DNA of 64,000 nt from Clostridia bacterium (GTDB lineage Bacteria; Bacillota; Clostridia; Oscillospirales; Acutalibacteraceae). Below the pieces are notes generated by a model. The model saw only the letters and a list, made by a program, of their open reading frames with translations. It was not told the origin of the DNA and ran no database searches. This document shows, piece after piece, positions 1 to 64,000 of this stretch. The stretch covers positions 62,001 to 126,000 of the forward strand of contig JAFRUA010000076.1 in the NCBI GenBank assembly GCA_017434855.1, written 5' to 3'. The translations under genes and the position numbers were made by a program. Positions within the stretch are counted from its first letter, which is position 1, and every line of letters begins with the position of its first letter.

Positions 1-347
1 GCCAGGCGCTCGCTGTCGACCGACTGGATGGTTGACACCTGCCCCACGATCTGGCGGACCTTGTTGGTCTGCAGATGACCGATCAGGTGGACGTCCACGC
101 CGTCCAGATTCAGATACTCTTTTTTGCCGAGAAATTCCTGGACCTTGTTTTCGCCGATCAGGTCGATACCGCAGGCAATGGCGTGGTTGATAAAGACCGG
201 CTCCACGGTCTTGGTCACCGCCATCAAACGAATGTCGCCGCGGGTGCGGCCGGTTTTTTTGGCGGCCTCTTCAATGTTGTGATTGATGAACGCCAGGTTC
301 TCTTCGATCGTTTTGAAGCGCGCTTCAACTGATAACTTTTCCATCAT
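1..347 (-). CDS. yggS: YggS/PLPBP family pyridoxal-phosphate homeostasis protein (partial)
   Basis: This is a cytosolic PLP-binding protein of the YggS/PROSC family, which buffers free pyridoxal phosphate and has no known catalytic reaction. About 115 N-terminal codons are present and the rest lies beyond the left edge. The translation shows the family pattern LMAVTKT, whose lysine is the expected PLP Schiff-base residue, followed by GIDLIGENKVQEF and HLIGHLQTNKV. The start at 347 has an AGGAAAG ribosome-binding site about 8 bases upstream; an adjacent ATG at 344 is also possible. It overlaps the end of the HlyD-like gene by 23 bases, so the two are probably co-translated. In related Clostridia this gene precedes sepF and division genes, but that region is not visible here. 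Confidence 0.9.
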   Translation of the reverse strand, partial: MMEKLSVEARFKTIEENLAFINHNIEEAAKKTGRTRGDIRLMAVTKTVEPVFINHAIACGIDLIGENKVQEFLGKKEYLNLDGVDVHLIGHLQTNKVRQIVGQVSTIQSVDSERL

Positions 348-1626
348 GCAGATTCTTTCCTTTCACAATCACCTGATCAAAGGTTTCCAGCTTCGGATAA
401 GACGGCGTTTCCGTATCGTCGCCGGGAATCTCTGTTGTTTTCGGGCGGTAGGACGTTGCAATCACATAGCTTGACGCATCATAGAGAATCGTGATCGGCT
501 TAAAGACCATCACGTTGCCGCTCAGAACATAGACGCCGGTCAGGCCGTCCTTTTCTTTCAGGGCGTTGCTGTCGATGCGATAGCCGTCATAGCTGTTGAT
601 GGTGATTTCGGCGCGCTCTTTTCGCAGCGTTGACAATGCCTCGTTCATCGAGGTGCATTTCAAAACCAGCGCAACGATGTCGCTGTTGCGGTCCGAAATG
701 CTGTGGACGCGCATGGACACGTCATAGATCCCCTTATCCGGAAAACTGACCATCACATTTTTGCCTTTTGACAGCGCGCCGATCTCTGCAACCGGCACAC
801 TGCACAAATAGTACCAGGTATGCTGACCGATGATTTTGCCGAAGATGCCGTCGGTCGGGCGCGGTTCGGTTTTGATCAGTGACGAGACCTGTTCGGGCGT
901 GACGCCTTCTTTTTGCAGGGACGAATAATCAAACACACTTTCGTACCCGTCTGCATCGCTGACAAAATAGCCGGCATAGGGCGTTGTGACCAGGCGCGGT
1001 GCGGTCATTTTCTGTTCCAGCTGCAGCTTTTCACTTTCCAACTGTGCCAACTGCGCCGAAAAATCAAGCTGCGATTCCGGGTCCGCGATCTGGCGGATGG
1101 TCAGTTTGTAATCCACCGTCTGCACGGCGTCTGCCAGACCGGCCAACTGATTGGAATCGATCAGCTGCATATAGTGATCCACGGCAGACAGGATCTCGGA
1201 ATTCAGCGCGACCACGTCGATATAGTTCAGATTCTGCTGCTCCTGCAGCGCCTGCAGCGTTTTGAGCTTTGCTTCCACAGCCATGTGATCGTGATACAAC
1301 TGGGCCTGTGTTTCGCTTTTGAAGGCATAGGCGATGGTGTCGCCGGCAGTAACGCTGGTGCTGTCTGTCACCGACGGAATATAGGTTTCATCCGCCTGCA
1401 TCTTCAAAAGAGAAACCCCGACGCCGTCAACCGTGCGGTTCTCGTCACGCACAACGATGCCCCGGACCGAAATGTTTTCACGCTCTGTTGTCAAGAACAG
1501 ATAGTCTGTGCGCAGGTCGCCGGACCAACTGAAATACATGTCCTGCACCACATACGCCAGCACAATGACAGCCATCACGATCAAAAGGATGCTCACGGTT
1601 TTTGTGTCTCGTGATTTTTTCTTCAT
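325..1626 (-). CDS. HlyD-like membrane-anchored adaptor protein
   Basis: A 433-residue protein with a short basic N-terminus, one transmembrane segment at about residues 12-31 and a large extracytoplasmic part. It has the layout of HlyD/membrane-fusion adaptor proteins: a beta-rich start (about 50-100), a helical, probably coiled-coil stretch (about 105-215, Leu/Gln/Ala-rich), then a beta-rich region. Genes of this type commonly sit between miaA and yggS-sepF in Clostridia, where they are annotated as HlyD family periplasmic adaptors, although no transporter is adjacent here. The start ATG overlaps the miaA stop by 4 bases (ATGA), which indicates translational coupling. The substrate and partner are unknown. 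A role in envelope or division processes is an inference from the neighbourhood only. Confidence 0.7.
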   Translation of the reverse strand: MKKKSRDTKTVSILLIVMAVIVLAYVVQDMYFSWSGDLRTDYLFLTTERENISVRGIVVRDENRTVDGVGVSLLKMQADETYIPSVTDSTSVTAGDTIAYAFKSETQAQLYHDHMAVEAKLKTLQALQEQQNLNYIDVVALNSEILSAVDHYMQLIDSNQLAGLADAVQTVDYKLTIRQIADPESQLDFSAQLAQLESEKLQLEQKMTAPRLVTTPYAGYFVSDADGYESVFDYSSLQKEGVTPEQVSSLIKTEPRPTDGIFGKIIGQHTWYYLCSVPVAEIGALSKGKNVMVSFPDKGIYDVSMRVHSISDRNSDIVALVLKCTSMNEALSTLRKERAEITINSYDGYRIDSNALKEKDGLTGVYVLSGNVMVFKPITILYDASSYVIATSYRPKTTEIPGDDTETPSYPKLETFDQVIVKGKNLHDGKVIS

Positions 1627-2579
1627 AGCGTATCTCCTAAAAAACGATTGATGATCCGCCCGCCTGCGTCCAGCAGCTGCGCCGGCGTGTCCCTGTCGAT
1701 ATACAGCCAGTGGATGTCCGGATTCCTGCGGAACCAGGTCAACTGCCGTTTGGCATAGCGCCGCGTTTCACGCTTCAGCCGTTCAACGGCGCTTTCCAGC
1801 GGTTCGGCGCCGTCCAGATAAGGCTTCAGCTCTTTATAGCCGATGGCCTGCTTCGCCGTCGGCACATGCCCGGCCGCAAAAAACCGGCGCGCTTCGTCCA
1901 GCAAACCGTCTGCCAGCATGCGGTCCACACGGCGGTCAATCCGGTCATAAAGAACCTGACGGTCCTGCGCGGTCAGGCCGAGCAGACAAAACCGAAAGTC
2001 GGCAGACTGCAGATGCGACTGCGCACGCTGCTGCGTCATGGTCAGCCCGGTTTCATAATAAACCTCCAGCGCGCGAATGATGCGCTTTTCATCGCTCACA
2101 TGCAGCTTTGTCGCCGTTTGCGGGTCGATCTCTGCCAGCGTTTGCAGCAGCGCCGCGGCGCCGCGTTCTTCCATCTCTTTTTGCAGCGCGGCACGGTGGC
2201 CGGTACCGGCGTCCGGCAAAAAGCGCGTGTTGTTGACCACGGCGTCGATATACAGGCCGGTTCCGCCCACCAGGATCGGCAGCTTTCCGCGGCCAAGCAC
2301 ATCGCGAATGGTCTGATTGGCCAGCGCCTGATACTTTGCCACGCTGAACGGCGTGTCCGGGTCCAGAAAGCCGATCAGATGATGCGGCACCCCGCCCCGC
2401 TCGTCGGCGGTTGGCTGCGCGGTCGCGATCGGCATGCCGCGATAGACCTGCATGGAATCCGCCGAAACGATCTCACCGTCAAACTGTTTTGCCAGCGCCA
2501 CGGCCAGCGCCGATTTTCCGCCGGCGGTGGGACCGACCACAGCAACGACCGCACCCCGATAATTCAATGGTTCGTTCAT
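1623..2579 (-). CDS. miaA: tRNA dimethylallyltransferase
   Basis: MiaA transfers a dimethylallyl group to N6 of A37 in tRNAs that read codons starting with U. The 318-residue protein opens with the P-loop VVGPTAGGKSALA and continues with DSMQVYRGM and GGTGLYIDAV, both family signatures; the RETRRYAKRQLTWFRR segment near the C-terminus is also typical. The start at 2579 was chosen over a longer frame because AGGGG lies 8 bases upstream and the longer version would run into mutL. It begins 4 bases after the mutL stop. The next enzyme of the pathway, MiaB, is encoded upstream in the same gene train, so both steps of ms2i6A formation are probably co-expressed. Confidence 0.96.
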   Translation of the reverse strand: MNEPLNYRGAVVAVVGPTAGGKSALAVALAKQFDGEIVSADSMQVYRGMPIATAQPTADERGGVPHHLIGFLDPDTPFSVAKYQALANQTIRDVLGRGKLPILVGGTGLYIDAVVNNTRFLPDAGTGHRAALQKEMEERGAAALLQTLAEIDPQTATKLHVSDEKRIIRALEVYYETGLTMTQQRAQSHLQSADFRFCLLGLTAQDRQVLYDRIDRRVDRMLADGLLDEARRFFAAGHVPTAKQAIGYKELKPYLDGAEPLESAVERLKRETRRYAKRQLTWFRRNPDIHWLYIDRDTPAQLLDAGGRIINRFLGDTL

Positions 2580-2583
2580 GCGT

Positions 2584-4491
2584 TTACCCCTGAATGCGGC
2601 CGAACTGCTTTTCAAGGTCATACCGGCTCATCTCGATGACGGTCGGCCGCCCGTGCGGACAGTACCGCACATCGTTGTGATAAAGGACCCGCTCTGCCAG
2701 CGCCAGCAGCTCGGCGGGCGAATTGTTGTTTCCGGCCTTGATCGCGGCCTTGCAGGCGGCGGTGGCACAGATGCGGTCGATCAGATCAGACTGCGCGTCT
2801 GTTTTGGTCAAAAGGATGTTTGCGGCAATGTCCATCACCACATCCTCCACATCTGCGGCGTCCAATTGCATCGGGCATTCGCGCACAAGGATGCGGCTGC
2901 CGCCGAAATCTTCGATCAAAAAGCCGCACGCCGCAAACGCGTCCGTCTGCTCCAGGGCCGCAGTGTATTCCGGCCCGCTGAGCGTCACGGCCACGGGCGC
3001 CAGAAGCGTCTGACGCGCCGGTGCGGTCTGATTCGCCTTGATGCGGTTAAAGATCACGCGCTCGTGCGCCGCGTGCTTGTCGATCATACAAAGCTTGCCG
3101 TCATATTCGCAAAGGATGTAGGTTTTGAACGCCTCACCGATCAACCGCAGCGGCGGTTTCGGCGGCGCATCTGTCACAGTGACTTTGGGCTGTGTCTGCT
3201 GCGGCACAGCCGGTGCGGACGGCTGCGGGTCAGGCGGCGCCGGGGCAACGCTTCGTTTGCGGTACCCGGACAGAACATCCGGCTCATCCTGCGCGGTCTG
3301 CATCCGGTTGCCGCTGCGCGGAGAGGCAAGGGTCTGTTTTCGGAAATCCGCAGCCGACAACTCGTTCCAGAACGCCGGCGACGGCGCGGCCGCCTTCACT
3401 CGCGGCGGCGCGGCGGGAAGCGGATCCTCTGCCATCTGAAGCTGAACCGCCTGCGGTTTCGGCTTCATCGTGAGCTTTGAAAGATCGGCCTGCGGATGGG
3501 TATCGTCAACCTCCAGCGCAGAACGCACCGCATAATACACCGCCGACGAAACCTTTCGCTCGTCGCTGAACCGGACCTCGGTCTTGGCCGGGTGCACGTT
3601 GACGTCCACCACCCGGGCAGGAACCTCAAGGTTCAGCACACAGCTCGGAAACTTCCCGATCATAATAAAGTTTTTATAGGCATTTTCCATCGACGCGGCG
3701 CAGGCGCGCGCACGGATGAACCGATGGTTCAAAAAGAAAAACTGCATGGACCGCGACGGACGCGACGCTGTGGGGCGGCTGATGTAGCCGGTGACGCCGA
3801 CGCCGTCCAACGCATAGTTCACCGGGATCAATTGATCGGCAAACGCACGGCCGAGCACGGAATAGATGGCCGACAGCAGCTTGCCGTCTCCGGGCGTCAG
3901 CAGCGTCTGCCTGCCCTCGCGAATGAAGCGAAAGCTGATTTCCGGGTGCGACAGCGCCAGACGCGACACCACGTCTGCCACGGCGTTTGCCTCGCTGACG
4001 TCTTTTTTCAGGAATTTCATGCGCGCCGGGGTGTTGAAAAACAGGTCGCGCACCACAATGGTCGTGCCCACCGGGCAGCCGGCGCTCTGCACCTCGCCGG
4101 GAACGCCGCCGGCGATTTGAAACGCGGTTCCGGTCTCGCCGCCGGGCGTGCGTGTCAGGACCTCCACCCGGGCGACCGCCGCAACCGAAGCAAGCGCCTC
4201 GCCGCGAAAGCCGAGCGTCAGGATGGCGTCCAGGTCCCCAGCGGAACGGACCTTGCTGGTCGCGTGGCTGAGAAAGGCGCGGGGCACGTCGTCCGGCTCC
4301 ATGCCGCAGCCGTTATCGGTAATGCGGATGTAGGATACGCCGCCGTGCTGAATCTCGATCGTGATCGCACTTGCACCCGCGTCAATGGCGTTTTCGGTCA
4401 GTTCCTTGACAACCGAGGCAGGGCGCTCAACGACCTCTCCGGCCGCGATCAGATCGGCAATCTCTTTTGCAAGCACATGGATGCGGCCCAT
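2584..4491 (-). CDS. mutL: DNA mismatch repair protein MutL
   Basis: MutL couples MutS mismatch recognition to strand incision. The 635-residue protein has an N-terminal GHKL ATPase with ELTENAIDAG, DNGCGM and GFRGEALASV, a Pro/Ala/Gln-rich linker at about 330-430, and a C-terminal dimerisation/endonuclease domain. That domain carries ACKAAIKAG and CPHGRP, typical of endonuclease-type MutL. The metal motif reads DKHAAHERVIFN, so the DxHAxxE core is kept but the last Glu of the DQHA(X)2E(X)4E consensus is Asn. The start at 4491 places an AAAGGGGG ribosome-binding site 6 bases upstream, whereas the in-frame ATG at 4497 abuts it. The gene follows mutS after 16 bases. Confidence 0.97.
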   Translation of the reverse strand: MGRIHVLAKEIADLIAAGEVVERPASVVKELTENAIDAGASAITIEIQHGGVSYIRITDNGCGMEPDDVPRAFLSHATSKVRSAGDLDAILTLGFRGEALASVAAVARVEVLTRTPGGETGTAFQIAGGVPGEVQSAGCPVGTTIVVRDLFFNTPARMKFLKKDVSEANAVADVVSRLALSHPEISFRFIREGRQTLLTPGDGKLLSAIYSVLGRAFADQLIPVNYALDGVGVTGYISRPTASRPSRSMQFFFLNHRFIRARACAASMENAYKNFIMIGKFPSCVLNLEVPARVVDVNVHPAKTEVRFSDERKVSSAVYYAVRSALEVDDTHPQADLSKLTMKPKPQAVQLQMAEDPLPAAPPRVKAAAPSPAFWNELSAADFRKQTLASPRSGNRMQTAQDEPDVLSGYRKRSVAPAPPDPQPSAPAVPQQTQPKVTVTDAPPKPPLRLIGEAFKTYILCEYDGKLCMIDKHAAHERVIFNRIKANQTAPARQTLLAPVAVTLSGPEYTAALEQTDAFAACGFLIEDFGGSRILVRECPMQLDAADVEDVVMDIAANILLTKTDAQSDLIDRICATAACKAAIKAGNNNSPAELLALAERVLYHNDVRYCPHGRPTVIEMSRYDLEKQFGRIQG

Positions 4492-4507
4492 CGTCATCCC
4501 CCTTTCG

Positions 4508-7126
4508 TCATTCGTTGCGTGCTTTCTGAACCAGCCGGTGCAGCGTCGTCAGCGCCTCCAGCGGGGTCAGGGTGTCGGTATCGATGTTTTTAAGCGCGTC
4601 GATGATCTCGTCATCCCGCGCGGCGGCAAAGCTCATCTGCAGCGGCCCGTCTTCTGCGGCGGCGGGCGCAGCGGCAGCGATGGGCGCCGGCCCGGCCTGC
4701 GCTTCCAGCGACTGCAGAATCACGCGCGCCCGATTCACCACCGGCGCGGGCACGCCGGCCAGCTTTGCAGCCTCGATACCGTAGCTGCCGTCTGCCTTGC
4801 CGCGCACGATACGCCGCAAAAACGTCAGCGTGTCGCCGCGTTTTTTGACAGAGATGTTATAATTCCGAACGCCGTCGATCTCGTTTTCAAGATCGGTCAG
4901 CTCGTGATAGTGCGTGGAAAACAGCGTTTTGGCGCCGATGCGTTTTTTGTCCGCCATATATTCCAGCACCGCGCGGGCGATGCTCATGCCGTCAAAGGTG
5001 GACGTGCCGCGCCCGACCTCGTCAAAAATCACAAGGCTGTGCCTGTCGGCATTTTTCAAAATCGCGGCCACCTCGCTCATTTCAACCATAAAGGTGGACT
5101 GGCCGCCGGCCAGGTCGTCTGACGCGCCCACACGGGTAAAGATGCTTTTGACAATGCAAAGGTTTGCCCGCTTTGCCGGCACAAACGACCCGATCTGCGC
5201 CATCAGGCAGATGAGCGCGACCTGGCGCATATAGGTGGATTTGCCCGCCATGTTCGGCCCAGTGATGATCGCGCAGCGGTCCGCGTCGCAATTCAGATAG
5301 GTGTCGTTCGGCACAAAGGGCGCGTCCTTGAGCATCCGCTCCACCACGGGGTGGCGCCCTTCGACGATCTCGATCGCGTCGCCGTCGTTCATTGTGGGGC
5401 AGACATAGTTGTATTCAATCGCGTCGCGCGCAAAGGCGCACAGCACATCCAGCGTGGCCAGCGCGACCGCCGTGGTGCGGATGCGGCGATAGGCGTCCGC
5501 CACCGTCTTTCGTACCTGGCAAAAGATTTCATATTCCAGCTTGACGATCCGCTCGCGGGCGCCCAGCACCTTGCTTTCCAGGTCCTTGAGCTCCTGCGTG
5601 ATATAGCGTTCACAGTTGGCCAGCGTCTGTTTGCGGATATAGGTTTCGGGCACCAGCGCCTGATAGGAATTGGTGACCTCGATGTAATAGCCGAACACGC
5701 GGTTGTAGCCGATGCGCAGCTTCGGGATGCCGGTGCGTTCTTTTTCGCGCGCCTCGATCTCGGCGATATATTTGGTACCGCCCTGTTCGATGTCGCGCAG
5801 CGCATCCAGCTCTTCGTTGAATCCGGGGCGGATGACGCCGCCCTCACGGATGGAAAACGGCGGTTCGTCAACGATGGCCGCGTCGATCAGGTCATGCAGC
5901 TCCGGCAGCAGGTCGATCGACCCGTCCAATTGCCGCAGCAGCGGCGCCTGCAGCGACGAAAGCTGCGCCTTGATGCGCGGAAGCTGCTCGATCGTCTGCT
6001 TCAGCGCCATCAGCTCTTTGCCGTTGGCGGACTCATAGATCACGCGGGAAATCAGCCGCTCGATGTCAAAGACCGCGCTCAGCGCGTCTGACAGTTCCGA
6101 CAGCACGATGCTGTTTTCCGCCAGCTCTTCCACAGCGGCCTGCCGCTTCACAATGCGGGTATAATTGGTCAGCGGCTTTTCCAGCCAGGCGCGCAGCAGA
6201 CGCTTGCCCATGGCGCAGCGGGTCTTGTCAAGCACCCACAGCAGCGAACCCTTTTTTTCACGCCCGCGAATGGTTTCGACGATCTCAAGATTCCGCTTTG
6301 TTGCAAAATCCAGCGCCATGTATTGCGCGTCGGAATAAAAGTTGATCTCTTTCAGGTTTGCAACATCGTTTTTCTGCACGGTGCGCAGATACTTGATGGT
6401 GGTGCCCAACGCGCTGATCGCGGCGCGGTTGCCCGTCAGCAAAAGCGCGTCCAGCTTTTCCCGGGAAAACTGGTCGTCGCAAACGGCAAGGCAGCTTTCA
6501 TAGGAAAAATAGTCGTCGTCCGGCACCTCGCAGGCAGCGTCCAGCCGCTGAGAAACAAAATCTGAAATGCGCGTGTCTGCGGCACACTTCGGATTCAGCA
6601 GCAGCTCGCTCGGCGCATAATCGCCCAGCGCGTTGATCACACGCTCCTGCGGTTTTTTTTCGCTGAACGCCGTCAGGTTAAGCGTACCGGTGGAAATATC
6701 GGTGAAGCAAAGCCCCGCTTCCCCGGCGCCAAGGAACACCGTGGCAAGATAGTTGTTTTTTGACTCGTCCAGCATGCTGGTTTCAAAGACGCTGCCCTTG
6801 GTGACGATGCGCGTCACCTCCCGGGTCACCAGGCCCTTGGCCAGCGCCGGGTCCTCGGTCTGCTCACAGATGGCGACCTTATACCCCTTTTCCACCAGGC
6901 GGGCGATATAGGAATCCGCGGAATGATACGGCACGCCGCACATCGGCGCACGCTCCTCCATGCCGCAGTTGCGCCCGGTCAGGGTCAGCTCCAGCTCACG
7001 CGACGCGGTTTTGGCGTCGTCAAAAAACATCTCATAAAAATCGCCGAGGCGAAAGAACAGAATGGCGTCCGGATATTCCTTTTTGACGTCAAGATATTGT
7101 TGGATCATCGGGGTCATTTCAGCCAT
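4508..7126 (-). CDS. mutS: DNA mismatch repair protein MutS
   Basis: MutS recognises mismatches and small loops and recruits MutL. The 872-residue protein is full length for the family. Domain I carries GDFYEMF, with the Phe-x-Glu pair that contacts the mismatch. The C-terminal ABC-type ATPase has TGPNMAGKSTYMRQ (Walker A), DEVGRGTSTFDG (Walker B/D-loop) and STHYHELT. The ATG at 7126 was preferred because AAGGTGA lies about 9 bases upstream; a GTG four codons earlier overlaps that ribosome-binding site. It lies between ylbF and mutL in the same operon, with gaps of 34 and 16 bases. Confidence 0.98.
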   Translation of the reverse strand: MAEMTPMIQQYLDVKKEYPDAILFFRLGDFYEMFFDDAKTASRELELTLTGRNCGMEERAPMCGVPYHSADSYIARLVEKGYKVAICEQTEDPALAKGLVTREVTRIVTKGSVFETSMLDESKNNYLATVFLGAGEAGLCFTDISTGTLNLTAFSEKKPQERVINALGDYAPSELLLNPKCAADTRISDFVSQRLDAACEVPDDDYFSYESCLAVCDDQFSREKLDALLLTGNRAAISALGTTIKYLRTVQKNDVANLKEINFYSDAQYMALDFATKRNLEIVETIRGREKKGSLLWVLDKTRCAMGKRLLRAWLEKPLTNYTRIVKRQAAVEELAENSIVLSELSDALSAVFDIERLISRVIYESANGKELMALKQTIEQLPRIKAQLSSLQAPLLRQLDGSIDLLPELHDLIDAAIVDEPPFSIREGGVIRPGFNEELDALRDIEQGGTKYIAEIEAREKERTGIPKLRIGYNRVFGYYIEVTNSYQALVPETYIRKQTLANCERYITQELKDLESKVLGARERIVKLEYEIFCQVRKTVADAYRRIRTTAVALATLDVLCAFARDAIEYNYVCPTMNDGDAIEIVEGRHPVVERMLKDAPFVPNDTYLNCDADRCAIITGPNMAGKSTYMRQVALICLMAQIGSFVPAKRANLCIVKSIFTRVGASDDLAGGQSTFMVEMSEVAAILKNADRHSLVIFDEVGRGTSTFDGMSIARAVLEYMADKKRIGAKTLFSTHYHELTDLENEIDGVRNYNISVKKRGDTLTFLRRIVRGKADGSYGIEAAKLAGVPAPVVNRARVILQSLEAQAGPAPIAAAAPAAAEDGPLQMSFAAARDDEIIDALKNIDTDTLTPLEALTTLHRLVQKARNE

Positions 7127-7160
7127 ATTGTCTTTCACCTTCCGCTCGGATATTGATCAA

Positions 7161-7577
7161 TCAGTGGTGGCAATCAGAGCCGCAGCAGTCGCAGTCGCCG
7201 CCGCAATGGTCATGTGCCTCCGGCTCGCAGGTCATCGGGTCCGCCCCGTTGACGCACAGGCCCAAAATGCCCATGAGATAGTTCATCAGCTCGTCGATCT
7301 CATGGCGCGCCAGTTCATATTCTTTCATGTTTTCGTTCTGCATGAATTTGGTATAGATTTCGTTGAACTCGCGCTCATAGTTCGCCATTTTCTGCGAATC
7401 CGGCTGCTCTTTGCCGGCCTCCTGCTGATAGTTGAGCTGCACAAACTGGATCTGGCCCATCAGGTCCAGCAGCTCTTCATCCTGCTCGTTCTTTTCACGC
7501 GCCGCAGCAAAGCGGAGATACCGCTCGTCCTGCTGAATGGCCGCGCCGAGTTCTCTTGTCAGTTTGATGATGTCCAT
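7161..7577 (-). CDS. ylbF: YlbF family regulator with Cys/His-rich tail
   Basis: A 138-residue, mostly alpha-helical protein of the YlbF/YmcA (Com_YlbF) family. In Bacillus subtilis these proteins act with YaaT as a complex that affects RNase Y, sporulation and competence. The helical core covers about residues 1-115. The last 25 or so residues carry a dense metal-ligand tail (HDHCGGDCDCCGSDCHH) containing five Cys and several His. That recalls the iron-sulfur clusters reported for the B. subtilis YlbF-YmcA-YaaT complex, but I do not know that the same residues are used. It lies between miaB and mutS. Partner genes ymcA and yaaT are not in this window. Confidence 0.85.
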   Translation of the reverse strand: MDIIKLTRELGAAIQQDERYLRFAAAREKNEQDEELLDLMGQIQFVQLNYQQEAGKEQPDSQKMANYEREFNEIYTKFMQNENMKEYELARHEIDELMNYLMGILGLCVNGADPMTCEPEAHDHCGGDCDCCGSDCHH

Positions 7578-7617
7578 GTGAAAAACTCCTTTGTGATTTA
7601 TTGAAACGTCGTTGACG

Positions 7618-9066
7618 TTACATACAAAATGATGCGGGGTCCGCCGGTTCGCCCTTGAGCACCCAGGTTCTCGGTTCAGTCACGCGCACCTGCTGAAACG
7701 TGCCGATCAGCCCGTCGTCCCCCGGAAACTCGATGATGATGTTGCCTTCGGTCCGGCCGGACAGCCACCCGTCGGTTTTGGCCGGTTCCTCAACCAGCAC
7801 GCGATAGGTTTTGCCGTTCATGGCGGCGGTGCGTTCGGCGGCGATCGTTTCCTGCAGCGCCGTGAGCGCCTGAAAACGGCGGCTTTTTTCTTCCTTTGGC
7901 GTCGGGTCGTCCATCAGCGCCGCTTTGGTACCCGGCCGCGGAGAAAAGATAAAAGTAAACAGCGATGTATATTTGACCTGCTTCACCAGCGACAGGGTGT
8001 CTTCAAATTCCGCGTCTGTTTCACCGGGAAAGCCCACGATGATGTCGCTTGTGATCGAAAGCCCAGGCATTTTTTGATAGGCATAGTCGATCAGCGAAAG
8101 GTAGCGCGCGCGGTCATAGTGGCGGTTCATCTCGCGCAGAACGCGGTCATTGCCGGACTGCACCGGCAAGTGCAGATGCTTTGCCACCTTGTCACAGTCT
8201 GCCATTGCATCCAGCAGCTCTTTGGAACAGTCGCGCGGGTGGCTGGTCATGAAGCGGATCAGGAAATCGCCGGGAATGTCGTTGACCGCCCGCAGCAGCG
8301 CCGGAAAGCGCAGATGCGCCGGTTCGTTTTTATGATAGGAATTGACGTTTTGCCCCAGCAGCGTGATATCTTTGTACCCCTGCGCAGCCAGGTGACGCAC
8401 CTCGTCCACCACGGTGTCAAAATCGCGGCTGCGCTCGCGTCCGCGCACATAGGGCACCACGCAATAGGAACAGAAATTGTCGCAGCCGTACATGATCGGC
8501 ACAAAGGCCTTGAACGTGCCGTCGCGCCGCACGGGCAGCCCCTCCACAATGTTGCCGTCGCCGCCGGACAGGTCAAACACCCGTTTGCCGCCGCACAGCA
8601 CACGGTACAGAAACTCCGGCAGCTTGTGGATCACATGCGTACCGAACACCAGATCAACAAAAGGATAGCTTTTTTTGATCTTTTCCGCCACATACTCCTG
8701 CTGCATCATGCAGCCGCACAGCGCGATGATCAGGTCGCGCTTTTGCGCTTTGATGGGCTTGAGCTTGCCCACGTTGCCAAAGACGCGGTCCTGCGCGTGC
8801 TCGCGGATGGCGCAGGTGTTATACAGTACCAGGTCCGCCGCGGCCAGGTCGTCTGTCAGACCAAACCCGACCGACGCCAGAATGCCCTTGATCTTTTCGC
8901 CGTCGGCAACATTGCCCTGGCAGCCGTAGGTATGCACAAAGGCCAGCGGCTTTTCGCCGGGATAGCGCGACTGCAGCACCGTTTCCACCAGCGCGGCGTA
9001 TTCCTTTTGCCGTTCCAGCTCTTCGGCCGGCACGGCAAACTTTGAAAGGTTCCGAGATTCCGTCAT
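7618..9066 (-). CDS. miaB: tRNA-2-methylthio-N6-dimethylallyladenosine synthase
   Basis: MiaB is a radical-SAM methylthiotransferase that converts i6A37 to ms2i6A37 in tRNA. The 482-residue protein has the N-terminal UPF0004 domain with its three cluster cysteines (TYGCQGN, NTCAIRE, GCMMQQ). Next comes the radical-SAM CxxxCxxC motif in GCDNFCSYCVVPYVRGRE, and then a C-terminal TRAM domain (about residues 375-475). A GGAGGGC ribosome-binding site lies just before the ATG at 9066, and the start overlaps the whiA stop by 4 bases. The nearby miaA encodes the enzyme that makes its substrate. Confidence 0.97.
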   Translation of the reverse strand: MTESRNLSKFAVPAEELERQKEYAALVETVLQSRYPGEKPLAFVHTYGCQGNVADGEKIKGILASVGFGLTDDLAAADLVLYNTCAIREHAQDRVFGNVGKLKPIKAQKRDLIIALCGCMMQQEYVAEKIKKSYPFVDLVFGTHVIHKLPEFLYRVLCGGKRVFDLSGGDGNIVEGLPVRRDGTFKAFVPIMYGCDNFCSYCVVPYVRGRERSRDFDTVVDEVRHLAAQGYKDITLLGQNVNSYHKNEPAHLRFPALLRAVNDIPGDFLIRFMTSHPRDCSKELLDAMADCDKVAKHLHLPVQSGNDRVLREMNRHYDRARYLSLIDYAYQKMPGLSITSDIIVGFPGETDAEFEDTLSLVKQVKYTSLFTFIFSPRPGTKAALMDDPTPKEEKSRRFQALTALQETIAAERTAAMNGKTYRVLVEEPAKTDGWLSGRTEGNIIIEFPGDDGLIGTFQQVRVTEPRTWVLKGEPADPASFCM

Positions 9067-10013
9067 GTGCCCTCCACTGCATCCGCACCGGCGGACTGCT
9101 TTTCGATCGCCGCCGCCAGCGCAATCAGCTTTTTCAGGCGGTGATTGATCGCCGACACCGACAGTTCCGGCGTAAACAGCCTGCCAAGCTCGCGCAGCGA
9201 CGCGTCCGGGTTTGCTTCACGCGCCTCGGCCACGGCCCGCACATCCGGCGCCAGCAGCCCAAACTGCCCGGCCTCGCGGATCACACGGATGGCATAGATC
9301 TGCTCGCACGCCGCCGCCGCGACCCGTGTCAGATTTGCTTCGTCAAAATTGGCCCGGCGGTTGGATACATTGCGAATGTTCTTATAGATTTTGATGTTCA
9401 TGATCTCAAAGGCAGACATCGGCGCGCCCATCAGGCCCAGCAAGTCCTCGATGCTCTCGCTGTCTTTGACATAGATCACGTTGACGTACCGGCGCACCAT
9501 GTGCTTGGCCTTGACGCCGGCCTCGGTCAGCAGCTTCATCAGATCAAAGCTGAGCATGCGGTACGGAACCACAAATTCAAGATGATAGCTTTTGTTGGGG
9601 TCGCTGATCGTTCCGCAGGACAGGAACGCGCCTTTGAAAAATGCGTTGCAGCAGCAGTTCATGCCCTCCTCTTCTCCGCTTTCATTCGGAAGATTGCCGC
9701 GATTGACGCGGGTGATGGCGGCGTTTTCGCTGACCGAAAACGCAGAAAGCACGGCAGGCACGTCGTTTTCTTTGACCGCCACGGTATAATTGCCCGCCTG
9801 AGAGCAATGCACCTGCGGCAGCACGCCGGCTGTCTGCTGCAAAAGCGACTGATAGGTTCGCGCCACCGCTTCATGCTCGGTCATGATCGATATGCCGCTG
9901 CGGTCAAATTCCCGCGCAAACAGCAGCATGCCGTAGGCCATCGCGTGCAGACAGCACGGCGACGCCGGCAGCGACGCGGCAATCTCTTCCTTGACTTTTT
10001 GCGAAAACGACAC
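9063..10013 (-). CDS. whiA: Sporulation/division regulator WhiA
   Basis: WhiA is a DNA-binding protein with an N-terminal LAGLIDADG-like fold and a C-terminal helix-turn-helix. In actinobacteria it controls sporulation septation, and in Bacillus it affects division and chromosome segregation. The 316-residue product has the usual length, and its C-terminal LRELGRLF..SVSAINHRLKKL segment is the expected HTH. Translation starts at a GTG (10013) preceded by GGGAGGGG about 7 bases away. The gene is normally the third of rapZ-yvcK-whiA; here the gene directly upstream is an LRR membrane protein instead of yvcK. Confidence 0.95.
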   Translation of the reverse strand: MSFSQKVKEEIAASLPASPCCLHAMAYGMLLFAREFDRSGISIMTEHEAVARTYQSLLQQTAGVLPQVHCSQAGNYTVAVKENDVPAVLSAFSVSENAAITRVNRGNLPNESGEEEGMNCCCNAFFKGAFLSCGTISDPNKSYHLEFVVPYRMLSFDLMKLLTEAGVKAKHMVRRYVNVIYVKDSESIEDLLGLMGAPMSAFEIMNIKIYKNIRNVSNRRANFDEANLTRVAAAACEQIYAIRVIREAGQFGLLAPDVRAVAEAREANPDASLRELGRLFTPELSVSAINHRLKKLIALAAAIEKQSAGADAVEGT

Positions 10014-10056
10014 GGCGCGTCCCCTCCCTTCTTAAAACACAACTATTCGTGATATT

Positions 10057-10848
10057 TCATTGATACTGTCGCGGCACTGCCTTTGCTCTTTTAGACAGGA
10101 CCGCCGAGCAACAAATCAAAGCCACACCGGCAACAGCCAGGATTGCCACAATGACCGGCAATACGCGCCGCAGACCGGAGGCGGACGGTTTTTTATTTTC
10201 GGTCGCCTGCGTCTCCGTCGGCACAGGGCTTTCAGCCGCATCGTCAAAACGGATCGATGCATTCATCAGCGCGTCGTTTCCTTCATCCGAAATACTGATG
10301 GTGCGCCACTGCGTCTCATTTCCCAGATAACAGACCTCTGTCAGCGCATCACAATATTGGAAGGCGTTTTTCCCAATTTGTTTGACACTGCCTGAAATGA
10401 CGATCGAAGTCAGCGCAGTACAGCGATAGAAGGTATAATCCCCCACAGACACCACGCCGGCAGGAATCGTGATATCACGAAGCACAGAGCATTCATAGAA
10501 CGCGCTTCCCCCGATATTGTTCACACTGTCTGCGATCGAGACCGTTTCAAGCGATGAAAAGAAAGCGAATGCTCCGTTGCCGATGCGCTCAACGCCGTTG
10601 TCAATCACGACGGTTTTAATACGATCTTTATAACCGGACCAAGGTTCATTGCTTGCGTATTTATAGTCCCCCATTTCACCGGTTCCGCTGATTGTCAGGG
10701 TCCCTTCGCCGTCAAACGTCCATGTCATGTGATCGCCGTCCGCGCCGCAGATTCCGCTGTCCACGTTCTCCGCACATGCCCCCACCGCAAACAGCAGCAT
10801 CACCGCAGCCGTCAAAACTATAAAACATAGTAGACGATTTTGTCTCAT
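10057..10848 (-). CDS. Leucine-rich-repeat (BspA/LRR_5 type) membrane protein in the yvcK position
   Basis: A 263-residue exported protein. It has a signal peptide (about residues 1-26), a conserved entry segment (GDHMTWTFDGEGTLTISGTGEM), then about five BspA-type leucine-rich repeats (for example VERIGNGAFAFFSSLETVSI). A Pro/Thr/Glu spacer follows, then a C-terminal transmembrane helix (about 235-255) and a short basic tail. It is therefore probably displayed on the outer face of the membrane. Ligands are unknown; the family is often linked to surface interactions. The start at 10848 has GGAG about 10 bases upstream. An in-frame ATG at 10878 is possible but lies in a short direct repeat. It sits inside a housekeeping operon, which is unusual for such a protein. 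Confidence 0.75.
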   Translation of the reverse strand: MRQNRLLCFIVLTAAVMLLFAVGACAENVDSGICGADGDHMTWTFDGEGTLTISGTGEMGDYKYASNEPWSGYKDRIKTVVIDNGVERIGNGAFAFFSSLETVSIADSVNNIGGSAFYECSVLRDITIPAGVVSVGDYTFYRCTALTSIVISGSVKQIGKNAFQYCDALTEVCYLGNETQWRTISISDEGNDALMNASIRFDDAAESPVPTETQATENKKPSASGLRRVLPVIVAILAVAGVALICCSAVLSKRAKAVPRQYQ

Positions 10849-10854
10849 ATGATA

Positions 10855-10879
10855 CACTCTCCACTCTTCACTCTCCACT
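10855..10879. repeat. Two 11-bp direct repeats at the rapZ/LRR junction
   Basis: CACTCTCCACT occurs at 10855-10865 and again at 10869-10879, three bases apart. The pair fills the space between the rapZ stop and the LRR gene start. Read on the minus strand each copy contains GGAGAG, so the inner copy may also serve as the ribosome-binding site. Short repeats of this purine-rich kind are seen between genes in many Clostridia. Confidence 0.8.
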
Positions 10880-11725
10880 CTATTTCAGGATGTCCCTGTG
10901 GCTCACGCTCGCGGAATACTTCTCGCGCAGGTCGTGGAACAGCAGCTCGGCAATCGTCACGGACCGGTGGTGCCCGCCCGTGCAGCCGACGGCAAAGATC
11001 AACTGGCTGCGTCCCTCTTTGTTTGCAAGCTCCAGCGACAGCTCCACCAGTGTGCGCACGCTGCCGTAAAACGCGGCGGAATCCTCGCTTTGCATCACAA
11101 AGTCGCGCACCTCGCTGTCCTGGCCGGTCTTGTGCTTGAGCTCCGGCACATAAAACGGATTCGGCAGCGACCGCGCGTCAAAAACAAAGTCCGCGTCGTT
11201 CGGCAGCCCGTGCTTGAACCCGAACGACATAAAGTGCACATGCAGTTGACGGTCTGTTGCGCCGGAAAACATTGAAAGCACCCGCACCCGGCACTGCGTT
11301 GCCGACAGGTTGGACGTGTCAAGAAAGTAGTCCGCTTTGGCACGCGCTTCTGCCAGCAGCCTGCGTTCTTCATTGAGCGCGGCTTGGATGGAATCAAACG
11401 TGTTTTGCAGCGGGTGGCGCCGCCGCGTTTCTTTATAGCGTTTCATCAGAACTGCGTCGTCCGCGTCCAGAAACATCAGTTTATAAGGGATCTGCAGCTC
11501 CCGCAGGCTGTCAAACTGTTCAAACAGCTCTGAAAACGACTGGCCCGCGCGCACGTCGGTCACCACAGCCACACGCCGATGCTCCGATCCCTTGATGAGC
11601 TGCGCAAACAGCGGGATCAGCTGCGCCGGCAGATTGTCGACACAAAAGAAGCCGGCATCCTCCAGCGCGTTGACGACACAGGATTTTCCCGCGCCGGACA
11701 TGCCCGTGACAACAACAAATTCCAT
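10880..11725 (-). CDS. rapZ: RNase adapter/nucleotide-binding protein RapZ
   Basis: RapZ (YvcJ in Bacillus) is a P-loop protein. In Escherichia coli it directs RNase E to the small RNA GlmZ and so controls glucosamine-6-phosphate synthesis. In Gram-positives it binds nucleotides and affects competence, and the RNA target is not established. The 281-residue protein has the Walker A motif GMSGAGKS at residues 8-15 and the conserved C-terminal segment FAVGCTGGHHRSV. An AAGGGGAG ribosome-binding site precedes the ATG by about 8 bases. It lies between murB and the LRR gene. Confidence 0.96.
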   Translation of the reverse strand: MEFVVVTGMSGAGKSCVVNALEDAGFFCVDNLPAQLIPLFAQLIKGSEHRRVAVVTDVRAGQSFSELFEQFDSLRELQIPYKLMFLDADDAVLMKRYKETRRRHPLQNTFDSIQAALNEERRLLAEARAKADYFLDTSNLSATQCRVRVLSMFSGATDRQLHVHFMSFGFKHGLPNDADFVFDARSLPNPFYVPELKHKTGQDSEVRDFVMQSEDSAAFYGSVRTLVELSLELANKEGRSQLIFAVGCTGGHHRSVTIAELLFHDLREKYSASVSHRDILK

Positions 11726-11763
11726 GGTGCGCTCCCCTTTCCTTCGTTTGCAGTCAATTCAAG

Positions 11764-12666
11764 TTATCTTTCGCCGACAAAGCGGACCTCGGTCTCCAGT
11801 GTCACGCCGAAATTTTTGAAGACCGTTTCGCGGCAGACGTCGATCAGATTCAGCACATCGGCCGTGGTCGCGTCGCCGACATTGATGATGAACCCGGCGT
11901 GTTTTTCGCTGACGGCCGCACCGCCGACGCGCCGCCCCTTCAGGCCGCTTTGCTCGATCAGTGCGCCCGCAAAGTACCCCTCGGGCCGTTTAAAGACGCT
12001 GCCCGCGCTGGGATATTCCAGCGGCTGTTTGTCTTTGCGCCGCCCGAGCAGATCGTTCATTTTTTCTTCGATCAAAGCGTGGTCGCCGGTTTCCAGCCGC
12101 ACGACCGCGCCGGTCACGATGCAGCCGTTATTCATATACGCGCTGTGCCGGTACCCGAAATCAAGTTCGCCGCCGGTCAGCCTGCCGGGCGTGCCGTCCG
12201 GCGTCAGATGCTCGGCAAAAGACACGACCTGCTTCATCTCGCCGCCGTAGGCCCCGGCGTTCATGAACACCGCGCCGCCCACCGTGCCGGGGATGCCGTA
12301 GGCAAACTCCAGCCCGGTGCAGTCTGCCGCCAGCGCGGCCTTGCAAAGGCGGATCAGTCTGGTCCCCGCAGCCGCAAAGAAAGTGACGTCGTCCAGTTGC
12401 CGCACCTCATCCAGTTCACACATGGAGATGACCAGCCCGTCGATCCCCCTGTCGGAAACAAGCAGGTTGCTGCCGTTGCCGAGGATCAGCGGCCGCACGC
12501 CGCGTGCACTGCAAAACCCGAGCAGGGCGGAAAGCTGGTCCACCGTCGCCGGCGAAGCAAACAGCGCCGCCGGTCCGCCGGTGCGGAAGCTTGTGTGGTT
12601 TTTCATCGGTTCGTCTGTCAGAAACGGAATCTGATGCTCCGTCAAAAACAACGTGGTCTCGTTCAA
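11764..12666 (-). CDS. murB: UDP-N-acetylenolpyruvoylglucosamine reductase
   Basis: MurB is the FAD enzyme that reduces UDP-GlcNAc-enolpyruvate to UDP-MurNAc with NADPH, in the cytosolic stage of peptidoglycan synthesis. The 300-residue protein shows the FAD-binding region (GNGSNLLVSDRG, YGIPGTVGGAVFMNAGAYGGEM) and the active-site segment YPSAGSVFKRP with its proton-donor Ser; the C-terminus ends near VRFVGE with the conserved Glu. The start is a TTG at 12666 with GGAGGGG about 5 bases upstream; a second in-frame TTG at 12682 overlaps that ribosome-binding site. Confidence 0.95.
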   Translation of the reverse strand: MNETTLFLTEHQIPFLTDEPMKNHTSFRTGGPAALFASPATVDQLSALLGFCSARGVRPLILGNGSNLLVSDRGIDGLVISMCELDEVRQLDDVTFFAAAGTRLIRLCKAALAADCTGLEFAYGIPGTVGGAVFMNAGAYGGEMKQVVSFAEHLTPDGTPGRLTGGELDFGYRHSAYMNNGCIVTGAVVRLETGDHALIEEKMNDLLGRRKDKQPLEYPSAGSVFKRPEGYFAGALIEQSGLKGRRVGGAAVSEKHAGFIINVGDATTADVLNLIDVCRETVFKNFGVTLETEVRFVGER

Positions 12667-12691
12667 AAGGACCCCTCCGTCCAAGTCGTGA

Positions 12692-13633
12692 TTACAGCAG
12701 CGCCGCGCCGATGATGCCGGCGTCGTTGCCCAGCGTTGCGCGGCAGATCTCGGTCTGCACGCTGCAATAGCGGCTGTAGCGATTCTCTTCCACCAGCGCG
12801 CGGATCGGGCGCAGCAGCGTTTCGCCTTCGTTGGATATACCGCCGCCGAAGCAGATCATCTCCGGCTGCAGCATGTTGACGATGTTGACCGTGCCCACGG
12901 CCACATAGCGGATATAATCGTTCACGACCTCGGTGCCGGCCTGATCGCCGGCGCGCATCGCGTCAAAGGCTGTGCGGCCGCCCGCGTTTTCCAGCGCACC
13001 GCCGGTCAGCTTCCACATATAGCTGTCCGGGCACTGCCGCATTTTTTCTTTGGTCTGGCGGACCAGCGCAGTGGCCGACGCATACCGCTCCCAGCAGCCG
13101 ACACGCCCGCAGTTGCATGCCTCGCCGTCCATCTGAATGACCATGTGGCCCAGCTCGCCGCCCGCGCCGTTGCAGCCGGACAGCACCTCGCCGTCCAGAA
13201 TGATGCCGCCGCCGACGCCTGTGCCCAGCGTCACTGCCACAAAGCTCTTTTTGCCCACGCCGGCGCCCGCCAGCGCTTCGCCCAGCGCGGCGCAGTTCGC
13301 GTCGTTTTCAAGCTTATACTCCGTGTCAAACATGGATTTGAGGATCGCCACCGCCGGCACCTTGTTGAAACCGAGGTTGTTGGCATACTCGATCATGCCG
13401 GTCTCGCGGTTCACCGTACCCGGCGTGCCGATGCCGACCGACGCAACGTCGCTGCGGGTCAGCCCGGCATCCGCCAGCGCCAGGTCGATCGCGGCAACAA
13501 TGTCGCGCAGGATCTCTTCCGCCGGGCGCGGGCTGTTGGTTTTCTTTTTGCCTCTGCCGATGATGTTATTGTCCTTGTCAATCACGCCCACGGCGATATT
13601 CGTTCCGCCAAGGTCCACTCCAACTCGATACAT
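12692..13633 (-). CDS. glcK: ROK family glucokinase
   Basis: A cytosolic sugar kinase of the ROK family that phosphorylates glucose with ATP. The 313-residue protein begins VGVDLGGTNIAVGV (phosphate-binding loop). Its ROK zinc motif is CNCGRVGCWE, preceded by the catalytic-region GGELGHM. The start at 13633 has GGAAAGGAAG about 7 bases upstream, whereas the in-frame ATG at 13639 is too close to it. It directly follows hprK, so sugar phosphorylation and the HPr-based carbon-control switch appear to be co-expressed. Another ROK substrate cannot be excluded from sequence. Confidence 0.92.
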   Translation of the reverse strand: MYRVGVDLGGTNIAVGVIDKDNNIIGRGKKKTNSPRPAEEILRDIVAAIDLALADAGLTRSDVASVGIGTPGTVNRETGMIEYANNLGFNKVPAVAILKSMFDTEYKLENDANCAALGEALAGAGVGKKSFVAVTLGTGVGGGIILDGEVLSGCNGAGGELGHMVIQMDGEACNCGRVGCWERYASATALVRQTKEKMRQCPDSYMWKLTGGALENAGGRTAFDAMRAGDQAGTEVVNDYIRYVAVGTVNIVNMLQPEMICFGGGISNEGETLLRPIRALVEENRYSRYCSVQTEICRATLGNDAGIIGAALL

Positions 13634-13670
13634 ATGCATGCTTCCTTTCCGAATCAATATAAAATCATTT

Positions 13671-14639
13671 TTAAAAATTACCCCAGATTTCAAGCTCGTC
13701 TTCCTGCGGGATCAGGTCCTCGACCATGCCGAGGTTGTGCATCAGCTCCCGCGCGGCGTTGTAACCCATTTTCTTTTGCCGGTTGTTCATCGCCGCAACC
13801 TCGATGATGATGGCCAGGTTGCGCCCGGGCTTGATGGGCACCACCGTATATGGCACATTGACCGAAAGGATATCGATGCTTTCATTTTCAATACCCATGC
13901 GGTCATAGACCTTTTCGCTGTCCCACGGCTCCAGCTCGATCACCATGTCGATCTTTTCCGACAGCTTGACCGCGCCCATACCGAAGATGCGCCGGGCGTT
14001 GATGATGCCGATGCCGCGCAGCTCGATAAAGTGACGGATATTGTCGGGCGCCGCACCGACAAGCGTTTTGGCCCCGGTCTTGCGGATCTCGACGGCGTCG
14101 TCCGCAATCAGGCGGTGGCCGCGCTTGATCAGCTCCACGGCGGTTTCGCTTTTGCCGACGCCGCTGTCGCCAAGGATCAACACCCCTTCGCCGTAGACCT
14201 CCACAAACACGCCGTGGCGGGTGATGCGCTCCGCCAGCTCCACATTCAGATACGCGATCAGCCGCGCCATGACGCCGCTGGTGGCATCCGGCGCAGAAAG
14301 CACCGGCACCGCAAATTCCTTTGCCAGCGCAAGGATATCCGCCGGGCACGCGATGCCGCGGGTCACAACGATGGCCACGGGCCGTTTTTCCATAAAGGAA
14401 CGGGTGCGCTCGCGGCGCGTCTGTGCATCCAGCGTGTCAAGATAGTCCGCTTCGGTGATACCGATAAAGTTGATGCGCGCGTTGTCGAAGTAGTTTTCGT
14501 ACCCGGCAAAAAACAAACCGGGCCGGTTGACGTCCGGCGAGGTGATCAGGATCTCATCCGCATCCTTCGGCAGATAGATGACCTCCATCGGGTGATCTTT
14601 CAATAGCTTTGACAGCTTTACGGAATAACCGGGGTTCAT
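13671..14639 (-). CDS. hprK: HPr kinase/phosphorylase
   Basis: HprK phosphorylates HPr on Ser46 in response to glycolytic intermediates and also removes that phosphate; this sets CcpA-dependent carbon catabolite control in low-GC Gram-positives. The 322-residue protein has the P-loop GDSGVGKSE, then LIADDAVEIRK, and the HprK signature region IELRGIGIINARRIFG. The start at 14639 has GGGAGGA about 7 bases upstream. It is the first gene of the long minus-strand operon, preceded by a sigma-A promoter and a hairpin in the leader. Confidence 0.97.
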   Translation of the reverse strand: MNPGYSVKLSKLLKDHPMEVIYLPKDADEILITSPDVNRPGLFFAGYENYFDNARINFIGITEADYLDTLDAQTRRERTRSFMEKRPVAIVVTRGIACPADILALAKEFAVPVLSAPDATSGVMARLIAYLNVELAERITRHGVFVEVYGEGVLILGDSGVGKSETAVELIKRGHRLIADDAVEIRKTGAKTLVGAAPDNIRHFIELRGIGIINARRIFGMGAVKLSEKIDMVIELEPWDSEKVYDRMGIENESIDILSVNVPYTVVPIKPGRNLAIIIEVAAMNNRQKKMGYNAARELMHNLGMVEDLIPQEDELEIWGNF

Positions 14640-14652
14640 GGCCGCTCCTCCC

Positions 14653-14685
14653 ATTGGGTCTCAATTCGTTGTAGACGAACCCAAT
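14653..14685 (-). promoter_or_regulatory. Leader hairpin in front of hprK
   Basis: ATTGGGT (14653-14659) and ACCCAAT (14679-14685) form an inverted repeat. Inside it TTCGT (14665-14669) and ACGAA (14675-14679) pair around a five-base loop, sharing one base with the outer arm. It lies between the promoter and the ribosome-binding site of hprK, so it could affect translation or be an operator. No known regulator site is recognised. Confidence 0.4.
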
Positions 14686-14696
14686 TTAACCAGTTT

Positions 14697-14725
14697 ATTA
14701 TAATATAAAAATGCGATTCTGCCAA
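14697..14725 (-). promoter_or_regulatory. Sigma-A promoter of the hprK-to-yggS operon
   Basis: On the minus strand TTGGCA (14725-14720) is followed after 17 bases by a perfect TATAAT (14702-14697). The initiation point would be near 14690, about 50 bases before the hprK start. No other clear promoter was found within the train downstream. Confidence 0.75.
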
Positions 14726-14785
14726 CAGTTTTTTTAATTTTTACAAAAATTTTTTATTTTTTTCCGGAATCACGGCGGCGCACGG

Positions 14786-14815
14786 GCATTTTTCCGCGCC
14801 GGGGCCTCATACATT
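14786..14815 (+). promoter_or_regulatory. SigE-type promoter of sigK
   Basis: GCATTTT (14786-14792) matches six of seven positions of the Bacillus SigE -35 consensus kmATATT. CATACATT (14808-14815) matches the -10 consensus CATACAnT fully, with a 15-base spacer. SigE-driven transcription of sigK is the known arrangement in Bacillus. A caution is that the predicted start lies almost at the ribosome-binding site, so the leader would be only about 12 bases. Confidence 0.55.
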
Positions 14816-14832
14816 GAAGCGAGGTGAGACGG

Positions 14833-15519
14833 ATGCTGGCATTCTTAAAGCTTGTGCTTTCCAACCTGTTTTTTTTGACGCTGCACCTGAAGGGCGGCAA
14901 CTCTTTTCCGAAGCCGCTGTCTGCCGAGCGGGAACGCGCATTGCTGCAGCGGATGGCGACCGACGGCGACGCCGGCGCGCGGGCAGAGCTGATCGAGCAT
15001 AACCTGCGTCTGGTGGCACACATTGTCAAAAAATACTATGCCGCGGCGGATGATCCGGAGGACCTGATCTCCATCGGCACCATCGGCCTCATCAAGGCGG
15101 TGGATTCCTTCAACGCGTCCAAGGGCGCGCGTCTTGCGACCTATGCCGCCCGCTGCATCGAAAATGAAATTCTGATGCACTTTCGCGCACAGCGAAAAAC
15201 GGCGGGGACCGTTTCGCTGAGCGAACCGGTGGACACCGACGGCGACGGAAACGAACTGACGCTGATCGACCTGATCGCGACCGAGGACACCATTGCCGAC
15301 GACATGGACCTGAAGCGCAACACGCGCCGGCTGTATACAGCGCTTGACCGATTGCGGGACCCGCGTGAAAAAGAGATCCTGACCCTGCGTTACGGCCTGT
15401 ACGGGACCGCGCCGCTGACACAGCGTGAGATTGCGGACCGCCTGGGCATTTCACGCTCTTATGTGTCCAGAATCGAAAAACGCGCGATTGAAACGCTGCG
15501 CACCGATTTTGGCGTCTGA
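14833..15519 (+). CDS. sigK: Sporulation RNA polymerase sigma factor SigK
   Basis: SigK directs late mother-cell transcription in sporulation. The 228-residue protein has a hydrophobic pro-sequence-like N-terminus (LAFLKLVLSNLFFLTLHLKG), then NSFPKPLS typical of SigK, region 2 (LIEHNLRLVAHIVKKYY, DLISIGTIGLIKAVDSF) and region 4 with the HTH TQREIADRLGISRSYVSRIEKRA. The ATG at 14833 has GAGGTG six bases upstream; a GTG nine bases earlier overlaps it. The reading frame is continuous, so no skin element interrupts it. It is transcribed away from hprK. Confidence 0.93.
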   Translation: MLAFLKLVLSNLFFLTLHLKGGNSFPKPLSAERERALLQRMATDGDAGARAELIEHNLRLVAHIVKKYYAAADDPEDLISIGTIGLIKAVDSFNASKGARLATYAARCIENEILMHFRAQRKTAGTVSLSEPVDTDGDGNELTLIDLIATEDTIADDMDLKRNTRRLYTALDRLRDPREKEILTLRYGLYGTAPLTQREIADRLGISRSYVSRIEKRAIETLRTDFGV

Positions 15520-15608
15520 CCGTTCCCCGATGTGAGCGACTGCAGAGAACAAAGATGAATGAATCGCTTGAAAATTCTGAATAATTTGTGATTTTTTTCA
15601 AGAACTCC

Positions 15609-15637
15609 TTGATTTCATTTTCCTCTTTGGCTATAAT
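15609..15637 (+). promoter_or_regulatory. Sigma-A promoter of the PBP1A gene
   Basis: TTGATT (15609-15614), a 17-base spacer and a perfect TATAAT (15632-15637) lie about 60 bases before the start codon of the class A penicillin-binding protein gene. Confidence 0.8.
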
Positions 15638-15697
15638 GTAATGTAATTAAGTTTGTAGTTCATCACAAAACCGTTGCAATGCAAAGGAGTTCGGAAT

Positions 15698-18085
15698 ATG
15701 GCATCATCCAAAAAGAAACAGAATCCGCCGCCGGCGTCTTCGGTTCCGGCTGTCAAGAAAAAAAGAAAACGCAAAAAGAAAAAGCACCCCATTCTGTTTA
15801 CGATCTTTTTGATTTTCATCACCCTGTTTATGTCTGCGCTGATGACGATCGTCATCGTGGGCGGCAGCGTCTATTCCTATGTCAATCATTTTGTCAACGG
15901 CGACAAAGACATCGACCTGGATTTTTACAAAAGCGAACAGTCCCAGACCTCCATCCTTTATGCCTATGATGAAGACGGAACGCCGATCGAGCAGCAGCGT
16001 CTGCACGGGGAAGAAAACCGCATCTGGATCGATTATAAGGATATCCCCGACAATCTGATCTGGGCCTTTGTGTGTCTGGAGGACAAGCGTTTCTTTGAGC
16101 ATGAGGGCGTGGACTGGGTCCGCACCGTGGGCGTGTTTGTCAACCCGAGCTACAGCGGTCAGGGCGGCTCCACCATCACGCAGCAGCTGATCAAAAACCT
16201 CACCGACGAAAAGGAAGCAACCTATATCCGTAAGTTCAACGAGATCCTGCGCGCGCTGAATCTTGAAAAATACTATTCCAAAGAAGAAATCCTTGAAGCA
16301 TATCTCAACACGGTGTATCTGGGGTCCGGCTGCTATGGCATCCGCACCGCCGCCGAAAAGTATTTTGACAAAGAAGTCAAGGACCTCAAGCTGGTGGAAT
16401 GCGCCACGCTGGCCGCAATCACCAAGGCGCCGTATACGCTGAACCCCGTCGTCAACTATGACAAGTGTATGGAGCGGCGCAACCTTTGCCTGCGCTATAT
16501 GAAAGAAGAGGGCAAGATCACCGAAGAGCGCTATCAAAAGGCGATTGCCCAAAAGGTCAAAATCGTCAACAAGGTCACCAAGAACGAACAAAATCAGGAA
16601 GAGGTCAAGCTTCTGTCCTGGTATGAAGAATATGTGATCGATCAGGTCATTGCCGATCTGCAGGAGCGTTACGGCTACGACTATACCGAAGCGTGGCGCA
16701 AGGTCTATTACGGCGGACTGAAAATCTATTCCGCGGTTGATCTTTCGCTGCAGGCGCAGCTGGAAGAGATCTATAAGAACCGCTCGTTCGTCGATACGCT
16801 CCATCGCTACGGCTACTATGAGCATACCGATAAAAACGGCAAGCTGCCGCAATCGTCCATGACGATCATGGATTATCAGGGCCGCATTCTGGCGCTGGTG
16901 GGCGGCACCGGTGAAAAGACGGCCAACCGCGCCTATAACCGCGCAACGGACAAGCGTGCCAAACGGCAGCCCGGTTCGTCCATCAAGCCCGTGGCGGTCT
17001 ATGCGCCCGCAATGGACCTGGGCATGATCACGCCGGCCTCTCCGATCCTTGAAAAAGCCATGTATATCGATGGCCGGCTCTGGCCGCGGAACTTCAACGG
17101 CGACCACGGCTCCGGCGGCTACATCAGCGTGCAGGAAGCGCTGGTCCGCTCCCTCAACACCGTTCCCGTCCGCATTCTTGAAGAGATGCTGGGGCACGAC
17201 AACGCGATGGATTACTGCAACAACCACTTCCATCTGAACCTGACCGAAAAAGACAAGATTCCCTCCCTGGCCGTCGGCGGCACCAACACCGGCGTCACCA
17301 CGCTGGAAATGGCCGCCGCGTTCGCGACCTTCGGCAACGGCGGAAAATACTACAAGCCCTACAGTTACTACAAAGTGCTGGACCGCAACGGCAAGGCGAT
17401 CCTTGACAACACCCACAACAAAGCGGAACAAGCGCTGAAGCTGGAAACGGCAAACTCCTGCCTGTCGATGATGACCAAGGCCGTAACACAGTCCAACGGC
17501 ACCGGTTACGGTTCCAAGATCAACCGGTTCCAGACGTTTGCCAAAACCGGTACCACGTCTGACAACTGCGACAAATGGTACTGCGGCGGCACACCGCACT
17601 ATGTGACCGCCGTCTGGTACGGCTATGACTATCGCGCTGACCTGTGGACCCATGCGGAAAACCCGGCGAAACGAATCTTCCAGTATATCATCGGAAAATT
17701 CAGCGAAGGTCTGCCGGATAAAACCTTTGCCGACGTGATCGTGGAATGCGGCGGCAAGGAATCTGACGCCAACGCCATCCTTGCAACCAGCTCTTACCGG
17801 TCCTACACGACCACCAAGCGCGACGATGAAGATGAAGATACGACCGAAAAGACCACGGAAGAGCCGACCGAATCAACGTCGGAAGCGCCGACCGAATCAA
17901 CATCGGAAGAACCGACCGAAACCACCGAACCGACGACGGAACCAACCACCGAGCCGACGACGGAACCCACAACGGAACCGACCACCGAGCCGACCAGTGA
18001 ACGCCCGACAGAGCAGCGGCCTGACCCGACAAGCTCTGCGCCGGCGCCGTCCTCTGACGACCCGACGATCGACGCGGCCGCATAG
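15698..18085 (+). CDS. Class A penicillin-binding protein (PBP1A-like)
   Basis: A bifunctional peptidoglycan glycosyltransferase/transpeptidase of 795 residues. It has a very basic cytoplasmic N-terminus (about 19-30), one membrane anchor (about 31-55), a GT51 domain with EDKRFFEHEG (128-137) and GGSTITQQLIKN, and a transpeptidase domain. The active-site SxxK is S427-S-I-K430, followed by SLN and KTGTTSD. After the catalytic domain comes a low-complexity tail of about 90 residues built from Thr-Glu-Pro repeats, which is extracellular and acidic. An AAAGGAG ribosome-binding site precedes the start by 8 bases. It lies 11 bases upstream of ruvX. Confidence 0.95.
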   Translation: MASSKKKQNPPPASSVPAVKKKRKRKKKKHPILFTIFLIFITLFMSALMTIVIVGGSVYSYVNHFVNGDKDIDLDFYKSEQSQTSILYAYDEDGTPIEQQRLHGEENRIWIDYKDIPDNLIWAFVCLEDKRFFEHEGVDWVRTVGVFVNPSYSGQGGSTITQQLIKNLTDEKEATYIRKFNEILRALNLEKYYSKEEILEAYLNTVYLGSGCYGIRTAAEKYFDKEVKDLKLVECATLAAITKAPYTLNPVVNYDKCMERRNLCLRYMKEEGKITEERYQKAIAQKVKIVNKVTKNEQNQEEVKLLSWYEEYVIDQVIADLQERYGYDYTEAWRKVYYGGLKIYSAVDLSLQAQLEEIYKNRSFVDTLHRYGYYEHTDKNGKLPQSSMTIMDYQGRILALVGGTGEKTANRAYNRATDKRAKRQPGSSIKPVAVYAPAMDLGMITPASPILEKAMYIDGRLWPRNFNGDHGSGGYISVQEALVRSLNTVPVRILEEMLGHDNAMDYCNNHFHLNLTEKDKIPSLAVGGTNTGVTTLEMAAAFATFGNGGKYYKPYSYYKVLDRNGKAILDNTHNKAEQALKLETANSCLSMMTKAVTQSNGTGYGSKINRFQTFAKTGTTSDNCDKWYCGGTPHYVTAVWYGYDYRADLWTHAENPAKRIFQYIIGKFSEGLPDKTFADVIVECGGKESDANAILATSSYRSYTTTKRDDEDEDTTEKTTEEPTESTSEAPTESTSEEPTETTEPTTEPTTEPTTEPTTEPTTEPTSERPTEQRPDPTSSAPAPSSDDPTIDAAA

Positions 18086-18096
18086 CGGAGGTCCGC

Positions 18097-18525
18097 ATGG
18101 TCATTTTAGCCATCGACTACGGAGATGCACGCACAGGGCTTGCGGTCTGTGATAAAACAGAGCTGCTCGCCTCCCCTGCCGGCGTCATCCACGAAACGTA
18201 TGCCCCGCGCCTGATCGAAAAGCTGCGGCCGGTCATCGCAGAGCATCACCCGGAGCAGTTGGTCGTCGGTCTGCCGAAAAACATGGACGGGTCCTTCGGT
18301 CCGCGCGCCGCGCAGTGCGCCGCCTTTGCCGAAACACTGGAAACGACGTTCGGCATCCAAACCGTCACCTATGACGAACGGCTGACGACCGTGGCCGCGC
18401 ACCGCGCCCTGAACAACGTCAATGTACGCGGAAAAAAACGCAAAAATGTTGTGGACGCCGTTGCCGCCGTGATGATTCTGGAGGATTATCTGCGCGCACG
18501 CCGCGCCGCCGAAAACCAAGACTGA
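18097..18525 (+). CDS. ruvX: Holliday junction resolvase-like protein RuvX/YqgF
   Basis: A 142-residue RNase H-fold protein of the YqgF family, implicated in pre-16S rRNA maturation and annotated as a putative Holliday junction resolvase. The catalytic-type motifs are LAIDYGDARTGLAV at the N-terminus (Asp), the VVGLPKNMDGSFG strand-loop, and a C-terminal acidic region around VVDAVAAVMILEDYL. The length is typical. A GGAGG ribosome-binding site lies just before the ATG. The gene is close behind the PBP gene and ends at a strong terminator, so the two probably form one unit. Confidence 0.93.
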   Translation: MVILAIDYGDARTGLAVCDKTELLASPAGVIHETYAPRLIEKLRPVIAEHHPEQLVVGLPKNMDGSFGPRAAQCAAFAETLETTFGIQTVTYDERLTTVAAHRALNNVNVRGKKRKNVVDAVAAVMILEDYLRARRAAENQD

Positions 18526-18536
18526 TATCAAACCGA

Positions 18537-18579
18537 TGACCGCCGAGCGGGGTTCCCGACCGGCGGTCACACTTTTTTT
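18537..18579 (+). terminator. Rho-independent terminator after ruvX
   Basis: TGACCGCCG (18537-18545) pairs perfectly with CGGCGGTCA (18561-18569) around a 15-base loop and is followed by a run of seven T (18573-18579). Confidence 0.9.
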
Positions 18580-18686
18580 GCGGCCGCATAGGATGAAACG
18601 AAGGCGGCTTGCCGGCGCGCCGCAGGCTGCCTTCAGAATTCCTGGGTGTGCTGTGGAATCTGCAGCAGCCCAAAGGAGAGATTGCA

Positions 18687-18926
18687 TTGAACAATTACAG
18701 ATACGGCTGTTCCGCGCCGCCCATGCGCTCGGGATATGACCGCTGCGGCTGCCCCTGCGGCAGCGACCGGGGAAGCATTGGCGCACTGCCGGAAGCCCCG
18801 GTGGTCGCAATGGCCTATGTGCCGTTTCAGACGGATGCGGACGTCTATCCCGTGGAAAAGGCGCTGCTGCGCGGCACCGCGTTCCCGGCCCTTGACAAAC
18901 CGTTTCTTGCGGGGTGTTTGCAATGA
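18687..18926 (+). CDS. cotJA: Spore coat associated protein CotJA
   Basis: A 79-residue Cys/Pro-containing spore coat protein of the CotJA family, encoded with CotJB and CotJC as in Bacillus. The conserved core is the segment PVVAMAYVPFQ..DVYPVEKALLRGTAFPALDKPF. The N-terminus holds a cluster of four Cys (YGCSAPPMRSGYDRCGCPCG). The start is a TTG at 18687 with AAAGGAGA 7 bases upstream; no ATG or GTG gives a better match to the family length. The stop overlaps the cotJB start (ATGA). Expression in the mother cell during sporulation is expected from the family. Confidence 0.88.
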   Translation: MNNYRYGCSAPPMRSGYDRCGCPCGSDRGSIGALPEAPVVAMAYVPFQTDADVYPVEKALLRGTAFPALDKPFLAGCLQ

Positions 18927-19177
18927 GCGTACAAGATGATCTGAAAACCCGCTTCATGGCGATCCGCTTTTCGATCTGGGATCTGCACTTGTATCTTGAC
19001 ACGCACCCGGACGATGCAGCCGCACAGGCGCTGCTGGAGAAATACCGCGCGCAATATGAAGAAATCAGCCAGGCCTATGTTGAAAAGTACGGCCCCTACA
19101 CGTCTGCAGACAGCCCGAAAGCGGCCGCCTGGCTGAAAGCGCCCTGGCCGTGGGACAACACAAGGGGGAATTGCTGA
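18923..19177 (+). CDS. cotJB: Spore coat protein CotJB
   Basis: An 84-residue protein of the CotJB family, needed in Bacillus for placing the CotJ proteins in the spore coat. The pattern AIRFSIWDLHLYLDTHPDD...LLEKYRAQYEEISQAYVEKYGP is characteristic of the family. The ATG at 18923 overlaps the cotJA stop by 4 bases, and GGGGTG lies about 7 bases upstream. The stop codon overlaps the cotJC start by one base (TGATG), so the three genes are translationally coupled. Confidence 0.92.
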   Translation: MSVQDDLKTRFMAIRFSIWDLHLYLDTHPDDAAAQALLEKYRAQYEEISQAYVEKYGPYTSADSPKAAAWLKAPWPWDNTRGNC

Positions 19178-19788
19178 TGTGGCAATATCAAAAAACGCTG
19201 CAGTATCCGATCAACATTCAGACGTCCAACCCGCTGTATGCAAAGATCATCTCGTCGCAGCTCGGCGGCCCGGACGGCGAATTGGGCGCATCGCTGCGCT
19301 ATCTGAACCAACGCTTTTCTGCGCCTTACGCCGATATCCAGGGTCTGCTGACTGACATCGGCACCGAAGAGCTGGCCCACATGGAAATGATCGGCACCAT
19401 CATGCACCAGCTGACCAAAAACCTTTCGGCCGAAGAGATCAAACGAGCCGGGTTTGAAGGCTATTTTGTGGACCACACCAACGGCGTCTATCCGGCGTCC
19501 GCCGCGGGCGTCCCATTCACAGCGGCCTATCTGCAGAGCAAGGGCGACATCATCACCGACCTGACAGAGGACCTTGCCGCGGAGCAGAAGGCGCGCACGA
19601 CCTATGACAACATTCTGCGCCTGATCGACGACCCCGATATCACAGGGATCATCCGCTTTTTGCGCGAAAGAGAGATCGTGCATTTCCAGCGCTTCGGCGA
19701 GGCGCTGCAGCTTGTCACCGACCGGTTGAACGACAAGAATTTTTACGCATTCACACCGGGCGTCGACCGACCTGTGGACCTGCGCTGA
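19177..19788 (+). CDS. cotJC: Spore coat protein CotJC (manganese catalase family)
   Basis: A 203-residue ferritin-like protein of the manganese-catalase family that is part of the spore coat; related proteins carry a dimanganese centre and break down hydrogen peroxide. The metal-ligand helices are visible as DIGTEELAHMEMIGTIMHQ and DLAAEQKARTTYDN, with EREIVHFQRFGEAL as the last one. AAGGGGG precedes the ATG at 19177. It is the last gene of the cotJ operon and is followed by a terminator shared with the convergent gene. Confidence 0.93.
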   Translation: MWQYQKTLQYPINIQTSNPLYAKIISSQLGGPDGELGASLRYLNQRFSAPYADIQGLLTDIGTEELAHMEMIGTIMHQLTKNLSAEEIKRAGFEGYFVDHTNGVYPASAAGVPFTAAYLQSKGDIITDLTEDLAAEQKARTTYDNILRLIDDPDITGIIRFLREREIVHFQRFGEALQLVTDRLNDKNFYAFTPGVDRPVDLR

Positions 19789-19790
19789 GC

Positions 19791-19846
19791 AAAACAAAAG
19801 CAGTCGGGAACCCTGTGCGGGGCCGCCCGACTGCGCTTTTTGTTTT
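19791..19846. terminator. Bidirectional terminator between cotJC and the DUF2238-like gene
   Basis: GCAGTCGGG (19800-19808) pairs with CCCGACTGC (19826-19834). A run of A precedes the stem on the left and a T-rich run follows on the right (CTTTTTGTTTT), so it can stop transcription from both convergent genes. Confidence 0.88.
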
Positions 19847-19886
19847 GATATATCAATCCGCACACTGCGTATACAATGCGCGCAGA

Positions 19887-20720
19887 TTACTTGCTGACCG
19901 TCACAGTCTCGTCCTCCGCCGGCTCGGACGGCCGGTTCGTCTGTTCTGCGCGAGCCGCACGGTTCATTTCTTCGATCCGGCGGTTGATGTCTTTTTCGCC
20001 GATGTGGCGGTACGGCCTGATGCAGAGGAATATATACATCAGAAACGCACCGAGGAAATTCAGAACGATATCGCCCATGGTGTCCATGATCGGGAACCGC
20101 TCCGCCAGGCGTTCCGCACTCATCGGGAACATCTGAAAAATGTTTTCGGGGCTGCCGCCCGCTTCATTGAGCTCAAGCTGATAGTTCCAGTGCTGGGCGT
20201 CGCCGCCAAAGAACTGATCGTAAACGAACTCAAAGACCTCCCAGGCGCTGGACAGTATAAAGCCGAACCCGAGCGCACCGAGGTTGACGATCTGGTACGG
20301 CGCGGTTTTTCTCAGTTTCAACTGCGTGGCACACAGATACTCATAGCCGATATAGACCGCCTCTGCCGTTCCGAACACATGCAGCGCCTTGTCATACATC
20401 GGCAGGATATAATACAGGTTCAGATAAGCGCCGCCGAAGGAGCCGAGAAAAAAGCCCAGCGCAGTGACGTTCTGGAACGAAGAGGACAAAAAACGCAGCC
20501 GGTTCTTTTGCGGAAAAAAGAGCTGGATCAGTTCAAACGCAAACATGCCGACCAGATTTGCCACGATCTGGATCGGCGGATTGCTGGCAGAGTATTCGCT
20601 GCCCCGCAAAAACGCCGTATCAATCAAAGCAAACACCATCGCGCCGCGCAGCAGCCACCAATAGATCAACTGCCCGGGAGTGATCAATTCCATCATTTTG
20701 CGATAGCGTTCCTTCAACAT
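19887..20720 (-). CDS. YjdF/DUF2238-like integral membrane protein
   Basis: A 277-residue membrane protein with about six hydrophobic segments and a charged cytoplasmic tail rich in Glu, Pro and Thr. The central pattern MYDKALHVFGTAEAVYIGYEYL, the later SSAWEVFEFVYDQFFG and the C-terminal MDTMGDIVLNFLGAFLMY resemble the YjdF (DUF2238) family, with its conserved DKxxH and DtxxDxxxNxxG pattern. The function of that family is not established. The start at 20720 has GGAGGA 7 bases upstream, and the frame is open for another 63 codons without a better site. It is a single-gene unit with a strong hairpin in its leader. Confidence 0.6.
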   Translation of the reverse strand: MLKERYRKMMELITPGQLIYWWLLRGAMVFALIDTAFLRGSEYSASNPPIQIVANLVGMFAFELIQLFFPQKNRLRFLSSSFQNVTALGFFLGSFGGAYLNLYYILPMYDKALHVFGTAEAVYIGYEYLCATQLKLRKTAPYQIVNLGALGFGFILSSAWEVFEFVYDQFFGGDAQHWNYQLELNEAGGSPENIFQMFPMSAERLAERFPIMDTMGDIVLNFLGAFLMYIFLCIRPYRHIGEKDINRRIEEMNRAARAEQTNRPSEPAEDETVTVSK

Positions 20721-20747
20721 TTCAAATCCTCCGTTTTGCCAGATACG

Positions 20748-20789
20748 ACGGTACGATCTGCCCACAGAGCTGTGAACCGATCGTACCGT
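20748..20789 (-). promoter_or_regulatory. Nested 42-base hairpin in the leader of the DUF2238-like gene
   Basis: ACGGTACGATC (20748-20758) and GATCGTACCGT (20779-20789) are perfect inverted repeats of 11 bases. Inside, CACAG (20763-20767) and CTGTG (20770-20774) form a second stem. A TAAAAT-type -10 at 20803-20798 would start transcription right at its base. It may be an RNA 5' stabiliser or an operator; no long T run follows. Confidence 0.6.
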
Positions 20790-20895
20790 GTGTTCATATT
20801 TTATCACGCAGCGCAATAATAAATATTCCGAAATCGAATTAAATTGTAAAACCATTGTGAAATCGAAAAATAACGGCTGCAAACCCCGGACAGTT

Positions 20896-23322
20896 TCATG
20901 CGTCACCAAGCCGGATGATCTCTTCGATCGGGCCGCGCTGCGCGCCCGGCAGATGGCGCAGCAGCCAGGGCGACGGCCTTTTCAGGATCGGGGCAAATCT
21001 TGCGGTTTTGACCAGCGTGGGCATCTGATAGCGCGACACGGTGCGAACGATCTCTTCTTTGGCCGGCAGATTTTTGCGCGCCGTGATGTTTTGCAGCCGC
21101 ACCTCAACAGCCTTGTTCGGCGCCACGTTCAGCAGCGTCAGCAACAGCTTGCCCCCGCGCCGAATGACGGTGCACGGCCGCTTGCGCCCGGCAACGCGGA
21201 CCGTAACGGCGTCCGAAGCTGCAACGTCGTCAAAGATCAGCGTATAGTTTCTGCTTTCCGGAAGAACGGCGCTGTCCCCCCTTGCCGCGTCGATCCAGAA
21301 GGTGAGATCGCGCCCGGCCAGGCGTTGGCGCAGTGCCGTCACCGCGCAGGCACCCTCTTCAAAGGCCACAGTCTCGCCGTCATCCTCATAGAGGTCAAAG
21401 CGCCCCGTTCCGCGAAAGATGCGCAGTGTCATCGCCGCCGGGTTGTGCCAGTCGTTGCTGCGGTCGTCGTCTGACAGCGGAACGATCGCGCCCGCCCGGG
21501 CAAGGACCGGAAGGTGCTCAATGCCGCGGTACATTGTGACAAAGCGCCCGCCGTGATAGATGCGGCCGGTGTACCAGTCTGTCCAGCGTCCATCCGGCAG
21601 CCAGACCTTTGCCGGCGCCAGACCGGTCACCTTGTCTGACGGGCATGTGATGGGATGCACCAGCAGCGCCCCGCCGAACAGGTATTGATTCGGCACCTGA
21701 TAAGCGTTTTCTTCCTCGGGATAGGCATAATACATCGGCTCCACCAGCGCGCGGCCGTTCTGATGGGTCTGACGGTTTGCGCTGTAAAGATAAGGGATCA
21801 GGGCGTGCCGTTCCCGCAGCGCGGCGATTGCGGCCTGCTGCGCGGCAAAGCCGACCGTCCACGGTTCCTTGCCCATAAAGGGGTCGTTGGTGGAATGCAG
21901 ACGCATGATCGGGCTGAACTCGCCAAGCTGAAGCCAGCGGGCATACAGCTCATCGTCACGCACGCCAAACATATGGCCGCCGATGTCGTGGCTCCACCAG
22001 GTGTAACCGATGTTTGACGCGGTCGCCGTGAAGTACGGCTGAAACCGCAGGCTGGCCCAGGTGATCTTTGTGTCGCCGGAAAAGCCGAGCGGATAGCGGT
22101 GCGACCCCGGGCCGGCGTATCGCGACAGAATCAGCGGCCGCTGCCCGGTGCCGCGAAACGCCAGCGTGTGATAATGGTTAAGCGCCCACAGCGGGTCCAG
22201 ACCTTTGATCTTCGTTGTTTTTTCCTGCTGCCAGTCGATCCACCAGAAGCGCACGCCCTCGCGCTCCATGGGGCGGTGCAGCACATCGAAATAGGCCTCG
22301 ACAAACGCCGGATCGGCGATATCAAACTTTACCGGCCGCCGGGTCGCCGGGTCGATCCCCATGGCGCGGGCCATGTCTGCATACCGGTCCTCAAAGAAGC
22401 GGACGCCCTGCGCCGGGTGCAGGTTCAGCGTGACCGTAAAGCCGTTTTGGTTCAGCCAGTCCAGCAGCGCCCGATGGTCCGGGAACAGGTCGGTGTTCCA
22501 GCTGTAACCCGTCCACCCGTCGCCCTGAAACAGCGCCGCCAGCGAAAAGCGCCGGCCCGTTTGCTGCGCCCGGATGGCGGGGCCGAATTTTTCCTTGACC
22601 TTGACCCAGTGCCAGTCCATGTCGATCGTGGCAACCGTGACCGGAATCTCCTTGTCAAGAAATTCCTGCATCAGCGCCCGGTATTCCTGCTGCGTATAGG
22701 CCTTGTAGCGGCTCCACCAGTTGCCGAGGCAGAATCGCGGCACCAGCGGCGGCGCCCCGGTCAGGCGGAAGAAATCGCGCAGGCAGGCACGGTAATCTGT
22801 TCCGTATGCGAAAAAGTAGCTGTCCATCCCGGTCGCGGGCCGCTCCCGAACGGTGCCGTCCTCTGCCAAAAGGCAGGTGCGCCGGTCGTCAAGCACCGCA
22901 ACGCCGCTGCGGCTCATCAGGCCGTCCGCCAAAGCGATGCGCCCGTCTGCGCCGTCCAGCGTCCGCGCGGTGCCGCCGAGGTTTCCGTGTTTGAAATCCG
23001 TGATCTCTTTGCCGTTTTTCAGCGTCACGGCGCGCATGTGTCCGCCAGCACAGTCAAAGCGAAAGATCGTTTCCGCCGTCCGGATCACAAGGTCTGTTCC
23101 GTCTTGCTCGGCCTGAAAAGGCGGCGCGTCAAAATCACGGAACCAGACCGCCTGGGTCGGTTCGTCTGTGAATCGCCCGGCGCGGTCCGCCTCCACGCGC
23201 AAAAGGCGCGGCGTCAAAACAGAAAAGCGGAACCGACCGGTACAAACCGTTTGACGCGCATCGGTTCGCGGTCTGCATTCCGGACGAAAGGCAGCTTGAA
23301 ATGCGGATGAAGGTTCTTGCAT
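20896..23322 (-). CDS. Glycoside hydrolase family 31 enzyme
   Basis: An 808-residue cytosolic alpha-glycosidase of family GH31 (alpha-glucosidase/alpha-xylosidase group). No signal peptide is visible. The N-terminal beta-sandwich (about 1-190) is followed by the catalytic barrel. That barrel contains ATIDMDWHWV, the WWIDWQQ segment with the expected nucleophile Asp near residue 360, and the FSGDT segment with the acid/base Asp near 415. A C-terminal beta-domain completes the fold. WWIDWQQ rather than the common DxxWxDMNE marks a distinct subgroup, so the substrate cannot be named. A sigma-A promoter lies upstream and it faces away from trkA. Confidence 0.92.
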   Translation of the reverse strand: MQEPSSAFQAAFRPECRPRTDARQTVCTGRFRFSVLTPRLLRVEADRAGRFTDEPTQAVWFRDFDAPPFQAEQDGTDLVIRTAETIFRFDCAGGHMRAVTLKNGKEITDFKHGNLGGTARTLDGADGRIALADGLMSRSGVAVLDDRRTCLLAEDGTVRERPATGMDSYFFAYGTDYRACLRDFFRLTGAPPLVPRFCLGNWWSRYKAYTQQEYRALMQEFLDKEIPVTVATIDMDWHWVKVKEKFGPAIRAQQTGRRFSLAALFQGDGWTGYSWNTDLFPDHRALLDWLNQNGFTVTLNLHPAQGVRFFEDRYADMARAMGIDPATRRPVKFDIADPAFVEAYFDVLHRPMEREGVRFWWIDWQQEKTTKIKGLDPLWALNHYHTLAFRGTGQRPLILSRYAGPGSHRYPLGFSGDTKITWASLRFQPYFTATASNIGYTWWSHDIGGHMFGVRDDELYARWLQLGEFSPIMRLHSTNDPFMGKEPWTVGFAAQQAAIAALRERHALIPYLYSANRQTHQNGRALVEPMYYAYPEEENAYQVPNQYLFGGALLVHPITCPSDKVTGLAPAKVWLPDGRWTDWYTGRIYHGGRFVTMYRGIEHLPVLARAGAIVPLSDDDRSNDWHNPAAMTLRIFRGTGRFDLYEDDGETVAFEEGACAVTALRQRLAGRDLTFWIDAARGDSAVLPESRNYTLIFDDVAASDAVTVRVAGRKRPCTVIRRGGKLLLTLLNVAPNKAVEVRLQNITARKNLPAKEEIVRTVSRYQMPTLVKTARFAPILKRPSPWLLRHLPGAQRGPIEEIIRLGDA

Positions 23323-23355
23323 ACAGGATCACTCACTTTCAATCAGCTTGATTTC

Positions 23356-23384
23356 ATCATACTATAAAAATAGCCGGGACGCAA
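23356..23384 (-). promoter_or_regulatory. Sigma-A promoter of the GH31 gene
   Basis: On the minus strand TTGCGT (23384-23379), a 17-base spacer and TATGAT (23361-23356) precede the GH31 start by about 35 bases. Confidence 0.6.
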
Positions 23385-23546
23385 CGTATCTGTTGCGATT
23401 TCTGCAAAACGAACAAAAAACAGGCGGTTTTTTCTACACAAAAAAAATAAATAGAAAGAAAAAAAGACGAAAAAGTTATGGAAAAATTCGGAACAATATG
23501 TTAATATAAAGATGTATATTTATAGCTCCGTCTGTGAGGAATCGGA

Positions 23547-24905
23547 ATGAATATTATCATCATCGGCTGCGGAAAGGTCGGCGCGACCCTGGCAGAACAA
23601 CTGACCAACGAAGGGCATGACATCACGGTTGTGGACGTGGACCCGGACGCTGTGAAGCGTGTCACAAGCATCTGCGACGTGATGGGGATCGTAGGGAACG
23701 GCGTTGCCCACCGGGTACAAAAAGAGGCCGGCATCGATTATGCCGATCTGCTCATTGCAATGACCGGCTCTGACGAGCAAAACCTGCTGAGCTGCCTGAT
23801 TGCAAAAAAAGCGTCGTCCTGCATCACGATTGCCCGCGTGCGCAATCCGGACTATATCACCGAGCGCAGCTTTATCAAAGAAAAGCTCGGCATCTCCATG
23901 ATCGTCAATCCGGAGCTGGAGGCGGCCAATGAGATCACGCGCCTGTTTTCGATCCCATCCGCCATCGAGGTGGACACCTTTGCCCGCGGCCGCATCGAGC
24001 TGATGAAGACCATTTTGCCGCGGCATTCCCCGATTGCGGGCATGACGATCAAAAACGCGCTCGGCAAGCTGTCCGGCCGCATTCTGATCTGCGTGATTGA
24101 GCGCGGCAGCGAGGTCATCATCCCCTCCGGCGACACCATGCTTTGCGCCGGCGACGCAATCTCGTTTGTCACCACGCGCAAAGACGCGGCGTCCTTTTTC
24201 AAAAAAGCCGGCCTGCCCAGCAGCCATATCAGCTCTGTTGTAATCGTCGGCGGCGGCAAGATCTCGTTTTATCTGGCGCAAAAGCTGTCGGAAATCGGGT
24301 TCCACGTCAAGATCATTGAAAAAGACAAGGAACACTGCGAATTCCTGACCACGATTTTGCCCAACGACGTTGTGATCATCAACGGCGACGGCAGCGACCA
24401 GAATCTGCTGCTGGAAGAGGGCGTCGACACCGCAGACGGCTTTGCGTCCATCACAGATATCGATGAAGAGAACGTGATGCTGTCGCTGTTTGTCCGTTCC
24501 AACTTCACGGCAAAAACCGTGACCAAGGTCAACAAGCTCAACTTTGAGGGCATCATCGACAAGCTCGACATCGGGTCGGTGATCTATCCGAAGTATATCA
24601 CGGCCGAAATGATCGTCAGCTATGTGCGCGCGCTGGAAAACACCACCGGCAGCAACGTGCAGACGCTGTATAACATTGTCGGCGGCAAGGTGCAGGCGCT
24701 GGAGTTCAACGTTCGGTCTCAAAGCGCCGTTGTCGGGGTACCGCTGAGTGCGCTGCGGCTCAAGCCCGGCTTGCTGCTGTGCTGCATCAGCCGCCACGGG
24801 CAGATCATCATCCCCGGCGGCAGCGACTGTGTTGAACTGGGCGACACCGTGGTGGTGGTGACCACCAGCAAGAGCCTGAACGACCTGAAGGATATTCTCG
24901 CATAA
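23547..24905 (+). CDS. trkA: Trk potassium uptake system, NAD-binding subunit TrkA
   Basis: TrkA is the cytosolic gating subunit of the Trk potassium transporter. The 452-residue protein has the duplicated RCK architecture: a first Rossmann domain starting IIIIGCGKVGATLAEQL, a TrkA-C domain, then a second Rossmann domain starting VVIVGGGKISFYLAQKL near residue 231 and a second TrkA-C domain. A GAGGAA ribosome-binding site precedes the ATG. It lies 9 bases upstream of trkH, whose product is its membrane partner. The 200-base AT-rich region upstream probably holds its promoter, but no clear -35/-10 pair was found. Confidence 0.96.
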   Translation: MNIIIIGCGKVGATLAEQLTNEGHDITVVDVDPDAVKRVTSICDVMGIVGNGVAHRVQKEAGIDYADLLIAMTGSDEQNLLSCLIAKKASSCITIARVRNPDYITERSFIKEKLGISMIVNPELEAANEITRLFSIPSAIEVDTFARGRIELMKTILPRHSPIAGMTIKNALGKLSGRILICVIERGSEVIIPSGDTMLCAGDAISFVTTRKDAASFFKKAGLPSSHISSVVIVGGGKISFYLAQKLSEIGFHVKIIEKDKEHCEFLTTILPNDVVIINGDGSDQNLLLEEGVDTADGFASITDIDEENVMLSLFVRSNFTAKTVTKVNKLNFEGIIDKLDIGSVIYPKYITAEMIVSYVRALENTTGSNVQTLYNIVGGKVQALEFNVRSQSAVVGVPLSALRLKPGLLLCCISRHGQIIIPGGSDCVELGDTVVVVTTSKSLNDLKDILA

Positions 24906-24914
24906 GGAGCGCGT

Positions 24915-26429
24915 ATGAATCTAAGAATGATCTCTTACCTGCTCGGCTGGGTTTTAAATGTGCAAAGCCTTTGTATGCTGCTGCCGGTCGCTGTGGGGAT
25001 CTTTTATCAGGAACCGCAGTGGCAGGCCTTTGGCATCGTTGCGTTTTGCTCACTGCTGCTCGGCGTTTTGCTGACGTTGAAAAAGCCGAAACGCACCGCG
25101 TTTTATACCAAAGAAGGCTTTGTGACCGTGGCGATGAGCTGGCTCATGCTCAGCCTTTGCGGTGCGGTCCCGTTTGTGCTGACCAAAGAAATCCCCAACT
25201 ATATCGACGCGGTGTTTGAAATGGCGTCGGGCTACACCACCACCGGCGCCAGCATCTTGACCAATGTGGAGGCGCTGTCGCAATGCTCGCTGTTCTGGCG
25301 CAGCTTTTCGCACTGGATCGGCGGCATGGGCGTGCTGGTCTTTTTGCTGATGATCGTGCCGCTGACCGGCGGCAACATGATGCAATTGATGAAGGCGGAA
25401 AGCCCCGGCCCTTCGGTGGAAAAGCTGGTGCCCCGCGTGCGCCAGACGGCGGTGATCCTGTATTCCATCTATTTTGCGCTGACACTGCTGGAAATACTGA
25501 TGCTGCTGGCCGGCGGCATGCCGTGGTTTGATTCCATCACCACCGCCTTCGGCACGGCCGGTACCGGCGGTTTTGCCATCAAAAACGCCAGCATCGGCTA
25601 TTACCACAGCTATTATCTGCAGGGCGTGGTGACGGCGTTTATGCTGCTGTTCGGCGTCAATTTTTCCGTCTATTATTTTCTGCTGTCGCGAAAGTACCGC
25701 CAGGCCTTCGGCAGCGAAGAGCTGCGCTGGTACTTCGGCATCGTTGCCGTTGCGATCATTTGCATTGCGCGCAACATCCACGCGGGTTTTTATCCGGACA
25801 GTTGGTTTGACGCATTCCACAACGCGGCGTTTTCCGTATCCACCGTGATCTCGACCACAGGGTTTGCGATCTCAGACTTTTCACAGTGGCCGCAGGCGTC
25901 CAAATTCATTTTGTTCCTGCTGATGTTCATCGGTGCCAGCGCCGGCAGTACCGGCGGCGGCATGAAGGTGTCCCGATTGATCTTGCTGATCAAAAGCTCG
26001 CTGCGCGAGATCACGGCCATCGTGCACCCGCGGGGCGTCCATCTGGTCAAGCTGGACAAAAAGCGCGTGAGCGACGACGTGATCAAGGGAACCACGTCTT
26101 ACTTCACACTTTTGATTCTGATTTATGCGTTGTCGGTTTTGCTTGTCAGCTTTGACAATTTTGACATGACAACGTCTATGACGTCAGTCGCCGCCACACT
26201 CAACAACATCGGCCCCGGGCTTGCGGCAGGCATCGGACCGAAAGGAAACTATGCGTCGTTTTCTGTGCTTTCAAAGCTTGTGCTGATCTTTGACATGCTG
26301 GCGGGCCGGCTGGAGCTGTTCCCCATGCTTGTGCTCTTCAGCCCGAAAACATGGAAAGGCAGTCTCGGCGCGATCAAAAGGAGGATCTCATGGAACAGAA
26401 AAAGTATGTACCAAGAAAAGAATCCGTGA
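24915..26429 (+). CDS. trkH: Trk potassium uptake system, membrane subunit TrkH
   Basis: TrkH is the potassium-translocating membrane subunit. The 504-residue protein is strongly hydrophobic, with four pore-loop-type repeats. The filter-region segments are visible as ASGYTTTGAS, GTAGTGGFA, ISTTGFAISD and LNNIGPGLAAG. TAAGGAG lies just upstream of the ATG. The last 40 bases overlap the start of the GPH transporter gene in another frame, so trkA, trkH and the transporter probably share a transcript. Confidence 0.95.
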   Translation: MNLRMISYLLGWVLNVQSLCMLLPVAVGIFYQEPQWQAFGIVAFCSLLLGVLLTLKKPKRTAFYTKEGFVTVAMSWLMLSLCGAVPFVLTKEIPNYIDAVFEMASGYTTTGASILTNVEALSQCSLFWRSFSHWIGGMGVLVFLLMIVPLTGGNMMQLMKAESPGPSVEKLVPRVRQTAVILYSIYFALTLLEILMLLAGGMPWFDSITTAFGTAGTGGFAIKNASIGYYHSYYLQGVVTAFMLLFGVNFSVYYFLLSRKYRQAFGSEELRWYFGIVAVAIICIARNIHAGFYPDSWFDAFHNAAFSVSTVISTTGFAISDFSQWPQASKFILFLLMFIGASAGSTGGGMKVSRLILLIKSSLREITAIVHPRGVHLVKLDKKRVSDDVIKGTTSYFTLLILIYALSVLLVSFDNFDMTTSMTSVAATLNNIGPGLAAGIGPKGNYASFSVLSKLVLIFDMLAGRLELFPMLVLFSPKTWKGSLGAIKRRISWNRKSMYQEKNP

Positions 26430-27886
26430 TCTATGCGGTCGCGGCGCTCGGCCAGGGGTTGGTCTACAGCTGTATGAGCAGCTATATCACCGACTTCTAT
26501 ATGAACGTCCTGATGCTGAGCGCGTGGTTCGTCATCCTGCTGATGCTGCTTGCCCGTGTGTGGGACGCGGTCAACGACCCGCTGATGGGCCTGATCGTGG
26601 ACCGCCACATGACCAGGTGGGGCCGCATGCGCCCCTACCCCGTCTTCACGGCAATTCCCATTGCGATCCTGACGATCCTGATGTTCACCCACCCGATCGG
26701 CTTTGAACACGGCAGCCAGAGCACCGGCCTTTACATTTATGTTGCGGCGGTCTATGTCCTTTGGGGCATGATCTATACCGCGTCGGACGTGCCGTTCTGG
26801 TCGCTGCCGAACGTCATGACACCGAACCCGGCGGAGCGCGGCAACATCATCTCTTACGGCCGCACCGTCGGCGGCATCGGCTCCGCTGTCACCGTGGCGC
26901 TGCCGATCATCCTCGGCTTCATCCCGATGCTGGCAAAACGTGAAGATTTCAACTCGATCAAATACCCGATCATGGCCATCACAATGGCAGCGATCGGCAT
27001 GCCGCTGTTTGTGATGTCTTCCTTCAAGGTCAAGGAGCGCGTGGTGCATCCCAACGCCACCAAGCGCGCACCGGGCGAACCGTCGTCCCTGTCGCGCATC
27101 TTTCACTGCAAGCCTCTGATGCTGGTCGTGCTGACGGGCGTGCTGTCCTTCGGCCGGTACATGCTGCAGTCTGCCGCCCCACATGTGGCACGCTACGGCG
27201 GCTTTTATATGGGGATCGACAAAGAGACCATGACCGTAGAACAGTACACAGGCAATTTGAGCAAGATTCAGATGATTATCCAGATTTGCACGGCGGTCGG
27301 CATGTTCGGCGCAATGATCTTTTTGCCGAAGCTGTTTAAAAAGTTCGAGTACCGCACGCTGATGATCGTGTCCTGTTTTGGTGGGTTTGTTGCATCGGTC
27401 GTGACACTTCTGGTCGGCTGGTACACCAAAAATCTGCTGTTCTGCATCCCGTTCTTCATCATCTCCGCGATTCCGCTGGGCGTGATCAACAACGTGTCGG
27501 GCGCCATGGTGTTTGACTGTATCGACTTTATGGAGTGGAAAACCGGCTACCGCGACAACGCGCTCGGCTCGGCGTGCCAGTCCTTCGTCAACAAACTGGG
27601 CAACGCTTTTGCCACCGTCATGATCATTGCGATGTACCTCATTGTCAAAATCGACCCGCAGGAGATTGCCGGAGGCAAAGCGCAGGAAATGATGGAGTTT
27701 GCAAAGAACATGGGCAGCGCGCAAAATTTCGGCATGTATGCGCTCATCTCGATCGTACCCGGCATCAGCCTGTTGCTGTGCGCCATCCCGATGCTGTTCT
27801 ATGACATTGTGGGCGACAAGAAAAAGAAAATCACCGAAGAGCTTGCCATCCAGCGCAAAGAGCGCGGCATCGTCATCAGTGATTAA
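26390..27886 (+). CDS. GPH-family (MFS_2) sugar:cation symporter
   Basis: A 498-residue transporter with about 12 membrane spans from the glycoside-pentoside-hexuronide:cation symporter family (melibiose-carrier type). The family signature WDAVNDPLMGLIVDRHMTRW lies in the second to third span and marks the cation/sugar-binding face. The ATG at 26390 is preceded by AAAAGGAGGA and lies inside the end of trkH. The nearby GH31 glycosidase gene, on the other strand, makes a role in uptake of an oligosaccharide or glycoside possible, but the substrate is unknown. Confidence 0.9.
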   Translation: MEQKKYVPRKESVIYAVAALGQGLVYSCMSSYITDFYMNVLMLSAWFVILLMLLARVWDAVNDPLMGLIVDRHMTRWGRMRPYPVFTAIPIAILTILMFTHPIGFEHGSQSTGLYIYVAAVYVLWGMIYTASDVPFWSLPNVMTPNPAERGNIISYGRTVGGIGSAVTVALPIILGFIPMLAKREDFNSIKYPIMAITMAAIGMPLFVMSSFKVKERVVHPNATKRAPGEPSSLSRIFHCKPLMLVVLTGVLSFGRYMLQSAAPHVARYGGFYMGIDKETMTVEQYTGNLSKIQMIIQICTAVGMFGAMIFLPKLFKKFEYRTLMIVSCFGGFVASVVTLLVGWYTKNLLFCIPFFIISAIPLGVINNVSGAMVFDCIDFMEWKTGYRDNALGSACQSFVNKLGNAFATVMIIAMYLIVKIDPQEIAGGKAQEMMEFAKNMGSAQNFGMYALISIVPGISLLLCAIPMLFYDIVGDKKKKITEELAIQRKERGIVISD

Positions 27887-27955
27887 AAAAAACGGAATCA
27901 ACTGCTGAAAAGCAGCGTAAAAATCATCGGAAACATTTTTGAAAGGGGAATTTTT

Positions 27956-28675
27956 ATGAAAGACTATCTTATCCTGTTCTGTCCGGTCGTCATCGGCGCC
28001 ATCTTTTTCGCGCTCTTCACCGTGAAGTGCCACAAGCAGCGCAGTGTCGGCGGCGTATTCATCAAAAACGCGGTCAGCGCCTTCTTTATCATCACGGCGG
28101 GCATCGCCCTCTGGCAGCACCCGTGGAATTTTAAGTATGGCCTTCCGATCCTGGTCGGCCTGGTGTTCGGCATGCTGGGTGACATCTATCTGGACCAGAA
28201 GTGGGTCTATCCCGACGACATGAAAAAATATCTGTACGCCGGCTTCGCCTCCTTCGGCATCGGGCATCTGTTCTATATTCCGGCGATCTATGCCGCGGCA
28301 GACATCCCGCTGAAGTATTGCTGGATCCCGCTGCTCTTCGGCGCGGTGGTCTGCGTCTTTAATCTTGCTACGGAAAAAGCAACCAAACAGAACTTCGGCG
28401 AATTCCGTCCCACGGTCTCTGTGTACGGCGTCATCGTTGCGGGCATGGCCGGCACCAGCATGCTGGCCGCGGTCATTACCAAAAAGCCGGCGTTTATCTG
28501 CTGCGCCGTCGGCGGCGTCATGTTCCTGATCTCTGACCTGATTCTGTCTCCGATGTACTTCGGGCCGAAGGAAAAGAACAATTCCGCCAACTTCTTTATC
28601 AACCACCTGACCTATTACATTGCGCAGTATCTGCTTGCGATTTCCATTGCACTGCTCCCCTGCAGCGCCTGCTGA
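27956..28675 (+). CDS. YhhN family membrane protein (lysoplasmalogenase-like), copy 1
   Basis: A 239-residue integral membrane protein with about eight spans, belonging to the YhhN/TMEM86 family. Characterised members hydrolyse the vinyl-ether bond of lysoplasmalogens; plasmalogens do occur in anaerobic Clostridia. The family's conserved acidic segments are visible as GMLGDIYLDQKW and FLISDLILSP. GAAAGGGG precedes the ATG. It follows the GPH transporter after 69 bases and ends at a terminator. A second YhhN gene is at 61.5-62.2 kb. Confidence 0.8.
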   Translation: MKDYLILFCPVVIGAIFFALFTVKCHKQRSVGGVFIKNAVSAFFIITAGIALWQHPWNFKYGLPILVGLVFGMLGDIYLDQKWVYPDDMKKYLYAGFASFGIGHLFYIPAIYAAADIPLKYCWIPLLFGAVVCVFNLATEKATKQNFGEFRPTVSVYGVIVAGMAGTSMLAAVITKKPAFICCAVGGVMFLISDLILSPMYFGPKEKNNSANFFINHLTYYIAQYLLAISIALLPCSAC

Positions 28676-28701
28676 ATCACATAAGCATAAGACTGTATTC
28701 C

Positions 28702-28733
28702 GGCTGTGTCCTTTTGGGCGCAGCCCTTTTTTA
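28702..28733 (+). terminator. Rho-independent terminator after YhhN copy 1
   Basis: GGCTGTG (28702-28708) pairs with CGCAGCC (28719-28725), including one G-T pair, and is followed by a run of T. Confidence 0.75.
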
Positions 28734-28740
28734 CACAAAA

Positions 28741-28940
28741 AAGCCGCCCGAACGGCGCCTTCCGTAAGAAATTGCGCCGCAGCTAAATTCGGCTCCGCCG
28801 AGCTGTAAGGCGAATTTAATTTAGCTGAAGCCGTATGGTTTCAATTTAGCTTTTCCCACTTGACACTTTCATAATTTGAAAGTGTCAAGCGGGATTATTT
28901 TACTTCCTTATGTCAGGTCGCCCGAAGGCGGCATTATATG
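28741..28940. repeat. Cluster of palindromes in the largest intergenic gap
   Basis: CAGCTAAATT (28780-28789) and AATTTAGCTG (28818-28827) are perfect inverted repeats enclosing a smaller hairpin. A second hairpin pairs CTTGACACTTTCA (28859-28871) with TGAAAGTGTCAAG (28877-28889), extended by a flanking CCC/GGG pairing. TTTAGCT also recurs directly. Neither hairpin is followed by a T run on either strand, and no open frame of note is present, so it looks like a REP- or MITE-type non-coding element. Confidence 0.55.
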
Positions 28941-28956
28941 TGCTTAAAGATTTGAT

Positions 28957-30489
28957 TCAGCCGTGCCACAGCTTTTGATCCAGCGCACGATACTGCACAG
29001 CCTCTGCCATGTGGGCGCTTTGGATATGCTCACTGCCGTCAAGGTCGGCGATGGTGCGCGCGATGCGCAAAATCTTGTCATAGGCACGCGCCGACAACCC
29101 CAACACCACAAAGCTGCGTTCCAAAAGCGCTTTTGACGCGTCGTCCAGCGCACAGAATGCCCTTGTCTGTGCAGGCGTCATCTTGGCGTTGCATGACGTT
29201 GCCGTTCCGGCAAAGCGCCGACGCTGGATCTCTCGCGCCGCATTGACCCGCGCACGGATCGTTTCAGAAGACTCGCTCATGCTGTTGTCAGACAGCTTTT
29301 CAAAATCCACCGGCGCCACCTCAACATGAAGGTCGATGCGGTCCAGCAGCGGCCCGCTGACGCGCGAAAGATATTTTGACACCGCATCACCGCGGCAGGT
29401 GCATTTGCGTGTCGGGTGGCCATAGTATCCGCAGGGGCAGGGATTCATCGCGCAGACCAGCATGGTTTCGCACGGATACGTCAGGGACCCGGATACGCGC
29501 GTGATGGTGATGACGCCGTCTTCGATCGGCTGACGCATCGCCTCCATTGAAATGCGCGGAAACTCCGGCAGCTCATCCAGAAACAGCACGCCGTTGTGGG
29601 CCAGCGACAGCTCGCCCGGTTTCGGGACCCGACCGCCGCCGGACAGACCGACCGCAGAGATCGTGTGGTGCGGCGCACGGAACGGCCGCCGCGTGATCAG
29701 CGACTGCTCGTTAGACAGCAGCCCGGCAATGGAATAGATCTTGGTCGTTTCCATCGATTCCTCTTCGGTCATGTCCGGCAGAATCGACGGCAGCCGCTTT
29801 GCAAGCATGCTTTTGCCGGACCCCGGCGGGCCGACCATCAGCACGTTGTGGCCGCCGGCCGCTGCGATCTCAAGCGCACGTTTGGGCATGAACTGCCCCT
29901 TGACGTCTGAAAAATCAAGCGCCGGTCCGATCTGCCTTTGCGCCATCGGGAACATCTCTCTGCTTGCCTTTTGCAGCGGCCGATAACCGGAAAGATGATC
30001 AACCAGCGTTTTGCAGTCCGGCACGGGATAGATATCGATGCCGTCCACCACGCAGCTTTCGGCAGCGTTTTCCATCGGAACAAAGACGGCGTCCATGCCC
30101 TGTTCCTTTGCATGGATCACCATGGGCAAAATGCCGGCCACGCGGCGCACCTCACCGTTCAGCGACAGTTCGCCGATCAAAGCGCAGTTGCCGGGATTCT
30201 GCCGCAGTTGGCCGGTTGCCAGCAAAAGCGCAACCGAGATCGGCAGATCATACATCGACCCCTCTTTGCGCTTATCCGCGGGTGAAAGATTGATCGTCAC
30301 ACGTGACGCCGGGAAGAAAAAGCCGCTGTTCTTGATCGCGGCGCGCACCCGCTCCCGCGATTCGCTGACCGCCATGTCGGGCAGGCCAACAATATCACAG
30401 CGCGGCAGTCCCCGGTCGACCGAGACTTCCACGCTGACGGGATAGGTGCTCATTCCAAACAAACCGATGCTGTTCACCTGTGCAAACAT
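28957..30489 (-). CDS. comM: YifB/ComM family Mg-chelatase-like AAA+ ATPase
   Basis: A 510-residue AAA+ protein of the YifB/ComM family; ComM is a branch-migration helicase in natural transformation. The N-terminal ChlI-like domain (MFAQVNSIGLFGMSTYPVSVEV onwards) is followed by the AAA+ core. The core has VGPPGSGKSMLAKRLP (Walker A), VLFLDELPEF (Walker B) and the Cys-rich CNPCPCGYYG insert with CTC, and a C-terminal Mg-chelatase domain ends the protein. The start at 30489 has AAGGAG 7 bases upstream; the frame remains open far upstream into rbgA but without family similarity. It follows lepB and rbgA. Confidence 0.93.
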   Translation of the reverse strand: MFAQVNSIGLFGMSTYPVSVEVSVDRGLPRCDIVGLPDMAVSESRERVRAAIKNSGFFFPASRVTINLSPADKRKEGSMYDLPISVALLLATGQLRQNPGNCALIGELSLNGEVRRVAGILPMVIHAKEQGMDAVFVPMENAAESCVVDGIDIYPVPDCKTLVDHLSGYRPLQKASREMFPMAQRQIGPALDFSDVKGQFMPKRALEIAAAGGHNVLMVGPPGSGKSMLAKRLPSILPDMTEEESMETTKIYSIAGLLSNEQSLITRRPFRAPHHTISAVGLSGGGRVPKPGELSLAHNGVLFLDELPEFPRISMEAMRQPIEDGVITITRVSGSLTYPCETMLVCAMNPCPCGYYGHPTRKCTCRGDAVSKYLSRVSGPLLDRIDLHVEVAPVDFEKLSDNSMSESSETIRARVNAAREIQRRRFAGTATSCNAKMTPAQTRAFCALDDASKALLERSFVVLGLSARAYDKILRIARTIADLDGSEHIQSAHMAEAVQYRALDQKLWHG

Positions 30490-30511
30490 TGCAGGTCTCC
30501 TTCCAAAGCGA

Positions 30512-31390
30512 TCAATGAGACGGCGGACGTTCAAACGACAGGCGGCCCAGCTTCCCCGCGCGGTATTCATCCAGCAGCATGGCGGCGGCACGCTCGGTGT
30601 CGATCTCTCCGCCGCGGATACGCATGCCGCGCTTTTGGCCGATCTGTTCCAGCAGTTCAAAAGGCTGCTGCGTCGCCAGAGCGTCGTCGGCCAGCGCATA
30701 GCGCTCTTTCAGCAGCGCCGGATGCTGTGCCGCCAGCACCGCCAAAAGCCGGCAGGCCATGGTTTCCCCGTCCAGCACCTCATCTTTGACGGAACCGATA
30801 AATGCCAGCTTGTCACCGATAGCCGGGTCGTCAAACCGCGGCCACAGCACACCCGGCGTATCGAGCAGCTCAATGCCGCCCCCGATCGCAAACCACTGGC
30901 TGCGCCGTGTCACGCCGGGCCGGTCCGCCACGGCTGCGCGGTTCTTTTTTGCCATACGGTTGATAAACGAGGATTTTCCGGTGTTCGGGATGCCGACCAC
31001 CATGACGCGCAGCGCCTTGCCGGGCATCCCCTTTTCTTCGTTGGCTTTGATCTTGTCGGCCAGCACCGTGCGCACCAGTGCGTGATAACGGTTCAGGCCC
31101 TTGCCGCTGCGGCAGTCCACCGCAATGGCGTGCTGGCCCAGCGACGCAAAATAGCGCACCCACTGCGCCGTGATCTCCGGGTCTGCCATGTCGCATTTAT
31201 TCAGCAGCACGATGCGCGGTTTTCTTTGCGTCAGCTCATCCAGCTCCGGATTGCGGCTGGAAAGCGGGATGCGCGCGTCCAGCAGCTCTGTCACACAGTC
31301 CACCAGCGGCAGATACTCTTTGATCTGGCGGCGGGTCTTTGCCATGTGGCCGGGGAACCACTGCACCGTCTGCTTTTGAAAGTCAGGCAT
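30512..31390 (-). CDS. rbgA: Ribosome biogenesis GTPase YlqF/RbgA
   Basis: RbgA is a circularly permuted GTPase needed for late assembly of the 50S subunit. The 292-residue protein opens with QWFPGHMAKTRRQI. The G-motifs come in permuted order: NKCDMAD (G4), then GIPNTGKSSFINRM (G1), then LLDTPGVLWP (G3). A C-terminal helical RNA-binding domain follows. GAGGAGG lies just before the ATG. The gene starts one base after the lepB stop, in the common lepB-rbgA gene order. Confidence 0.96.
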   Translation of the reverse strand: MPDFQKQTVQWFPGHMAKTRRQIKEYLPLVDCVTELLDARIPLSSRNPELDELTQRKPRIVLLNKCDMADPEITAQWVRYFASLGQHAIAVDCRSGKGLNRYHALVRTVLADKIKANEEKGMPGKALRVMVVGIPNTGKSSFINRMAKKNRAAVADRPGVTRRSQWFAIGGGIELLDTPGVLWPRFDDPAIGDKLAFIGSVKDEVLDGETMACRLLAVLAAQHPALLKERYALADDALATQQPFELLEQIGQKRGMRIRGGEIDTERAAAMLLDEYRAGKLGRLSFERPPSH

Positions 31391-31391
31391 T

Positions 31392-32090
31392 TCAGGCCTC
31401 CTCGGCGTTCTTCGGCGTCAGCGCCGCCTGCCTGATCCGCCATGCGTCTGTCGGGTACCAATGAAAGCTCTGCTTTCCGGTCACTGGGTCCTTGGCCGCG
31501 TTGAACGGCCGCACCTTGACCACGCCGAGGATATAGTTTTCATCAATAAAGCCGAGTGTATCGCCGGTCGGCGAAAGCATAAAGGACCGGCTGTCGGCAG
31601 AGTTTTCACGGTTGTCACCCATCACAAAGACCTTGCCCTGTGGCACAGTCACCGGGTACTGCGCCTGCGTGCCCATCTGCGGGTTGGTCTGCATCGGCAG
31701 GCCGGTGATCGGGTCCGTATTGATAAACGGTTCATCCAGCAGCACATCGTCCACATAAACGCTGCCGTCACGGATGTCAATTGTTTGCCCCCCGGTCGCG
31801 ATAACACGCTTGACCACAGGCTCGTTAAAAGAGTTCGGCTGTGTCACGATGACGACCTGACCGTATTGCGGCTTGCCGTTCAAGGGCGTCACCATCAGCC
31901 AGTCGCCGTCGGTCAGCGTAGGCACCATCGAGCTGCCCTTGACACCGACCACGCGGAAAAAGAAGGTGAAAATAATCATGATCGCAACCAGCGCCGTCGC
32001 CAGGACCGATGCAAAATCATACACGTTGATGACCGAACGGTCCCCGATCGTCAAATCTTTTTTATCTTTTTTGGTCAAATCCTGCGGCAT
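31392..32090 (-). CDS. lepB: Signal peptidase I
   Basis: LepB removes signal peptides from exported preproteins at the outer face of the membrane. The 232-residue protein has one membrane span (about 25-47) and all conserved boxes: VKGSSMVPTL with the nucleophile Ser, VVKRVIATGG with the general-base Lys, and VFVMGDNRENSADSR. The start at 32090 gives a spacing of 8 bases from AAGGA; the ATG at 32099 and the TTG at 32108 are too close to it. It has its own consensus promoter and heads lepB-rbgA-comM. Confidence 0.95.
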   Translation of the reverse strand: MPQDLTKKDKKDLTIGDRSVINVYDFASVLATALVAIMIIFTFFFRVVGVKGSSMVPTLTDGDWLMVTPLNGKPQYGQVVIVTQPNSFNEPVVKRVIATGGQTIDIRDGSVYVDDVLLDEPFINTDPITGLPMQTNPQMGTQAQYPVTVPQGKVFVMGDNRENSADSRSFMLSPTGDTLGFIDENYILGVVKVRPFNAAKDPVTGKQSFHWYPTDAWRIRQAALTPKNAEEA

Positions 32091-32125
32091 GAGGATCATC
32101 CTTTCCAAACTGTATAATTATATTG

Positions 32126-32154
32126 ATTATAGCATAAAGAAACGGAAAAATCAA
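32126..32154 (-). promoter_or_regulatory. Sigma-A promoter of lepB-rbgA-comM
   Basis: On the minus strand TTGATT (32154-32149), a 17-base spacer and a perfect TATAAT (32131-32126) lie about 36 bases before the lepB start. Confidence 0.82.
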
Positions 32155-32193
32155 CCTTTGCCTCTGATTTTCTGCGATTCATCGTCTGCACGC

Positions 32194-32222
32194 TTGCTTT
32201 TTCGACAGAAATGTGCTATAAT
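32194..32222 (+). promoter_or_regulatory. Sigma-A promoter of nfeD-SPFH
   Basis: TTGCTT (32194-32199), a 17-base spacer and TATAAT (32217-32222) lie about 26 bases before the nfeD start. Confidence 0.8.
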
Positions 32223-32247
32223 ACCATCAGGATCGGAGGTGAACCGT

Positions 32248-32685
32248 ATGGAAGAAAAAACGCTGCTCATTCTTTGGATCGCCCTGGCCGTCATCTTTGC
32301 CGTTGCAGAGGCCGCCACCGCGCAGATCGTCACGCTGTGGTTTGTGATCGGCGCCATCGGTGCGATCATCGCCAACGTGCTGCACGCATCCGCGCTGGTG
32401 CAGGGCATCGTCTTTGTGGGGGTATCGCTGCTGACGCTGCTGGTTGCGCGCCCGTATTTCAAGCGCTTTGTCAAGACAAAGATCCAGCCGACCAACCTTG
32501 ACATGTGCATCGGGCAAACGGCGCTGGTGACCGAAGACATCGACAACACCCGTGAAGTGGGCGCGGCCAAGATCCGCGGCAACATCTGGACGGCGCGCAG
32601 CCAGGACGGCTCCCCCATCCCGGCGGGCACACCCGTTACCGTTGTCGCCATCGAGGGCGTCAAACTCATTGTGAAAACCAATTAA
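32248..32685 (+). CDS. NfeD family membrane protein
   Basis: A 145-residue protein with two to three membrane segments in the first half (about residues 5-70) and a soluble C-terminal OB-fold (about 85-145), the layout of short NfeD proteins. These are partners of SPFH/stomatin proteins and are thought to help organise membrane microdomains. GGAGGTG precedes the ATG at 32248; the frame extends upstream through the promoter and was trimmed for that reason. The SPFH gene follows after 12 bases. Confidence 0.88.
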   Translation: MEEKTLLILWIALAVIFAVAEAATAQIVTLWFVIGAIGAIIANVLHASALVQGIVFVGVSLLTLLVARPYFKRFVKTKIQPTNLDMCIGQTALVTEDIDNTREVGAAKIRGNIWTARSQDGSPIPAGTPVTVVAIEGVKLIVKTN

Positions 32686-32697
32686 GGAGGTCATTGT

Positions 32698-33627
32698 ATG
32701 GATATCACTCTTATCATTGTCATTGTTGTGCTTGTATTGTTTGTTGTTGCGCTTGTCGCTGCCAACATCAAGATCGTGCCGCAGTCCCGCGCCTATGTCA
32801 TTGAAAAGCTGGGCGCATACAGCGCGACCTGGCAGACGGGCCTGCACGTCAAAATCCCCATCTTTGAACGCATCGCAAAGATCGTGTCGCTCAAGGAGCA
32901 GGTTGTGGATTTCAAGCCCCAGCCCGTGATCACCAAGGATAACGTCACCATGCAGATCGACACCGTGGTCTTTTATCAGATCACCGATCCGAAGCTGTAC
33001 ACCTACGGCGTGGAGCATCCCCTGTCTGCCATTGAAAACCTGACCGCCACCACGTTGCGTAACATCATCGGCGAAATGGAACTGGACCACACGCTCACCT
33101 CGCGCGATACGATCAATGCCAAAATTCGCGGCATTCTGGACGAAGCGACCGACCCGTGGGGCATCAAGGTCAACCGCGTGGAGCTGAAAAACATTCTGCC
33201 GCCGCGCGAAATTCAGGACGCGATGGAAAAGCAGATGAAGGCTGAACGTGAGCGCCGCGAAGCCATCCTGCGCGCCGAAGGTGACAAGGAAAGCAAAATC
33301 CTTGTGGCACAGGGCCAGAAGGAAGCGAAAATTCTTGCCGCGCAGGCGGACAAGGAAGCCGCCATCCTGCAGGCTGACGCCGTGCGTGAAAAGAAAATTC
33401 GCGAAGCGGACGGCGAAGCGCAGGCCATCCTTGCCGTGCAAAAGGCAGAGGCGGAAAGCATCCGCCTGATCAACGAAGCGAACCCGTCCAAGGCCGTGAT
33501 CGCCCTGCGTTCGCTCGAATCGCTGGAAAAGGTCGCCGACGGCAACGCCACCAAGCTCATCATCCCGTCAGAGATTCAGTCCGTCGCCGGACTTGCGGCG
33601 TCGGTCAAGGAACTCATTCAGGAATAA
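32698..33627 (+). CDS. SPFH domain/stomatin-like membrane protein
   Basis: A 309-residue protein with an N-terminal membrane anchor (about 3-22), an SPFH domain (about 25-200, starting IKIVPQSRAYVIEKLGAY) and a long Ala/Glu/Lys-rich coiled coil (about 180-260). It belongs to the QmcA/stomatin group, whose members form large ring-like membrane assemblies and interact with FtsH-type proteases or NfeD proteins. AAGGAGG precedes the ATG. Pairing with nfeD in a two-gene operon is the usual arrangement. The exact cellular task is not known. Confidence 0.92.
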   Translation: MDITLIIVIVVLVLFVVALVAANIKIVPQSRAYVIEKLGAYSATWQTGLHVKIPIFERIAKIVSLKEQVVDFKPQPVITKDNVTMQIDTVVFYQITDPKLYTYGVEHPLSAIENLTATTLRNIIGEMELDHTLTSRDTINAKIRGILDEATDPWGIKVNRVELKNILPPREIQDAMEKQMKAERERREAILRAEGDKESKILVAQGQKEAKILAAQADKEAAILQADAVREKKIREADGEAQAILAVQKAEAESIRLINEANPSKAVIALRSLESLEKVADGNATKLIIPSEIQSVAGLAASVKELIQE

Positions 33628-33645
33628 CAACCACAAATAATTGTA

Positions 33646-33680
33646 CCCCGCAAAGGTTCGCGCCTCTGCGGGGTTGCTTG
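33646..33680. terminator. Terminator between the SPFH gene and aroQ
   Basis: CCCCGCA (33646-33652) pairs with TGCGGGG (33667-33673), followed by TTGCTTGTT. The opposite side is also AT-rich, so it may serve both convergent operons. Confidence 0.7.
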
Positions 33681-34115
33681 TTATTCACCGTAGGTATCGA
33701 TCAAATGGTCCATCGCCATCAGGTACCCGTCGAAGCCGTAGCCGGCAAAGCGCCGCTCGGCATACAGGCCGACATAGGAGATCTGACGGAACGTTTCGCG
33801 CGCGTCCACGTCGCTGATGTGGACCTCCACCGTCGGGATACCCACCGCCTTGAGTGCATCCAGAATCGCGATGCTGGTGTGGGTATAGGCGCCGGGGTTG
33901 ATGACGATGCCGTCCTCTGCCTGATACGCCGCCTGAATGCGGTCCACGATGGCGCCCTCGTGGTTGGACTGAAACAGCGCCACCTCGACGCCGCGGCTCT
34001 GCGCATGTTCACGGATGCGCGCGCACAGGTCGTCATAAGTGCTTTGCCCGTAAATGTGCGGCTCCCGGATGCCGAGCATGTTGAGGTTCGGCCCGTTGAT
34101 GACTAACAAACGCAT
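33681..34115 (-). CDS. aroQ: Type II 3-dehydroquinate dehydratase
   Basis: AroQ dehydrates 3-dehydroquinate to 3-dehydroshikimate, step 3 of the shikimate pathway. The 144-residue protein is a typical type II enzyme with INGPNLNMLG (carrying the catalytic-loop Asn and preceding the Arg/Tyr lid), QSNHEGAIVD, NPGAYTHTS and EVHISD. Its start overlaps the aroE/aroK stop by 13 bases. It is the last gene of the aromatic operon and ends just before a terminator. Confidence 0.97.
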   Translation of the reverse strand: MRLLVINGPNLNMLGIREPHIYGQSTYDDLCARIREHAQSRGVEVALFQSNHEGAIVDRIQAAYQAEDGIVINPGAYTHTSIAILDALKAVGIPTVEVHISDVDARETFRQISYVGLYAERRFAGYGFDGYLMAMDHLIDTYGE

Positions 34116-35326
34116 GAAATCACCCTTTCAACCGTTGTTTCTATGGAATCGTCCACATCAACAATGACGTCTGACGCGGCTTCATAGACGCCTTTTCGCT
34201 GTGAATACATCGCCTTCAGCGCCGCAGCGTCAACAGAAAGCGGACGCCCGTTCCGTGCAAGTTGTTCCAGCGGCCGCCGCAGCCAGACCACAAACCCGTT
34301 TTGCCGCAGGGCGTCGCGGTTTTCCGCACGCATCATGCAGCCGCCGCCGGTCGCGATCACCTGTCCCAGCTCTGCGCCAAGCTGCCGCGCCGCCGCCGTT
34401 TCTTTGTTGCGGAAAGCTGCCTCGCCGTCCTCGGCAAAAATGGCGGGAATGCTGCGCCCGTCCGTCGCTTCCACCAGCACGTCGGTGTCAACAGCCGGGC
34501 GGTCCAGACGCTTGGCAAGCGCCGCGGCAACGGTGGACTTTCCGCAGCCCGGCATGCCGATCAGGACGATGTTGCGCCGGCCCATCGTCACGGCGCGTTC
34601 GATCTCGCCGATCTTTGTCTCGTCAATTATCGTATCAAGAAAGCGTTCCGCCGACCGCAGCGCCTGCGCCGCCAGCATGGAAAGGCCGTTGGCATACGGA
34701 ATGCCCAGCGCCTCCGCCTGCAGGAGCAGTGCAGTTTTCAGCGGATTATAGATCAGGTCCAGCACGCATTCCAGCGACCGGAACGGCGTCAGGTCCAGCG
34801 GCGAAACGCCACACTTCGGGTACATCCCGACGGGCGTGGTATTGACCAGAATCTGCGCGTCCGCGTGGTCAAACACGTTATTATAATTCACGTTTCCGCT
34901 GCGGCTGACGACGATAACCTCACATGCACCGGCGGCTTTGGTGACCACCTGCACTGTGCGGCTGGCCCCGCCGCTGCCGAGGATCAGGACCTTTTTGTTT
35001 TTGAACTCGGCGCCCGCCTGCTTTGCCATGTAAGAAAAACCGAAGGCGTCGGTATTGTCGCCGAAGAGCGTGCCGTCTGCGCGGCGCACCACGGTATTGA
35101 CGCTGCCGATGGCTTTTGCCGTGTCGCTCAGTTCGTCGCAGGCGTGAAATGCGTGGACCTTATACGGGATCGTCACATTGAACGCACGGATGCTTTCATC
35201 CGCAAAGAATGCCGGCAGCTCCGCTTCTTCGCGTTCAAACAATTCGTACCTGTACGGCGCAAGGTACCCGTGGATCAGCGGCGACAGCGAGTGCGCCAGC
35301 TTGCGCCCCAAAAGACCGGTTCGCAT
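34103..35326 (-). CDS. aroE-aroK: Shikimate dehydrogenase-shikimate kinase fusion
   Basis: A 407-residue bifunctional protein for steps 4 and 5 of the shikimate pathway. Residues about 1-245 are AroE, with SLSPLIHG, NVTIPYKV and GDNTDAFGF, and the NADP loop LGSGGASRT. Residues about 248-407 are AroK, with the P-loop IGMPGCGKST and later FRNKE and ATGGG. The two domains are in one uninterrupted frame with only a short link. The start at 35326 is six bases from GGAGGA; the ATG at 35332 overlaps the ribosome-binding site and the pheA stop. Fusion would place both activities in one polypeptide. Confidence 0.96.
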   Translation of the reverse strand: MRTGLLGRKLAHSLSPLIHGYLAPYRYELFEREEAELPAFFADESIRAFNVTIPYKVHAFHACDELSDTAKAIGSVNTVVRRADGTLFGDNTDAFGFSYMAKQAGAEFKNKKVLILGSGGASRTVQVVTKAAGACEVIVVSRSGNVNYNNVFDHADAQILVNTTPVGMYPKCGVSPLDLTPFRSLECVLDLIYNPLKTALLLQAEALGIPYANGLSMLAAQALRSAERFLDTIIDETKIGEIERAVTMGRRNIVLIGMPGCGKSTVAAALAKRLDRPAVDTDVLVEATDGRSIPAIFAEDGEAAFRNKETAAARQLGAELGQVIATGGGCMMRAENRDALRQNGFVVWLRRPLEQLARNGRPLSVDAAALKAMYSQRKGVYEAASDVIVDVDDSIETTVERVISCVC

Positions 35327-35328
35327 CG

Positions 35329-36465
35329 TCATTCCTCCGTATAACTGCCAAGATAGGTGAACGCCTCACAGTCGGCCTCCAGCTCCGCGATCAGCGCTTT
35401 CAGCGCCGGGGAATACACGCTTTCTTCCACGTCAAAATAAAACATGAACTGAAAATCGGTGCCGGCAACCGGGCGGCTTTCCAGCTTGGTCAGGTTGAGG
35501 TCCAGCGCGGCAAAGCGCGCGATCATGTGATAGAGTGCGCCGGGGTGGTTGCCCAGCTTGAGCATGATGCTCGTCTTTTTCGCGCCGGGATAGATCTCCG
35601 GCGTCTTTGAAATGCAGATGAAGCGCGTATAGTTGTTTTGCATGTTCTGGATGCCGGTCTTTGCCGTCTGCAAGCCATAGAGCGGCGCACAGTCCGGCGA
35701 CCCGATGGCCGCAATGTCGGTGCGGTCGCTTTGCGCCACCAGCTTTGCGGCCTCTGCGGTGTTTTTGCAGATGTGCCATTTTGCGCCGAGCGATTCAATG
35801 AAGCTGCTGCACTGGCGCAGCGCCTGCTCATGCGAATAGACCTCGCGAATTTCAGACAGCTCTGTACCCGGGCGCACCAGCAGCGCGTGCGGAATGAACA
35901 GCCGCAGACTGTGGGTGATATAGAAATGATATTTTCCCATCAGGTCATAGACGGCGTTGACGGAACCGGCGGTGCTGTTTTCCACCGGCAGCACGCCGTA
36001 GCGGCAGTCGCCGCGCTCCACCGCCTTGAACACGTCCTCAAACTGTGAAAGATAGACGATCGTGGGGCGCTTGAACATTTTGTCGCAGGCATGCTGGGAA
36101 TATGCGCCCTCCACACCCTGGCAGGCAACCACGGCGCGGTCCGGCCGCATCTTCGGCGTATTTGCCGTGACGTCGTCAATCAGCCGGCAAAGCGCGCTGG
36201 GCGTGCCGATGCACTGCCGCTGATAGGAACGGCTCAGATCAAACAGCGACTGAAACAGCACGCCGGTATGGGTGCTGAATTGCGGTTCGGCCATTTCAGT
36301 GACCTGATTGAGAATCTCACGCTCGCGGGCGGAGTCAAACACCGGCAGATGGTGCGCCTGTTTGTACCGGGCGATCTTGCCGCAGATCTCCATGCGCTCC
36401 TGAAACAGCGACGCCATGGTCCGATTGATGTCGTCCAGTTGACGGCGATAGTCCTGAATATCCAT
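35329..36465 (-). CDS. pheA: Chorismate mutase-prephenate dehydratase
   Basis: A bifunctional P-protein of 378 residues that commits chorismate to phenylalanine. Residues about 1-85 are an AroQ-type chorismate mutase (DIQDYRRQLDDINRTMASLFQERM). About 105-285 are prephenate dehydratase, with GVEGAYSQHA and GVLPVENSTAGSV. About 295-375 form an ACT domain with GALY and ESRP, the motifs that bind phenylalanine in feedback-inhibited enzymes. The start at 36465 has AAAGGAG upstream. Feedback by Phe is therefore likely, on top of the leader-based control proposed for the operon. Confidence 0.96.
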   Translation of the reverse strand: MDIQDYRRQLDDINRTMASLFQERMEICGKIARYKQAHHLPVFDSAREREILNQVTEMAEPQFSTHTGVLFQSLFDLSRSYQRQCIGTPSALCRLIDDVTANTPKMRPDRAVVACQGVEGAYSQHACDKMFKRPTIVYLSQFEDVFKAVERGDCRYGVLPVENSTAGSVNAVYDLMGKYHFYITHSLRLFIPHALLVRPGTELSEIREVYSHEQALRQCSSFIESLGAKWHICKNTAEAAKLVAQSDRTDIAAIGSPDCAPLYGLQTAKTGIQNMQNNYTRFICISKTPEIYPGAKKTSIMLKLGNHPGALYHMIARFAALDLNLTKLESRPVAGTDFQFMFYFDVEESVYSPALKALIAELEADCEAFTYLGSYTEE

Positions 36466-36479
36466 AAAGGCTCCTTTGA

Positions 36480-37550
36480 TTACAAAAGATTCATCAGTGC
36501 AATGGCCGCCGCAGCCTCCACGCACGGCACGGCGCGCGGCACAATGCACGGGTCATGACGGCCTTCCACGGTCAGCACCGTGTTTTCACCGGTTTGCAGG
36601 TTCACGGTGCGCTGCGGCTGCCCGATGGAGGGCGTCGGCTTGAACGCCGCCGTGAACAGAATCGGCATGCCGCTGGTCAGGCCGCCCAGCACGCCGCCGT
36701 GGCGGTTGCTTTCGGTTCTGATTTCGCCGTCCTCAAAACAAAACGGGTCGTTGTTTTCGCTGCCGCGCAGATTCACGCAGTCAAACCCATTGCCGAATGC
36801 CACAGCCTTGACGCCGGGGATTGAAAACACCAGGTGACTGATCACGCTTTCCACGCTGTCAAAGATCGGGCCGCCCACGCCGCCCGGAACCCCGAGCACG
36901 GCGCATTCCACCACGCCGCCGACGGAATCCGCCTGCAGACGCGCCTGTTCAATCACGCGGCACATCTCTTCGCCCGCGCTGTCGTTTTGTACGGGGAACG
37001 CCTTTGCTTTGATTCCACAAAGTGTCTGCCGATCCAGCAAAATGCCGTCATACGGCATATCCTGCACAAAGCCGATGCGCCGGATGTGCGCACCGACTGT
37101 GACGCCCTTTGCTTCCAAAAGCTGCATGGCGAGCGCCCCGGCGAAGCAGAGCGGCGCCGTCATCCGGCCTGAAAAATTGCCGCCGCCGCGAATGTCGTGC
37201 GCTGCGCCGTACTTCAAAAAGGCGGCGTAGTCCGCATGCGACGGGCGCGGGCAGGCGCGCAGGGCGTCGTAATCTTTGGAATGCGCGTCACCGTTCAAGA
37301 TCAGCGCGCACACCGGGGCGCCGCAGGTCACGCCGTCCACCACGCCGCTGACGATCTGCGGCCGGTCAGATTCTTTGCGCTGCGTGGCAAAGGCCGCGTT
37401 TCCGGGCGCGCGCCGCTGCAAAAAGGCGGCGATCTGCGCTTCGTCCAGCCGGACGCCGGCCGGAACGCCGTCGATCACGACGCCGATGGCTTCGGAATGC
37501 GATTGACCAAACACGGTCACTTTGAATTTGTCACCAAAACTACAAGACAT
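36480..37550 (-). CDS. aroC: Chorismate synthase
   Basis: AroC converts 5-enolpyruvylshikimate-3-phosphate to chorismate using reduced FMN. The 356-residue protein starts with FGQSHSEAIGVVIDG and has the GGGNFSGRMTAPL form of the FMN/substrate loop, with a C-terminal AFKPTPSIG region. GGAGGACAGG precedes the ATG. It overlaps the end of aroA by 11 bases and is followed by pheA after 14 bases. Confidence 0.97.
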   Translation of the reverse strand: MSCSFGDKFKVTVFGQSHSEAIGVVIDGVPAGVRLDEAQIAAFLQRRAPGNAAFATQRKESDRPQIVSGVVDGVTCGAPVCALILNGDAHSKDYDALRACPRPSHADYAAFLKYGAAHDIRGGGNFSGRMTAPLCFAGALAMQLLEAKGVTVGAHIRRIGFVQDMPYDGILLDRQTLCGIKAKAFPVQNDSAGEEMCRVIEQARLQADSVGGVVECAVLGVPGGVGGPIFDSVESVISHLVFSIPGVKAVAFGNGFDCVNLRGSENNDPFCFEDGEIRTESNRHGGVLGGLTSGMPILFTAAFKPTPSIGQPQRTVNLQTGENTVLTVEGRHDPCIVPRAVPCVEAAAAIALMNLL

Positions 37551-38772
37551 GAACCTGTCCTCCGCATTTCTGATAGTCTGTAAAAAATGAAGGATACGAT
37601 TTATTGACGGCCTCTGCGCCGCAGATCGTCACCGGCCCGGCGCAGCGCTGCGCGGCCACGGCGGCGGCCATCACGATGCGGTGATCCCCCGCCCCGTCCA
37701 CGGTTCCGCCGGCAAGCGTGGGCCGCCCGTCGATCAGCAGCCCGTCGTCGGTTTCCTGCACCGTACCGCCCAGGGCGGTCAGCATGGCGGCGGTGGCGGC
37801 GATGCGGTCACTCTCTTTCAGCCGCAGCCGCGCCGCGCCAACGATGCGCGTGCGCCCTGTTGCTGCGGCGGCAAGGACCGCCAGCACGGGCACCAGGTCC
37901 GGAATGTCGGCGGCGTTGATCTCGCAGCCGTGCAGACCGCCGCAATCGGCACGCACTGCGCCATCCGCAGCGTCCACCGTTGCGCCGAAGGCGCGCAGGC
38001 AATCCAGCACGCGGCGGTCGCCCTGCACCGACGTCATGTCCAGCCCGCGTACCGCGACGCCGGCACACAGCCAGAACGCGGCGTTGGACCAGTCGCCCTC
38101 CACAATGAAGTTGCCATGGCGGTACCGCGCAGCCGGAATGTCAAAAGAATTTGCTTTTTCGGGAATCATCACGCCGAAGCGTGAGAGCGCCTGCATTGTC
38201 AAATCAACATATGGCCGCGACTCCAGCGAACCCTGCACGCGCAGCAGGCTTTCACCGCCGCACAGCGGCAGCGCCAGCAGCAGCCCCGTGATAAACTGGG
38301 AGCTGATATTTCCCGGCACCGTAAATACGCCGGGCCGCAGCTTTCCTGAAATGCGAAGCGGAACCCCGTCAGCGACCGCCACGCCATGGCTGCGCAGCGC
38401 GTCGAGCAAAGGCTGCATCGGGCGCTGTGGCAGCCGCCCGCGGCCCGTAAACGACGCTTTGATCCCAAGCGCCGCGGCGATCGGTACCAGAAAGCGCAGC
38501 GTTGACCCGCTTTCGCCGCAATCAAAGTCTGCCTCTTCAGGGTACTGCGCCGGGGGCGTCACGGTCAGGCAATCACCGTCCGCTGTGATCGTGGCGCCAA
38601 GGGCACAGAGGCAACGGAGCGTTGCGTGGATGTCTTCCGACGTCGCGTTCAGGCTCAGGACGCTCGGTCCGTCTGCCAGCGCGGCGCAGATCAGCATGCG
38701 GTGCGCGGCCGATTTTGACGCGATCGCATCAACGGTCCAGGACAGCGGCGCGTTCGTCAAAGTCACGGTCAT
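37540..38772 (-). CDS. aroA: 3-phosphoshikimate 1-carboxyvinyltransferase (EPSP synthase)
   Basis: AroA adds enolpyruvate from PEP to shikimate-3-phosphate. The 410-residue protein has SKSAAHRML at the N-terminus, CGESGSTLRFLVP and a later RLKESDRI, all standard. The ATG at 38772 overlaps the aroB stop by 4 bases, with AAGGAG about 11 bases upstream; longer in-frame starts lie inside aroB. The order aroB-aroA-aroC within the operon is common in Firmicutes. Confidence 0.97.
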   Translation of the reverse strand: MTVTLTNAPLSWTVDAIASKSAAHRMLICAALADGPSVLSLNATSEDIHATLRCLCALGATITADGDCLTVTPPAQYPEEADFDCGESGSTLRFLVPIAAALGIKASFTGRGRLPQRPMQPLLDALRSHGVAVADGVPLRISGKLRPGVFTVPGNISSQFITGLLLALPLCGGESLLRVQGSLESRPYVDLTMQALSRFGVMIPEKANSFDIPAARYRHGNFIVEGDWSNAAFWLCAGVAVRGLDMTSVQGDRRVLDCLRAFGATVDAADGAVRADCGGLHGCEINAADIPDLVPVLAVLAAAATGRTRIVGAARLRLKESDRIAATAAMLTALGGTVQETDDGLLIDGRPTLAGGTVDGAGDHRIVMAAAVAAQRCAGPVTICGAEAVNKSYPSFFTDYQKCGGQVHVL

Positions 38773-39815
38773 GCCGAAAGCAGCTCCTTCCATCTGGAAA
38801 TCGGCATGCGCTCGATCAAGCAGTCGCCGATCTTTGACGGAAGAACCAGCGCGATGCTGTTGCCGGCACATTTTTTATCGCCGGTGGTCAACGGAAAGAG
38901 CGCTTTGTTCTCATACGGACAAGCCGTTGGCAGCGCGTTCGCCTCCAACGCGGCGGCAATGCGCCCGGCGCAGGGCTCGTTTGCATAACCAAAGGCTTCC
39001 GCGATCCGCGCGATGCGGACCATGCCCATGGCGACCGCACGGCCGTGGCTGATTTGATAGTTGCTCTTTGTCTCAATGGCATGGGCCAGCGTGTGCCCGA
39101 AGTTGAGCAGCGCACGCTTGCCGGTGTCGAATTCATCTGCGGCAACCACGTCGCGCTTGATCTCAACGCAGCGTGTCACCACGTCCTCAAGATCATCTGG
39201 CGCCACGCCGTCTTTCACACGGTCAAACAGTGCGGCGTCCGCGATCACGCCGTATTTGACGACCTCTGCCATGCCGTCGGCAAAGTCCTCCGGCGCCAGG
39301 GTTTTGAGGTATCCGAGGTCGCAGAGAACCAGTGCCGGCTGGCGAAACACGCCGCACAGGTTTTTGCCGCCGTCCAGATTGACGGCTGTCTTGCCGCCGA
39401 CGGAAGAATCCACCATCGACAGCAGCGTGGTCGGCATCTGCACCAGCCCCATGCCGCGCATAAACAGTGCAGAGGCCAGGCCCGTCAGGTCGCCGGTCAC
39501 GCCGCCGCCGAGCGCAACCAGCACGTCCTTGCGCGTGAAGTGTTCCTGCGCAAGGAATTCCAGCAGTGACAGCAGCACGGCTGGATTTTTTGACCGCTCC
39601 CCGTGCGGAAAAATATAGTGCGCCGTGTCGATGCCGGCAGTTTTTGCCGCCGTTTCCAGCGCCGAAAGATGCAGCGGCGCCACGCGGTCTTCACTGACAA
39701 AGCAGACGCGGCCGCCGGGATAGAGCGTTTTCAGCCGCGCCGGCAGCAATGCGGACACACCGCCGCCGATGACGACGTCATAAGTATTTGATGCATGAAC
39801 AGTTACTGTTTTCAT
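38769..39815 (-). CDS. aroB: 3-dehydroquinate synthase
   Basis: AroB makes 3-dehydroquinate from DAHP with NAD and a divalent metal, step 2 of the shikimate pathway. The 348-residue protein shows GGGVTGDLTG, PTTLLSMVDSSVGGKTAVN and the metal-ligand NFGHTLAHAIE. AAGGGGAG precedes the ATG. It sits 9 bases after tyrA. DAHP synthase, the first enzyme of the pathway, is not encoded in this window. Confidence 0.97.
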   Translation of the reverse strand: MKTVTVHASNTYDVVIGGGVSALLPARLKTLYPGGRVCFVSEDRVAPLHLSALETAAKTAGIDTAHYIFPHGERSKNPAVLLSLLEFLAQEHFTRKDVLVALGGGVTGDLTGLASALFMRGMGLVQMPTTLLSMVDSSVGGKTAVNLDGGKNLCGVFRQPALVLCDLGYLKTLAPEDFADGMAEVVKYGVIADAALFDRVKDGVAPDDLEDVVTRCVEIKRDVVAADEFDTGKRALLNFGHTLAHAIETKSNYQISHGRAVAMGMVRIARIAEAFGYANEPCAGRIAAALEANALPTACPYENKALFPLTTGDKKCAGNSIALVLPSKIGDCLIERMPISRWKELLSA

Positions 39816-39824
39816 ATGCTCCCC

Positions 39825-40655
39825 TTATCCGTTGACTTTCTTGGTGGCGCGGCCCTCTTCCAGAAGCGCGGACAGCGCCGCGGCGTCATTTGCCTTGATG
39901 GCGGCGCTGTAGGCCTGCAGGTTTTCGATCAGGGTGTCGATCTCGTCCGCAAGGTAATCCGCGTTTTCCAGAAACAGCTCCGTCCACATCGGAACGTTGA
40001 GCTTTGCCACACGGGTCATATCCTTATAGCTGCCGGCGGAAAACCCGCGCTGTTTTTTGGCGCTGGGACTTTTGACATAGGCGTTCGACACCACATGCGC
40101 CAGTTGAGATGTGAAGGCGATCACGCGGTCGTGCTCCTGCGGGGTGGTCAGCGTCAGCTTTTCAAACCCGATGGCAGAAAACAGCGCGTTGAGCTTGTCA
40201 AGCAGCTTGATGTCATAGGTCCCGTCAGAGGCAAGGATCATGGATGCGCCCTTGAACAGCGTGGTCCGCGCATGGCTGTAGCCCCAGAACTGGGTGCCGG
40301 CCATCGGGTGCCCGCCGATGAAGATGAAGCCGCGTTCCTCTGCAATGGGCGTCACCGCGTCCCACACATAGCGCTTGACGCCGCAGCAGTCGATCACAAC
40401 GCAGTCCTCGCTGATGCAGTCCGCGTGCGCCTGAATATATGCCACCGTTGCCTGCGGATACAGGCAAAGAAACAGCACCTCACACCGGGGAAGCGATTCG
40501 TCCGTCAGCGGGCCGTCCATCTTTCCGGTCTCGGCCGCGTTTTCCATCGCCTGGGGCGCTTTGTCATACGCCAGCACCGTGTGATCTGTATTCTCTTTGA
40601 TCGCGCCGGCCAGCGACCCGCCGATCAAGCCCAATCCTACAACGCCGATTGTCAT
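39825..40655 (-). CDS. tyrA: Prephenate dehydrogenase
   Basis: TyrA oxidatively decarboxylates prephenate to 4-hydroxyphenylpyruvate on the way to tyrosine. The 276-residue protein begins TIGVVGLGLIGGSLA (NAD(P)-binding loop) and contains GGHPMAGTQFWGYSHA, the conserved substrate region. No ACT domain is present, so feedback must act elsewhere. The ATG at 40655 was preferred because GGAG lies about 10 bases away; an ATG at 40664 is only one base from it. It is the first structural gene of the aromatic operon, about 100 bases after the leader ORF. Confidence 0.94.
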   Translation of the reverse strand: MTIGVVGLGLIGGSLAGAIKENTDHTVLAYDKAPQAMENAAETGKMDGPLTDESLPRCEVLFLCLYPQATVAYIQAHADCISEDCVVIDCCGVKRYVWDAVTPIAEERGFIFIGGHPMAGTQFWGYSHARTTLFKGASMILASDGTYDIKLLDKLNALFSAIGFEKLTLTTPQEHDRVIAFTSQLAHVVSNAYVKSPSAKKQRGFSAGSYKDMTRVAKLNVPMWTELFLENADYLADEIDTLIENLQAYSAAIKANDAAALSALLEEGRATKKVNG

Positions 40656-40687
40656 GTTCCTCATTCTCCGTTTCCTGAATATATGAA

Positions 40688-40714
40688 ATCCGCAGCGGAA
40701 GCTTCCCTGCGGAT
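40688..40714 (-). promoter_or_regulatory. Attenuator-like hairpin between the leader ORF and tyrA
   Basis: ATCCGCAG and CTGCGGAT (40688-40695 and 40707-40714) pair perfectly around CGGAAGCTTCC, itself partly palindromic. On the transcript the CGCAG arm could instead pair with an upstream CTGCG near 40735, giving two mutually exclusive structures. The T run after the stem is weak (TTTCATAT), so it could act on transcription or on translation. Confidence 0.5.
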
Positions 40715-40752
40715 CATCACTCCTGTCTTTTCAGCGCAGCACACCCGCCCTA

Positions 40753-40812
40753 TTAACTTTTGTTAATAAAGCGAACGTAAAAGTATGCAGTTGCAAAACC
40801 GGTACTCAGCAT
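40753..40812 (-). CDS. Putative Phe/Tyr-rich leader peptide of the aromatic operon
   Basis: A 19-codon frame encodes MLSTGFATAYFYVRFINKS, with three Phe and two Tyr in ten consecutive residues (6-15) and no Trp. It starts about 25 bases after the predicted transcription start of the tyrA operon, and AAAAGGA lies about 11 bases before the ATG. An in-frame ATG at 40824 gives a 23-residue version. The stop codon lies inside a small hairpin (TATTAAC/GTTAATA, 40751-40768). The operon makes Phe and Tyr through PheA and TyrA, which matches the codon content. By analogy with pheL-type leaders, ribosome stalling at Phe/Tyr codons could choose between the downstream hairpins. This is an inference; no experimental case is known to me for this exact leader. 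Confidence 0.6.
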   Translation of the reverse strand: MLSTGFATAYFYVRFINKS

Positions 40813-40843
40813 GATGTGCGCCATCCTTTTGTGTGTTGTTTTT

Positions 40844-40872
40844 ATCTTATCACAATGCGCGGCGTTTGTCAA
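40844..40872 (-). promoter_or_regulatory. Sigma-A promoter of the aromatic amino-acid operon
   Basis: On the minus strand a perfect TTGACA (40872-40867), a 17-base spacer and TAAGAT (40849-40844) give a predicted start near 40837, just before the leader ORF. Confidence 0.85.
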
Positions 40873-40917
40873 GTCATATATTTTATTTTTTTAAAGTTTT
40901 AAACCGTGAAAGTAATT

Positions 40918-42162
40918 CTACTTTTGAACGCCGGGAAAATCGCCGTCCTCCGGCGCGTGCAGCTTCGGATGCCGCACGCCCAGCGTCGCGCCGCGGATCA
41001 GCGTTCCTTCGCCGAATTTGAAGCGAATCGCGTCCATGGCGGCGTCCACCCTTTGCTGTTTTTGATTTGCGGCGGGCCTGCCGCCAAACAGTGTCAACTG
41101 TTCTTCGCCGCGGTCGGTCAGCTCAGACAGCGCAACACCGATCAGCCGCAGCGGGGTTCCGGCCCAATGCGCACGCAAAAGCTGCCGCGTCGTCTGATAG
41201 ATTTCTTTCGTCACATCTGTCGGTACGTCCAGCTTGGTCTGGTGCGACTTACTTTGAAAGCGCGTGTCGCGCAGCACGATGGCAATATTGCGGGCACATT
41301 TTGCGTCGTCGCGCATTCTGGCCGCCGCAGCGTCAGACAGCGACAGCAGCAGTGCGTCCGCCGTTTCAAAATCGGTGACGTCGTCCTCCACCGTGATCGA
41401 ATGGCTGTAGCTTTTTGCCGCAGGCGACGCCGTCACCACCGGGGAAGGGTCGATTCCGTTGGCGTAAAAATGAAGCTGTTCGCTCATCTTTTTGCCCACC
41501 TGCGCGCGCAGCAGCGACAGATCGGCCCGCGCCAGATCGCCGACGGTACGGATGGAAAAGCGCTCCAGCTTTTCTGCCGTGGACCGCCCCAGAAACAGCA
41601 GGTCGCGCACCGGCAGCGGCCACAGCTTGGTTTCAACCTCTTCGCTGAACAGGGTGTGGACCTTGTCCGGCTTTTCAAAGTCGCTGGCCATCTTTGCCAG
41701 CAGCTTGTTGGACCCGACGCCGACATTGACCGTGAAGCCCAGCTCGTTTTTGATGCGGTCCTTCAGCTTGTATGCAGCGTCAAGGATGTTCGGATACAGC
41801 CGCTCCATGCCGCTCATATCAAGAAAGCATTCGTCGATGGAAAACGATTCGCGCAGCGGAGAAAAATCGTCGCAGATCGCCTTGAACGCCCGGGACGCCG
41901 CAGCATACAGCCGAAAGCTGGGCGGGGCGACCGCCAGACCCGGGCACTTGCGCAGCGCCAGACCGATCGGCTCGCCGGTCTGGATGCCGTATTTTTTGGC
42001 CGGAATGGACTTTGCCAGCACCACGCTGGTGCGCTTGCCGGGGCTGCCGCTGATGACGGCCGGCACGGTGCGCAGGTCGCTTTCCCCGTTTTTCAGGCGC
42101 TCCACGGACGTCCATGACAAAAATGCGCTGTTGACGTCAATATGAAAGATCACGCGCCGCAT
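40918..42162 (-). CDS. dinB: Y-family DNA polymerase IV
   Basis: DinB is an error-prone DNA polymerase that bypasses lesions. The 414-residue protein has the catalytic FHIDVNSAFLSW (first metal Asp) and SIDECFLDMSG (second carboxylate pair), the helix-hairpin-helix segment (about 185-235) and a little-finger domain. AAAGGAGGTG precedes the ATG. No SOS box was identified between it and the neighbouring genes. It appears to be a single gene upstream of the aromatic operon on the same strand. Confidence 0.93.
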   Translation of the reverse strand: MRRVIFHIDVNSAFLSWTSVERLKNGESDLRTVPAVISGSPGKRTSVVLAKSIPAKKYGIQTGEPIGLALRKCPGLAVAPPSFRLYAAASRAFKAICDDFSPLRESFSIDECFLDMSGMERLYPNILDAAYKLKDRIKNELGFTVNVGVGSNKLLAKMASDFEKPDKVHTLFSEEVETKLWPLPVRDLLFLGRSTAEKLERFSIRTVGDLARADLSLLRAQVGKKMSEQLHFYANGIDPSPVVTASPAAKSYSHSITVEDDVTDFETADALLLSLSDAAAARMRDDAKCARNIAIVLRDTRFQSKSHQTKLDVPTDVTKEIYQTTRQLLRAHWAGTPLRLIGVALSELTDRGEEQLTLFGGRPAANQKQQRVDAAMDAIRFKFGEGTLIRGATLGVRHPKLHAPEDGDFPGVQK

Positions 42163-42241
42163 GGGGCACCTCCTTTCAAAATACGGGAACGCCGGCGGTC
42201 AGATTCCACCGGCCGCCGTGCGCTATTCAGAGTGGTTCGTC

Positions 42242-44461
42242 TTAATCGTACACGACCATCGGGTCACCGAAATCATAATAAAGGATTGCGTTTTCCGGGG
42301 CTTCTGACAGCGTCAGGCTTCCGGTCTCCTCCTGCGTAGAACAGTCAAAGGCTTTGACGTCATAATCCGTCATGGTGAACAACTGATCGCCAATCATAAC
42401 GCCGCGGAAGAAACTGCAATACCGTGCCCCCGTCCACTGCGACCTTGCATCCGTTTCGCTGTGCAGGTACGTTTTCTCATCTGTAAAGGCACCGTTCCCG
42501 ACGCGAACCGTCTGATAAACATGACGTGTTCCAAAATAATCCCAGTTTTCCTCGTCCCAAAGCTCATAAGTCAGCGGAAAGCCGAGCGTCGCCGTCTCTT
42601 CGTCAAAAATCACAGATTTCGGGTCATCCTGTGCGCTGCTGTAAGCATCTTCCAACACCAGCTTGTCAACCTCTTTCGGCGCCGCCGGGTCGCTGACGTC
42701 AAAGAGCGAAAGCTTCACCGTGCTGTAGTCCGCGCCGTCGTCGTCACCGCCGTAGCCGATGCCGACAAGGTAACCGTTGCCCACCGGATGCAGGTACGAC
42801 GAAAAGCCGGGCAATTTCACTTCACCCTTCACGGTCGGATGCTTCGGGTCGCTCAGGTCGATGACAAACAGCGGGTCGGTGTTTTCAAACGTCACGACAT
42901 AGGCCGTATCGCCGAAGAAGCGCGTGCTTTCCACCGCTTCGTTGTTTGCAAGGTCTTCCAGCTTGCCGATCACCTTCAGGTCGCGGTCCAGCACATACAG
43001 GCTGCTGACGGCAATGGTTCGATAGAAATCCCCATCCTCGTCCATTTCTTCACGGCGATTGGTCGTCGTGATGCGGAAGGTGTCGCCGGACTGGTCCATG
43101 CTGTACTGGTCGTTCACGCTGCCGGGCACCGAGCCCTTGGCCGCAAGCCGCAAGGTCGTGCCGCTGAACGAAAACGCATACAGGTCTGTGCGGGTGTGGC
43201 CTTCTTCGTCGTCCCAGATATAAGCGGTATCAGCGACATACAGCGTATCCGTCGAGCAGTACAACTGATCGCTGCGCCCCAGCAGGCTGATGCGGCTGGG
43301 CGTGCTGTCCGGCTTTGCGGTATCCCACGCGGTCAGGATCAGATAGTCGGTCGTGTTCTCTTCCGGGTCGCGGATATAGATGTCTTCGCAGGAGATTTTC
43401 TTACCGTTGATCCGGGGCACGCAGGCGTAGTCGATGTCCTTCTCCGCATACACCTGCGGGCTGTAATTGGTCACGGTATACAGCACGTCGCCGACCATGC
43501 GGGTGTTCTGCAAGAACCCGTCCTGCGTCAGGGTGCCGATCTGTTTCGGGTCGGAACGGTCGGTGATGTCAAACAGCTCCGCAACCGACTGCTGCCGAAA
43601 TCTTTGAAAACGATACCTTTTGTAGGGCGCATCCGTCGTTGTAGCCTCTGCCGCGTCATCGGCCGCAGTGGTGTCTGTCGCTTCATCCGGTTCATTTTCA
43701 TCGTCCGCAACCGGCACGTTCACATGCCGCAAAAGAATCAGGCGGTCGCCGCCGACATAAAGATTTTCATAGCCGGAGTTCATGCGATCGGCTTCGTTGT
43801 CCAGCTTCTTTGACCAGACCTCGGTCATGGTTTCGGCGTCCACAATGGTCACAGCCGTACCGCGCGAAAGATACAGATACCGCCCGTCGGTCTTGACAAT
43901 GTCGGCCTCGTCCACGCCGCTGACCTGGGTGTTGGTTTTGCTGTACGACCGCGCACCGGCAAGGTCATCCGTCGCGCCGTTGACGCTTTTTGCGTTGGTC
44001 GTCGGCGCAGCCTCGTCGTAAACAACGCCATAGCCTGCCGCGGAATCGACTGCATAGGTCGGGCCGAAGTTCATGTCCGACGAACGCATCAGCTCGGTGA
44101 AATGCTCGCGCAGCGCTTCGTCGCTTTCAAACTGCGGCAACAGGTCGCTTTTGACGCGTTCAAACACGGCAGCGTCGTCCGCAGCGCCCTCTGTCATCAC
44201 AGTCGGCTTTGACGTGTTCCACTTCGGCGCAACGGCAAAGGCTGTGACAAACACCGCCAGCGCCGCCGCGATCGCCGCAACCCGGGGCCAGCCCTTGCGC
44301 ACCGGACGGCGGTTGTTTTTCTTTGGTTCTGTTTTGACCTGCCGTGCCTTCAGCCGACGCACAACGGCGTCGGGTTCCAGCGCATCCGGCAGCTCAATCT
44401 GCTGTGCGTCAAATGCGTCGCGCAGCACGTCGGGTTCGTTTGGTTCATTTGTTCTTTTCAT
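42242..44461 (-). CDS. Membrane-anchored beta-propeller protein, putative partner of the ECF sigma factor
   Basis: A 739-residue protein. It has a cytoplasmic N-terminus of about 60 residues, one membrane span (about 61-78) and a large extracellular part resembling the secreted beta-propeller (Beta_propel) family; repeated blade-like segments such as DGRYLYLSRGTAVTIVDAETM and LFVIDLSDPKHPTVKGEVKLPGF are visible. An acidic low-complexity insert lies near 270-295. The ATG overlaps the sigma-factor stop by 4 bases, behind GGAGGTG. Co-translation with an ECF sigma factor and the one-span topology suggest an anti-sigma factor or signal sensor, though no known anti-sigma domain is recognised in the short N-terminus. 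Confidence 0.75.
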   Translation of the reverse strand: MKRTNEPNEPDVLRDAFDAQQIELPDALEPDAVVRRLKARQVKTEPKKNNRRPVRKGWPRVAAIAAALAVFVTAFAVAPKWNTSKPTVMTEGAADDAAVFERVKSDLLPQFESDEALREHFTELMRSSDMNFGPTYAVDSAAGYGVVYDEAAPTTNAKSVNGATDDLAGARSYSKTNTQVSGVDEADIVKTDGRYLYLSRGTAVTIVDAETMTEVWSKKLDNEADRMNSGYENLYVGGDRLILLRHVNVPVADDENEPDEATDTTAADDAAEATTTDAPYKRYRFQRFRQQSVAELFDITDRSDPKQIGTLTQDGFLQNTRMVGDVLYTVTNYSPQVYAEKDIDYACVPRINGKKISCEDIYIRDPEENTTDYLILTAWDTAKPDSTPSRISLLGRSDQLYCSTDTLYVADTAYIWDDEEGHTRTDLYAFSFSGTTLRLAAKGSVPGSVNDQYSMDQSGDTFRITTTNRREEMDEDGDFYRTIAVSSLYVLDRDLKVIGKLEDLANNEAVESTRFFGDTAYVVTFENTDPLFVIDLSDPKHPTVKGEVKLPGFSSYLHPVGNGYLVGIGYGGDDDGADYSTVKLSLFDVSDPAAPKEVDKLVLEDAYSSAQDDPKSVIFDEETATLGFPLTYELWDEENWDYFGTRHVYQTVRVGNGAFTDEKTYLHSETDARSQWTGARYCSFFRGVMIGDQLFTMTDYDVKAFDCSTQEETGSLTLSEAPENAILYYDFGDPMVVYD

Positions 44462-44994
44462 GACGGCACCTCCGTGGACAGCATGTCCTGCAATGTTGTT
44501 CTGGCCCGTGACAGACGCACGCGCACCGCGCCGGCTTTGAATTGCAGCAGTTCGCCGATCTCTGCGCTGGTGTAACCGCCGACGTATGACAGCAAAACGA
44601 TCTCGCGGTCCACGTCGTTCAGAGCTTGCAGCGCCGCACACAAATCCATCCCCTCCGCCGCGGGCGGAGCAACGGTCAAAACAGCCTCCTGCGTTTCCAG
44701 CGGCAACCGCTGCAGCGCAGCCGCCTTTTCTTTTTGCTGTTCCCTGCAGCAGTTGCGCAGGATCGAAAACATCCACGCGCGGAAAGACTGCGCCTTGTGA
44801 AGCTGCGCAATGTGCTCAAATGCCGAAAGCACGGCGTCGCTCACGGCGTCTTCGGCACGGGTCGGGTCGCCGGTCTGATAGAGCGCAAAACGATATAAAT
44901 CTGTTGCAAGCGTCGTATACAGTGCGCCAAAGGCGTCGGCGTCGCCCTTTTTTGCCCGCCGGACCAGAGCGGTTTGATTGTTGTCTGAACTCAT
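44458..44994 (-). CDS. ECF-type RNA polymerase sigma factor
   Basis: A 178-residue extracytoplasmic-function sigma factor. Region 2 (about 10-80) holds DLYRFALYQTGDPTRAEDAVSDAVLSAFEHI and FRAWMFSILRNCCREQ. Region 4 (about 115-170) holds LNDVDREIVLLSYVGGYTSAEIGELLQ with its HTH. Regions 1.1 and 3 are absent, as expected. It is followed directly by the beta-propeller membrane protein gene. A promoter-like TGTAAC motif upstream suggests autoregulation. The signal and regulon are unknown. Confidence 0.9.
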   Translation of the reverse strand: MSSDNNQTALVRRAKKGDADAFGALYTTLATDLYRFALYQTGDPTRAEDAVSDAVLSAFEHIAQLHKAQSFRAWMFSILRNCCREQQKEKAAALQRLPLETQEAVLTVAPPAAEGMDLCAALQALNDVDREIVLLSYVGGYTSAEIGELLQFKAGAVRVRLSRARTTLQDMLSTEVPS

Positions 44995-45016
44995 GTGATC
45001 ACATCCGTTCCGTCAT

Positions 45017-45047
45017 AATAGATGTGTTTTTAGGGTCGATTGTTACA
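45017..45047 (-). promoter_or_regulatory. Candidate ECF-type (autoregulatory) promoter
   Basis: On the minus strand TGTAAC (45047-45042) and ACATCTATT (45025-45017) are 16 bases apart, upstream of the sigma-factor gene. The -35 resembles the TGTAAC/TGAAAC class used by ECF sigma factors; the -10 lacks a clean CGTC. No good sigma-A promoter was seen here. Confidence 0.35.
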
Positions 45048-45081
45048 CGGAATCGAAAAAAAATATAAAGAGGGATAAAAA

Positions 45082-45150
45082 AGCCGCACAAGGGGTGTAC
45101 TCCGCAAGGAAGAGCTTCCTTGAGAAGTACACCCCAACAGCGGTGCGGCT
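45082..45150 (-). terminator. Compound terminator after the chagasin-like gene
   Basis: AGCCGCAC (45082-45089) pairs with GTGCGGCT (45143-45150), and on the minus strand the stem ends in a T run. Inside it sits a second palindrome, with GGGGTGTACT (45092-45101) pairing with AGTACACCCC (45126-45135) and CAAGGAAG (45105-45112) with CTTCCTTG (45115-45122). Confidence 0.85.
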
Positions 45151-45163
45151 CACAAAGGGATGC

Positions 45164-45592
45164 TTATTCGCTTTGCGCTGCTGTGATCGCGCCGTCCGCG
45201 CCCACGGTCACCAGCCAGATCACGGTCTCGTCGGCGTCGGTCTGCTCCCACGGCCGGGCATAATGGAAGGTCACGGTCGTGGTGCCCGCGCTTTGCGCCG
45301 CAAAGGTGAAGTAGTGCACGCCGCCCACGCCGGCCATCGGCGGGGTCACACTGTCGGAAACATACCTGTCTTCGGTCAATTTGATGTGGTCGTTGTCGGT
45401 CTTTGCCGTCCAGTCATAGCCGGTGGTCGCGTTGCCGCGCAAAGCAAACGTGATGGCGCCGTCCTGCACAGTATAAGTCCCCGCATCCGGAACCGCAGGT
45501 TCAACCGGAGGCTGGCTGCCGCCGATGTGGATGCCGAAAAAGGCAAGGATGGCAATAAAGATCGCGGTGATCCGCTGTATGATGGCTTTCAT
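45164..45592 (-). CDS. Chagasin-type (I42) cysteine protease inhibitor, exported
   Basis: A 142-residue protein with a hydrophobic N-terminal signal or anchor (about 1-25) and an Ig-like inhibitor domain. All three binding loops of the chagasin/ICP family (MEROPS I42) are present: GNATTGYDW, GVGGVHYFTF and RPWE. Family members block papain-like cysteine proteases. Export suggests that it acts outside the cell, against the bacterium's own or foreign proteases; the target is unknown. The gene stands alone, with a near-perfect promoter and a strong terminator, so it may be well expressed. Confidence 0.88.
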   Translation of the reverse strand: MKAIIQRITAIFIAILAFFGIHIGGSQPPVEPAVPDAGTYTVQDGAITFALRGNATTGYDWTAKTDNDHIKLTEDRYVSDSVTPPMAGVGGVHYFTFAAQSAGTTTVTFHYARPWEQTDADETVIWLVTVGADGAITAAQSE

Positions 45593-45612
45593 ATAATCAT
45601 CTCCCTGTTTTC

Positions 45613-45640
45613 ATTATATCCGCTTTTTTGATTTTGTCAA
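45613..45640 (-). promoter_or_regulatory. Strong sigma-A promoter of the chagasin-like gene
   Basis: On the minus strand a perfect TTGACA (45640-45635) and a perfect TATAAT (45618-45613) are separated by 16 bases. Confidence 0.85.
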
Positions 45641-45661
45641 GATGCGTGGAACATTTTTTCC

Positions 45662-45694
45662 AAAACAGCCGGCCCATCAAAGCGACGGGCCGGC
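45662..45694 (-). terminator. Terminator after the InlB-repeat protein gene
   Basis: GCCGGCCC (45668-45675) pairs with GGGCCGGC (45687-45694). On the minus strand the stem is followed by TGTTTTG and further T-poor sequence, so termination may be moderate. Confidence 0.65.
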
Positions 45695-45709
45695 CGGGAT
45701 GCGGTTGGT

Positions 45710-48079
45710 TTATTTTGTGGTCACGGCCAGCGCCTTGCTCCAGCCGGAGAAATAATTCTTTCCGCCAACAGTGTGGAAGGTGCGGATGCGCACATAATAC
45801 TTCGTTTCCGCCTTCAGTTTCGTGATCTTTTTCGCCGTGGCGTCGGCGTCGCGGACGGTCACGATCGAGGCGTTCTTGGTGAACTTTTTGTTCGTGGCAT
45901 ATTGGATCTGATAGCCGGTGACCTGGGTCGTCAGCGCCTTCCAGACAGCCTTGAACATCTTTGTGCCGCCGACCACCTTGGTCAGTGAGGTCGGGCGCGG
46001 ATTGATCTTGAACGCGATATTCTTGGCGCCGCTGTAACGGCCCTTGAACGTAACGGTCACGATGGCGCGGCCGACGTTCTTGTTGTTCTTATAGGTCAGC
46101 GTGAAATACTTGCTGGCGACGGTCTTGCCCGCGGTGTCGGTCACGACAACGGTCGGCTTCTTATTCTTGCCGGTATAGGTGAACTCTGTTGCGGAAAGTG
46201 TGAAGGTCTGGGGCATTCGGATCTTTGACGTTTTGGCAACCGCACCGCAGGCAGAGCAAACCTTGACGATCTTGCCGTTCTTTTTGAGCGTGGCGGGCGT
46301 GATCTCATAGGAATAGGTATGTTCGGTCATGGGAATGATCTCGACCTTTGTCGCGCCGCAGACGGTGCAGGTATAGGTGGTTTCGCCCGTTTCGGTGCAG
46401 GTGGCTTCTTTGGTCACCACGCCGGCGTCATAGGTGTGCGCTGTGTGGCCGGAGGGGATCTTTTCCCATTTTGCGGTCAGCTTTTTGTTGTTGGTCCCTG
46501 CAACGAGCGTCTCGTTGATAATCAGATTGTTTTCCGCGTCGTACCAGCCCTTGAAAATATACCCTTCACGCGTCGGAACCGGAAGGCTGCCGTAAGGCGC
46601 GTCCAGCTCCAGCGTCAGCATTGCCGGATCAACCGTGCCGCCGTTCGCGTCAAAGATCACGTTGATATACAGGCCGCTGCCCTTTTTCGTCCACTTCGCG
46701 GTCAGTTGTTTGTTGTTGAGGCCTTCAACAATCGAGTCCTTGGTGATCAGGTTGTTTTCCGCGTCATACCAGCCGTTAAACTTATAACCGTCGCGCGTCG
46801 GGGTCGGCAATTCGCCATAAGGTGCGCCAAGCTCATAGGTCATTTTTGTCGGGGAAACCGTGCCGCCGTTCGCGTCGAAAAGGACGTTGATATAGGAGGC
46901 GTTTTTGATCCACTTCGCAGTCAGCTTCATGTTGAGCTGATTCGGAACAATCGTCGTATTCTTCACAACAATGTTATTTTCATCGACCCAGTTTGCAAAT
47001 GTATAACCCTCACGCGTCGGGGTCGGCAGCGTGCCGAACGCTTCGCCGCAGGGATAGGATTTGGACGTCGGGTCGACTGTGCCGCCGGCCGGATCAAAGG
47101 TGACCAGATTATTCATCTGCCACTTTGCCGTCAGCACATGGTCCTCTGCCTTTGTCACAATGCTTGTCGCCGTGATCTTGGTCTCGCCGTCGTACCAGCC
47201 GAGGAACTTGCGGCCGCTGCTCGACGGGATCGGCAGGGAGCCGTAGGCCACGCCGTAGGAGACGGTCTTGGTGGTCGGGCTGACAAGGCCGGGCGCCGCG
47301 TTAAAGGTCACCGTGACATTTTTGTATTCGGCCGCCGGGAATTCGACCCAAATGTTATAAACGCCGTTCACCGGCTTTTCCACTTCGACCGTCTTGCCGG
47401 CAACTTCAAACGGCGAACCGATAGGCAGGCTGTAACAGAAATCCGTCTTGAAGCCAATGCCGAGCCCGTAAACCTCACCCTTCTGGAACGTTTCATTCGC
47501 TGCGATCTTGTTGAAGTGACCGGGCATGCCCTCTTTATACCATGCGATGTCCAAAATGGTCAGGCCTTTCGTGATCTTTGCGTCAGCCGTTGCAGCCTTC
47601 ATTTCGGCATAGGGAACATCCACACCGGTGATCGCAGCTTTGGAAAGAACGGTTTCCTCTTTCAGCGGCGGGTATGTATAAGCGATATAATATTTACCTA
47701 CATAGCTTTGGTAGAAGGTGTCGGCTTCTTCCGTATGGACATATGCTTTGTAATTCGGATCCATCGTATATCCGCTGCTCACAGTGACGATCACCAGAAG
47801 CGTATATTCCGTGCCAAGGATAAATGATCCGCTTGAGAGATGCACATAGTTGCCTTCCGAATTCTTAATTGTCCATTGAATACTGTCAACGTCCACGCCT
47901 GACGAGACCTTGATGCCGTCTGTGGTGATCTCCCGGCCGGCTTTCGGAACGACGCTGCCGCTCACCGTGATTTCTTTGACGACGGTATCATCGCCGCCGG
48001 CAAAGGCGCCCACCGAAAAGGCAGACAGCGCCATCAAAAGCGCCAGCAACACCGAGATGAGTCTTTTGGTTTGTTTCAT
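45710..48079 (-). CDS. Large secreted protein with InlB-type repeats and a C-terminal FN3-like domain
   Basis: A 789-residue secreted protein with a signal peptide (about 1-28). Two copies of a beta-rich domain of about 100 residues come first (about 35-130 and 145-250) and resemble those in the two upstream proteins. Next are four InlB/Listeria-Bacteroides-type repeats (for example VLFDANGGTVSP...PTPTRDGYKFNGWYD) and a segment with two CxxC pairs (CTVCGATK, CSACGAVAK). A beta-rich domain and a fibronectin-III-like domain end the protein. No LPXTG, SLH or membrane anchor is visible. AAAGGAGG precedes the ATG. It is the last gene of a five-gene operon. A role in surface structure or adhesion is an inference. 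Confidence 0.8.
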   Translation of the reverse strand: MKQTKRLISVLLALLMALSAFSVGAFAGGDDTVVKEITVSGSVVPKAGREITTDGIKVSSGVDVDSIQWTIKNSEGNYVHLSSGSFILGTEYTLLVIVTVSSGYTMDPNYKAYVHTEEADTFYQSYVGKYYIAYTYPPLKEETVLSKAAITGVDVPYAEMKAATADAKITKGLTILDIAWYKEGMPGHFNKIAANETFQKGEVYGLGIGFKTDFCYSLPIGSPFEVAGKTVEVEKPVNGVYNIWVEFPAAEYKNVTVTFNAAPGLVSPTTKTVSYGVAYGSLPIPSSSGRKFLGWYDGETKITATSIVTKAEDHVLTAKWQMNNLVTFDPAGGTVDPTSKSYPCGEAFGTLPTPTREGYTFANWVDENNIVVKNTTIVPNQLNMKLTAKWIKNASYINVLFDANGGTVSPTKMTYELGAPYGELPTPTRDGYKFNGWYDAENNLITKDSIVEGLNNKQLTAKWTKKGSGLYINVIFDANGGTVDPAMLTLELDAPYGSLPVPTREGYIFKGWYDAENNLIINETLVAGTNNKKLTAKWEKIPSGHTAHTYDAGVVTKEATCTETGETTYTCTVCGATKVEIIPMTEHTYSYEITPATLKKNGKIVKVCSACGAVAKTSKIRMPQTFTLSATEFTYTGKNKKPTVVVTDTAGKTVASKYFTLTYKNNKNVGRAIVTVTFKGRYSGAKNIAFKINPRPTSLTKVVGGTKMFKAVWKALTTQVTGYQIQYATNKKFTKNASIVTVRDADATAKKITKLKAETKYYVRIRTFHTVGGKNYFSGWSKALAVTTK

Positions 48080-48115
48080 GTGAATGACCTCCTTTGATTT
48101 GTCGGAATGCTTGTG

Positions 48116-48688
48116 TTACCGTTTTTTCGCGCCGAAGAGCGAATACAGAACATTGTGAATGATTTGGATAAAGAAGCCGAAAAAGCCGTGGTGCTCGCCG
48201 CCGCAATAGACGCAGCCGGTTGCCGCCCCGGGGGCGTCGTCCTGATCCTCCTGTGCAAAGAAGGAATACTCCCAGGTGACCGAGGTGCCGTACGCGGAAG
48301 ACCCCACAACGACGGCGCCATTGTGGCCGGGAATCACGCAGGAAGTCGTATTGGCATCCAGCCGATACCCTTCGTTTGCAACGAATCGAACACGGCAAAA
48401 ATACTGGGTGCCGGCTTTGAACAGCTCGTCTGCCGCAGGATAATACGCTTCAGTCCCGCCGCCGGAAGCAGGAACCCAATAATAGATCGAACGGATTTCT
48501 GCTGTGTACTTTTCCGGTTCCGCGCTTGTCACTGTAATCGAGTCGATCCGCGCACCGATGACGGCCTGCGAAACGGCTGCCTCCACACGTGTCAGCTTCT
48601 CGGGTTCCGTCGCAGCCGCAGGCAGCGCAATCATTGTCAGCATCAACACTGCCAGAACACAAGAAAGTATTTTCTTAACCAGTTTCAT
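48116..48688 (-). CDS. Small secreted protein with a C-terminal Cys/His/aromatic tail
   Basis: A 190-residue exported protein of unknown function. It has a signal peptide (about 1-28) and one beta-rich domain (about 35-150) related to those in its two neighbours. A C-terminal tail reads CVYCGGEHHGFFGFF and ends in a hydrophobic helix-like stretch and basic residues. The same kind of tail ends the upstream protein. The start at 48688 has AAGGAG 9 bases upstream; the ATG at 48697 abuts it. The spacing to both neighbours is under 40 bases, so the three secreted proteins are probably made together. Confidence 0.72.
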   Translation of the reverse strand: MKLVKKILSCVLAVLMLTMIALPAAATEPEKLTRVEAAVSQAVIGARIDSITVTSAEPEKYTAEIRSIYYWVPASGGGTEAYYPAADELFKAGTQYFCRVRFVANEGYRLDANTTSCVIPGHNGAVVVGSSAYGTSVTWEYSFFAQEDQDDAPGAATGCVYCGGEHHGFFGFFIQIIHNVLYSLFGAKKR

Positions 48689-48716
48689 AAAACACATCTC
48701 CTTCTATTAAAATGTT

Positions 48717-49610
48717 TTATTTGAAACGTTTGCCAAACACACCTGCAAGCAGCGAGTGGATCAGGGCTTTGATCTTTTCAAAAAAGGTCTTGCCATGGAC
48801 CTTGCCGCACCAGGCGCACAGCACCGGCGGTTCCTCCGGCGTCTCGGGCGGTTGCGGCGCCGCCGGGGACTGCAGAGAGAAGATGACCAAATAGTTTTCG
48901 CCGGATCGGCCGACGTTGATGCTTTCGCCATTCACCGTGACTGTGATCTCGTCGGCATAGGTGTAACAGTCGATCGGCGCGAACAGCATCCGGACGCGAT
49001 AGACTTCCTCCGCACGGTACGCAGAAATCGCATTGACCCATTTTTGCCCGTCATAGACTTGAATGACCTTCGACAGTGTCAAAAAGCCGGGCGTCGTGGT
49101 GATGACCGAGGCATCCGGAATCTCGCCGATCACCGGAATTGGCGCATAGATCTCCAGTTCGCTGATGCAATTGTCAGTCCTGGCCCGGAATTGGGTGCGG
49201 TATTCGACCTCACCGGTCGCGGTGTTATACGCCGCAACATATGCCGCCGTACCGTTGACCGAGATCGCACTCTCGTGGCCGTCGCTGCCCGGCAGCGCGT
49301 ACCCGGTCTTCGGCCTCAGCCAGATGCGCAGTATGTACACCTGATCGGCAAAGACCGCGTCGGCGGCCAAGGGCGTGTCCTCGGCATAATTCTCGCTGGG
49401 CCACCACTCCAGTTTTTTCACAACGCAGTGCGCGTCCGCCGGAAGTGTGGCTTCACTGGACGGATGCTGTCCGATGATGGGGTGACTGACCGTCACGTTG
49501 ACGTCGCGCAATTGAGTCACGGCCCCCGCTGTGGGCAGCAGGCAGACGCCTGTCAACGCCAGCATCAGAACCGCAAGCAAAACGGACAGCGTTTTTCTGC
49601 AGATTTTCAT
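48717..49610 (-). CDS. Secreted protein with two related beta domains and a C-terminal Cys/His/aromatic tail
   Basis: A 297-residue exported protein of unknown function. A signal peptide (about 1-30) is followed by two related beta-rich domains (about 35-145 and 150-245). Each shows the pattern of a conserved early Pro-Ile/Val-Ile-Gly, a central Trp or Tyr and a late aromatic-rich strand. A Pro-rich hinge precedes the tail CAWCGKVHGKTFFEKI, which ends with an amphipathic or hydrophobic helix and FGKRFK. The tail lines up with that of the downstream protein: CxxCGxxH, paired Phe, a helix with one His, then FG and basic residues. It belongs to the operon that starts at 51240. Confidence 0.72.
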   Translation of the reverse strand: MKICRKTLSVLLAVLMLALTGVCLLPTAGAVTQLRDVNVTVSHPIIGQHPSSEATLPADAHCVVKKLEWWPSENYAEDTPLAADAVFADQVYILRIWLRPKTGYALPGSDGHESAISVNGTAAYVAAYNTATGEVEYRTQFRARTDNCISELEIYAPIPVIGEIPDASVITTTPGFLTLSKVIQVYDGQKWVNAISAYRAEEVYRVRMLFAPIDCYTYADEITVTVNGESINVGRSGENYLVIFSLQSPAAPQPPETPEEPPVLCAWCGKVHGKTFFEKIKALIHSLLAGVFGKRFK

Positions 49611-49636
49611 ATTGACATCCTCCTTTGTTAAAAACC

Positions 49637-50188
49637 TTATTTGATCTCACTGTGGATGGGTGCGCCGCAGTATTCACATTTTCCGTATGCACCGGCACGG
49701 ATGCGGCTGGTGCCGCCGCAATTCTCACACTGCACGGTCACAAACCCCTGCCCGTTGTCGCCGTCGGCGGCGTCGGTCAGTTCCACGCCGGCGCGCCCAG
49801 TCCGGTGGAGCGTGCAATGCTCAAAATAGCCCTTTTGAAACAGGGTTTCCAGCAGGTTCAGCGTTTCCTGTTCCCCTTTGCCGGTCTGTTTTGTCAGTTC
49901 CCCCAGCGTCACATATCCGTCGCGGTCACAGGCAAAAACAGAATCAAAGCGGGTGGCCATATCCATCTGGCGGCTGATAACAAAACCGCGCCAGATGAGC
50001 AAAAGTCCCGGCAGAATACACACGGCATAGGTTGGCAAATTGCCCTTCAGTTCCGGATTGGATGTAAACGCCATGGGAAACATCAGCGCAAAAATGCCGG
50101 CGATGATTCCGCCCGCGATGAACAGCGTCTTGCGTGAAGCGGCCGCTTTGTTCATTTTCGCTTTTGAAAGATAAGACCTTGTCACCAT
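49637..50188 (-). CDS. Membrane protein with a C-terminal zinc ribbon
   Basis: A 183-residue protein with two membrane spans (about 20-40 and 52-70). A soluble winged-helix-like part (about 85-140, GYVTLGELTKQTGKGEQETLNLLETLFQKG) follows. It ends in a zinc-ribbon-type pair CENCGG...CEYCGAPI (about 153-178). I do not recognise a named family. It lies between a DUF4428 zinc-finger protein and the secreted proteins in the same operon, with gaps of 17 and 26 bases. The ribosome-binding site before 50188 is weak (AAGAGA). Confidence 0.7.
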   Translation of the reverse strand: MVTRSYLSKAKMNKAAASRKTLFIAGGIIAGIFALMFPMAFTSNPELKGNLPTYAVCILPGLLLIWRGFVISRQMDMATRFDSVFACDRDGYVTLGELTKQTGKGEQETLNLLETLFQKGYFEHCTLHRTGRAGVELTDAADGDNGQGFVTVQCENCGGTSRIRAGAYGKCEYCGAPIHSEIK

Positions 50189-50205
50189 AAAAATCTCTTA
50201 CCGCC

Positions 50206-51240
50206 TCACTGCCGCATCGTTCCGCAGCTTTGGCAAACGGGCGTTGTGTTGGTCGCCCCGCATGCCGGGCAGGTCCAAACACCGGTCTGCATCATCGGCT
50301 GCTGATAGCCCTGCTGCATCGGCTGCTGGTACCCCTGCTGGATCGGCTGCTGGTACCCCTGCTGCATCGGCTGCTGGTAGCCCTGCTGCATCGGCTGTTG
50401 GTACCCCTGCTGCATCGGCTGCTGGTAGCCCTGCTGCATCGGCTGCTGGTAGCCCTGCTGCATCGGCTGTTGGTACCCCTGCTGCATCGGCTGCTGGTAC
50501 CCCTGCTGCATCGGCTGCTGGTAGCCCTGCTGCATCGGCTGCTGGAAGCCCTGCTGCATCGGCTGTTGGTACCCCTGCTGCATCGGCTGCTGGTACCCTT
50601 GCTGCATGGGCTGCTGGTACATCGCGCCGTTCATCATGCCCGGGTTCAACGGCATACCGCGCAGCGCATTGACGATCTCGTTCGCCGTCTGCTCATACTG
50701 ACGGAAGGAATCGTTATAGCGGCTGTCCGGCCGAACATCGGTCACTTCAAAGCTGATTTCATTGATGTACGGATGATCGACGTCGATCTGCAGCCAGATC
50801 GCATAGCTGTACTTGTAGCGCGGCGGGTCATACGACTTCCGGTTGCCCTCCGCGTCTTTGGTATAGATCTCGCTGCGCTGCTCCTTCACGTCGTAGCGTG
50901 CGTTCGTCACGGCAGACAGATCGATCAGATCGGCATTCTCTTCACGGTAATCTGACCGGCGGCTGACAACAAACTTGCCCATATTGCGGTCGATATACAC
51001 TTTGGTATGCGTGCCGAGCGACTGCGTCGGGTGGAACGATTCCAGCAGCCGGCGGTTCTCTTCACGCGATTCCAGTTGGCGGCGAATCTCCTCCACGGTG
51101 GAATTCCGGCGTTCGCTGAAAAACGGCGACAGCTTTTTGGCACAGTCCTTGCAAAGGTTCCCGTCCTCCAGCTTGCGGTTGCCGAGCATGCCGATCTTTT
51201 CGCCGCAGATGTCACAGTTCTTTTTTTCAAAGATTCCCAT
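50206..51240 (-). CDS. DUF4428-type zinc-finger protein with Gln-rich octapeptide repeats
   Basis: A 344-residue protein, probably cytosolic. The N-terminal zinc finger CDICGEKIG...NLCKDCAKKL (about 6-36) fits DUF4428. A middle domain of about 150 residues follows. Next comes a low-complexity stretch of about 13 repeats of QQPMQQGY (about 218-325), and the C-terminus is a second zinc ribbon (CPACGATN..VCQSCG). GGGAGG lies 7-8 bases before the ATG at 51240, and a clear sigma-A promoter lies upstream. It is the first gene of the operon that ends with the three secreted proteins. Its function is unknown. The Gln/Tyr/Gly-rich repeat resembles disordered, self-associating segments. Confidence 0.75.
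   Translation of the reverse strand: MGIFEKKNCDICGEKIGMLGNRKLEDGNLCKDCAKKLSPFFSERRNSTVEEIRRQLESREENRRLLESFHPTQSLGTHTKVYIDRNMGKFVVSRRSDYREENADLIDLSAVTNARYDVKEQRSEIYTKDAEGNRKSYDPPRYKYSYAIWLQIDVDHPYINEISFEVTDVRPDSRYNDSFRQYEQTANEIVNALRGMPLNPGMMNGAMYQQPMQQGYQQPMQQGYQQPMQQGFQQPMQQGYQQPMQQGYQQPMQQGYQQPMQQGYQQPMQQGYQQPMQQGYQQPMQQGYQQPMQQGYQQPIQQGYQQPMQQGYQQPMMQTGVWTCPACGATNTTPVCQSCGTMRQ
50296..50620. repeat. 24-bp tandem coding repeat (about 13 units)
   Basis: A 24-base unit, with small variations (GGTACC/GGTAGC and one ATC-to-ATG change), recurs head to tail and keeps the frame, encoding QQPMQQGY. One unit has Ile for Met and one has Phe for Tyr. There are no spacers, so it is a coding minisatellite rather than a CRISPR array. 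Confidence 0.95.
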
Positions 51241-51283
51241 ACAATAACCTCCCACACAAAAATGCATAAATTGACTCAAATTG

Positions 51284-51312
51284 ATTATACACACGATTCC
51301 GTGAATTGACAA
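51284..51312 (-). promoter_or_regulatory. Sigma-A promoter of the zinc-finger/secreted-protein operon
   Basis: On the minus strand TTGTCA (51312-51307), a 17-base spacer and a perfect TATAAT (51289-51284) lie about 45 bases before the start at 51240. Confidence 0.82.
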
Positions 51313-51383
51313 GACGGTTTCTGATTTTTCGTGCAAAGGACGGAAAAATTTGTAGGATATGACAATACATTCAAGCCGGCACA

Positions 51384-51422
51384 AAGAAACAAACCGTCGG
51401 CGCCAACCGGGGCCACCGACGG
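51384..51422 (-). terminator. Terminator after the DUF5685 - DnaJ - membrane protein cluster
   Basis: CCGTCGG (51394-51400) pairs with CCGACGG (51416-51422). On the minus strand the stem is followed by TTTGTTTCTTTG. Confidence 0.7.
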
Positions 51423-51456
51423 AAAATTCGTTGATACAGACCGTGTGTCTGTTTTT

Positions 51457-52014
51457 TTATTTGAAGCGAAACAGCCGCCGCAGCTTCTTTTGCCAGAACC
51501 GCAGATAGATCGTCGCCATCCGCGTCAGCAGCAGGTCCAGGATCAAAAACGTCACGTTCCCGATCCCGAGAAAGAATGGGGTCGCATACCGCGCCCAGGC
51601 GGACGCTTCGTCCACGCCCATCAGATCGTTGAACGGCAGTCCGAATGCATAGACCATCAGCAGATATGCCGCAACCACCGACAGGTTGAACACCGCCAGC
51701 TTCAAAAGATACTCCACGATCCGCGGGAGACGCCACCCCTCAAAGATCGCTTTCACAATCGGATAATAGCCGAAAAAAGCGGTATACATCACGGCAGCCT
51801 CTTTGTTCGGCAGCAGCAGCAGACTCAGCAGCGCCGCAGCAACATAGACGCCAAACGCCCACGAACGCCCCAGCTCGATGACGCAAAACAGCGTCAGCAT
51901 CCCCGCAAAGGCCGGCAGCGCATAGACCATGCTGTTGAACACCGTGGGCAGCATCAAAATGACAGACAGCGCAACCGCCATCGCGCCAAGCGCGGTTTTT
52001 CCTGCGTGACTCAT
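51457..52014 (-). CDS. Uncharacterised six-span membrane protein
   Basis: A 185-residue membrane protein with about five to six hydrophobic segments and a basic C-terminus (RFWQKKLRRLFRFK). The N-terminal arrangement (ALGAMAVALSVILMLP...PAFAGMLTLFCVIELG) resembles ECF-transporter S components or the DUF2232 group, but no specific family can be assigned. GAGGAA precedes the ATG. It lies 10 bases after the DnaJ-domain gene and ends at a terminator. This gene trio recurs in other Clostridia as far as I recall, which would suggest a functional link. Confidence 0.65.
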   Translation of the reverse strand: MSHAGKTALGAMAVALSVILMLPTVFNSMVYALPAFAGMLTLFCVIELGRSWAFGVYVAAALLSLLLLPNKEAAVMYTAFFGYYPIVKAIFEGWRLPRIVEYLLKLAVFNLSVVAAYLLMVYAFGLPFNDLMGVDEASAWARYATPFFLGIGNVTFLILDLLLTRMATIYLRFWQKKLRRLFRFK

Positions 52015-52024
52015 ACGGCTTTCC

Positions 52025-52657
52025 TCAGCAGCACGGGATCAGGTCGCCGCCCATGCACTCGCAGCAGCAGTCCGCACAGATCAGCCCCTGACAGATCGAG
52101 CAGGCGTCGGCGCCGGTGCTGCGTTCCCGGCGCTCGGTCCGGAACCCGCCGGTGCGCTGGCGGCGGATGCTTTCATACACACGCTGATAGTCCGGGTTGT
52201 CCGGCGCCATATTGTAGGCCGTGGTATAATAGGTGTAGGCCTGATCGATCCAGCCGCGCCGGTCATTGATCTCGCCCTTTAAAAAGTACCACTCCGCGTC
52301 GCGGCGATCCTGCGAAATCTGTTCCAATTGCACTTCGGCCTCTTCCAGCCGCCCCAGCGAAATGAATGACCGGATGGTGCTGTAATCATTGGGTGCGCCG
52401 CCGGGCTGATAGGCGCTGCGATAGGTGCCGCTTGTTTCACCGGCCGCGTGATAGGTGCCGCTTTGGGGCGATTCACCGGCAATGATCGCGTCATACGCCG
52501 CGTTGACCTCGCGCATTTTTTCTTCGGCCACATCGGCCAGCGGGCTGTCGACATAATTGTCGGGGTGATACTTCTTTGCCAGCGCGCGATACGCCGCCTT
52601 GATCTCTTCGACCGAAGCGCCGCGTGACACGCCCAAAACTTCATAAGGATCATTCAT
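52025..52657 (-). CDS. J-domain protein with a Cys-rich C-terminus
   Basis: A 210-residue protein with an N-terminal J domain (about 1-65: [32 protein letters not shown]), including the HPD tripeptide that stimulates DnaK. A linker and a TPR-like helical part (about 105-180) follow. The C-terminus is a 25-residue tail with nine Cys ([16 protein letters not shown]...CC) that should bind metal. It is not full-length DnaJ: the G/F and CxxCxGxG regions are missing. The start at 52657 has AAGGAA about 9 bases upstream and lies within the end of the DUF5685 gene. The client protein may be one of its operon partners. Confidence 0.85.
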
Positions 52658-53513
52658 TGTTTTCATTTCCTTTCAAGATTCGATTCATCGTGATCTGCAT
52701 TCCGTCATACAGGATATTTTCAAGAATCGGCTTCATCACGGTCAGGCCGGTGTCGTTCAGCGCGTCGATCGCCCGGGCGCTGCTGACGTTCAGCGTTTCA
52801 CAAACCGCGTTCCGCTGCCGCTCTGTCAGGTGCGGCGCCGTCAGGTCAAAAGCGCGCGCAAAGACGTTGAAGCTGCGATGCTTCAGGTCATCCTTCAAAT
52901 CGTCGGCGGCGTCTGTCAGATAGACCCACCGGCCCACAAAATAACCCAAGCGATAAAACGCGGCCTCCCGCTCGCCGGTCCCGTATGAAAAGAGCCTGCC
53001 CAGCGCGTCGGCGCTCGGGTGCGCCGCCTTGTCAAAGCTGTCGGTCCCCGCCTGTTCCAGCGCGGCCTGCGCCGTTGTGGCGTCTGCCAAAAGGCCGTCG
53101 ATCCACGCAAACTGCCTGCGGGCCTTTCGCCGTTTCAGCGCGGCAAACGGCAGGAGCAGCCAAAAGAGCGGCTTTTTCCACACCGGAGCGTCGGCAAGAT
53201 TGTCTTTGACCTTGTAATAAAACATGAGGATCGCCGCCGCGCAGACCAGGTCCAACTGCGTGTCGGCATTGGTGCAGTAACTGCATTTTTTTGCCGGGTT
53301 GAACGGGCAGCGGCCGGGCCGGAACTGCGGCAATGTGTCGTCTGCAGCCAGGCGGACCATCGCAAAAAATGTCATGTCATAACTCAGGATCATCCGCGAC
53401 AGCACGCCGTATCGCCTGCCCAGCGCACGGCAAAGCGAGCAATAGACGCCGCGATACGCCTCGTATTCCCGGACGAGCAGCTCGCCCTTGTTGATTCTGA
53501 CATAACCGAACAT
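52650..53513 (-). CDS. DUF5685 family protein
   Basis: A 287-residue, mainly helical protein of the DUF5685 family, whose function is unknown to me. The N-terminus has [28 protein letters not shown], with further Cys in [12 protein letters not shown] (about 77-87). Near residue 210 lies [17 protein letters not shown], a DDxxD-like motif within a helix. In trans-isoprenoid synthases such a motif binds magnesium-diphosphate; whether this protein shares that activity is speculation. GGAGGG precedes the ATG. It is the first gene of the cluster with the J-domain and membrane proteins. Confidence 0.8.
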
Positions 53514-53539
53514 GCGCGTCCCTCCGGATGATTTTATCT

Positions 53540-53568
53540 ATCATACCATATATTTTTGCGCTTGTAAA
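53540..53568 (-). promoter_or_regulatory. Sigma-A promoter of the DUF5685 cluster
   Basis: On the minus strand TTTACA (53568-53563), a 17-base spacer and TATGAT (53545-53540) lie about 27 bases before the start. Confidence 0.75.
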
Positions 53569-53611
53569 TGAAAATATCATAGGTTCTCTACTTTAATTTT
53601 ACTTAATGACC

Positions 53612-53640
53612 TTGATTGTTTGCGCAAAATAGATTATAAT
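53612..53640 (+). promoter_or_regulatory. Sigma-A promoter of the alpha/beta hydrolase gene
   Basis: TTGATT (53612-53617), a 17-base spacer and a perfect TATAAT (53635-53640) lie about 37 bases before the start. Confidence 0.82.
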
Positions 53641-53676
53641 GGAACAAATCTCGTTCAAAAGAAAAGGAGCATCACT

Positions 53677-54597
53677 ATGGCCATCATCAAAAAAGACGCA
53701 TATTTCCTATCCTCCACCGGCATCAACAAGATCCACTGCTCGATCTGGGAGGACGACAGTCAGGAGAAAAAGGGCGTCTTCCAGATCGCGCACGGCGTTT
53801 CGGAATACATCGACCGTTATGACGACTTTGCGCGCTTTCTTGCAGCCAACGGCTATGTTGTCTGCGGCAACGACCATCTGGGCCACGGCCTTTCGGCCGA
53901 AAGCGAAGAGGACCTCGGTTTCTTTGCCGAAGAGGACGGCGATGTGCGCATGGTTGACGACATGCACATTCTGACGCTGATCATGAAAAAGCGCTATCCG
54001 GACTTGCCGTACTATCTCTTCGGCCACAGCATGGGGTCGTTCTGCGCGCGCTGTTATGCCGCCGCATTCGGGCGGGAACTGTGCGGCTTGATTTTATGCG
54101 GCACCGGTGAGCTGCCGGCATCTGCCGTTGTGCTGGAAGGACCGATCCGCTTTTTGTGCAAACGCTTCGGGCCGCGGGCAGCCGTTTCAAACGCGCTGTT
54201 TGACAAGGTCGGCACCATCGGCATCAAGAACAAAAAGACCGACAAGGACTGGCTGAGTCAGAACGAAGCCAATGTGATGGATTATCTTGCCGATCCGCTG
54301 TGCGGCGTTGAGCTGAAGCTTGGCGGCGTGCGCGATCTAATCTCGCTGGCAAACTCCGCCTGTTCCACCGACTGGCCCTATCTGGTGCCGCAGGACCTGC
54401 CGATCCTGTTGATTTCCGGCGCAAAGGACCCGGTGGGCTTCAACGGGCGCGGCGTGATCGCCGTTTGCGACAACCTGGAAACCGCCGGCAACATGCCGGA
54501 GGTGATCCTGTATCCCGGCGACCGCCATGAGATCCTGAACGAAGACGACCGCGACAAGGTCTTTGCCGACGTGCTGAAATGGCTGTCTCAGCACTGA
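53677..54597 (+). CDS. Alpha/beta hydrolase (lysophospholipase-like)
   Basis: A 306-residue cytosolic alpha/beta-hydrolase of the serine-aminopeptidase/monoacylglycerol-lipase group. The oxyanion segment is QIAHGVSEYIDRY. The nucleophile elbow is GHSMG, and the acid and histidine of the triad fit ISGAKDPVG and GDRHEIL. A lid-like helical insert lies at about 145-230. No signal peptide is visible. AAAAGGAG precedes the ATG at 53677. The natural ester substrate is not predictable; a lysophospholipid or monoglyceride is likely from the family. It is a single-gene unit with its own promoter and terminator. Confidence 0.88.
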   Translation: MAIIKKDAYFLSSTGINKIHCSIWEDDSQEKKGVFQIAHGVSEYIDRYDDFARFLAANGYVVCGNDHLGHGLSAESEEDLGFFAEEDGDVRMVDDMHILTLIMKKRYPDLPYYLFGHSMGSFCARCYAAAFGRELCGLILCGTGELPASAVVLEGPIRFLCKRFGPRAAVSNALFDKVGTIGIKNKKTDKDWLSQNEANVMDYLADPLCGVELKLGGVRDLISLANSACSTDWPYLVPQDLPILLISGAKDPVGFNGRGVIAVCDNLETAGNMPEVILYPGDRHEILNEDDRDKVFADVLKWLSQH

Positions 54598-54635
54598 GCG
54601 GCCGGCACAATCCGTTCCCACGAGCCAAATGAAGC

Positions 54636-54672
54636 GGACCCCCTCGGAGCTTTCCGAAGGGGTCCTTGCTAT
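54636..54672. terminator. Terminator between the hydrolase and the BIG2 protein gene
   Basis: GGACCCC (54636-54642) pairs with GGGGTCC (54659-54665), with an inner CGGA/TCCG pairing. The following sequence is only moderately T-rich on either strand. Confidence 0.6.
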
Positions 54673-54683
54673 GATTCAATGCA

Positions 54684-57600
54684 TCAATAGGAGGTGTAAA
54701 CGTGGCAGCTTCCGACCGCGCCGCCGTCTGCGGCAACGGCACGGATATAGCAGTTGCCGGGACCGACCGCAGTGACCAGACCGTTTTGATTGACCTTGCA
54801 CACATTGGTATCGGTCGACGACCAGGTGATCTTTTTGTTCGTTGCGTTTTCAGGCAGCACCGTTGCCGTCAGCGTCAGCGTGGCGCCCACCTTGATTGAA
54901 GCGAGCGATTTGCTCATTTTGACGCCGACCACGGGCACATTCTCAACCTTCACCACCAGCAGCGTACCCTTGCCGTTGCCGCCGTCGTTCGGCATGATGG
55001 TGATGATGGCCGTTCCCTCTGCAATGCCGACGACCACGCCGTTTTTGTTGACCTTGGCGACCGATTTGTCACTGCTGGAGAATTTCAGGTTGCGCGGCGA
55101 CGCGTTGGCGGTTGCCGGCGTCGGCAGCACGACGATCGTATACTTCTGACCGGTTCCCAGCGTGACCGACGCTTCCGGGATCGCCAGCGACTGGATCTTC
55201 GGCGCCCGGACCTTCACGGTGCAGGTTGCAACCTTCTGACCGTCTTCTGTGGTACAGGTGACGGTCGCGTTGCCGGCCGAAATGCCGCGGATATAGCCCT
55301 TGCTGCTGACCTTGACGATCTTGCGGTTGCTGGTGCTCCAGACCACCTTTTTGTTTGTTGCGGTGGCGGGGGCAACGGTGGCGACCAGTTTATAGGTGCC
55401 ATCGATATAAATCTTGACTGCGGATTTATTCAGCGTGACGCCGGTCACCCGCTGCGGCTTGACCGTCACGGTGCAGGTTGCGGTCTTGCCGGTGTCTTTT
55501 GTGGTCACGGTGATGGTGCAGGTGCCGGGCGCGATCGCACGGACCAGACCCTGCTGGTTGACCTTGGCCACCTTTTTGTTGCTGGATTTCCACGTCACGG
55601 TGTTGATCGAAACATTGTCCGGCTTGATGGTGGCAACCAGCGTCGCGGTCTTGCCGTCCTTCAGCGTCAATGTGGTCCGGTCAAGCGAAACCGATTTTGA
55701 CAGGATCGTTTTGAGCACCGTCACGGTGCAGCGCGCTTTTTGCTCGCTGTCTTTGGTCGTGCAGGTGATGATCGCCGTGCCCTGCTTCACCGCCGTCACA
55801 ACGCCGTTCTTGTCAACGGTTGCAACAGACGTGTCGCTGGAGGACCAGAGCACGGCCTTGTTGGTCGCATTCTCCGGCAAAACGGTGGGCACCAGCATTC
55901 TGGTCGCCGTTTCATACAGTGACACCGCTTCCGTATCCAGCCGCACGCCCGTCACCTGGATGGATACCGTGACAAAGCACTTCTGGGTAATGAAGGGGTT
56001 ATCCACAGACGCGCAGGTGATCGTCGCCTTGCCGGGGCCGACCGCCTTGACCAGACCGGTCTCATCCACCGTCGCAACCTTGTTGTTGCTGGTTTTCCAC
56101 GTCACTTCCGGGAAGGTGGCGGTCGTGGGATAAGTCGCAGACGTCAGCTGCACGCTGCCGCCGACATACAGCGCCTTTTCATTGATATTGATCGCGAGGG
56201 ATTCCACCTCGACCTTTTTATAGACGTTCACAATGCAGACCGCGCTGAATTTTCCGTCGTTCGTGGTGCATTTGATCGTTGTGGAACCGGAACCGACGCC
56301 GGTGACCACGCCGGCCGCCGACACCGTGGCGATGTTTTTGTTGCCGGTGGTCCAGGTCAGTGTCTGGTTGCTCGCGTTTGTCGGATAGACCGTCGCGTGC
56401 AGCGTTTCGGTCTTGGTCGTATAAATCGCAATGTTGCTTTCTGCCAGGCTGACGCCGGTGACCGGGATCGTGACCGTCACCTTGCAGGCCGCCGTGCGGG
56501 CGCCCTCTGCCGTTGTTGCAATGATGTCACAGGTGCCGTCGCCGACCGCAGTGACCAGACCGTTTTGATTGACCGTCGCCACCGAAGCGTTGGACGAAGT
56601 CCAGATCACGGTTTTGTTTGTGGCGGTGGACGGATAGACCGTCGCGGTCAGTTGCTTTGTCTGGCCGATCCGCAGTTCTGCGTCCCCTGCGTTCAGGCGA
56701 ACATAGCCCACGCCGGAACCGACGCCGATCAAGCTCAGCGGGAAGTTCTGCGCCCAGACCTGCTGCATCAGTTCGGTGGGGTGCGCGCCGTCAAGGGTGT
56801 ATTCCGGCTTCATCGCCAGCGGATCGTCCGGATTCTTGGTCAGGTCATAATAATCGACATAGCCGTCATGCTCTGTGGTGGTGGCCAGCCATTCGTTGAC
56901 GTCCAGGGCAATCTGCCAGTCATGCTGGAATTCTTCATCCGTGCGAACATACCGTGCGCCGGTATTGAGGAAATTGCGCGAGTACCCCTTGAACTGGGTG
57001 ATGCCGACCGCGATCACGCGGATGTTGTTTTCGTGGCAGGTGCGGAAAATGGTGCGGAAATTCTCGATGATCTCCTGTGCCGTGGGCTGCTTGATGCCCG
57101 GGTACTCTGACTGAACATCGCGGCAGACCGGGTGAACGATGTCGTTGGTACCGATCTTGACAATGACATATTTGACGCCGGACTGGCTGAGCACGTCGCG
57201 GGCAAAGCGATGCATCATGGATTCGCCGAACAGGAAGGACCCGAAGCCGAGGCCGTCTGTGCCAAGGCTGTTGCCGATGATGCCCTTGCCGACCACGCCC
57301 ACGTCGTCGATCCCCTGCTTGTTGATCTCTTCACTGAGATACAGCGGGAAATTGTTGGAAACGGTGGAGTCGCCGACCACCACCACGGAATAAGCGTCCG
57401 GGTTGCCGGAGTATACGTCAAAGCTTGTGAAAATCGGCACAACATGGATGATGCTGTAAGACAGCGAGCGGTCCAGCCCGAAGCCCGCGGACTCAAACAC
57501 CTTGACAAAGGTGCTGTCAATCTTGCTGACCAAACCGAAGGACGCGTTGCGCGTTGCGTCGTTTTCACTCAGATTGATATACGTTTCGCCGCCGGAAAGG

Positions 57601-58076
57601 CCCATGGTGCGCACTTCGTTGAAATCCTTGAGGAAGATGCTCATTGCAATGTCCTGCATTGCCGTGACATTAAACTTGCATTCATCCGAAATGACCTCGC
57701 CGCCGGCCGGAATCGTCACGGCGATCTCGCCGCCGTTAAAGGTCACGATGCGCGTGCTTGCCGTGTCGATATAAGAGCCGCCCAGGCTCTTGGCCACGGT
57801 GCAGGTCTCGATCGTCAGCGGCTCGGTGCCGAAGTGGTTTGACAGCCGCACACGGACTTTGGAACCGCTCGCCGTGGGAGTAATGACCGTGCGGGCGCTG
57901 ACCTGGCCGACAAACGCGGCAATGTTGTCATAATCTTTCAGGCCGACATTGGTGGACCCGGTGCCCCACGCGGTGATCCAGTTGCCGTCTTTTGCCGCGG
58001 AAGCAGACACTGCGCACACTGCCGCAAGCAGCGTCAGCAGTACAGCCGCAAGGAGATGTTTCAATGCTTTTTTCAT
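54684..58076 (-). CDS. Secreted SGNH hydrolase with eight BIG2 (Ig-like) domains
   Basis: A 1130-residue secreted protein with a signal peptide (about 1-28). A beta-rich N-terminal part (about 29-195) is followed by an SGNH/GDSL esterase domain (about 200-430). Its motifs are VVGDSTVS (nucleophile Ser), GTNDI and DGAHPT (acid-His pair). The rest is eight bacterial Ig-like BIG2 repeats, each with the ATVxxxGLVTAVGxGTxxI pattern. Such proteins often remove acetyl groups from polysaccharides; the substrate is unknown. The start at 58076 has AAAGGA 8 bases upstream. It follows the DacA-like gene after 47 bases and is probably co-transcribed. Confidence 0.88.
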   Translation of the reverse strand: MKKALKHLLAAVLLTLLAAVCAVSASAAKDGNWITAWGTGSTNVGLKDYDNIAAFVGQVSARTVITPTASGSKVRVRLSNHFGTEPLTIETCTVAKSLGGSYIDTASTRIVTFNGGEIAVTIPAGGEVISDECKFNVTAMQDIAMSIFLKDFNEVRTMGLSGGETYINLSENDATRNASFGLVSKIDSTFVKVFESAGFGLDRSLSYSIIHVVPIFTSFDVYSGNPDAYSVVVVGDSTVSNNFPLYLSEEINKQGIDDVGVVGKGIIGNSLGTDGLGFGSFLFGESMMHRFARDVLSQSGVKYVIVKIGTNDIVHPVCRDVQSEYPGIKQPTAQEIIENFRTIFRTCHENNIRVIAVGITQFKGYSRNFLNTGARYVRTDEEFQHDWQIALDVNEWLATTTEHDGYVDYYDLTKNPDDPLAMKPEYTLDGAHPTELMQQVWAQNFPLSLIGVGSGVGYVRLNAGDAELRIGQTKQLTATVYPSTATNKTVIWTSSNASVATVNQNGLVTAVGDGTCDIIATTAEGARTAACKVTVTIPVTGVSLAESNIAIYTTKTETLHATVYPTNASNQTLTWTTGNKNIATVSAAGVVTGVGSGSTTIKCTTNDGKFSAVCIVNVYKKVEVESLAININEKALYVGGSVQLTSATYPTTATFPEVTWKTSNNKVATVDETGLVKAVGPGKATITCASVDNPFITQKCFVTVSIQVTGVRLDTEAVSLYETATRMLVPTVLPENATNKAVLWSSSDTSVATVDKNGVVTAVKQGTAIITCTTKDSEQKARCTVTVLKTILSKSVSLDRTTLTLKDGKTATLVATIKPDNVSINTVTWKSSNKKVAKVNQQGLVRAIAPGTCTITVTTKDTGKTATCTVTVKPQRVTGVTLNKSAVKIYIDGTYKLVATVAPATATNKKVVWSTSNRKIVKVSSKGYIRGISAGNATVTCTTEDGQKVATCTVKVRAPKIQSLAIPEASVTLGTGQKYTIVVLPTPATANASPRNLKFSSSDKSVAKVNKNGVVVGIAEGTAIITIMPNDGGNGKGTLLVVKVENVPVVGVKMSKSLASIKVGATLTLTATVLPENATNKKITWSSTDTNVCKVNQNGLVTAVGPGNCYIRAVAADGGAVGSCHVYTSY

Positions 58077-58123
58077 AAGCGTCATCCTTTCAGATTTCTT
58101 GGTGTTCATTTATTTTCAGGGAT

Positions 58124-59596
58124 TCAGCGCTTTGGAGGCCGGTTGGTTGGCCGCTGCCCCGGTTGCGGGCGGGCCGGGCCGGGGCGCCGCTGCGCGTTTG
58201 ACCGCTGCGCGCTTTGCGGCTTTGCGGTGCGGCGCTGCGGCGGCTTGCGGTCTGCCGGCGCATTGGGCACACGGCGCAGCGCGGGGCGCTTTTTTTGCTG
58301 CTGGTTCATAAACATCAGCCCCAGATAGCCGAGAACGCCAAGCAGGGCAATGATCTCCAGCACAATGAATACTTTGCTTGTCAGCAAACTGCGCAGCTTT
58401 TCCATCACCAGGTGGATGCCGCCCAGCTTGACGTCGTTCGCGGCGACCAGGTTGATCGTCATGATCTCTTTGTCGGCATATTTGATTTTTGCCTGGCAGA
58501 TCACGGTCCCCGCTTTGACCGGGGCCTTGACGCTTTCCGGCGCGTCGACCAGCTCAAAAGCAACCGCGTCGCTGTTTGCCTTTGCCAGCACCAGCGCAGA
58601 GGTCTCGCTTTCCGGCACCAGGCGCAGCGTGTCGCTGTTTTTTCCGTTTTCCACATTGATGACGCGGATGGTCTGGCCGGCCCGCGCGATCACGCTGTAG
58701 CGCACATTGTCATAGGTCCAGCTCAGCAGTTGCTTTGCGTCGGTCAGCGCCGTGTTTTCGTTGGCGCCGTCGTTGTCGATGTCAGACATTTTTCCGCCCA
58801 TCACAACGGTCAGATAATTATACCCGTTCATGGTGGAGGTCACGGCGATGCACTCCCCCGCATTGGTGGTCGAGGTCTGGCGCCCGCCGGTGACAGCGAC
58901 CAGATAATAATCGGAATAGGACGACAGCATCATTTTGTTTTCTGCGCTGTAGGTCCGCTCGGAATTGTTTTCGGTGGCGGGCAGCGTCACCTGCTTGGCG
59001 CTGAAAATGCTGGCAAACACCGGCTTGTCAAGCGCATAGCGGATCAGCGCCGCCACATCCCTGGCGGTGGTGGTCTGCCCCTCGGCATCAAACCCGGACA
59101 GATTCACAACATTGGTGTTTTCACAGCCGGCGGCCTTTGCCACTTTGTTCATTCTTTCCGTATAAGCTTCCACCGTGCCGTCGATTTCATACGCAATGAC
59201 GTTGGCGGCGTCGTTTGCGCTGTAGACCATCATTGCGTCGATCAGCTGGCGGCGGGTATAGGTGTCGCCCGCCGTCAGGTTGGCCGTGCGTGCGCCGTAA
59301 TCATATTTGACCAAAGACAGCGCTTCCGACGTGATCTCGACCGTCTCGTCCAGGTTTTCCCACGCTTCGATCGCGGTCACCGCGCTCAGTATTTTTACAA
59401 ACGCCGCAGGCGCGGTCGGCTGATCTTCGTTTTTGCCGAACATCTGCGTCCCGTCATCCAGACTGACCATGTAATAGATTTTGGACTGCAGCCCGGCCGT
59501 GGCGTCTTTTTGGTCGTCAAAGCCCGCTGCGGCAGGGACCGTGCCGACAAGCACGGCCAGCAGCAAAATCACGGCAATCATCCACGTCTTCTTCAT
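58124..59596 (-). CDS. DacA/PBP5-like protein with replaced catalytic residues (probable pseudo-enzyme)
   Basis: A 490-residue protein of the D-alanyl-D-alanine carboxypeptidase (S11, PBP5) family. It has a signal peptide (about 1-24), the penicillin-binding domain (about 38-290), a PBP5-like beta domain (about 295-400), one membrane span (about 410-432) and a 58-residue Arg/Pro/Gln-rich tail. The active-site tetrad SxxK reads A65-F-V-K68, so the nucleophile Ser is Ala. The SxN motif is intact (S126-A-N128). The KTG motif reads V235-T-G237. With nucleophile and KTG lysine both lost, peptidase activity is not expected. The frame is otherwise complete, so it is not a broken gene; it may bind peptidoglycan or another protein. 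Confidence 0.85.
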   Translation of the reverse strand: MKKTWMIAVILLLAVLVGTVPAAAGFDDQKDATAGLQSKIYYMVSLDDGTQMFGKNEDQPTAPAAFVKILSAVTAIEAWENLDETVEITSEALSLVKYDYGARTANLTAGDTYTRRQLIDAMMVYSANDAANVIAYEIDGTVEAYTERMNKVAKAAGCENTNVVNLSGFDAEGQTTTARDVAALIRYALDKPVFASIFSAKQVTLPATENNSERTYSAENKMMLSSYSDYYLVAVTGGRQTSTTNAGECIAVTSTMNGYNYLTVVMGGKMSDIDNDGANENTALTDAKQLLSWTYDNVRYSVIARAGQTIRVINVENGKNSDTLRLVPESETSALVLAKANSDAVAFELVDAPESVKAPVKAGTVICQAKIKYADKEIMTINLVAANDVKLGGIHLVMEKLRSLLTSKVFIVLEIIALLGVLGYLGLMFMNQQQKKRPALRRVPNAPADRKPPQRRTAKPQSAQRSNAQRRPGPARPQPGQRPTNRPPKR

Positions 59597-59630
59597 TTGT
59601 GTTCATCATCCTCTTTATTTTTTAGAAACA

Positions 59631-59659
59631 TTGCATTCCGAAAAGAATTGTGATAAAAT
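59631..59659 (+). promoter_or_regulatory. Sigma-A promoter of the metallophosphoesterase gene
   Basis: TTGCAT (59631-59636), a 17-base spacer and TAAAAT (59654-59659) would start transcription near 59667, leaving a leader of about 150 bases. Confidence 0.6.
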
Positions 59660-59816
59660 AAAACAAACGCCGCGCAGCGATGCGCAAATCCTGTTTCGGA
59701 TCATACCCGGCATCTATTATAGCAATTCTTTTAAAAAAAATAAACCGTTTTCACGAAAAATTTTCGATTCTTTCAAATTTCCCGCATTCCATCCATACCA
59801 AGAAAGGACAATCCTT

Positions 59817-60506
59817 ATGATTTATGTCACCGGCGACACCCACGGTCAGCTTGCAAAATTCGATCTGCCGCAGCTGCACAAGCTGCGCGCGGGCGACACG
59901 CTTTTGATCACCGGCGATTTCGGGTTCCTCTGGGACGGTTCCAAAGAAGAGATGAACACCCTGAAAAAGCTGGCAAAAAAGCCTTACAACATCTGCTTTG
60001 TAGACGGCACGCACGAAAACTTTGATCTGCTGGACCGGCTGAAGGTCAAGCTGTGGAAGGGCGGCAAGGTGCACCAGTTGGCGCCCAACATCTTTCATCT
60101 GATGCGCGGCCAGGTGTTCAAGATCGAGGATCAGACCATCTTTGCCATGGGCGGCGGTGAAAGCCCGGACATCGAGATCCGCTTTGAAATGAACACCTGG
60201 TCAGACAAAGAGTTCCCCACAAAAGAGGAGCTGCTGGAGGGCGTTGAAAACCTGCAGGCGCTGGGCGGCAATGTCGACATTGTGCTGACGCATGAACCGC
60301 CCGCAAAAATCAAGGATTTTTTGCTGCTGAAAACCCATGCGGACGCCTCTATCACCGCCATCAACACCTATCTGGAGGACGTCGGCAAAACCTGCACCTT
60401 CAAGCACTGGTACTTCGGGTCGCTGCATCTGGACAAGTTCATTTCCACCACCCACATCTGTGTGTTCAACAACATCCTGAATGCCAAAACCGGAACCCGC
60501 GTCTGA
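59817..60506 (+). CDS. Metallophosphoesterase
   Basis: A 229-residue cytosolic calcineurin-like phosphoesterase. The metal-ligand motifs are VTGDTHG, LLITGDFGF, the VDGTHENFD segment (an NHE-type motif in altered form) and LTHEPP; a C-terminal HWYFGSLHLDK supplies the final His positions. The family includes nucleotidases and phosphodiesterases, and the substrate cannot be stated. AAAGGA lies 8 bases before the ATG at 59817; the frame extends upstream through the promoter and was cut back. It converges on the lipid-kinase gene, with a shared terminator. Confidence 0.87.
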   Translation: MIYVTGDTHGQLAKFDLPQLHKLRAGDTLLITGDFGFLWDGSKEEMNTLKKLAKKPYNICFVDGTHENFDLLDRLKVKLWKGGKVHQLAPNIFHLMRGQVFKIEDQTIFAMGGGESPDIEIRFEMNTWSDKEFPTKEELLEGVENLQALGGNVDIVLTHEPPAKIKDFLLLKTHADASITAINTYLEDVGKTCTFKHWYFGSLHLDKFISTTHICVFNNILNAKTGTRV

Positions 60507-60523
60507 TCTTATGATCGTACACA

Positions 60524-60567
60524 AACAGCATCCCGCCGAGATTTGCCCGACGGGATGCTGTTATTTA
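60524..60567. terminator. Terminator between the metallophosphoesterase and the lipid kinase gene
   Basis: AACAGCATCCCG (60524-60535) pairs with CGGGATGCTGTT (60551-60562), a perfect 12-base stem with an AT-rich flank on both sides. Confidence 0.85.
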
Positions 60568-60584
60568 TGGGTTCTGCACACGGT

Positions 60585-61496
60585 TCACGACTTTTCCGGC
60601 ACCGCAAAATCCAGCGCGCCGGGCGCGATTTCAACCGTGAAGTGATCTTCATAGATGATCTCGCCGTCCAGCGAATAGGCAAAGCCCGCGGGCGCCATGA
60701 CCTCCACCTTTTTTGCCTGGCGGTAAACAACGATGTCTGAAAGCGCCGGGTCGTCAAGGTGCTGCCCCTTGGTATAGGGATCGAGAATCTTGACAAAACG
60801 CAGCCGGGAGATCGGCTTGACCAGGCAGACCTCGATCAGGCCGTCGTCGGTCTTTGCGCGCGGCGCGCAGCAGAAGGAGCCGCCGACATACTGCCCGTTT
60901 GCGACGGTGCAAAGCAGCGCCTTGCCGTCCGGATTGAGGACCTCGCCGTCGGCAATGACGGTGAAGTTGTTTTTCATGCTGGTGATCAGCGCCTTGACAA
61001 TGCCCTTGGTATAGGCGCTCTTGTTGCCGTGGCCCGTGCGGGCGCGCTCACGGTTGATGGTGATCGCGACCGTGGTGTCAAAGCCGAAATTGATGACATT
61101 GTTGCTGAACCGCCGCCCGGCTTTGAGCAGGTCGAGCTTTCGGGTCGGCGCACGCAAAAGCGCAGGCACATCCAAAAACGCCTCTGCCCCGCCAAACGCC
61201 TTGACAAAGTCGTTGCCGCTGCCGCAGGGATAACACGTCACGCTGACGCCCGGCACCCCGGCCGCACCGTTAAAGACCTCGTTGATCGTTCCGTCGCCGC
61301 CGCAGGCAATGAACCGTGCCGCTTCGCCCGGGTGCGCCGCGCACCAGGACCGCACAAAAGCCGTGGCGTCGCCCGGCGCCTTGGTCTGATACAGCTCACA
61401 CTGCCCTTCTTCCGGCAGCCCCCTGATCGCATCGCGCACGGTGCTTTCGGCGTTGCACTCGCCGGCGTGGGGATTGATGATAAATATGTACTTCAT
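60585..61496 (-). CDS. YegS/BmrU family lipid kinase (diacylglycerol kinase catalytic domain)
   Basis: A 303-residue protein with the diacylglycerol-kinase catalytic fold (YegS/DgkB/BmrU group). The ATP-binding motif GGDGTINEV and the earlier FIINPHAG are characteristic; the GSGNDFVK segment follows. Such enzymes phosphorylate diacylglycerol or related lipids, and in Gram-positives they recycle diacylglycerol from lipoteichoic acid synthesis. The exact substrate is open. GGAGG precedes the ATG. The YhhN gene lies 12 bases upstream on the same strand, so two lipid-related genes appear to be co-transcribed. Confidence 0.9.
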   Translation of the reverse strand: MKYIFIINPHAGECNAESTVRDAIRGLPEEGQCELYQTKAPGDATAFVRSWCAAHPGEAARFIACGGDGTINEVFNGAAGVPGVSVTCYPCGSGNDFVKAFGGAEAFLDVPALLRAPTRKLDLLKAGRRFSNNVINFGFDTTVAITINRERARTGHGNKSAYTKGIVKALITSMKNNFTVIADGEVLNPDGKALLCTVANGQYVGGSFCCAPRAKTDDGLIEVCLVKPISRLRFVKILDPYTKGQHLDDPALSDIVVYRQAKKVEVMAPAGFAYSLDGEIIYEDHFTVEIAPGALDFAVPEKS

Positions 61497-61508
61497 AGAA
61501 AAACCTCC

Positions 61509-62174
61509 TTACAGCATCAGCATTCCAAACGTGATGAGGAACTCACCCGCAAGATAAGTCAGCATGATGGTGAAATGCTTTTTAAAGATCAGATTTTTGT
61601 TTTCATGGTACCGCAGCAGGAACAGCGTGCAGTCTGAAACAAAGAACAGGACGGCGCCGATGTATGCCAGAACCGCGCCGGTGCTTTTCACCGTCAGCAA
61701 CTGCATCAGCGCAAAAATGTTCATCGTGCTGTTGGCAACAAGATACAGAAGCATCGGCACAAACATGGGCTTCGGCGTGGTTTTGCGCACCGAAAACATG
61801 ATCGCCGCCGAAACGCCGAGATACAGCGCCGCCGCCGGGATCACGACCGGCCAAAGGACCGATGAAAAATCAACGTGCTGTGTATAGACCAGGATAAACA
61901 GGATGTGGCTGGCCAGAAAGCTGATGCCGCCCAGAATGAACCAATGGTTCCCCTTCGGGATCAGCAGCACGTCGCCCAGCCAACTGGTGATCAGCGCAAA
62001 CAGCAGCACCAGCGACAGCGGACTGGCCGAACAGACATAATACCCGATGAGACACAGCAGCAGCATCGGCTTTGTGACCGCGCGCTTTTTGTGCTCGTTG
62101 GTCCAACTGTGATACAAATGGATCGCGCTTGCCAATGCAAAGAGCGCGAGGAAACACCAACCTGCGATTTTCAT
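61509..62174 (-). CDS. YhhN family membrane protein (lysoplasmalogenase-like), copy 2
   Basis: A 221-residue membrane protein with about eight spans of the YhhN/TMEM86 family. The conserved acidic segments are TSWLGDVLLIPKGN and FFVSDCTLFLLR. It differs clearly from copy 1 at 28 kb, so the two are not a recent duplication. GAGGTG lies six bases before the ATG at 62174; an ATG at 62180 is too close. It lies upstream of the lipid kinase gene in a two-gene unit with its own promoter. Lysoplasmalogen hydrolysis is inferred from characterised relatives. Confidence 0.8.
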   Translation of the reverse strand: MKIAGWCFLALFALASAIHLYHSWTNEHKKRAVTKPMLLLCLIGYYVCSASPLSLVLLFALITSWLGDVLLIPKGNHWFILGGISFLASHILFILVYTQHVDFSSVLWPVVIPAAALYLGVSAAIMFSVRKTTPKPMFVPMLLYLVANSTMNIFALMQLLTVKSTGAVLAYIGAVLFFVSDCTLFLLRYHENKNLIFKKHFTIMLTYLAGEFLITFGMLML

Positions 62175-62192
62175 AATCATCACCTCGATTCA

Positions 62193-62221
62193 ATTAAATC
62201 AAATTTTTTCCTGTTTGTCAA
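62193..62221 (-). promoter_or_regulatory. Sigma-A promoter of YhhN copy 2 and the lipid kinase
   Basis: On the minus strand a perfect TTGACA (62221-62216), a 17-base spacer and TTTAAT (62198-62193) lie about 19 bases before the start. Confidence 0.7.
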
Positions 62222-62247
62222 CCTGTGACGAATATTTTAAAAAAATG

Positions 62248-62276
62248 TTGCAATTTCATATAAAAGAAGCTATAAT
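62248..62276 (+). promoter_or_regulatory. Sigma-A promoter of the FHA-ABC transporter gene
   Basis: TTGCAA (62248-62253), a 17-base spacer and a perfect TATAAT (62271-62276) lie about 63 bases before the start. Confidence 0.8.
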
Positions 62277-62338
62277 AAATTTATATGTAAGGAACAGCGC
62301 AGCATGCTGTGGCGTTCTGAAGAAAGAGCGTGATAATT

Positions 62339-64000
62339 ATGAATATGATGGACGGGCGTACCCATGCCTATGTTGCGCCGCCGCCACCGCCGCCGGCCAG
62401 CGACCTGACGCTGACTGTGTTTGACGGGCCGCAGGGGCCGTGGACCTGCCGCCTTTCGCAATTCAACAAACCGGTTGTGACATTCGGGCGCGTGCCCGGG
62501 CGCGACATTATTTTTGCGTCCAGCTTTGTGTCGCGCGATCACGGCGCATTTGTTTTTCAAAACGGCATCTGGTATGTTGAGGACCACAAGAGCCTGAACG
62601 GCACGCTGCTCAACCGCATGCGTGTCGAGCGCCACGCGATCCATGACGGCGACATCATCAACATCTTTGACGCCACAGACAACACCCAGGGCGTTTTGAT
62701 CATCGTTTCCAATCCGGACGGCACCCAGTGGAACCAATACGCTTTGCAGCCGCGCACCACCGTGATCGTGGGCCGCAACCCGGACTGCGGCATCCATCTG
62801 AGCCACGTTTCGGTTTCCAAACGGCACGCCATGTTCACTTATGACGGAAACCAGTGCTGGGTGCAGGACCTGGGCAGCACCAACGGCACCTATGTCAACG
62901 GGCGTTATCTGCGCGGCCGTGCAGCGCTGCGTGAAAAGGACGTCGTCACCATTGCCGATTCCAAGCTGATCTATTGCCACGGAACCATTTCCTTCTGTAC
63001 GCAGCGCAGCGGCATCCGGCTGGAGGCGCAGCACATTGTCAAGGCGGTCACCAGCAAAAAAAAGATCATCTGCAACGACGTCAGCCTGACCATCAACCCC
63101 TGCGAAATGGTTGCCATCATCGGCGGTTCCGGCGCGGGCAAGACCACGATCATGAACTGCATCAGCGGCTACAGTACTCCAACGCAGGGCCGCGTCTTTG
63201 TCAACGGTCTGGACCTGTATCAGAACTATAACCACGTCAAAAATATCATCGGCTATGTGCCGCAGCAAGACATCGTCTATGACGGCCTGACCGTTCAGTC
63301 CATGCTGGAATATACCGCCCGGCTGCGTCTGCCCGCCGACACATCGCCGGAAGAACGCAAGCACACCATTGCCAAGGTGCTTGAAATGGTGGACCTGACC
63401 GAGCGCAAAGACACCATGATCAAAAGCCTGAGCGGCGGCCAGAAAAAGCGCGCCAGCATCGCCGTGGAGCTGCTCTCAGACCCCAAGCTGTTTTTCCTGG
63501 ACGAACCGGCGTCCGGCCTGGACCCCGGCACCGAGCGCAACCTGATGACCACGCTGAAAAAGATGGCCGCCGGCGGCAAGACCGTCATCATGGTCACCCA
63601 CAGCACGCTGAACCTGAAAATGTTTGACAAGATCGTGTTCATGGGCAAGGGCGGCAACCTGTGCTTCTACGGGTCCTATGACGAGGCGTGCCGGTTCTTC
63701 GGCGTCACCGATATCGTGGACGTTTACAACATGATCACCGACAAGTCGGAATACTGGAAACGCGAGTATCTTTCCCGCCAGACAAAGCAGGATAATTATC
63801 CGACCACGCAGCAGAACACCCCGCTGAATTCCGGCGGCAACGACCACAGCGCCCTGTCGCAGTTCTTTGTGCTCAGCCGGCGGTATCTCAACCTGATCAT
63901 CAACGACCGCACGCGGCTGCTGCTGCTCGGCCTGCCGCCGGTCCTGACATTGCTGATCTCGCTGGTGGCAAAAAAAGACGGCTCCTTCATACAGTTTGAA
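62339..64000 (+). CDS. Double-FHA ABC transporter, ATPase and start of permease (partial)
   Basis: At least 554 residues, cut by the right edge. Two forkhead-associated domains come first: about 45-95 (FGRVPGRDIIF...SRDHGAF...SLNGTLLN) and about 140-190 (VGRNPDCGIHL...SKRHAMF...STNGTYVNG). Each keeps the Arg, Ser, His and Asn residues that bind phosphothreonine. An ABC ATPase follows, with GGSGAGKTT, VPQQD, LSGGQKKRASI, LFFLDEPASGLDPG and THST. The first permease span begins near 530. The layout matches Rv1747-type exporters controlled by Ser/Thr kinases. The ATG at 62339 has only a weak ribosome-binding site. A partner kinase gene is not in view. Confidence 0.92.
   Translation, partial: MNMMDGRTHAYVAPPPPPPASDLTLTVFDGPQGPWTCRLSQFNKPVVTFGRVPGRDIIFASSFVSRDHGAFVFQNGIWYVEDHKSLNGTLLNRMRVERHAIHDGDIINIFDATDNTQGVLIIVSNPDGTQWNQYALQPRTTVIVGRNPDCGIHLSHVSVSKRHAMFTYDGNQCWVQDLGSTNGTYVNGRYLRGRAALREKDVVTIADSKLIYCHGTISFCTQRSGIRLEAQHIVKAVTSKKKIICNDVSLTINPCEMVAIIGGSGAGKTTIMNCISGYSTPTQGRVFVNGLDLYQNYNHVKNIIGYVPQQDIVYDGLTVQSMLEYTARLRLPADTSPEERKHTIAKVLEMVDLTERKDTMIKSLSGGQKKRASIAVELLSDPKLFFLDEPASGLDPGTERNLMTTLKKMAAGGKTVIMVTHSTLNLKMFDKIVFMGKGGNLCFYGSYDEACRFFGVTDIVDVYNMITDKSEYWKREYLSRQTKQDNYPTTQQNTPLNSGGNDHSALSQFFVLSRRYLNLIINDRTRLLLLGLPPVLTLLISLVAKKDGSFIQFE

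Follow-up and report, generated by a model that had tools for sequence, protein, structure and literature searches.

The window, by which we mean the whole stretch of 64,000 nucleotides analysed here, carries on its minus strand a set of aromatic amino acid biosynthesis genes preceded by a short leader region. The leader region comprises the following parts.

40844 to 40872, minus strand: sigma-70-type promoter, TTGACA-N17-TAAGAT, with TG before the -10 element (extended -10); 10 of 12 consensus matches
40821 to 40829, minus strand: candidate Shine-Dalgarno sequence AAAGGATGG of the leader ORF, from the sequence
40753 to 40812, minus strand: leader ORF MLSTGFATAYFYVRFINKS of 19 codons, from the ATG at 40812 to the TAA ending at 40753, from sequence and translation
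40751 to 40768, minus strand: stop-codon hairpin TATTAAC-AAAA-GTTAATA, from the sequence; a block nearly invariant in the genus
40735 to 40739, minus strand: CTGCG, proposed 5' strand of an antiterminator, able to pair with the CGCAG arm, from the sequence
40688 to 40714, minus strand: terminator-like hairpin ATCCGCAG-GGAAGCTTCCG-CTGCGGAT; folded core of -15.3 kcal/mol
40666 to 40676, minus strand: candidate tyrA ribosome-binding region AGGAAACGGAG, not part of the hairpin, from the sequence

An earlier sequence-only reading had described a promoter and a 19-codon ORF with three Phe and two Tyr among residues 6-15 and no Trp, its stop codon lying in a hairpin. All of these parts were present on the minus strand, the control codons being Phe6, Tyr10, Phe11, Tyr12 and Phe15 with Trp absent, and the stop codon falling within the hairpin at 40768-40751. 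One promoter site was counted in the region, compared with a mean of 0.5 in shuffled sequences, and two relatives (L003 and L040) carry a similar promoter at the equivalent position, as judged by eye. The Shine-Dalgarno motif of the relatives' leaders is AGGAG or similar. The terminator-like hairpin has a perfect 8-bp stem, ATCCGCAG/CTGCGGAT, at 40714-40707/40695-40688; it is followed by the tail TTTCATATATT, a weak U-tract, and a distance of 23 nt separates its end from the tyrA ATG. The folding of the window leader surpassed that of 200 out of 200 dinucleotide shuffles (z = -3.64). At least five Phe and Tyr per 12 residues in an ORF preceded by a Shine-Dalgarno motif occurred in 2% of shuffles; for the window copy by itself this codon-run statistic is suggestive, and it is the conservation among relatives that settles that the run exceeds chance. 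An Rfam scan of the window at the gathering threshold returned zero families, T-box included, in agreement with the earlier statement that no T-box is present.

The genes behind the leader are as follows.

39825 to 40664, minus strand: tyrA, prephenate dehydrogenase, the first operon gene in the window (PF02153, PF20463)
38769 to 39815, minus strand: aroB, 3-dehydroquinate synthase (PF01761, PF24621)
37540 to 38871, minus strand: aroA, EPSP synthase (PF00275)
36480 to 37550, minus strand: aroC, chorismate synthase (PF01264)
35329 to 36549, minus strand: pheA, chorismate mutase-prephenate dehydratase (CM-PDT; PF01817, PF00800)
34103 to 35332, minus strand: aroE-aroK fusion, shikimate dehydrogenase-shikimate kinase in one reading frame (PF08501, PF01202)
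33681 to 34115, minus strand: aroQ, type II dehydroquinase (PF01220)

These Pfam assignments agree with the sequence-only reading of an operon with both a Phe branch (pheA) and a Tyr branch (tyrA). Judging from overlap and strand, aroE-aroK and aroQ seem to extend the aromatic operon. Upstream of the leader, the window holds a gene for a Y-family DNA polymerase (IMS; 40918-42162, minus strand) and, further upstream, one for a beta-propeller protein (42242-44776, minus strand). In relatives from the same genus, the reading frame that ends ahead of the leader is, by eye, rubredoxin-like.

Leader and aroF in the genus of the window

When the leader was sought directly upstream of tyrA in many relatives, aroF was found there instead. 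This first search was misleading because aroF, which we take to encode a type-Ibeta DAHP synthase, sits between the leader and tyrA in many of them. Type-Ibeta aroF was found in 8 of 34 genomes of the genus, and a Phe/Tyr leader precedes it in 8 of 8. The sequence-only reading had staked its case on conservation of the ORF and its aromatic codons in close relatives; the ORF, the Phe/Tyr run and the hairpins were kept in all eight aroF-bearing genomes, and the ORF and aromatic codons far beyond them. Its placement of the element ahead of tyrA holds for the window; in relatives, the element stands before aroF, and tyrA comes first in the window operon because aroF is not there. In the nearest relative, G022, whose tyrA is 73% identical, the leader MIAFSGNYAYFYFRFINKS lies ahead of aroF, as does a terminator followed by seven T; the aroF gene of this genome is split across two contigs.

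A block of 21 nt spanning the stop codon has a single occurrence in each of 9 of the 34 genomes, namely the eight with aroF and the window genome. It had no match in the other 25, and a second copy was not found in the window genome, where the match is single. These 25 genomes are without both this aroF and the leader block; 21 of them have only a distant tyrA (25-30% identity), three have none, and G010 has a 57% tyrA fragment at a contig edge. Gene sets vary strongly inside this one genus, partly perhaps through incomplete assemblies.

The window genome, which is 97.9% complete, gave zero matches to type-Ibeta aroF. A PF00793 search of the same genome retrieved one DAHP synthase gene, which is of another type and lies on contig 18.

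Contig C18 of the window genome (G000), 17034 to 17918, minus strand: the other DAHP synthase gene, locus L031 (PF00793)

No Phe/Tyr leader was seen ahead of this gene. The pathway entry enzyme of the window genome may thus be a replacement by a DAHP synthase of another type. Since the aroF leader is conserved in the genus and this aroF is absent here, the window leader corresponds to the aroF leader, now adjoining tyrA, and we infer that aroF was lost in the window lineage.

Distribution of the leader in the order and class

In the order, aroF was found in 254 of 394 genomes. We examined 118 aroF upstream regions, consisting of the 8 genus loci, 30 order loci and 80 more; they were taken from the top of the similarity list and are not a random sample. 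With the window leader, the set comprised 119 regions. Six aroF loci (L010, L011, L012, L013, L020 and L021) were left out of the 118; by eye, five have a leader and L020 does not. A strict rule required an ORF of 8-40 codons, a Shine-Dalgarno-like motif and at least five Phe and Tyr in 12 residues. It was satisfied by 92 of the 118 aroF regions (93 of 119 with the window), compared with 2.06% of shuffles and 3 of 119 antisense strands. Among the 26 regions that failed, 11 reach five or more once the Shine-Dalgarno filter is dropped; they were not counted because the null without this filter is 15%. At a density of at least seven of a given residue pair in 12, Phe and Tyr were found in 71 of 119 regions and nine other pairs in 0 to 2. 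The 93 runs consist of 35% Phe, 28% Tyr and 0.4% Trp, with Leu, Ile and Val at 1.1-1.5% each, and both Phe and Tyr are present in 88 of them. A divergent leader type is seen in part of the window's taxonomic family (L099, L126, L128, L133, L136, L137, L144 and L149); several of these leaders share, by eye, a segment like YPxYFMAWGFxAC ahead of aroF.

Outside the order, the class set held 39 regions from 38 families, among the matches listed; L250, which ends at a contig edge, was omitted. Of these regions, 20 were positive and 19 failed, with a null of 3.2%. A second leader type (FYSFFYFMFWGFYFSAGY and similar) was observed in this set (L253, L255, L262, L265 and L269); several of its members have ACTCATTA-type terminators, and the predicted antiterminator lies 34-56 nt from the last aromatic codon.

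In a collection of named genomes, a motif search placed aroF ahead of tyrA in 48 of 80 tyrA loci, of which 35 scored as leader-positive, a few of them doubtful by eye. These loci overlap with the order and genus set, as exemplified by L151 and G012, which have an identical leader. Oscillibacter valericigenes Sjm18-20 carries MSTFTFAAEYRYFSFTYYFGKAYFGLAENECV ahead of aroF and tyrA, together with a terminator. A second such junction comes from an uncultured member of the Clostridiales (RUG351; L161), in which, as in the window, aroF is missing and a leader with a good terminator immediately precedes tyrA.

Terminators, antiterminator pairing and spacing

A hairpin of -10 kcal/mol or lower followed by a U-tract was found between leader and gene in 91 of the 93 leader-positive regions, including the window, compared with 10 of 186 shuffles at the same cut. 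The terminator score was above zero in 71 of these 91 and below zero in 20. In 54 regions, a paired GCAG lies within the 5' arm of the terminator, and on its outer side the base pairs differ in type between regions (C-G, T-A, G-C and A-T at one position) with pairing retained. Stem pair types were counted by script, MAFFT having put the terminator arms of some rows, including that of the window, out of register.

Sequence near the end of the leader is predicted to pair with the 5' arm and loop of the terminator, forming an antiterminator. This pairing was sought between the ORF, entered at most 75 nt ahead of its last base, and the terminator. Locus by locus, the duplex stood out from shuffles at p ≤ 0.05 in 26 of 91 regions and at p ≤ 0.01 in 11 of 91. 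Native duplexes averaged -12.8 kcal/mol versus -10.5 kcal/mol with swapped partners (85 loci; permutation p = 0.0002, a value that, like the other permutation p-values here, is too favourable because related sequences are not independent). Six doubtful loci (L122, L128, L133, L136, L144 and L145) were dropped from the swapped-partner test and retained in the counts of 93 and 91.

Counting from the first nucleotide of the run's final aromatic codon, the predicted antiterminator starts at a median distance of 20 nt (91 loci). The median absolute deviation of this spacing is 4, versus 17.7 with codon positions permuted among loci (p = 0.0002), and the gap is 10-28 nt in 71 of 91 loci. The median gap is 18 nt in the 30 loci ranking in the top tenth against swapped arms. 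When the longest stack is taken as the reference, the gap has a median of 21 nt and a deviation of 5, and 57 of 91 loci fall within 10-28 nt. Relative to the control codons, the predicted antiterminator is thus fairly fixed in place, whereas the position of the stop codon varies. In two genus relatives, L035 and L037, the best duplex lies upstream of the control codons. The class set was not used to form the spacing rule. Its leaders with at least seven Phe and Tyr (n = 25) all have a predicted terminator, and their gap also has a median of 20 nt, with a wider spread (p = 0.006) and 13 of 25 within 10-28 nt. Among the 12 outside this range, 8 are at 34-56 nt, several being of a visibly different leader type.

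A ribosome whose A site holds a given codon shields about a dozen of the bases that follow. Given this footprint and a gap of about 20 nt, a ribosome stalled on the run would leave just the antiterminator strand free.

Proposed mechanism and alternatives

The earlier proposal of a peptide-based attenuator gains support from the ORFs, terminators, pairing (p = 0.0002) and spacing of the family. We consider it highly probable that the family works by attenuation, and the element is probably a ribosome-mediated transcription attenuator signalled by charged Phe-tRNA and Tyr-tRNA. In this model, RNA polymerase would transcribe the leader while a ribosome translates the 19-codon ORF. When Phe- or Tyr-tRNA is scarce, the ribosome would stall on the Phe/Tyr run, and the RNA beyond its leading edge would pair with the later hairpin, along its 5' arm and loop; this antiterminator pairing would block the terminator, and the aromatic operon would be transcribed. 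When both tRNAs are plentiful, the ribosome would reach the stop codon and cover the antiterminator strand, and the terminator would form. In relatives, the first gene under such control would be aroF, encoding DAHP synthase at the pathway entry. In the window lineage, the inherited attenuator would have tyrA as its immediate downstream neighbour, followed by the remaining operon genes, and its terminator is probably weaker.

The window leader retains a promoter, the ORF, the stop hairpin and complementary terminator arms, and its control-codon half reads AYFYVRFINKS versus AYFYFRFINKS in G022. Its terminator-like hairpin passes the energy cut; its terminator score is -4.5, the 16th lowest of 91. 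The CTGCG and CGCAG sequences named by the sequence-only reading as competing partners are present, but their pairing is not above that of shuffles: the antiterminator stack is 5 bp, with a duplex p of 0.47 versus shuffles and a rank of 0.76 versus swapped arms. This antiterminator is the weakest part of the window case. The gap is 21 nt to the first pair and 31 nt to the longest stack, compared with 24-28 nt and 24-34 nt, respectively, in genus relatives other than L035 and L037. The 31-nt spacing to CTGCG was at one point regarded as unusual, a view that was dropped since it lies within the range of these relatives. Overall, the window leader looks inherited but weakened, with a poor U-tract and a short antiterminator. 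The mechanism of the family is likely; for the window copy, taking the kept elements together with the weak U-tract and antiterminator, we lean only modestly towards a switch that still works.

The window leader could instead be a relic whose U-tract and antiterminator were lost after aroF, leaving a 5' leader that is merely constitutive and an ORF in decay. The low terminator score and weak U-tract, an antiterminator not above chance, a weaker Shine-Dalgarno sequence and fewer Phe/Tyr codons than in G022, and the absence of type-Ibeta aroF from the genome are all compatible with such decay. Yet the ORF is still open and its control-codon half nearly unchanged relative to G022, the 21-nt stop-hairpin block has no mismatch, the terminator arms are fully complementary despite a changed loop, and the spacing of the alternative strand matches that of genus relatives, which makes a relic possible but rather doubtful. 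It is more improbable that the element works at translation, a stalled ribosome or the hairpin altering access to the tyrA start. In favour of this reading, the tyrA ATG follows 23 nt after the hairpin, which has no strong U-tract; against it, the tyrA ribosome-binding sequence AGGAAACGGAG lies outside the hairpin, and most relatives have U-tracts typical of terminators (71 of 91 with scores above zero).

Two further alternatives concern what the codon run is for. A response to Phe alone, with incidental Tyr codons, would parallel the report on AroR of Corynebacterium glutamicum, which according to a review responds to Phe limitation and not to Tyr availability (PMC11802643). This analogy has to be set against the 88 of 93 runs with both residues, the 28% share of Tyr in run positions and an operon that makes Tyr too, and we regard sensing of Phe alone as unlikely. 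Least credible of all is a function of the peptide itself, for instance as a small membrane peptide, with the hairpins acting as an ordinary terminator. The peptides are hydrophobic, but Leu, Ile and Val amount to 1.1-1.5% each in the runs; this near absence points to selection for Phe and Tyr, and a hydrophobic peptide as the product was rejected on the basis of run composition. The predicted antiterminator also holds its spacing to the control codons, whereas the stop codon shifts in position.

In Firmicutes, amino acid genes commonly rely on the T-box riboswitch (RF00230) to sense uncharged tRNA. The T-box was rejected as a candidate here, as there was no Rfam match in the window (gathering threshold) or in 61 relative loci (E-value cut-offs or gathering threshold), which sets these leaders apart from T-box-controlled genes. 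The short motif TGGNACCGC is present in L119, the only such region, which has no Rfam match.

Comparison with known leader peptides

The closest functional match to the clostridial leaders, by analogy, is AroR of C. glutamicum, a Phe-Tyr-Phe leader peptide before the aroF operon at which ribosome stalling enhances transcription (Neshat et al., 2014, as described in PMC11802643). Going by the description in that review, both are Phe/Tyr leaders of operons that include a DAHP synthase gene. AroR is, however, actinobacterial, has a three-residue run whereas the clostridial leaders have 5-10 Phe/Tyr in 12 residues, and is reported, in the same review, to be unaffected by Tyr availability (PMC11802643). 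A survey of Actinobacteria reports that operons for phenylalanine or tyrosine are not preceded by a conserved RNA structure (PMC1262725). Another similar element is uORFC-13-1, described before aroF in Acholeplasma as a likely Phe-coding uORF with a promoter and a terminator, for which attenuation was proposed (PMC8632094). It resembles the clostridial leaders in having a uORF with at least one Phe codon, a promoter and a terminator before aroF, but its 24 representatives come from Acholeplasma and environmental sequences, and the passages describing it mention no Tyr run (PMC8632094). Classical leader-peptide attenuation is described for trp, pheA (PheL) and pheST of Escherichia coli, the latter two being controlled by the availability of Phe-charged tRNA (PMC11802643); going by this description, PheL and the pheST leader differ in responding to Phe alone, in standing before pheA or pheST and in belonging to a proteobacterium. 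In Firmicutes, His leader peptides have been reported before hisS paralogues and his operons (PMC2965389, PMC9413887); these are described as regular leader-peptide attenuators too, but with histidine codons.

In the open-access papers searched, a set with few subscription papers, no description of a clostridial Phe/Tyr leader was found. The kind of mechanism is known; within it, this family of Clostridia seems widespread and not previously reported. We are evenly divided over a broader reading, in which an ancient attenuator found throughout the Clostridia would read Phe and Tyr jointly at the entry to the shikimate pathway, replacing T-boxes, with the antiterminator one fixed ribosome length past the last aromatic codon; loss of aroF would have handed this switch to tyrA, shifting control from the entry to the later steps, and L161 would suggest a like handover.

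If these leaders act as proposed, many Clostridia would govern aromatic amino acid synthesis to a large extent through a leader peptide rather than a T-box or a repressor, and the family may have escaped notice since each copy is short and varied. Such leaders would offer a direct and testable way into the responses of gut and rumen bacteria to the supply of Phe and Tyr. They would also form a large natural set for the study of leader-peptide evolution, with 5-10 aromatic codons, a near-constant spacing and a free stop position. Within this set, the window and L161 would be two candidate cases of a regulator that outlived its usual first target gene.
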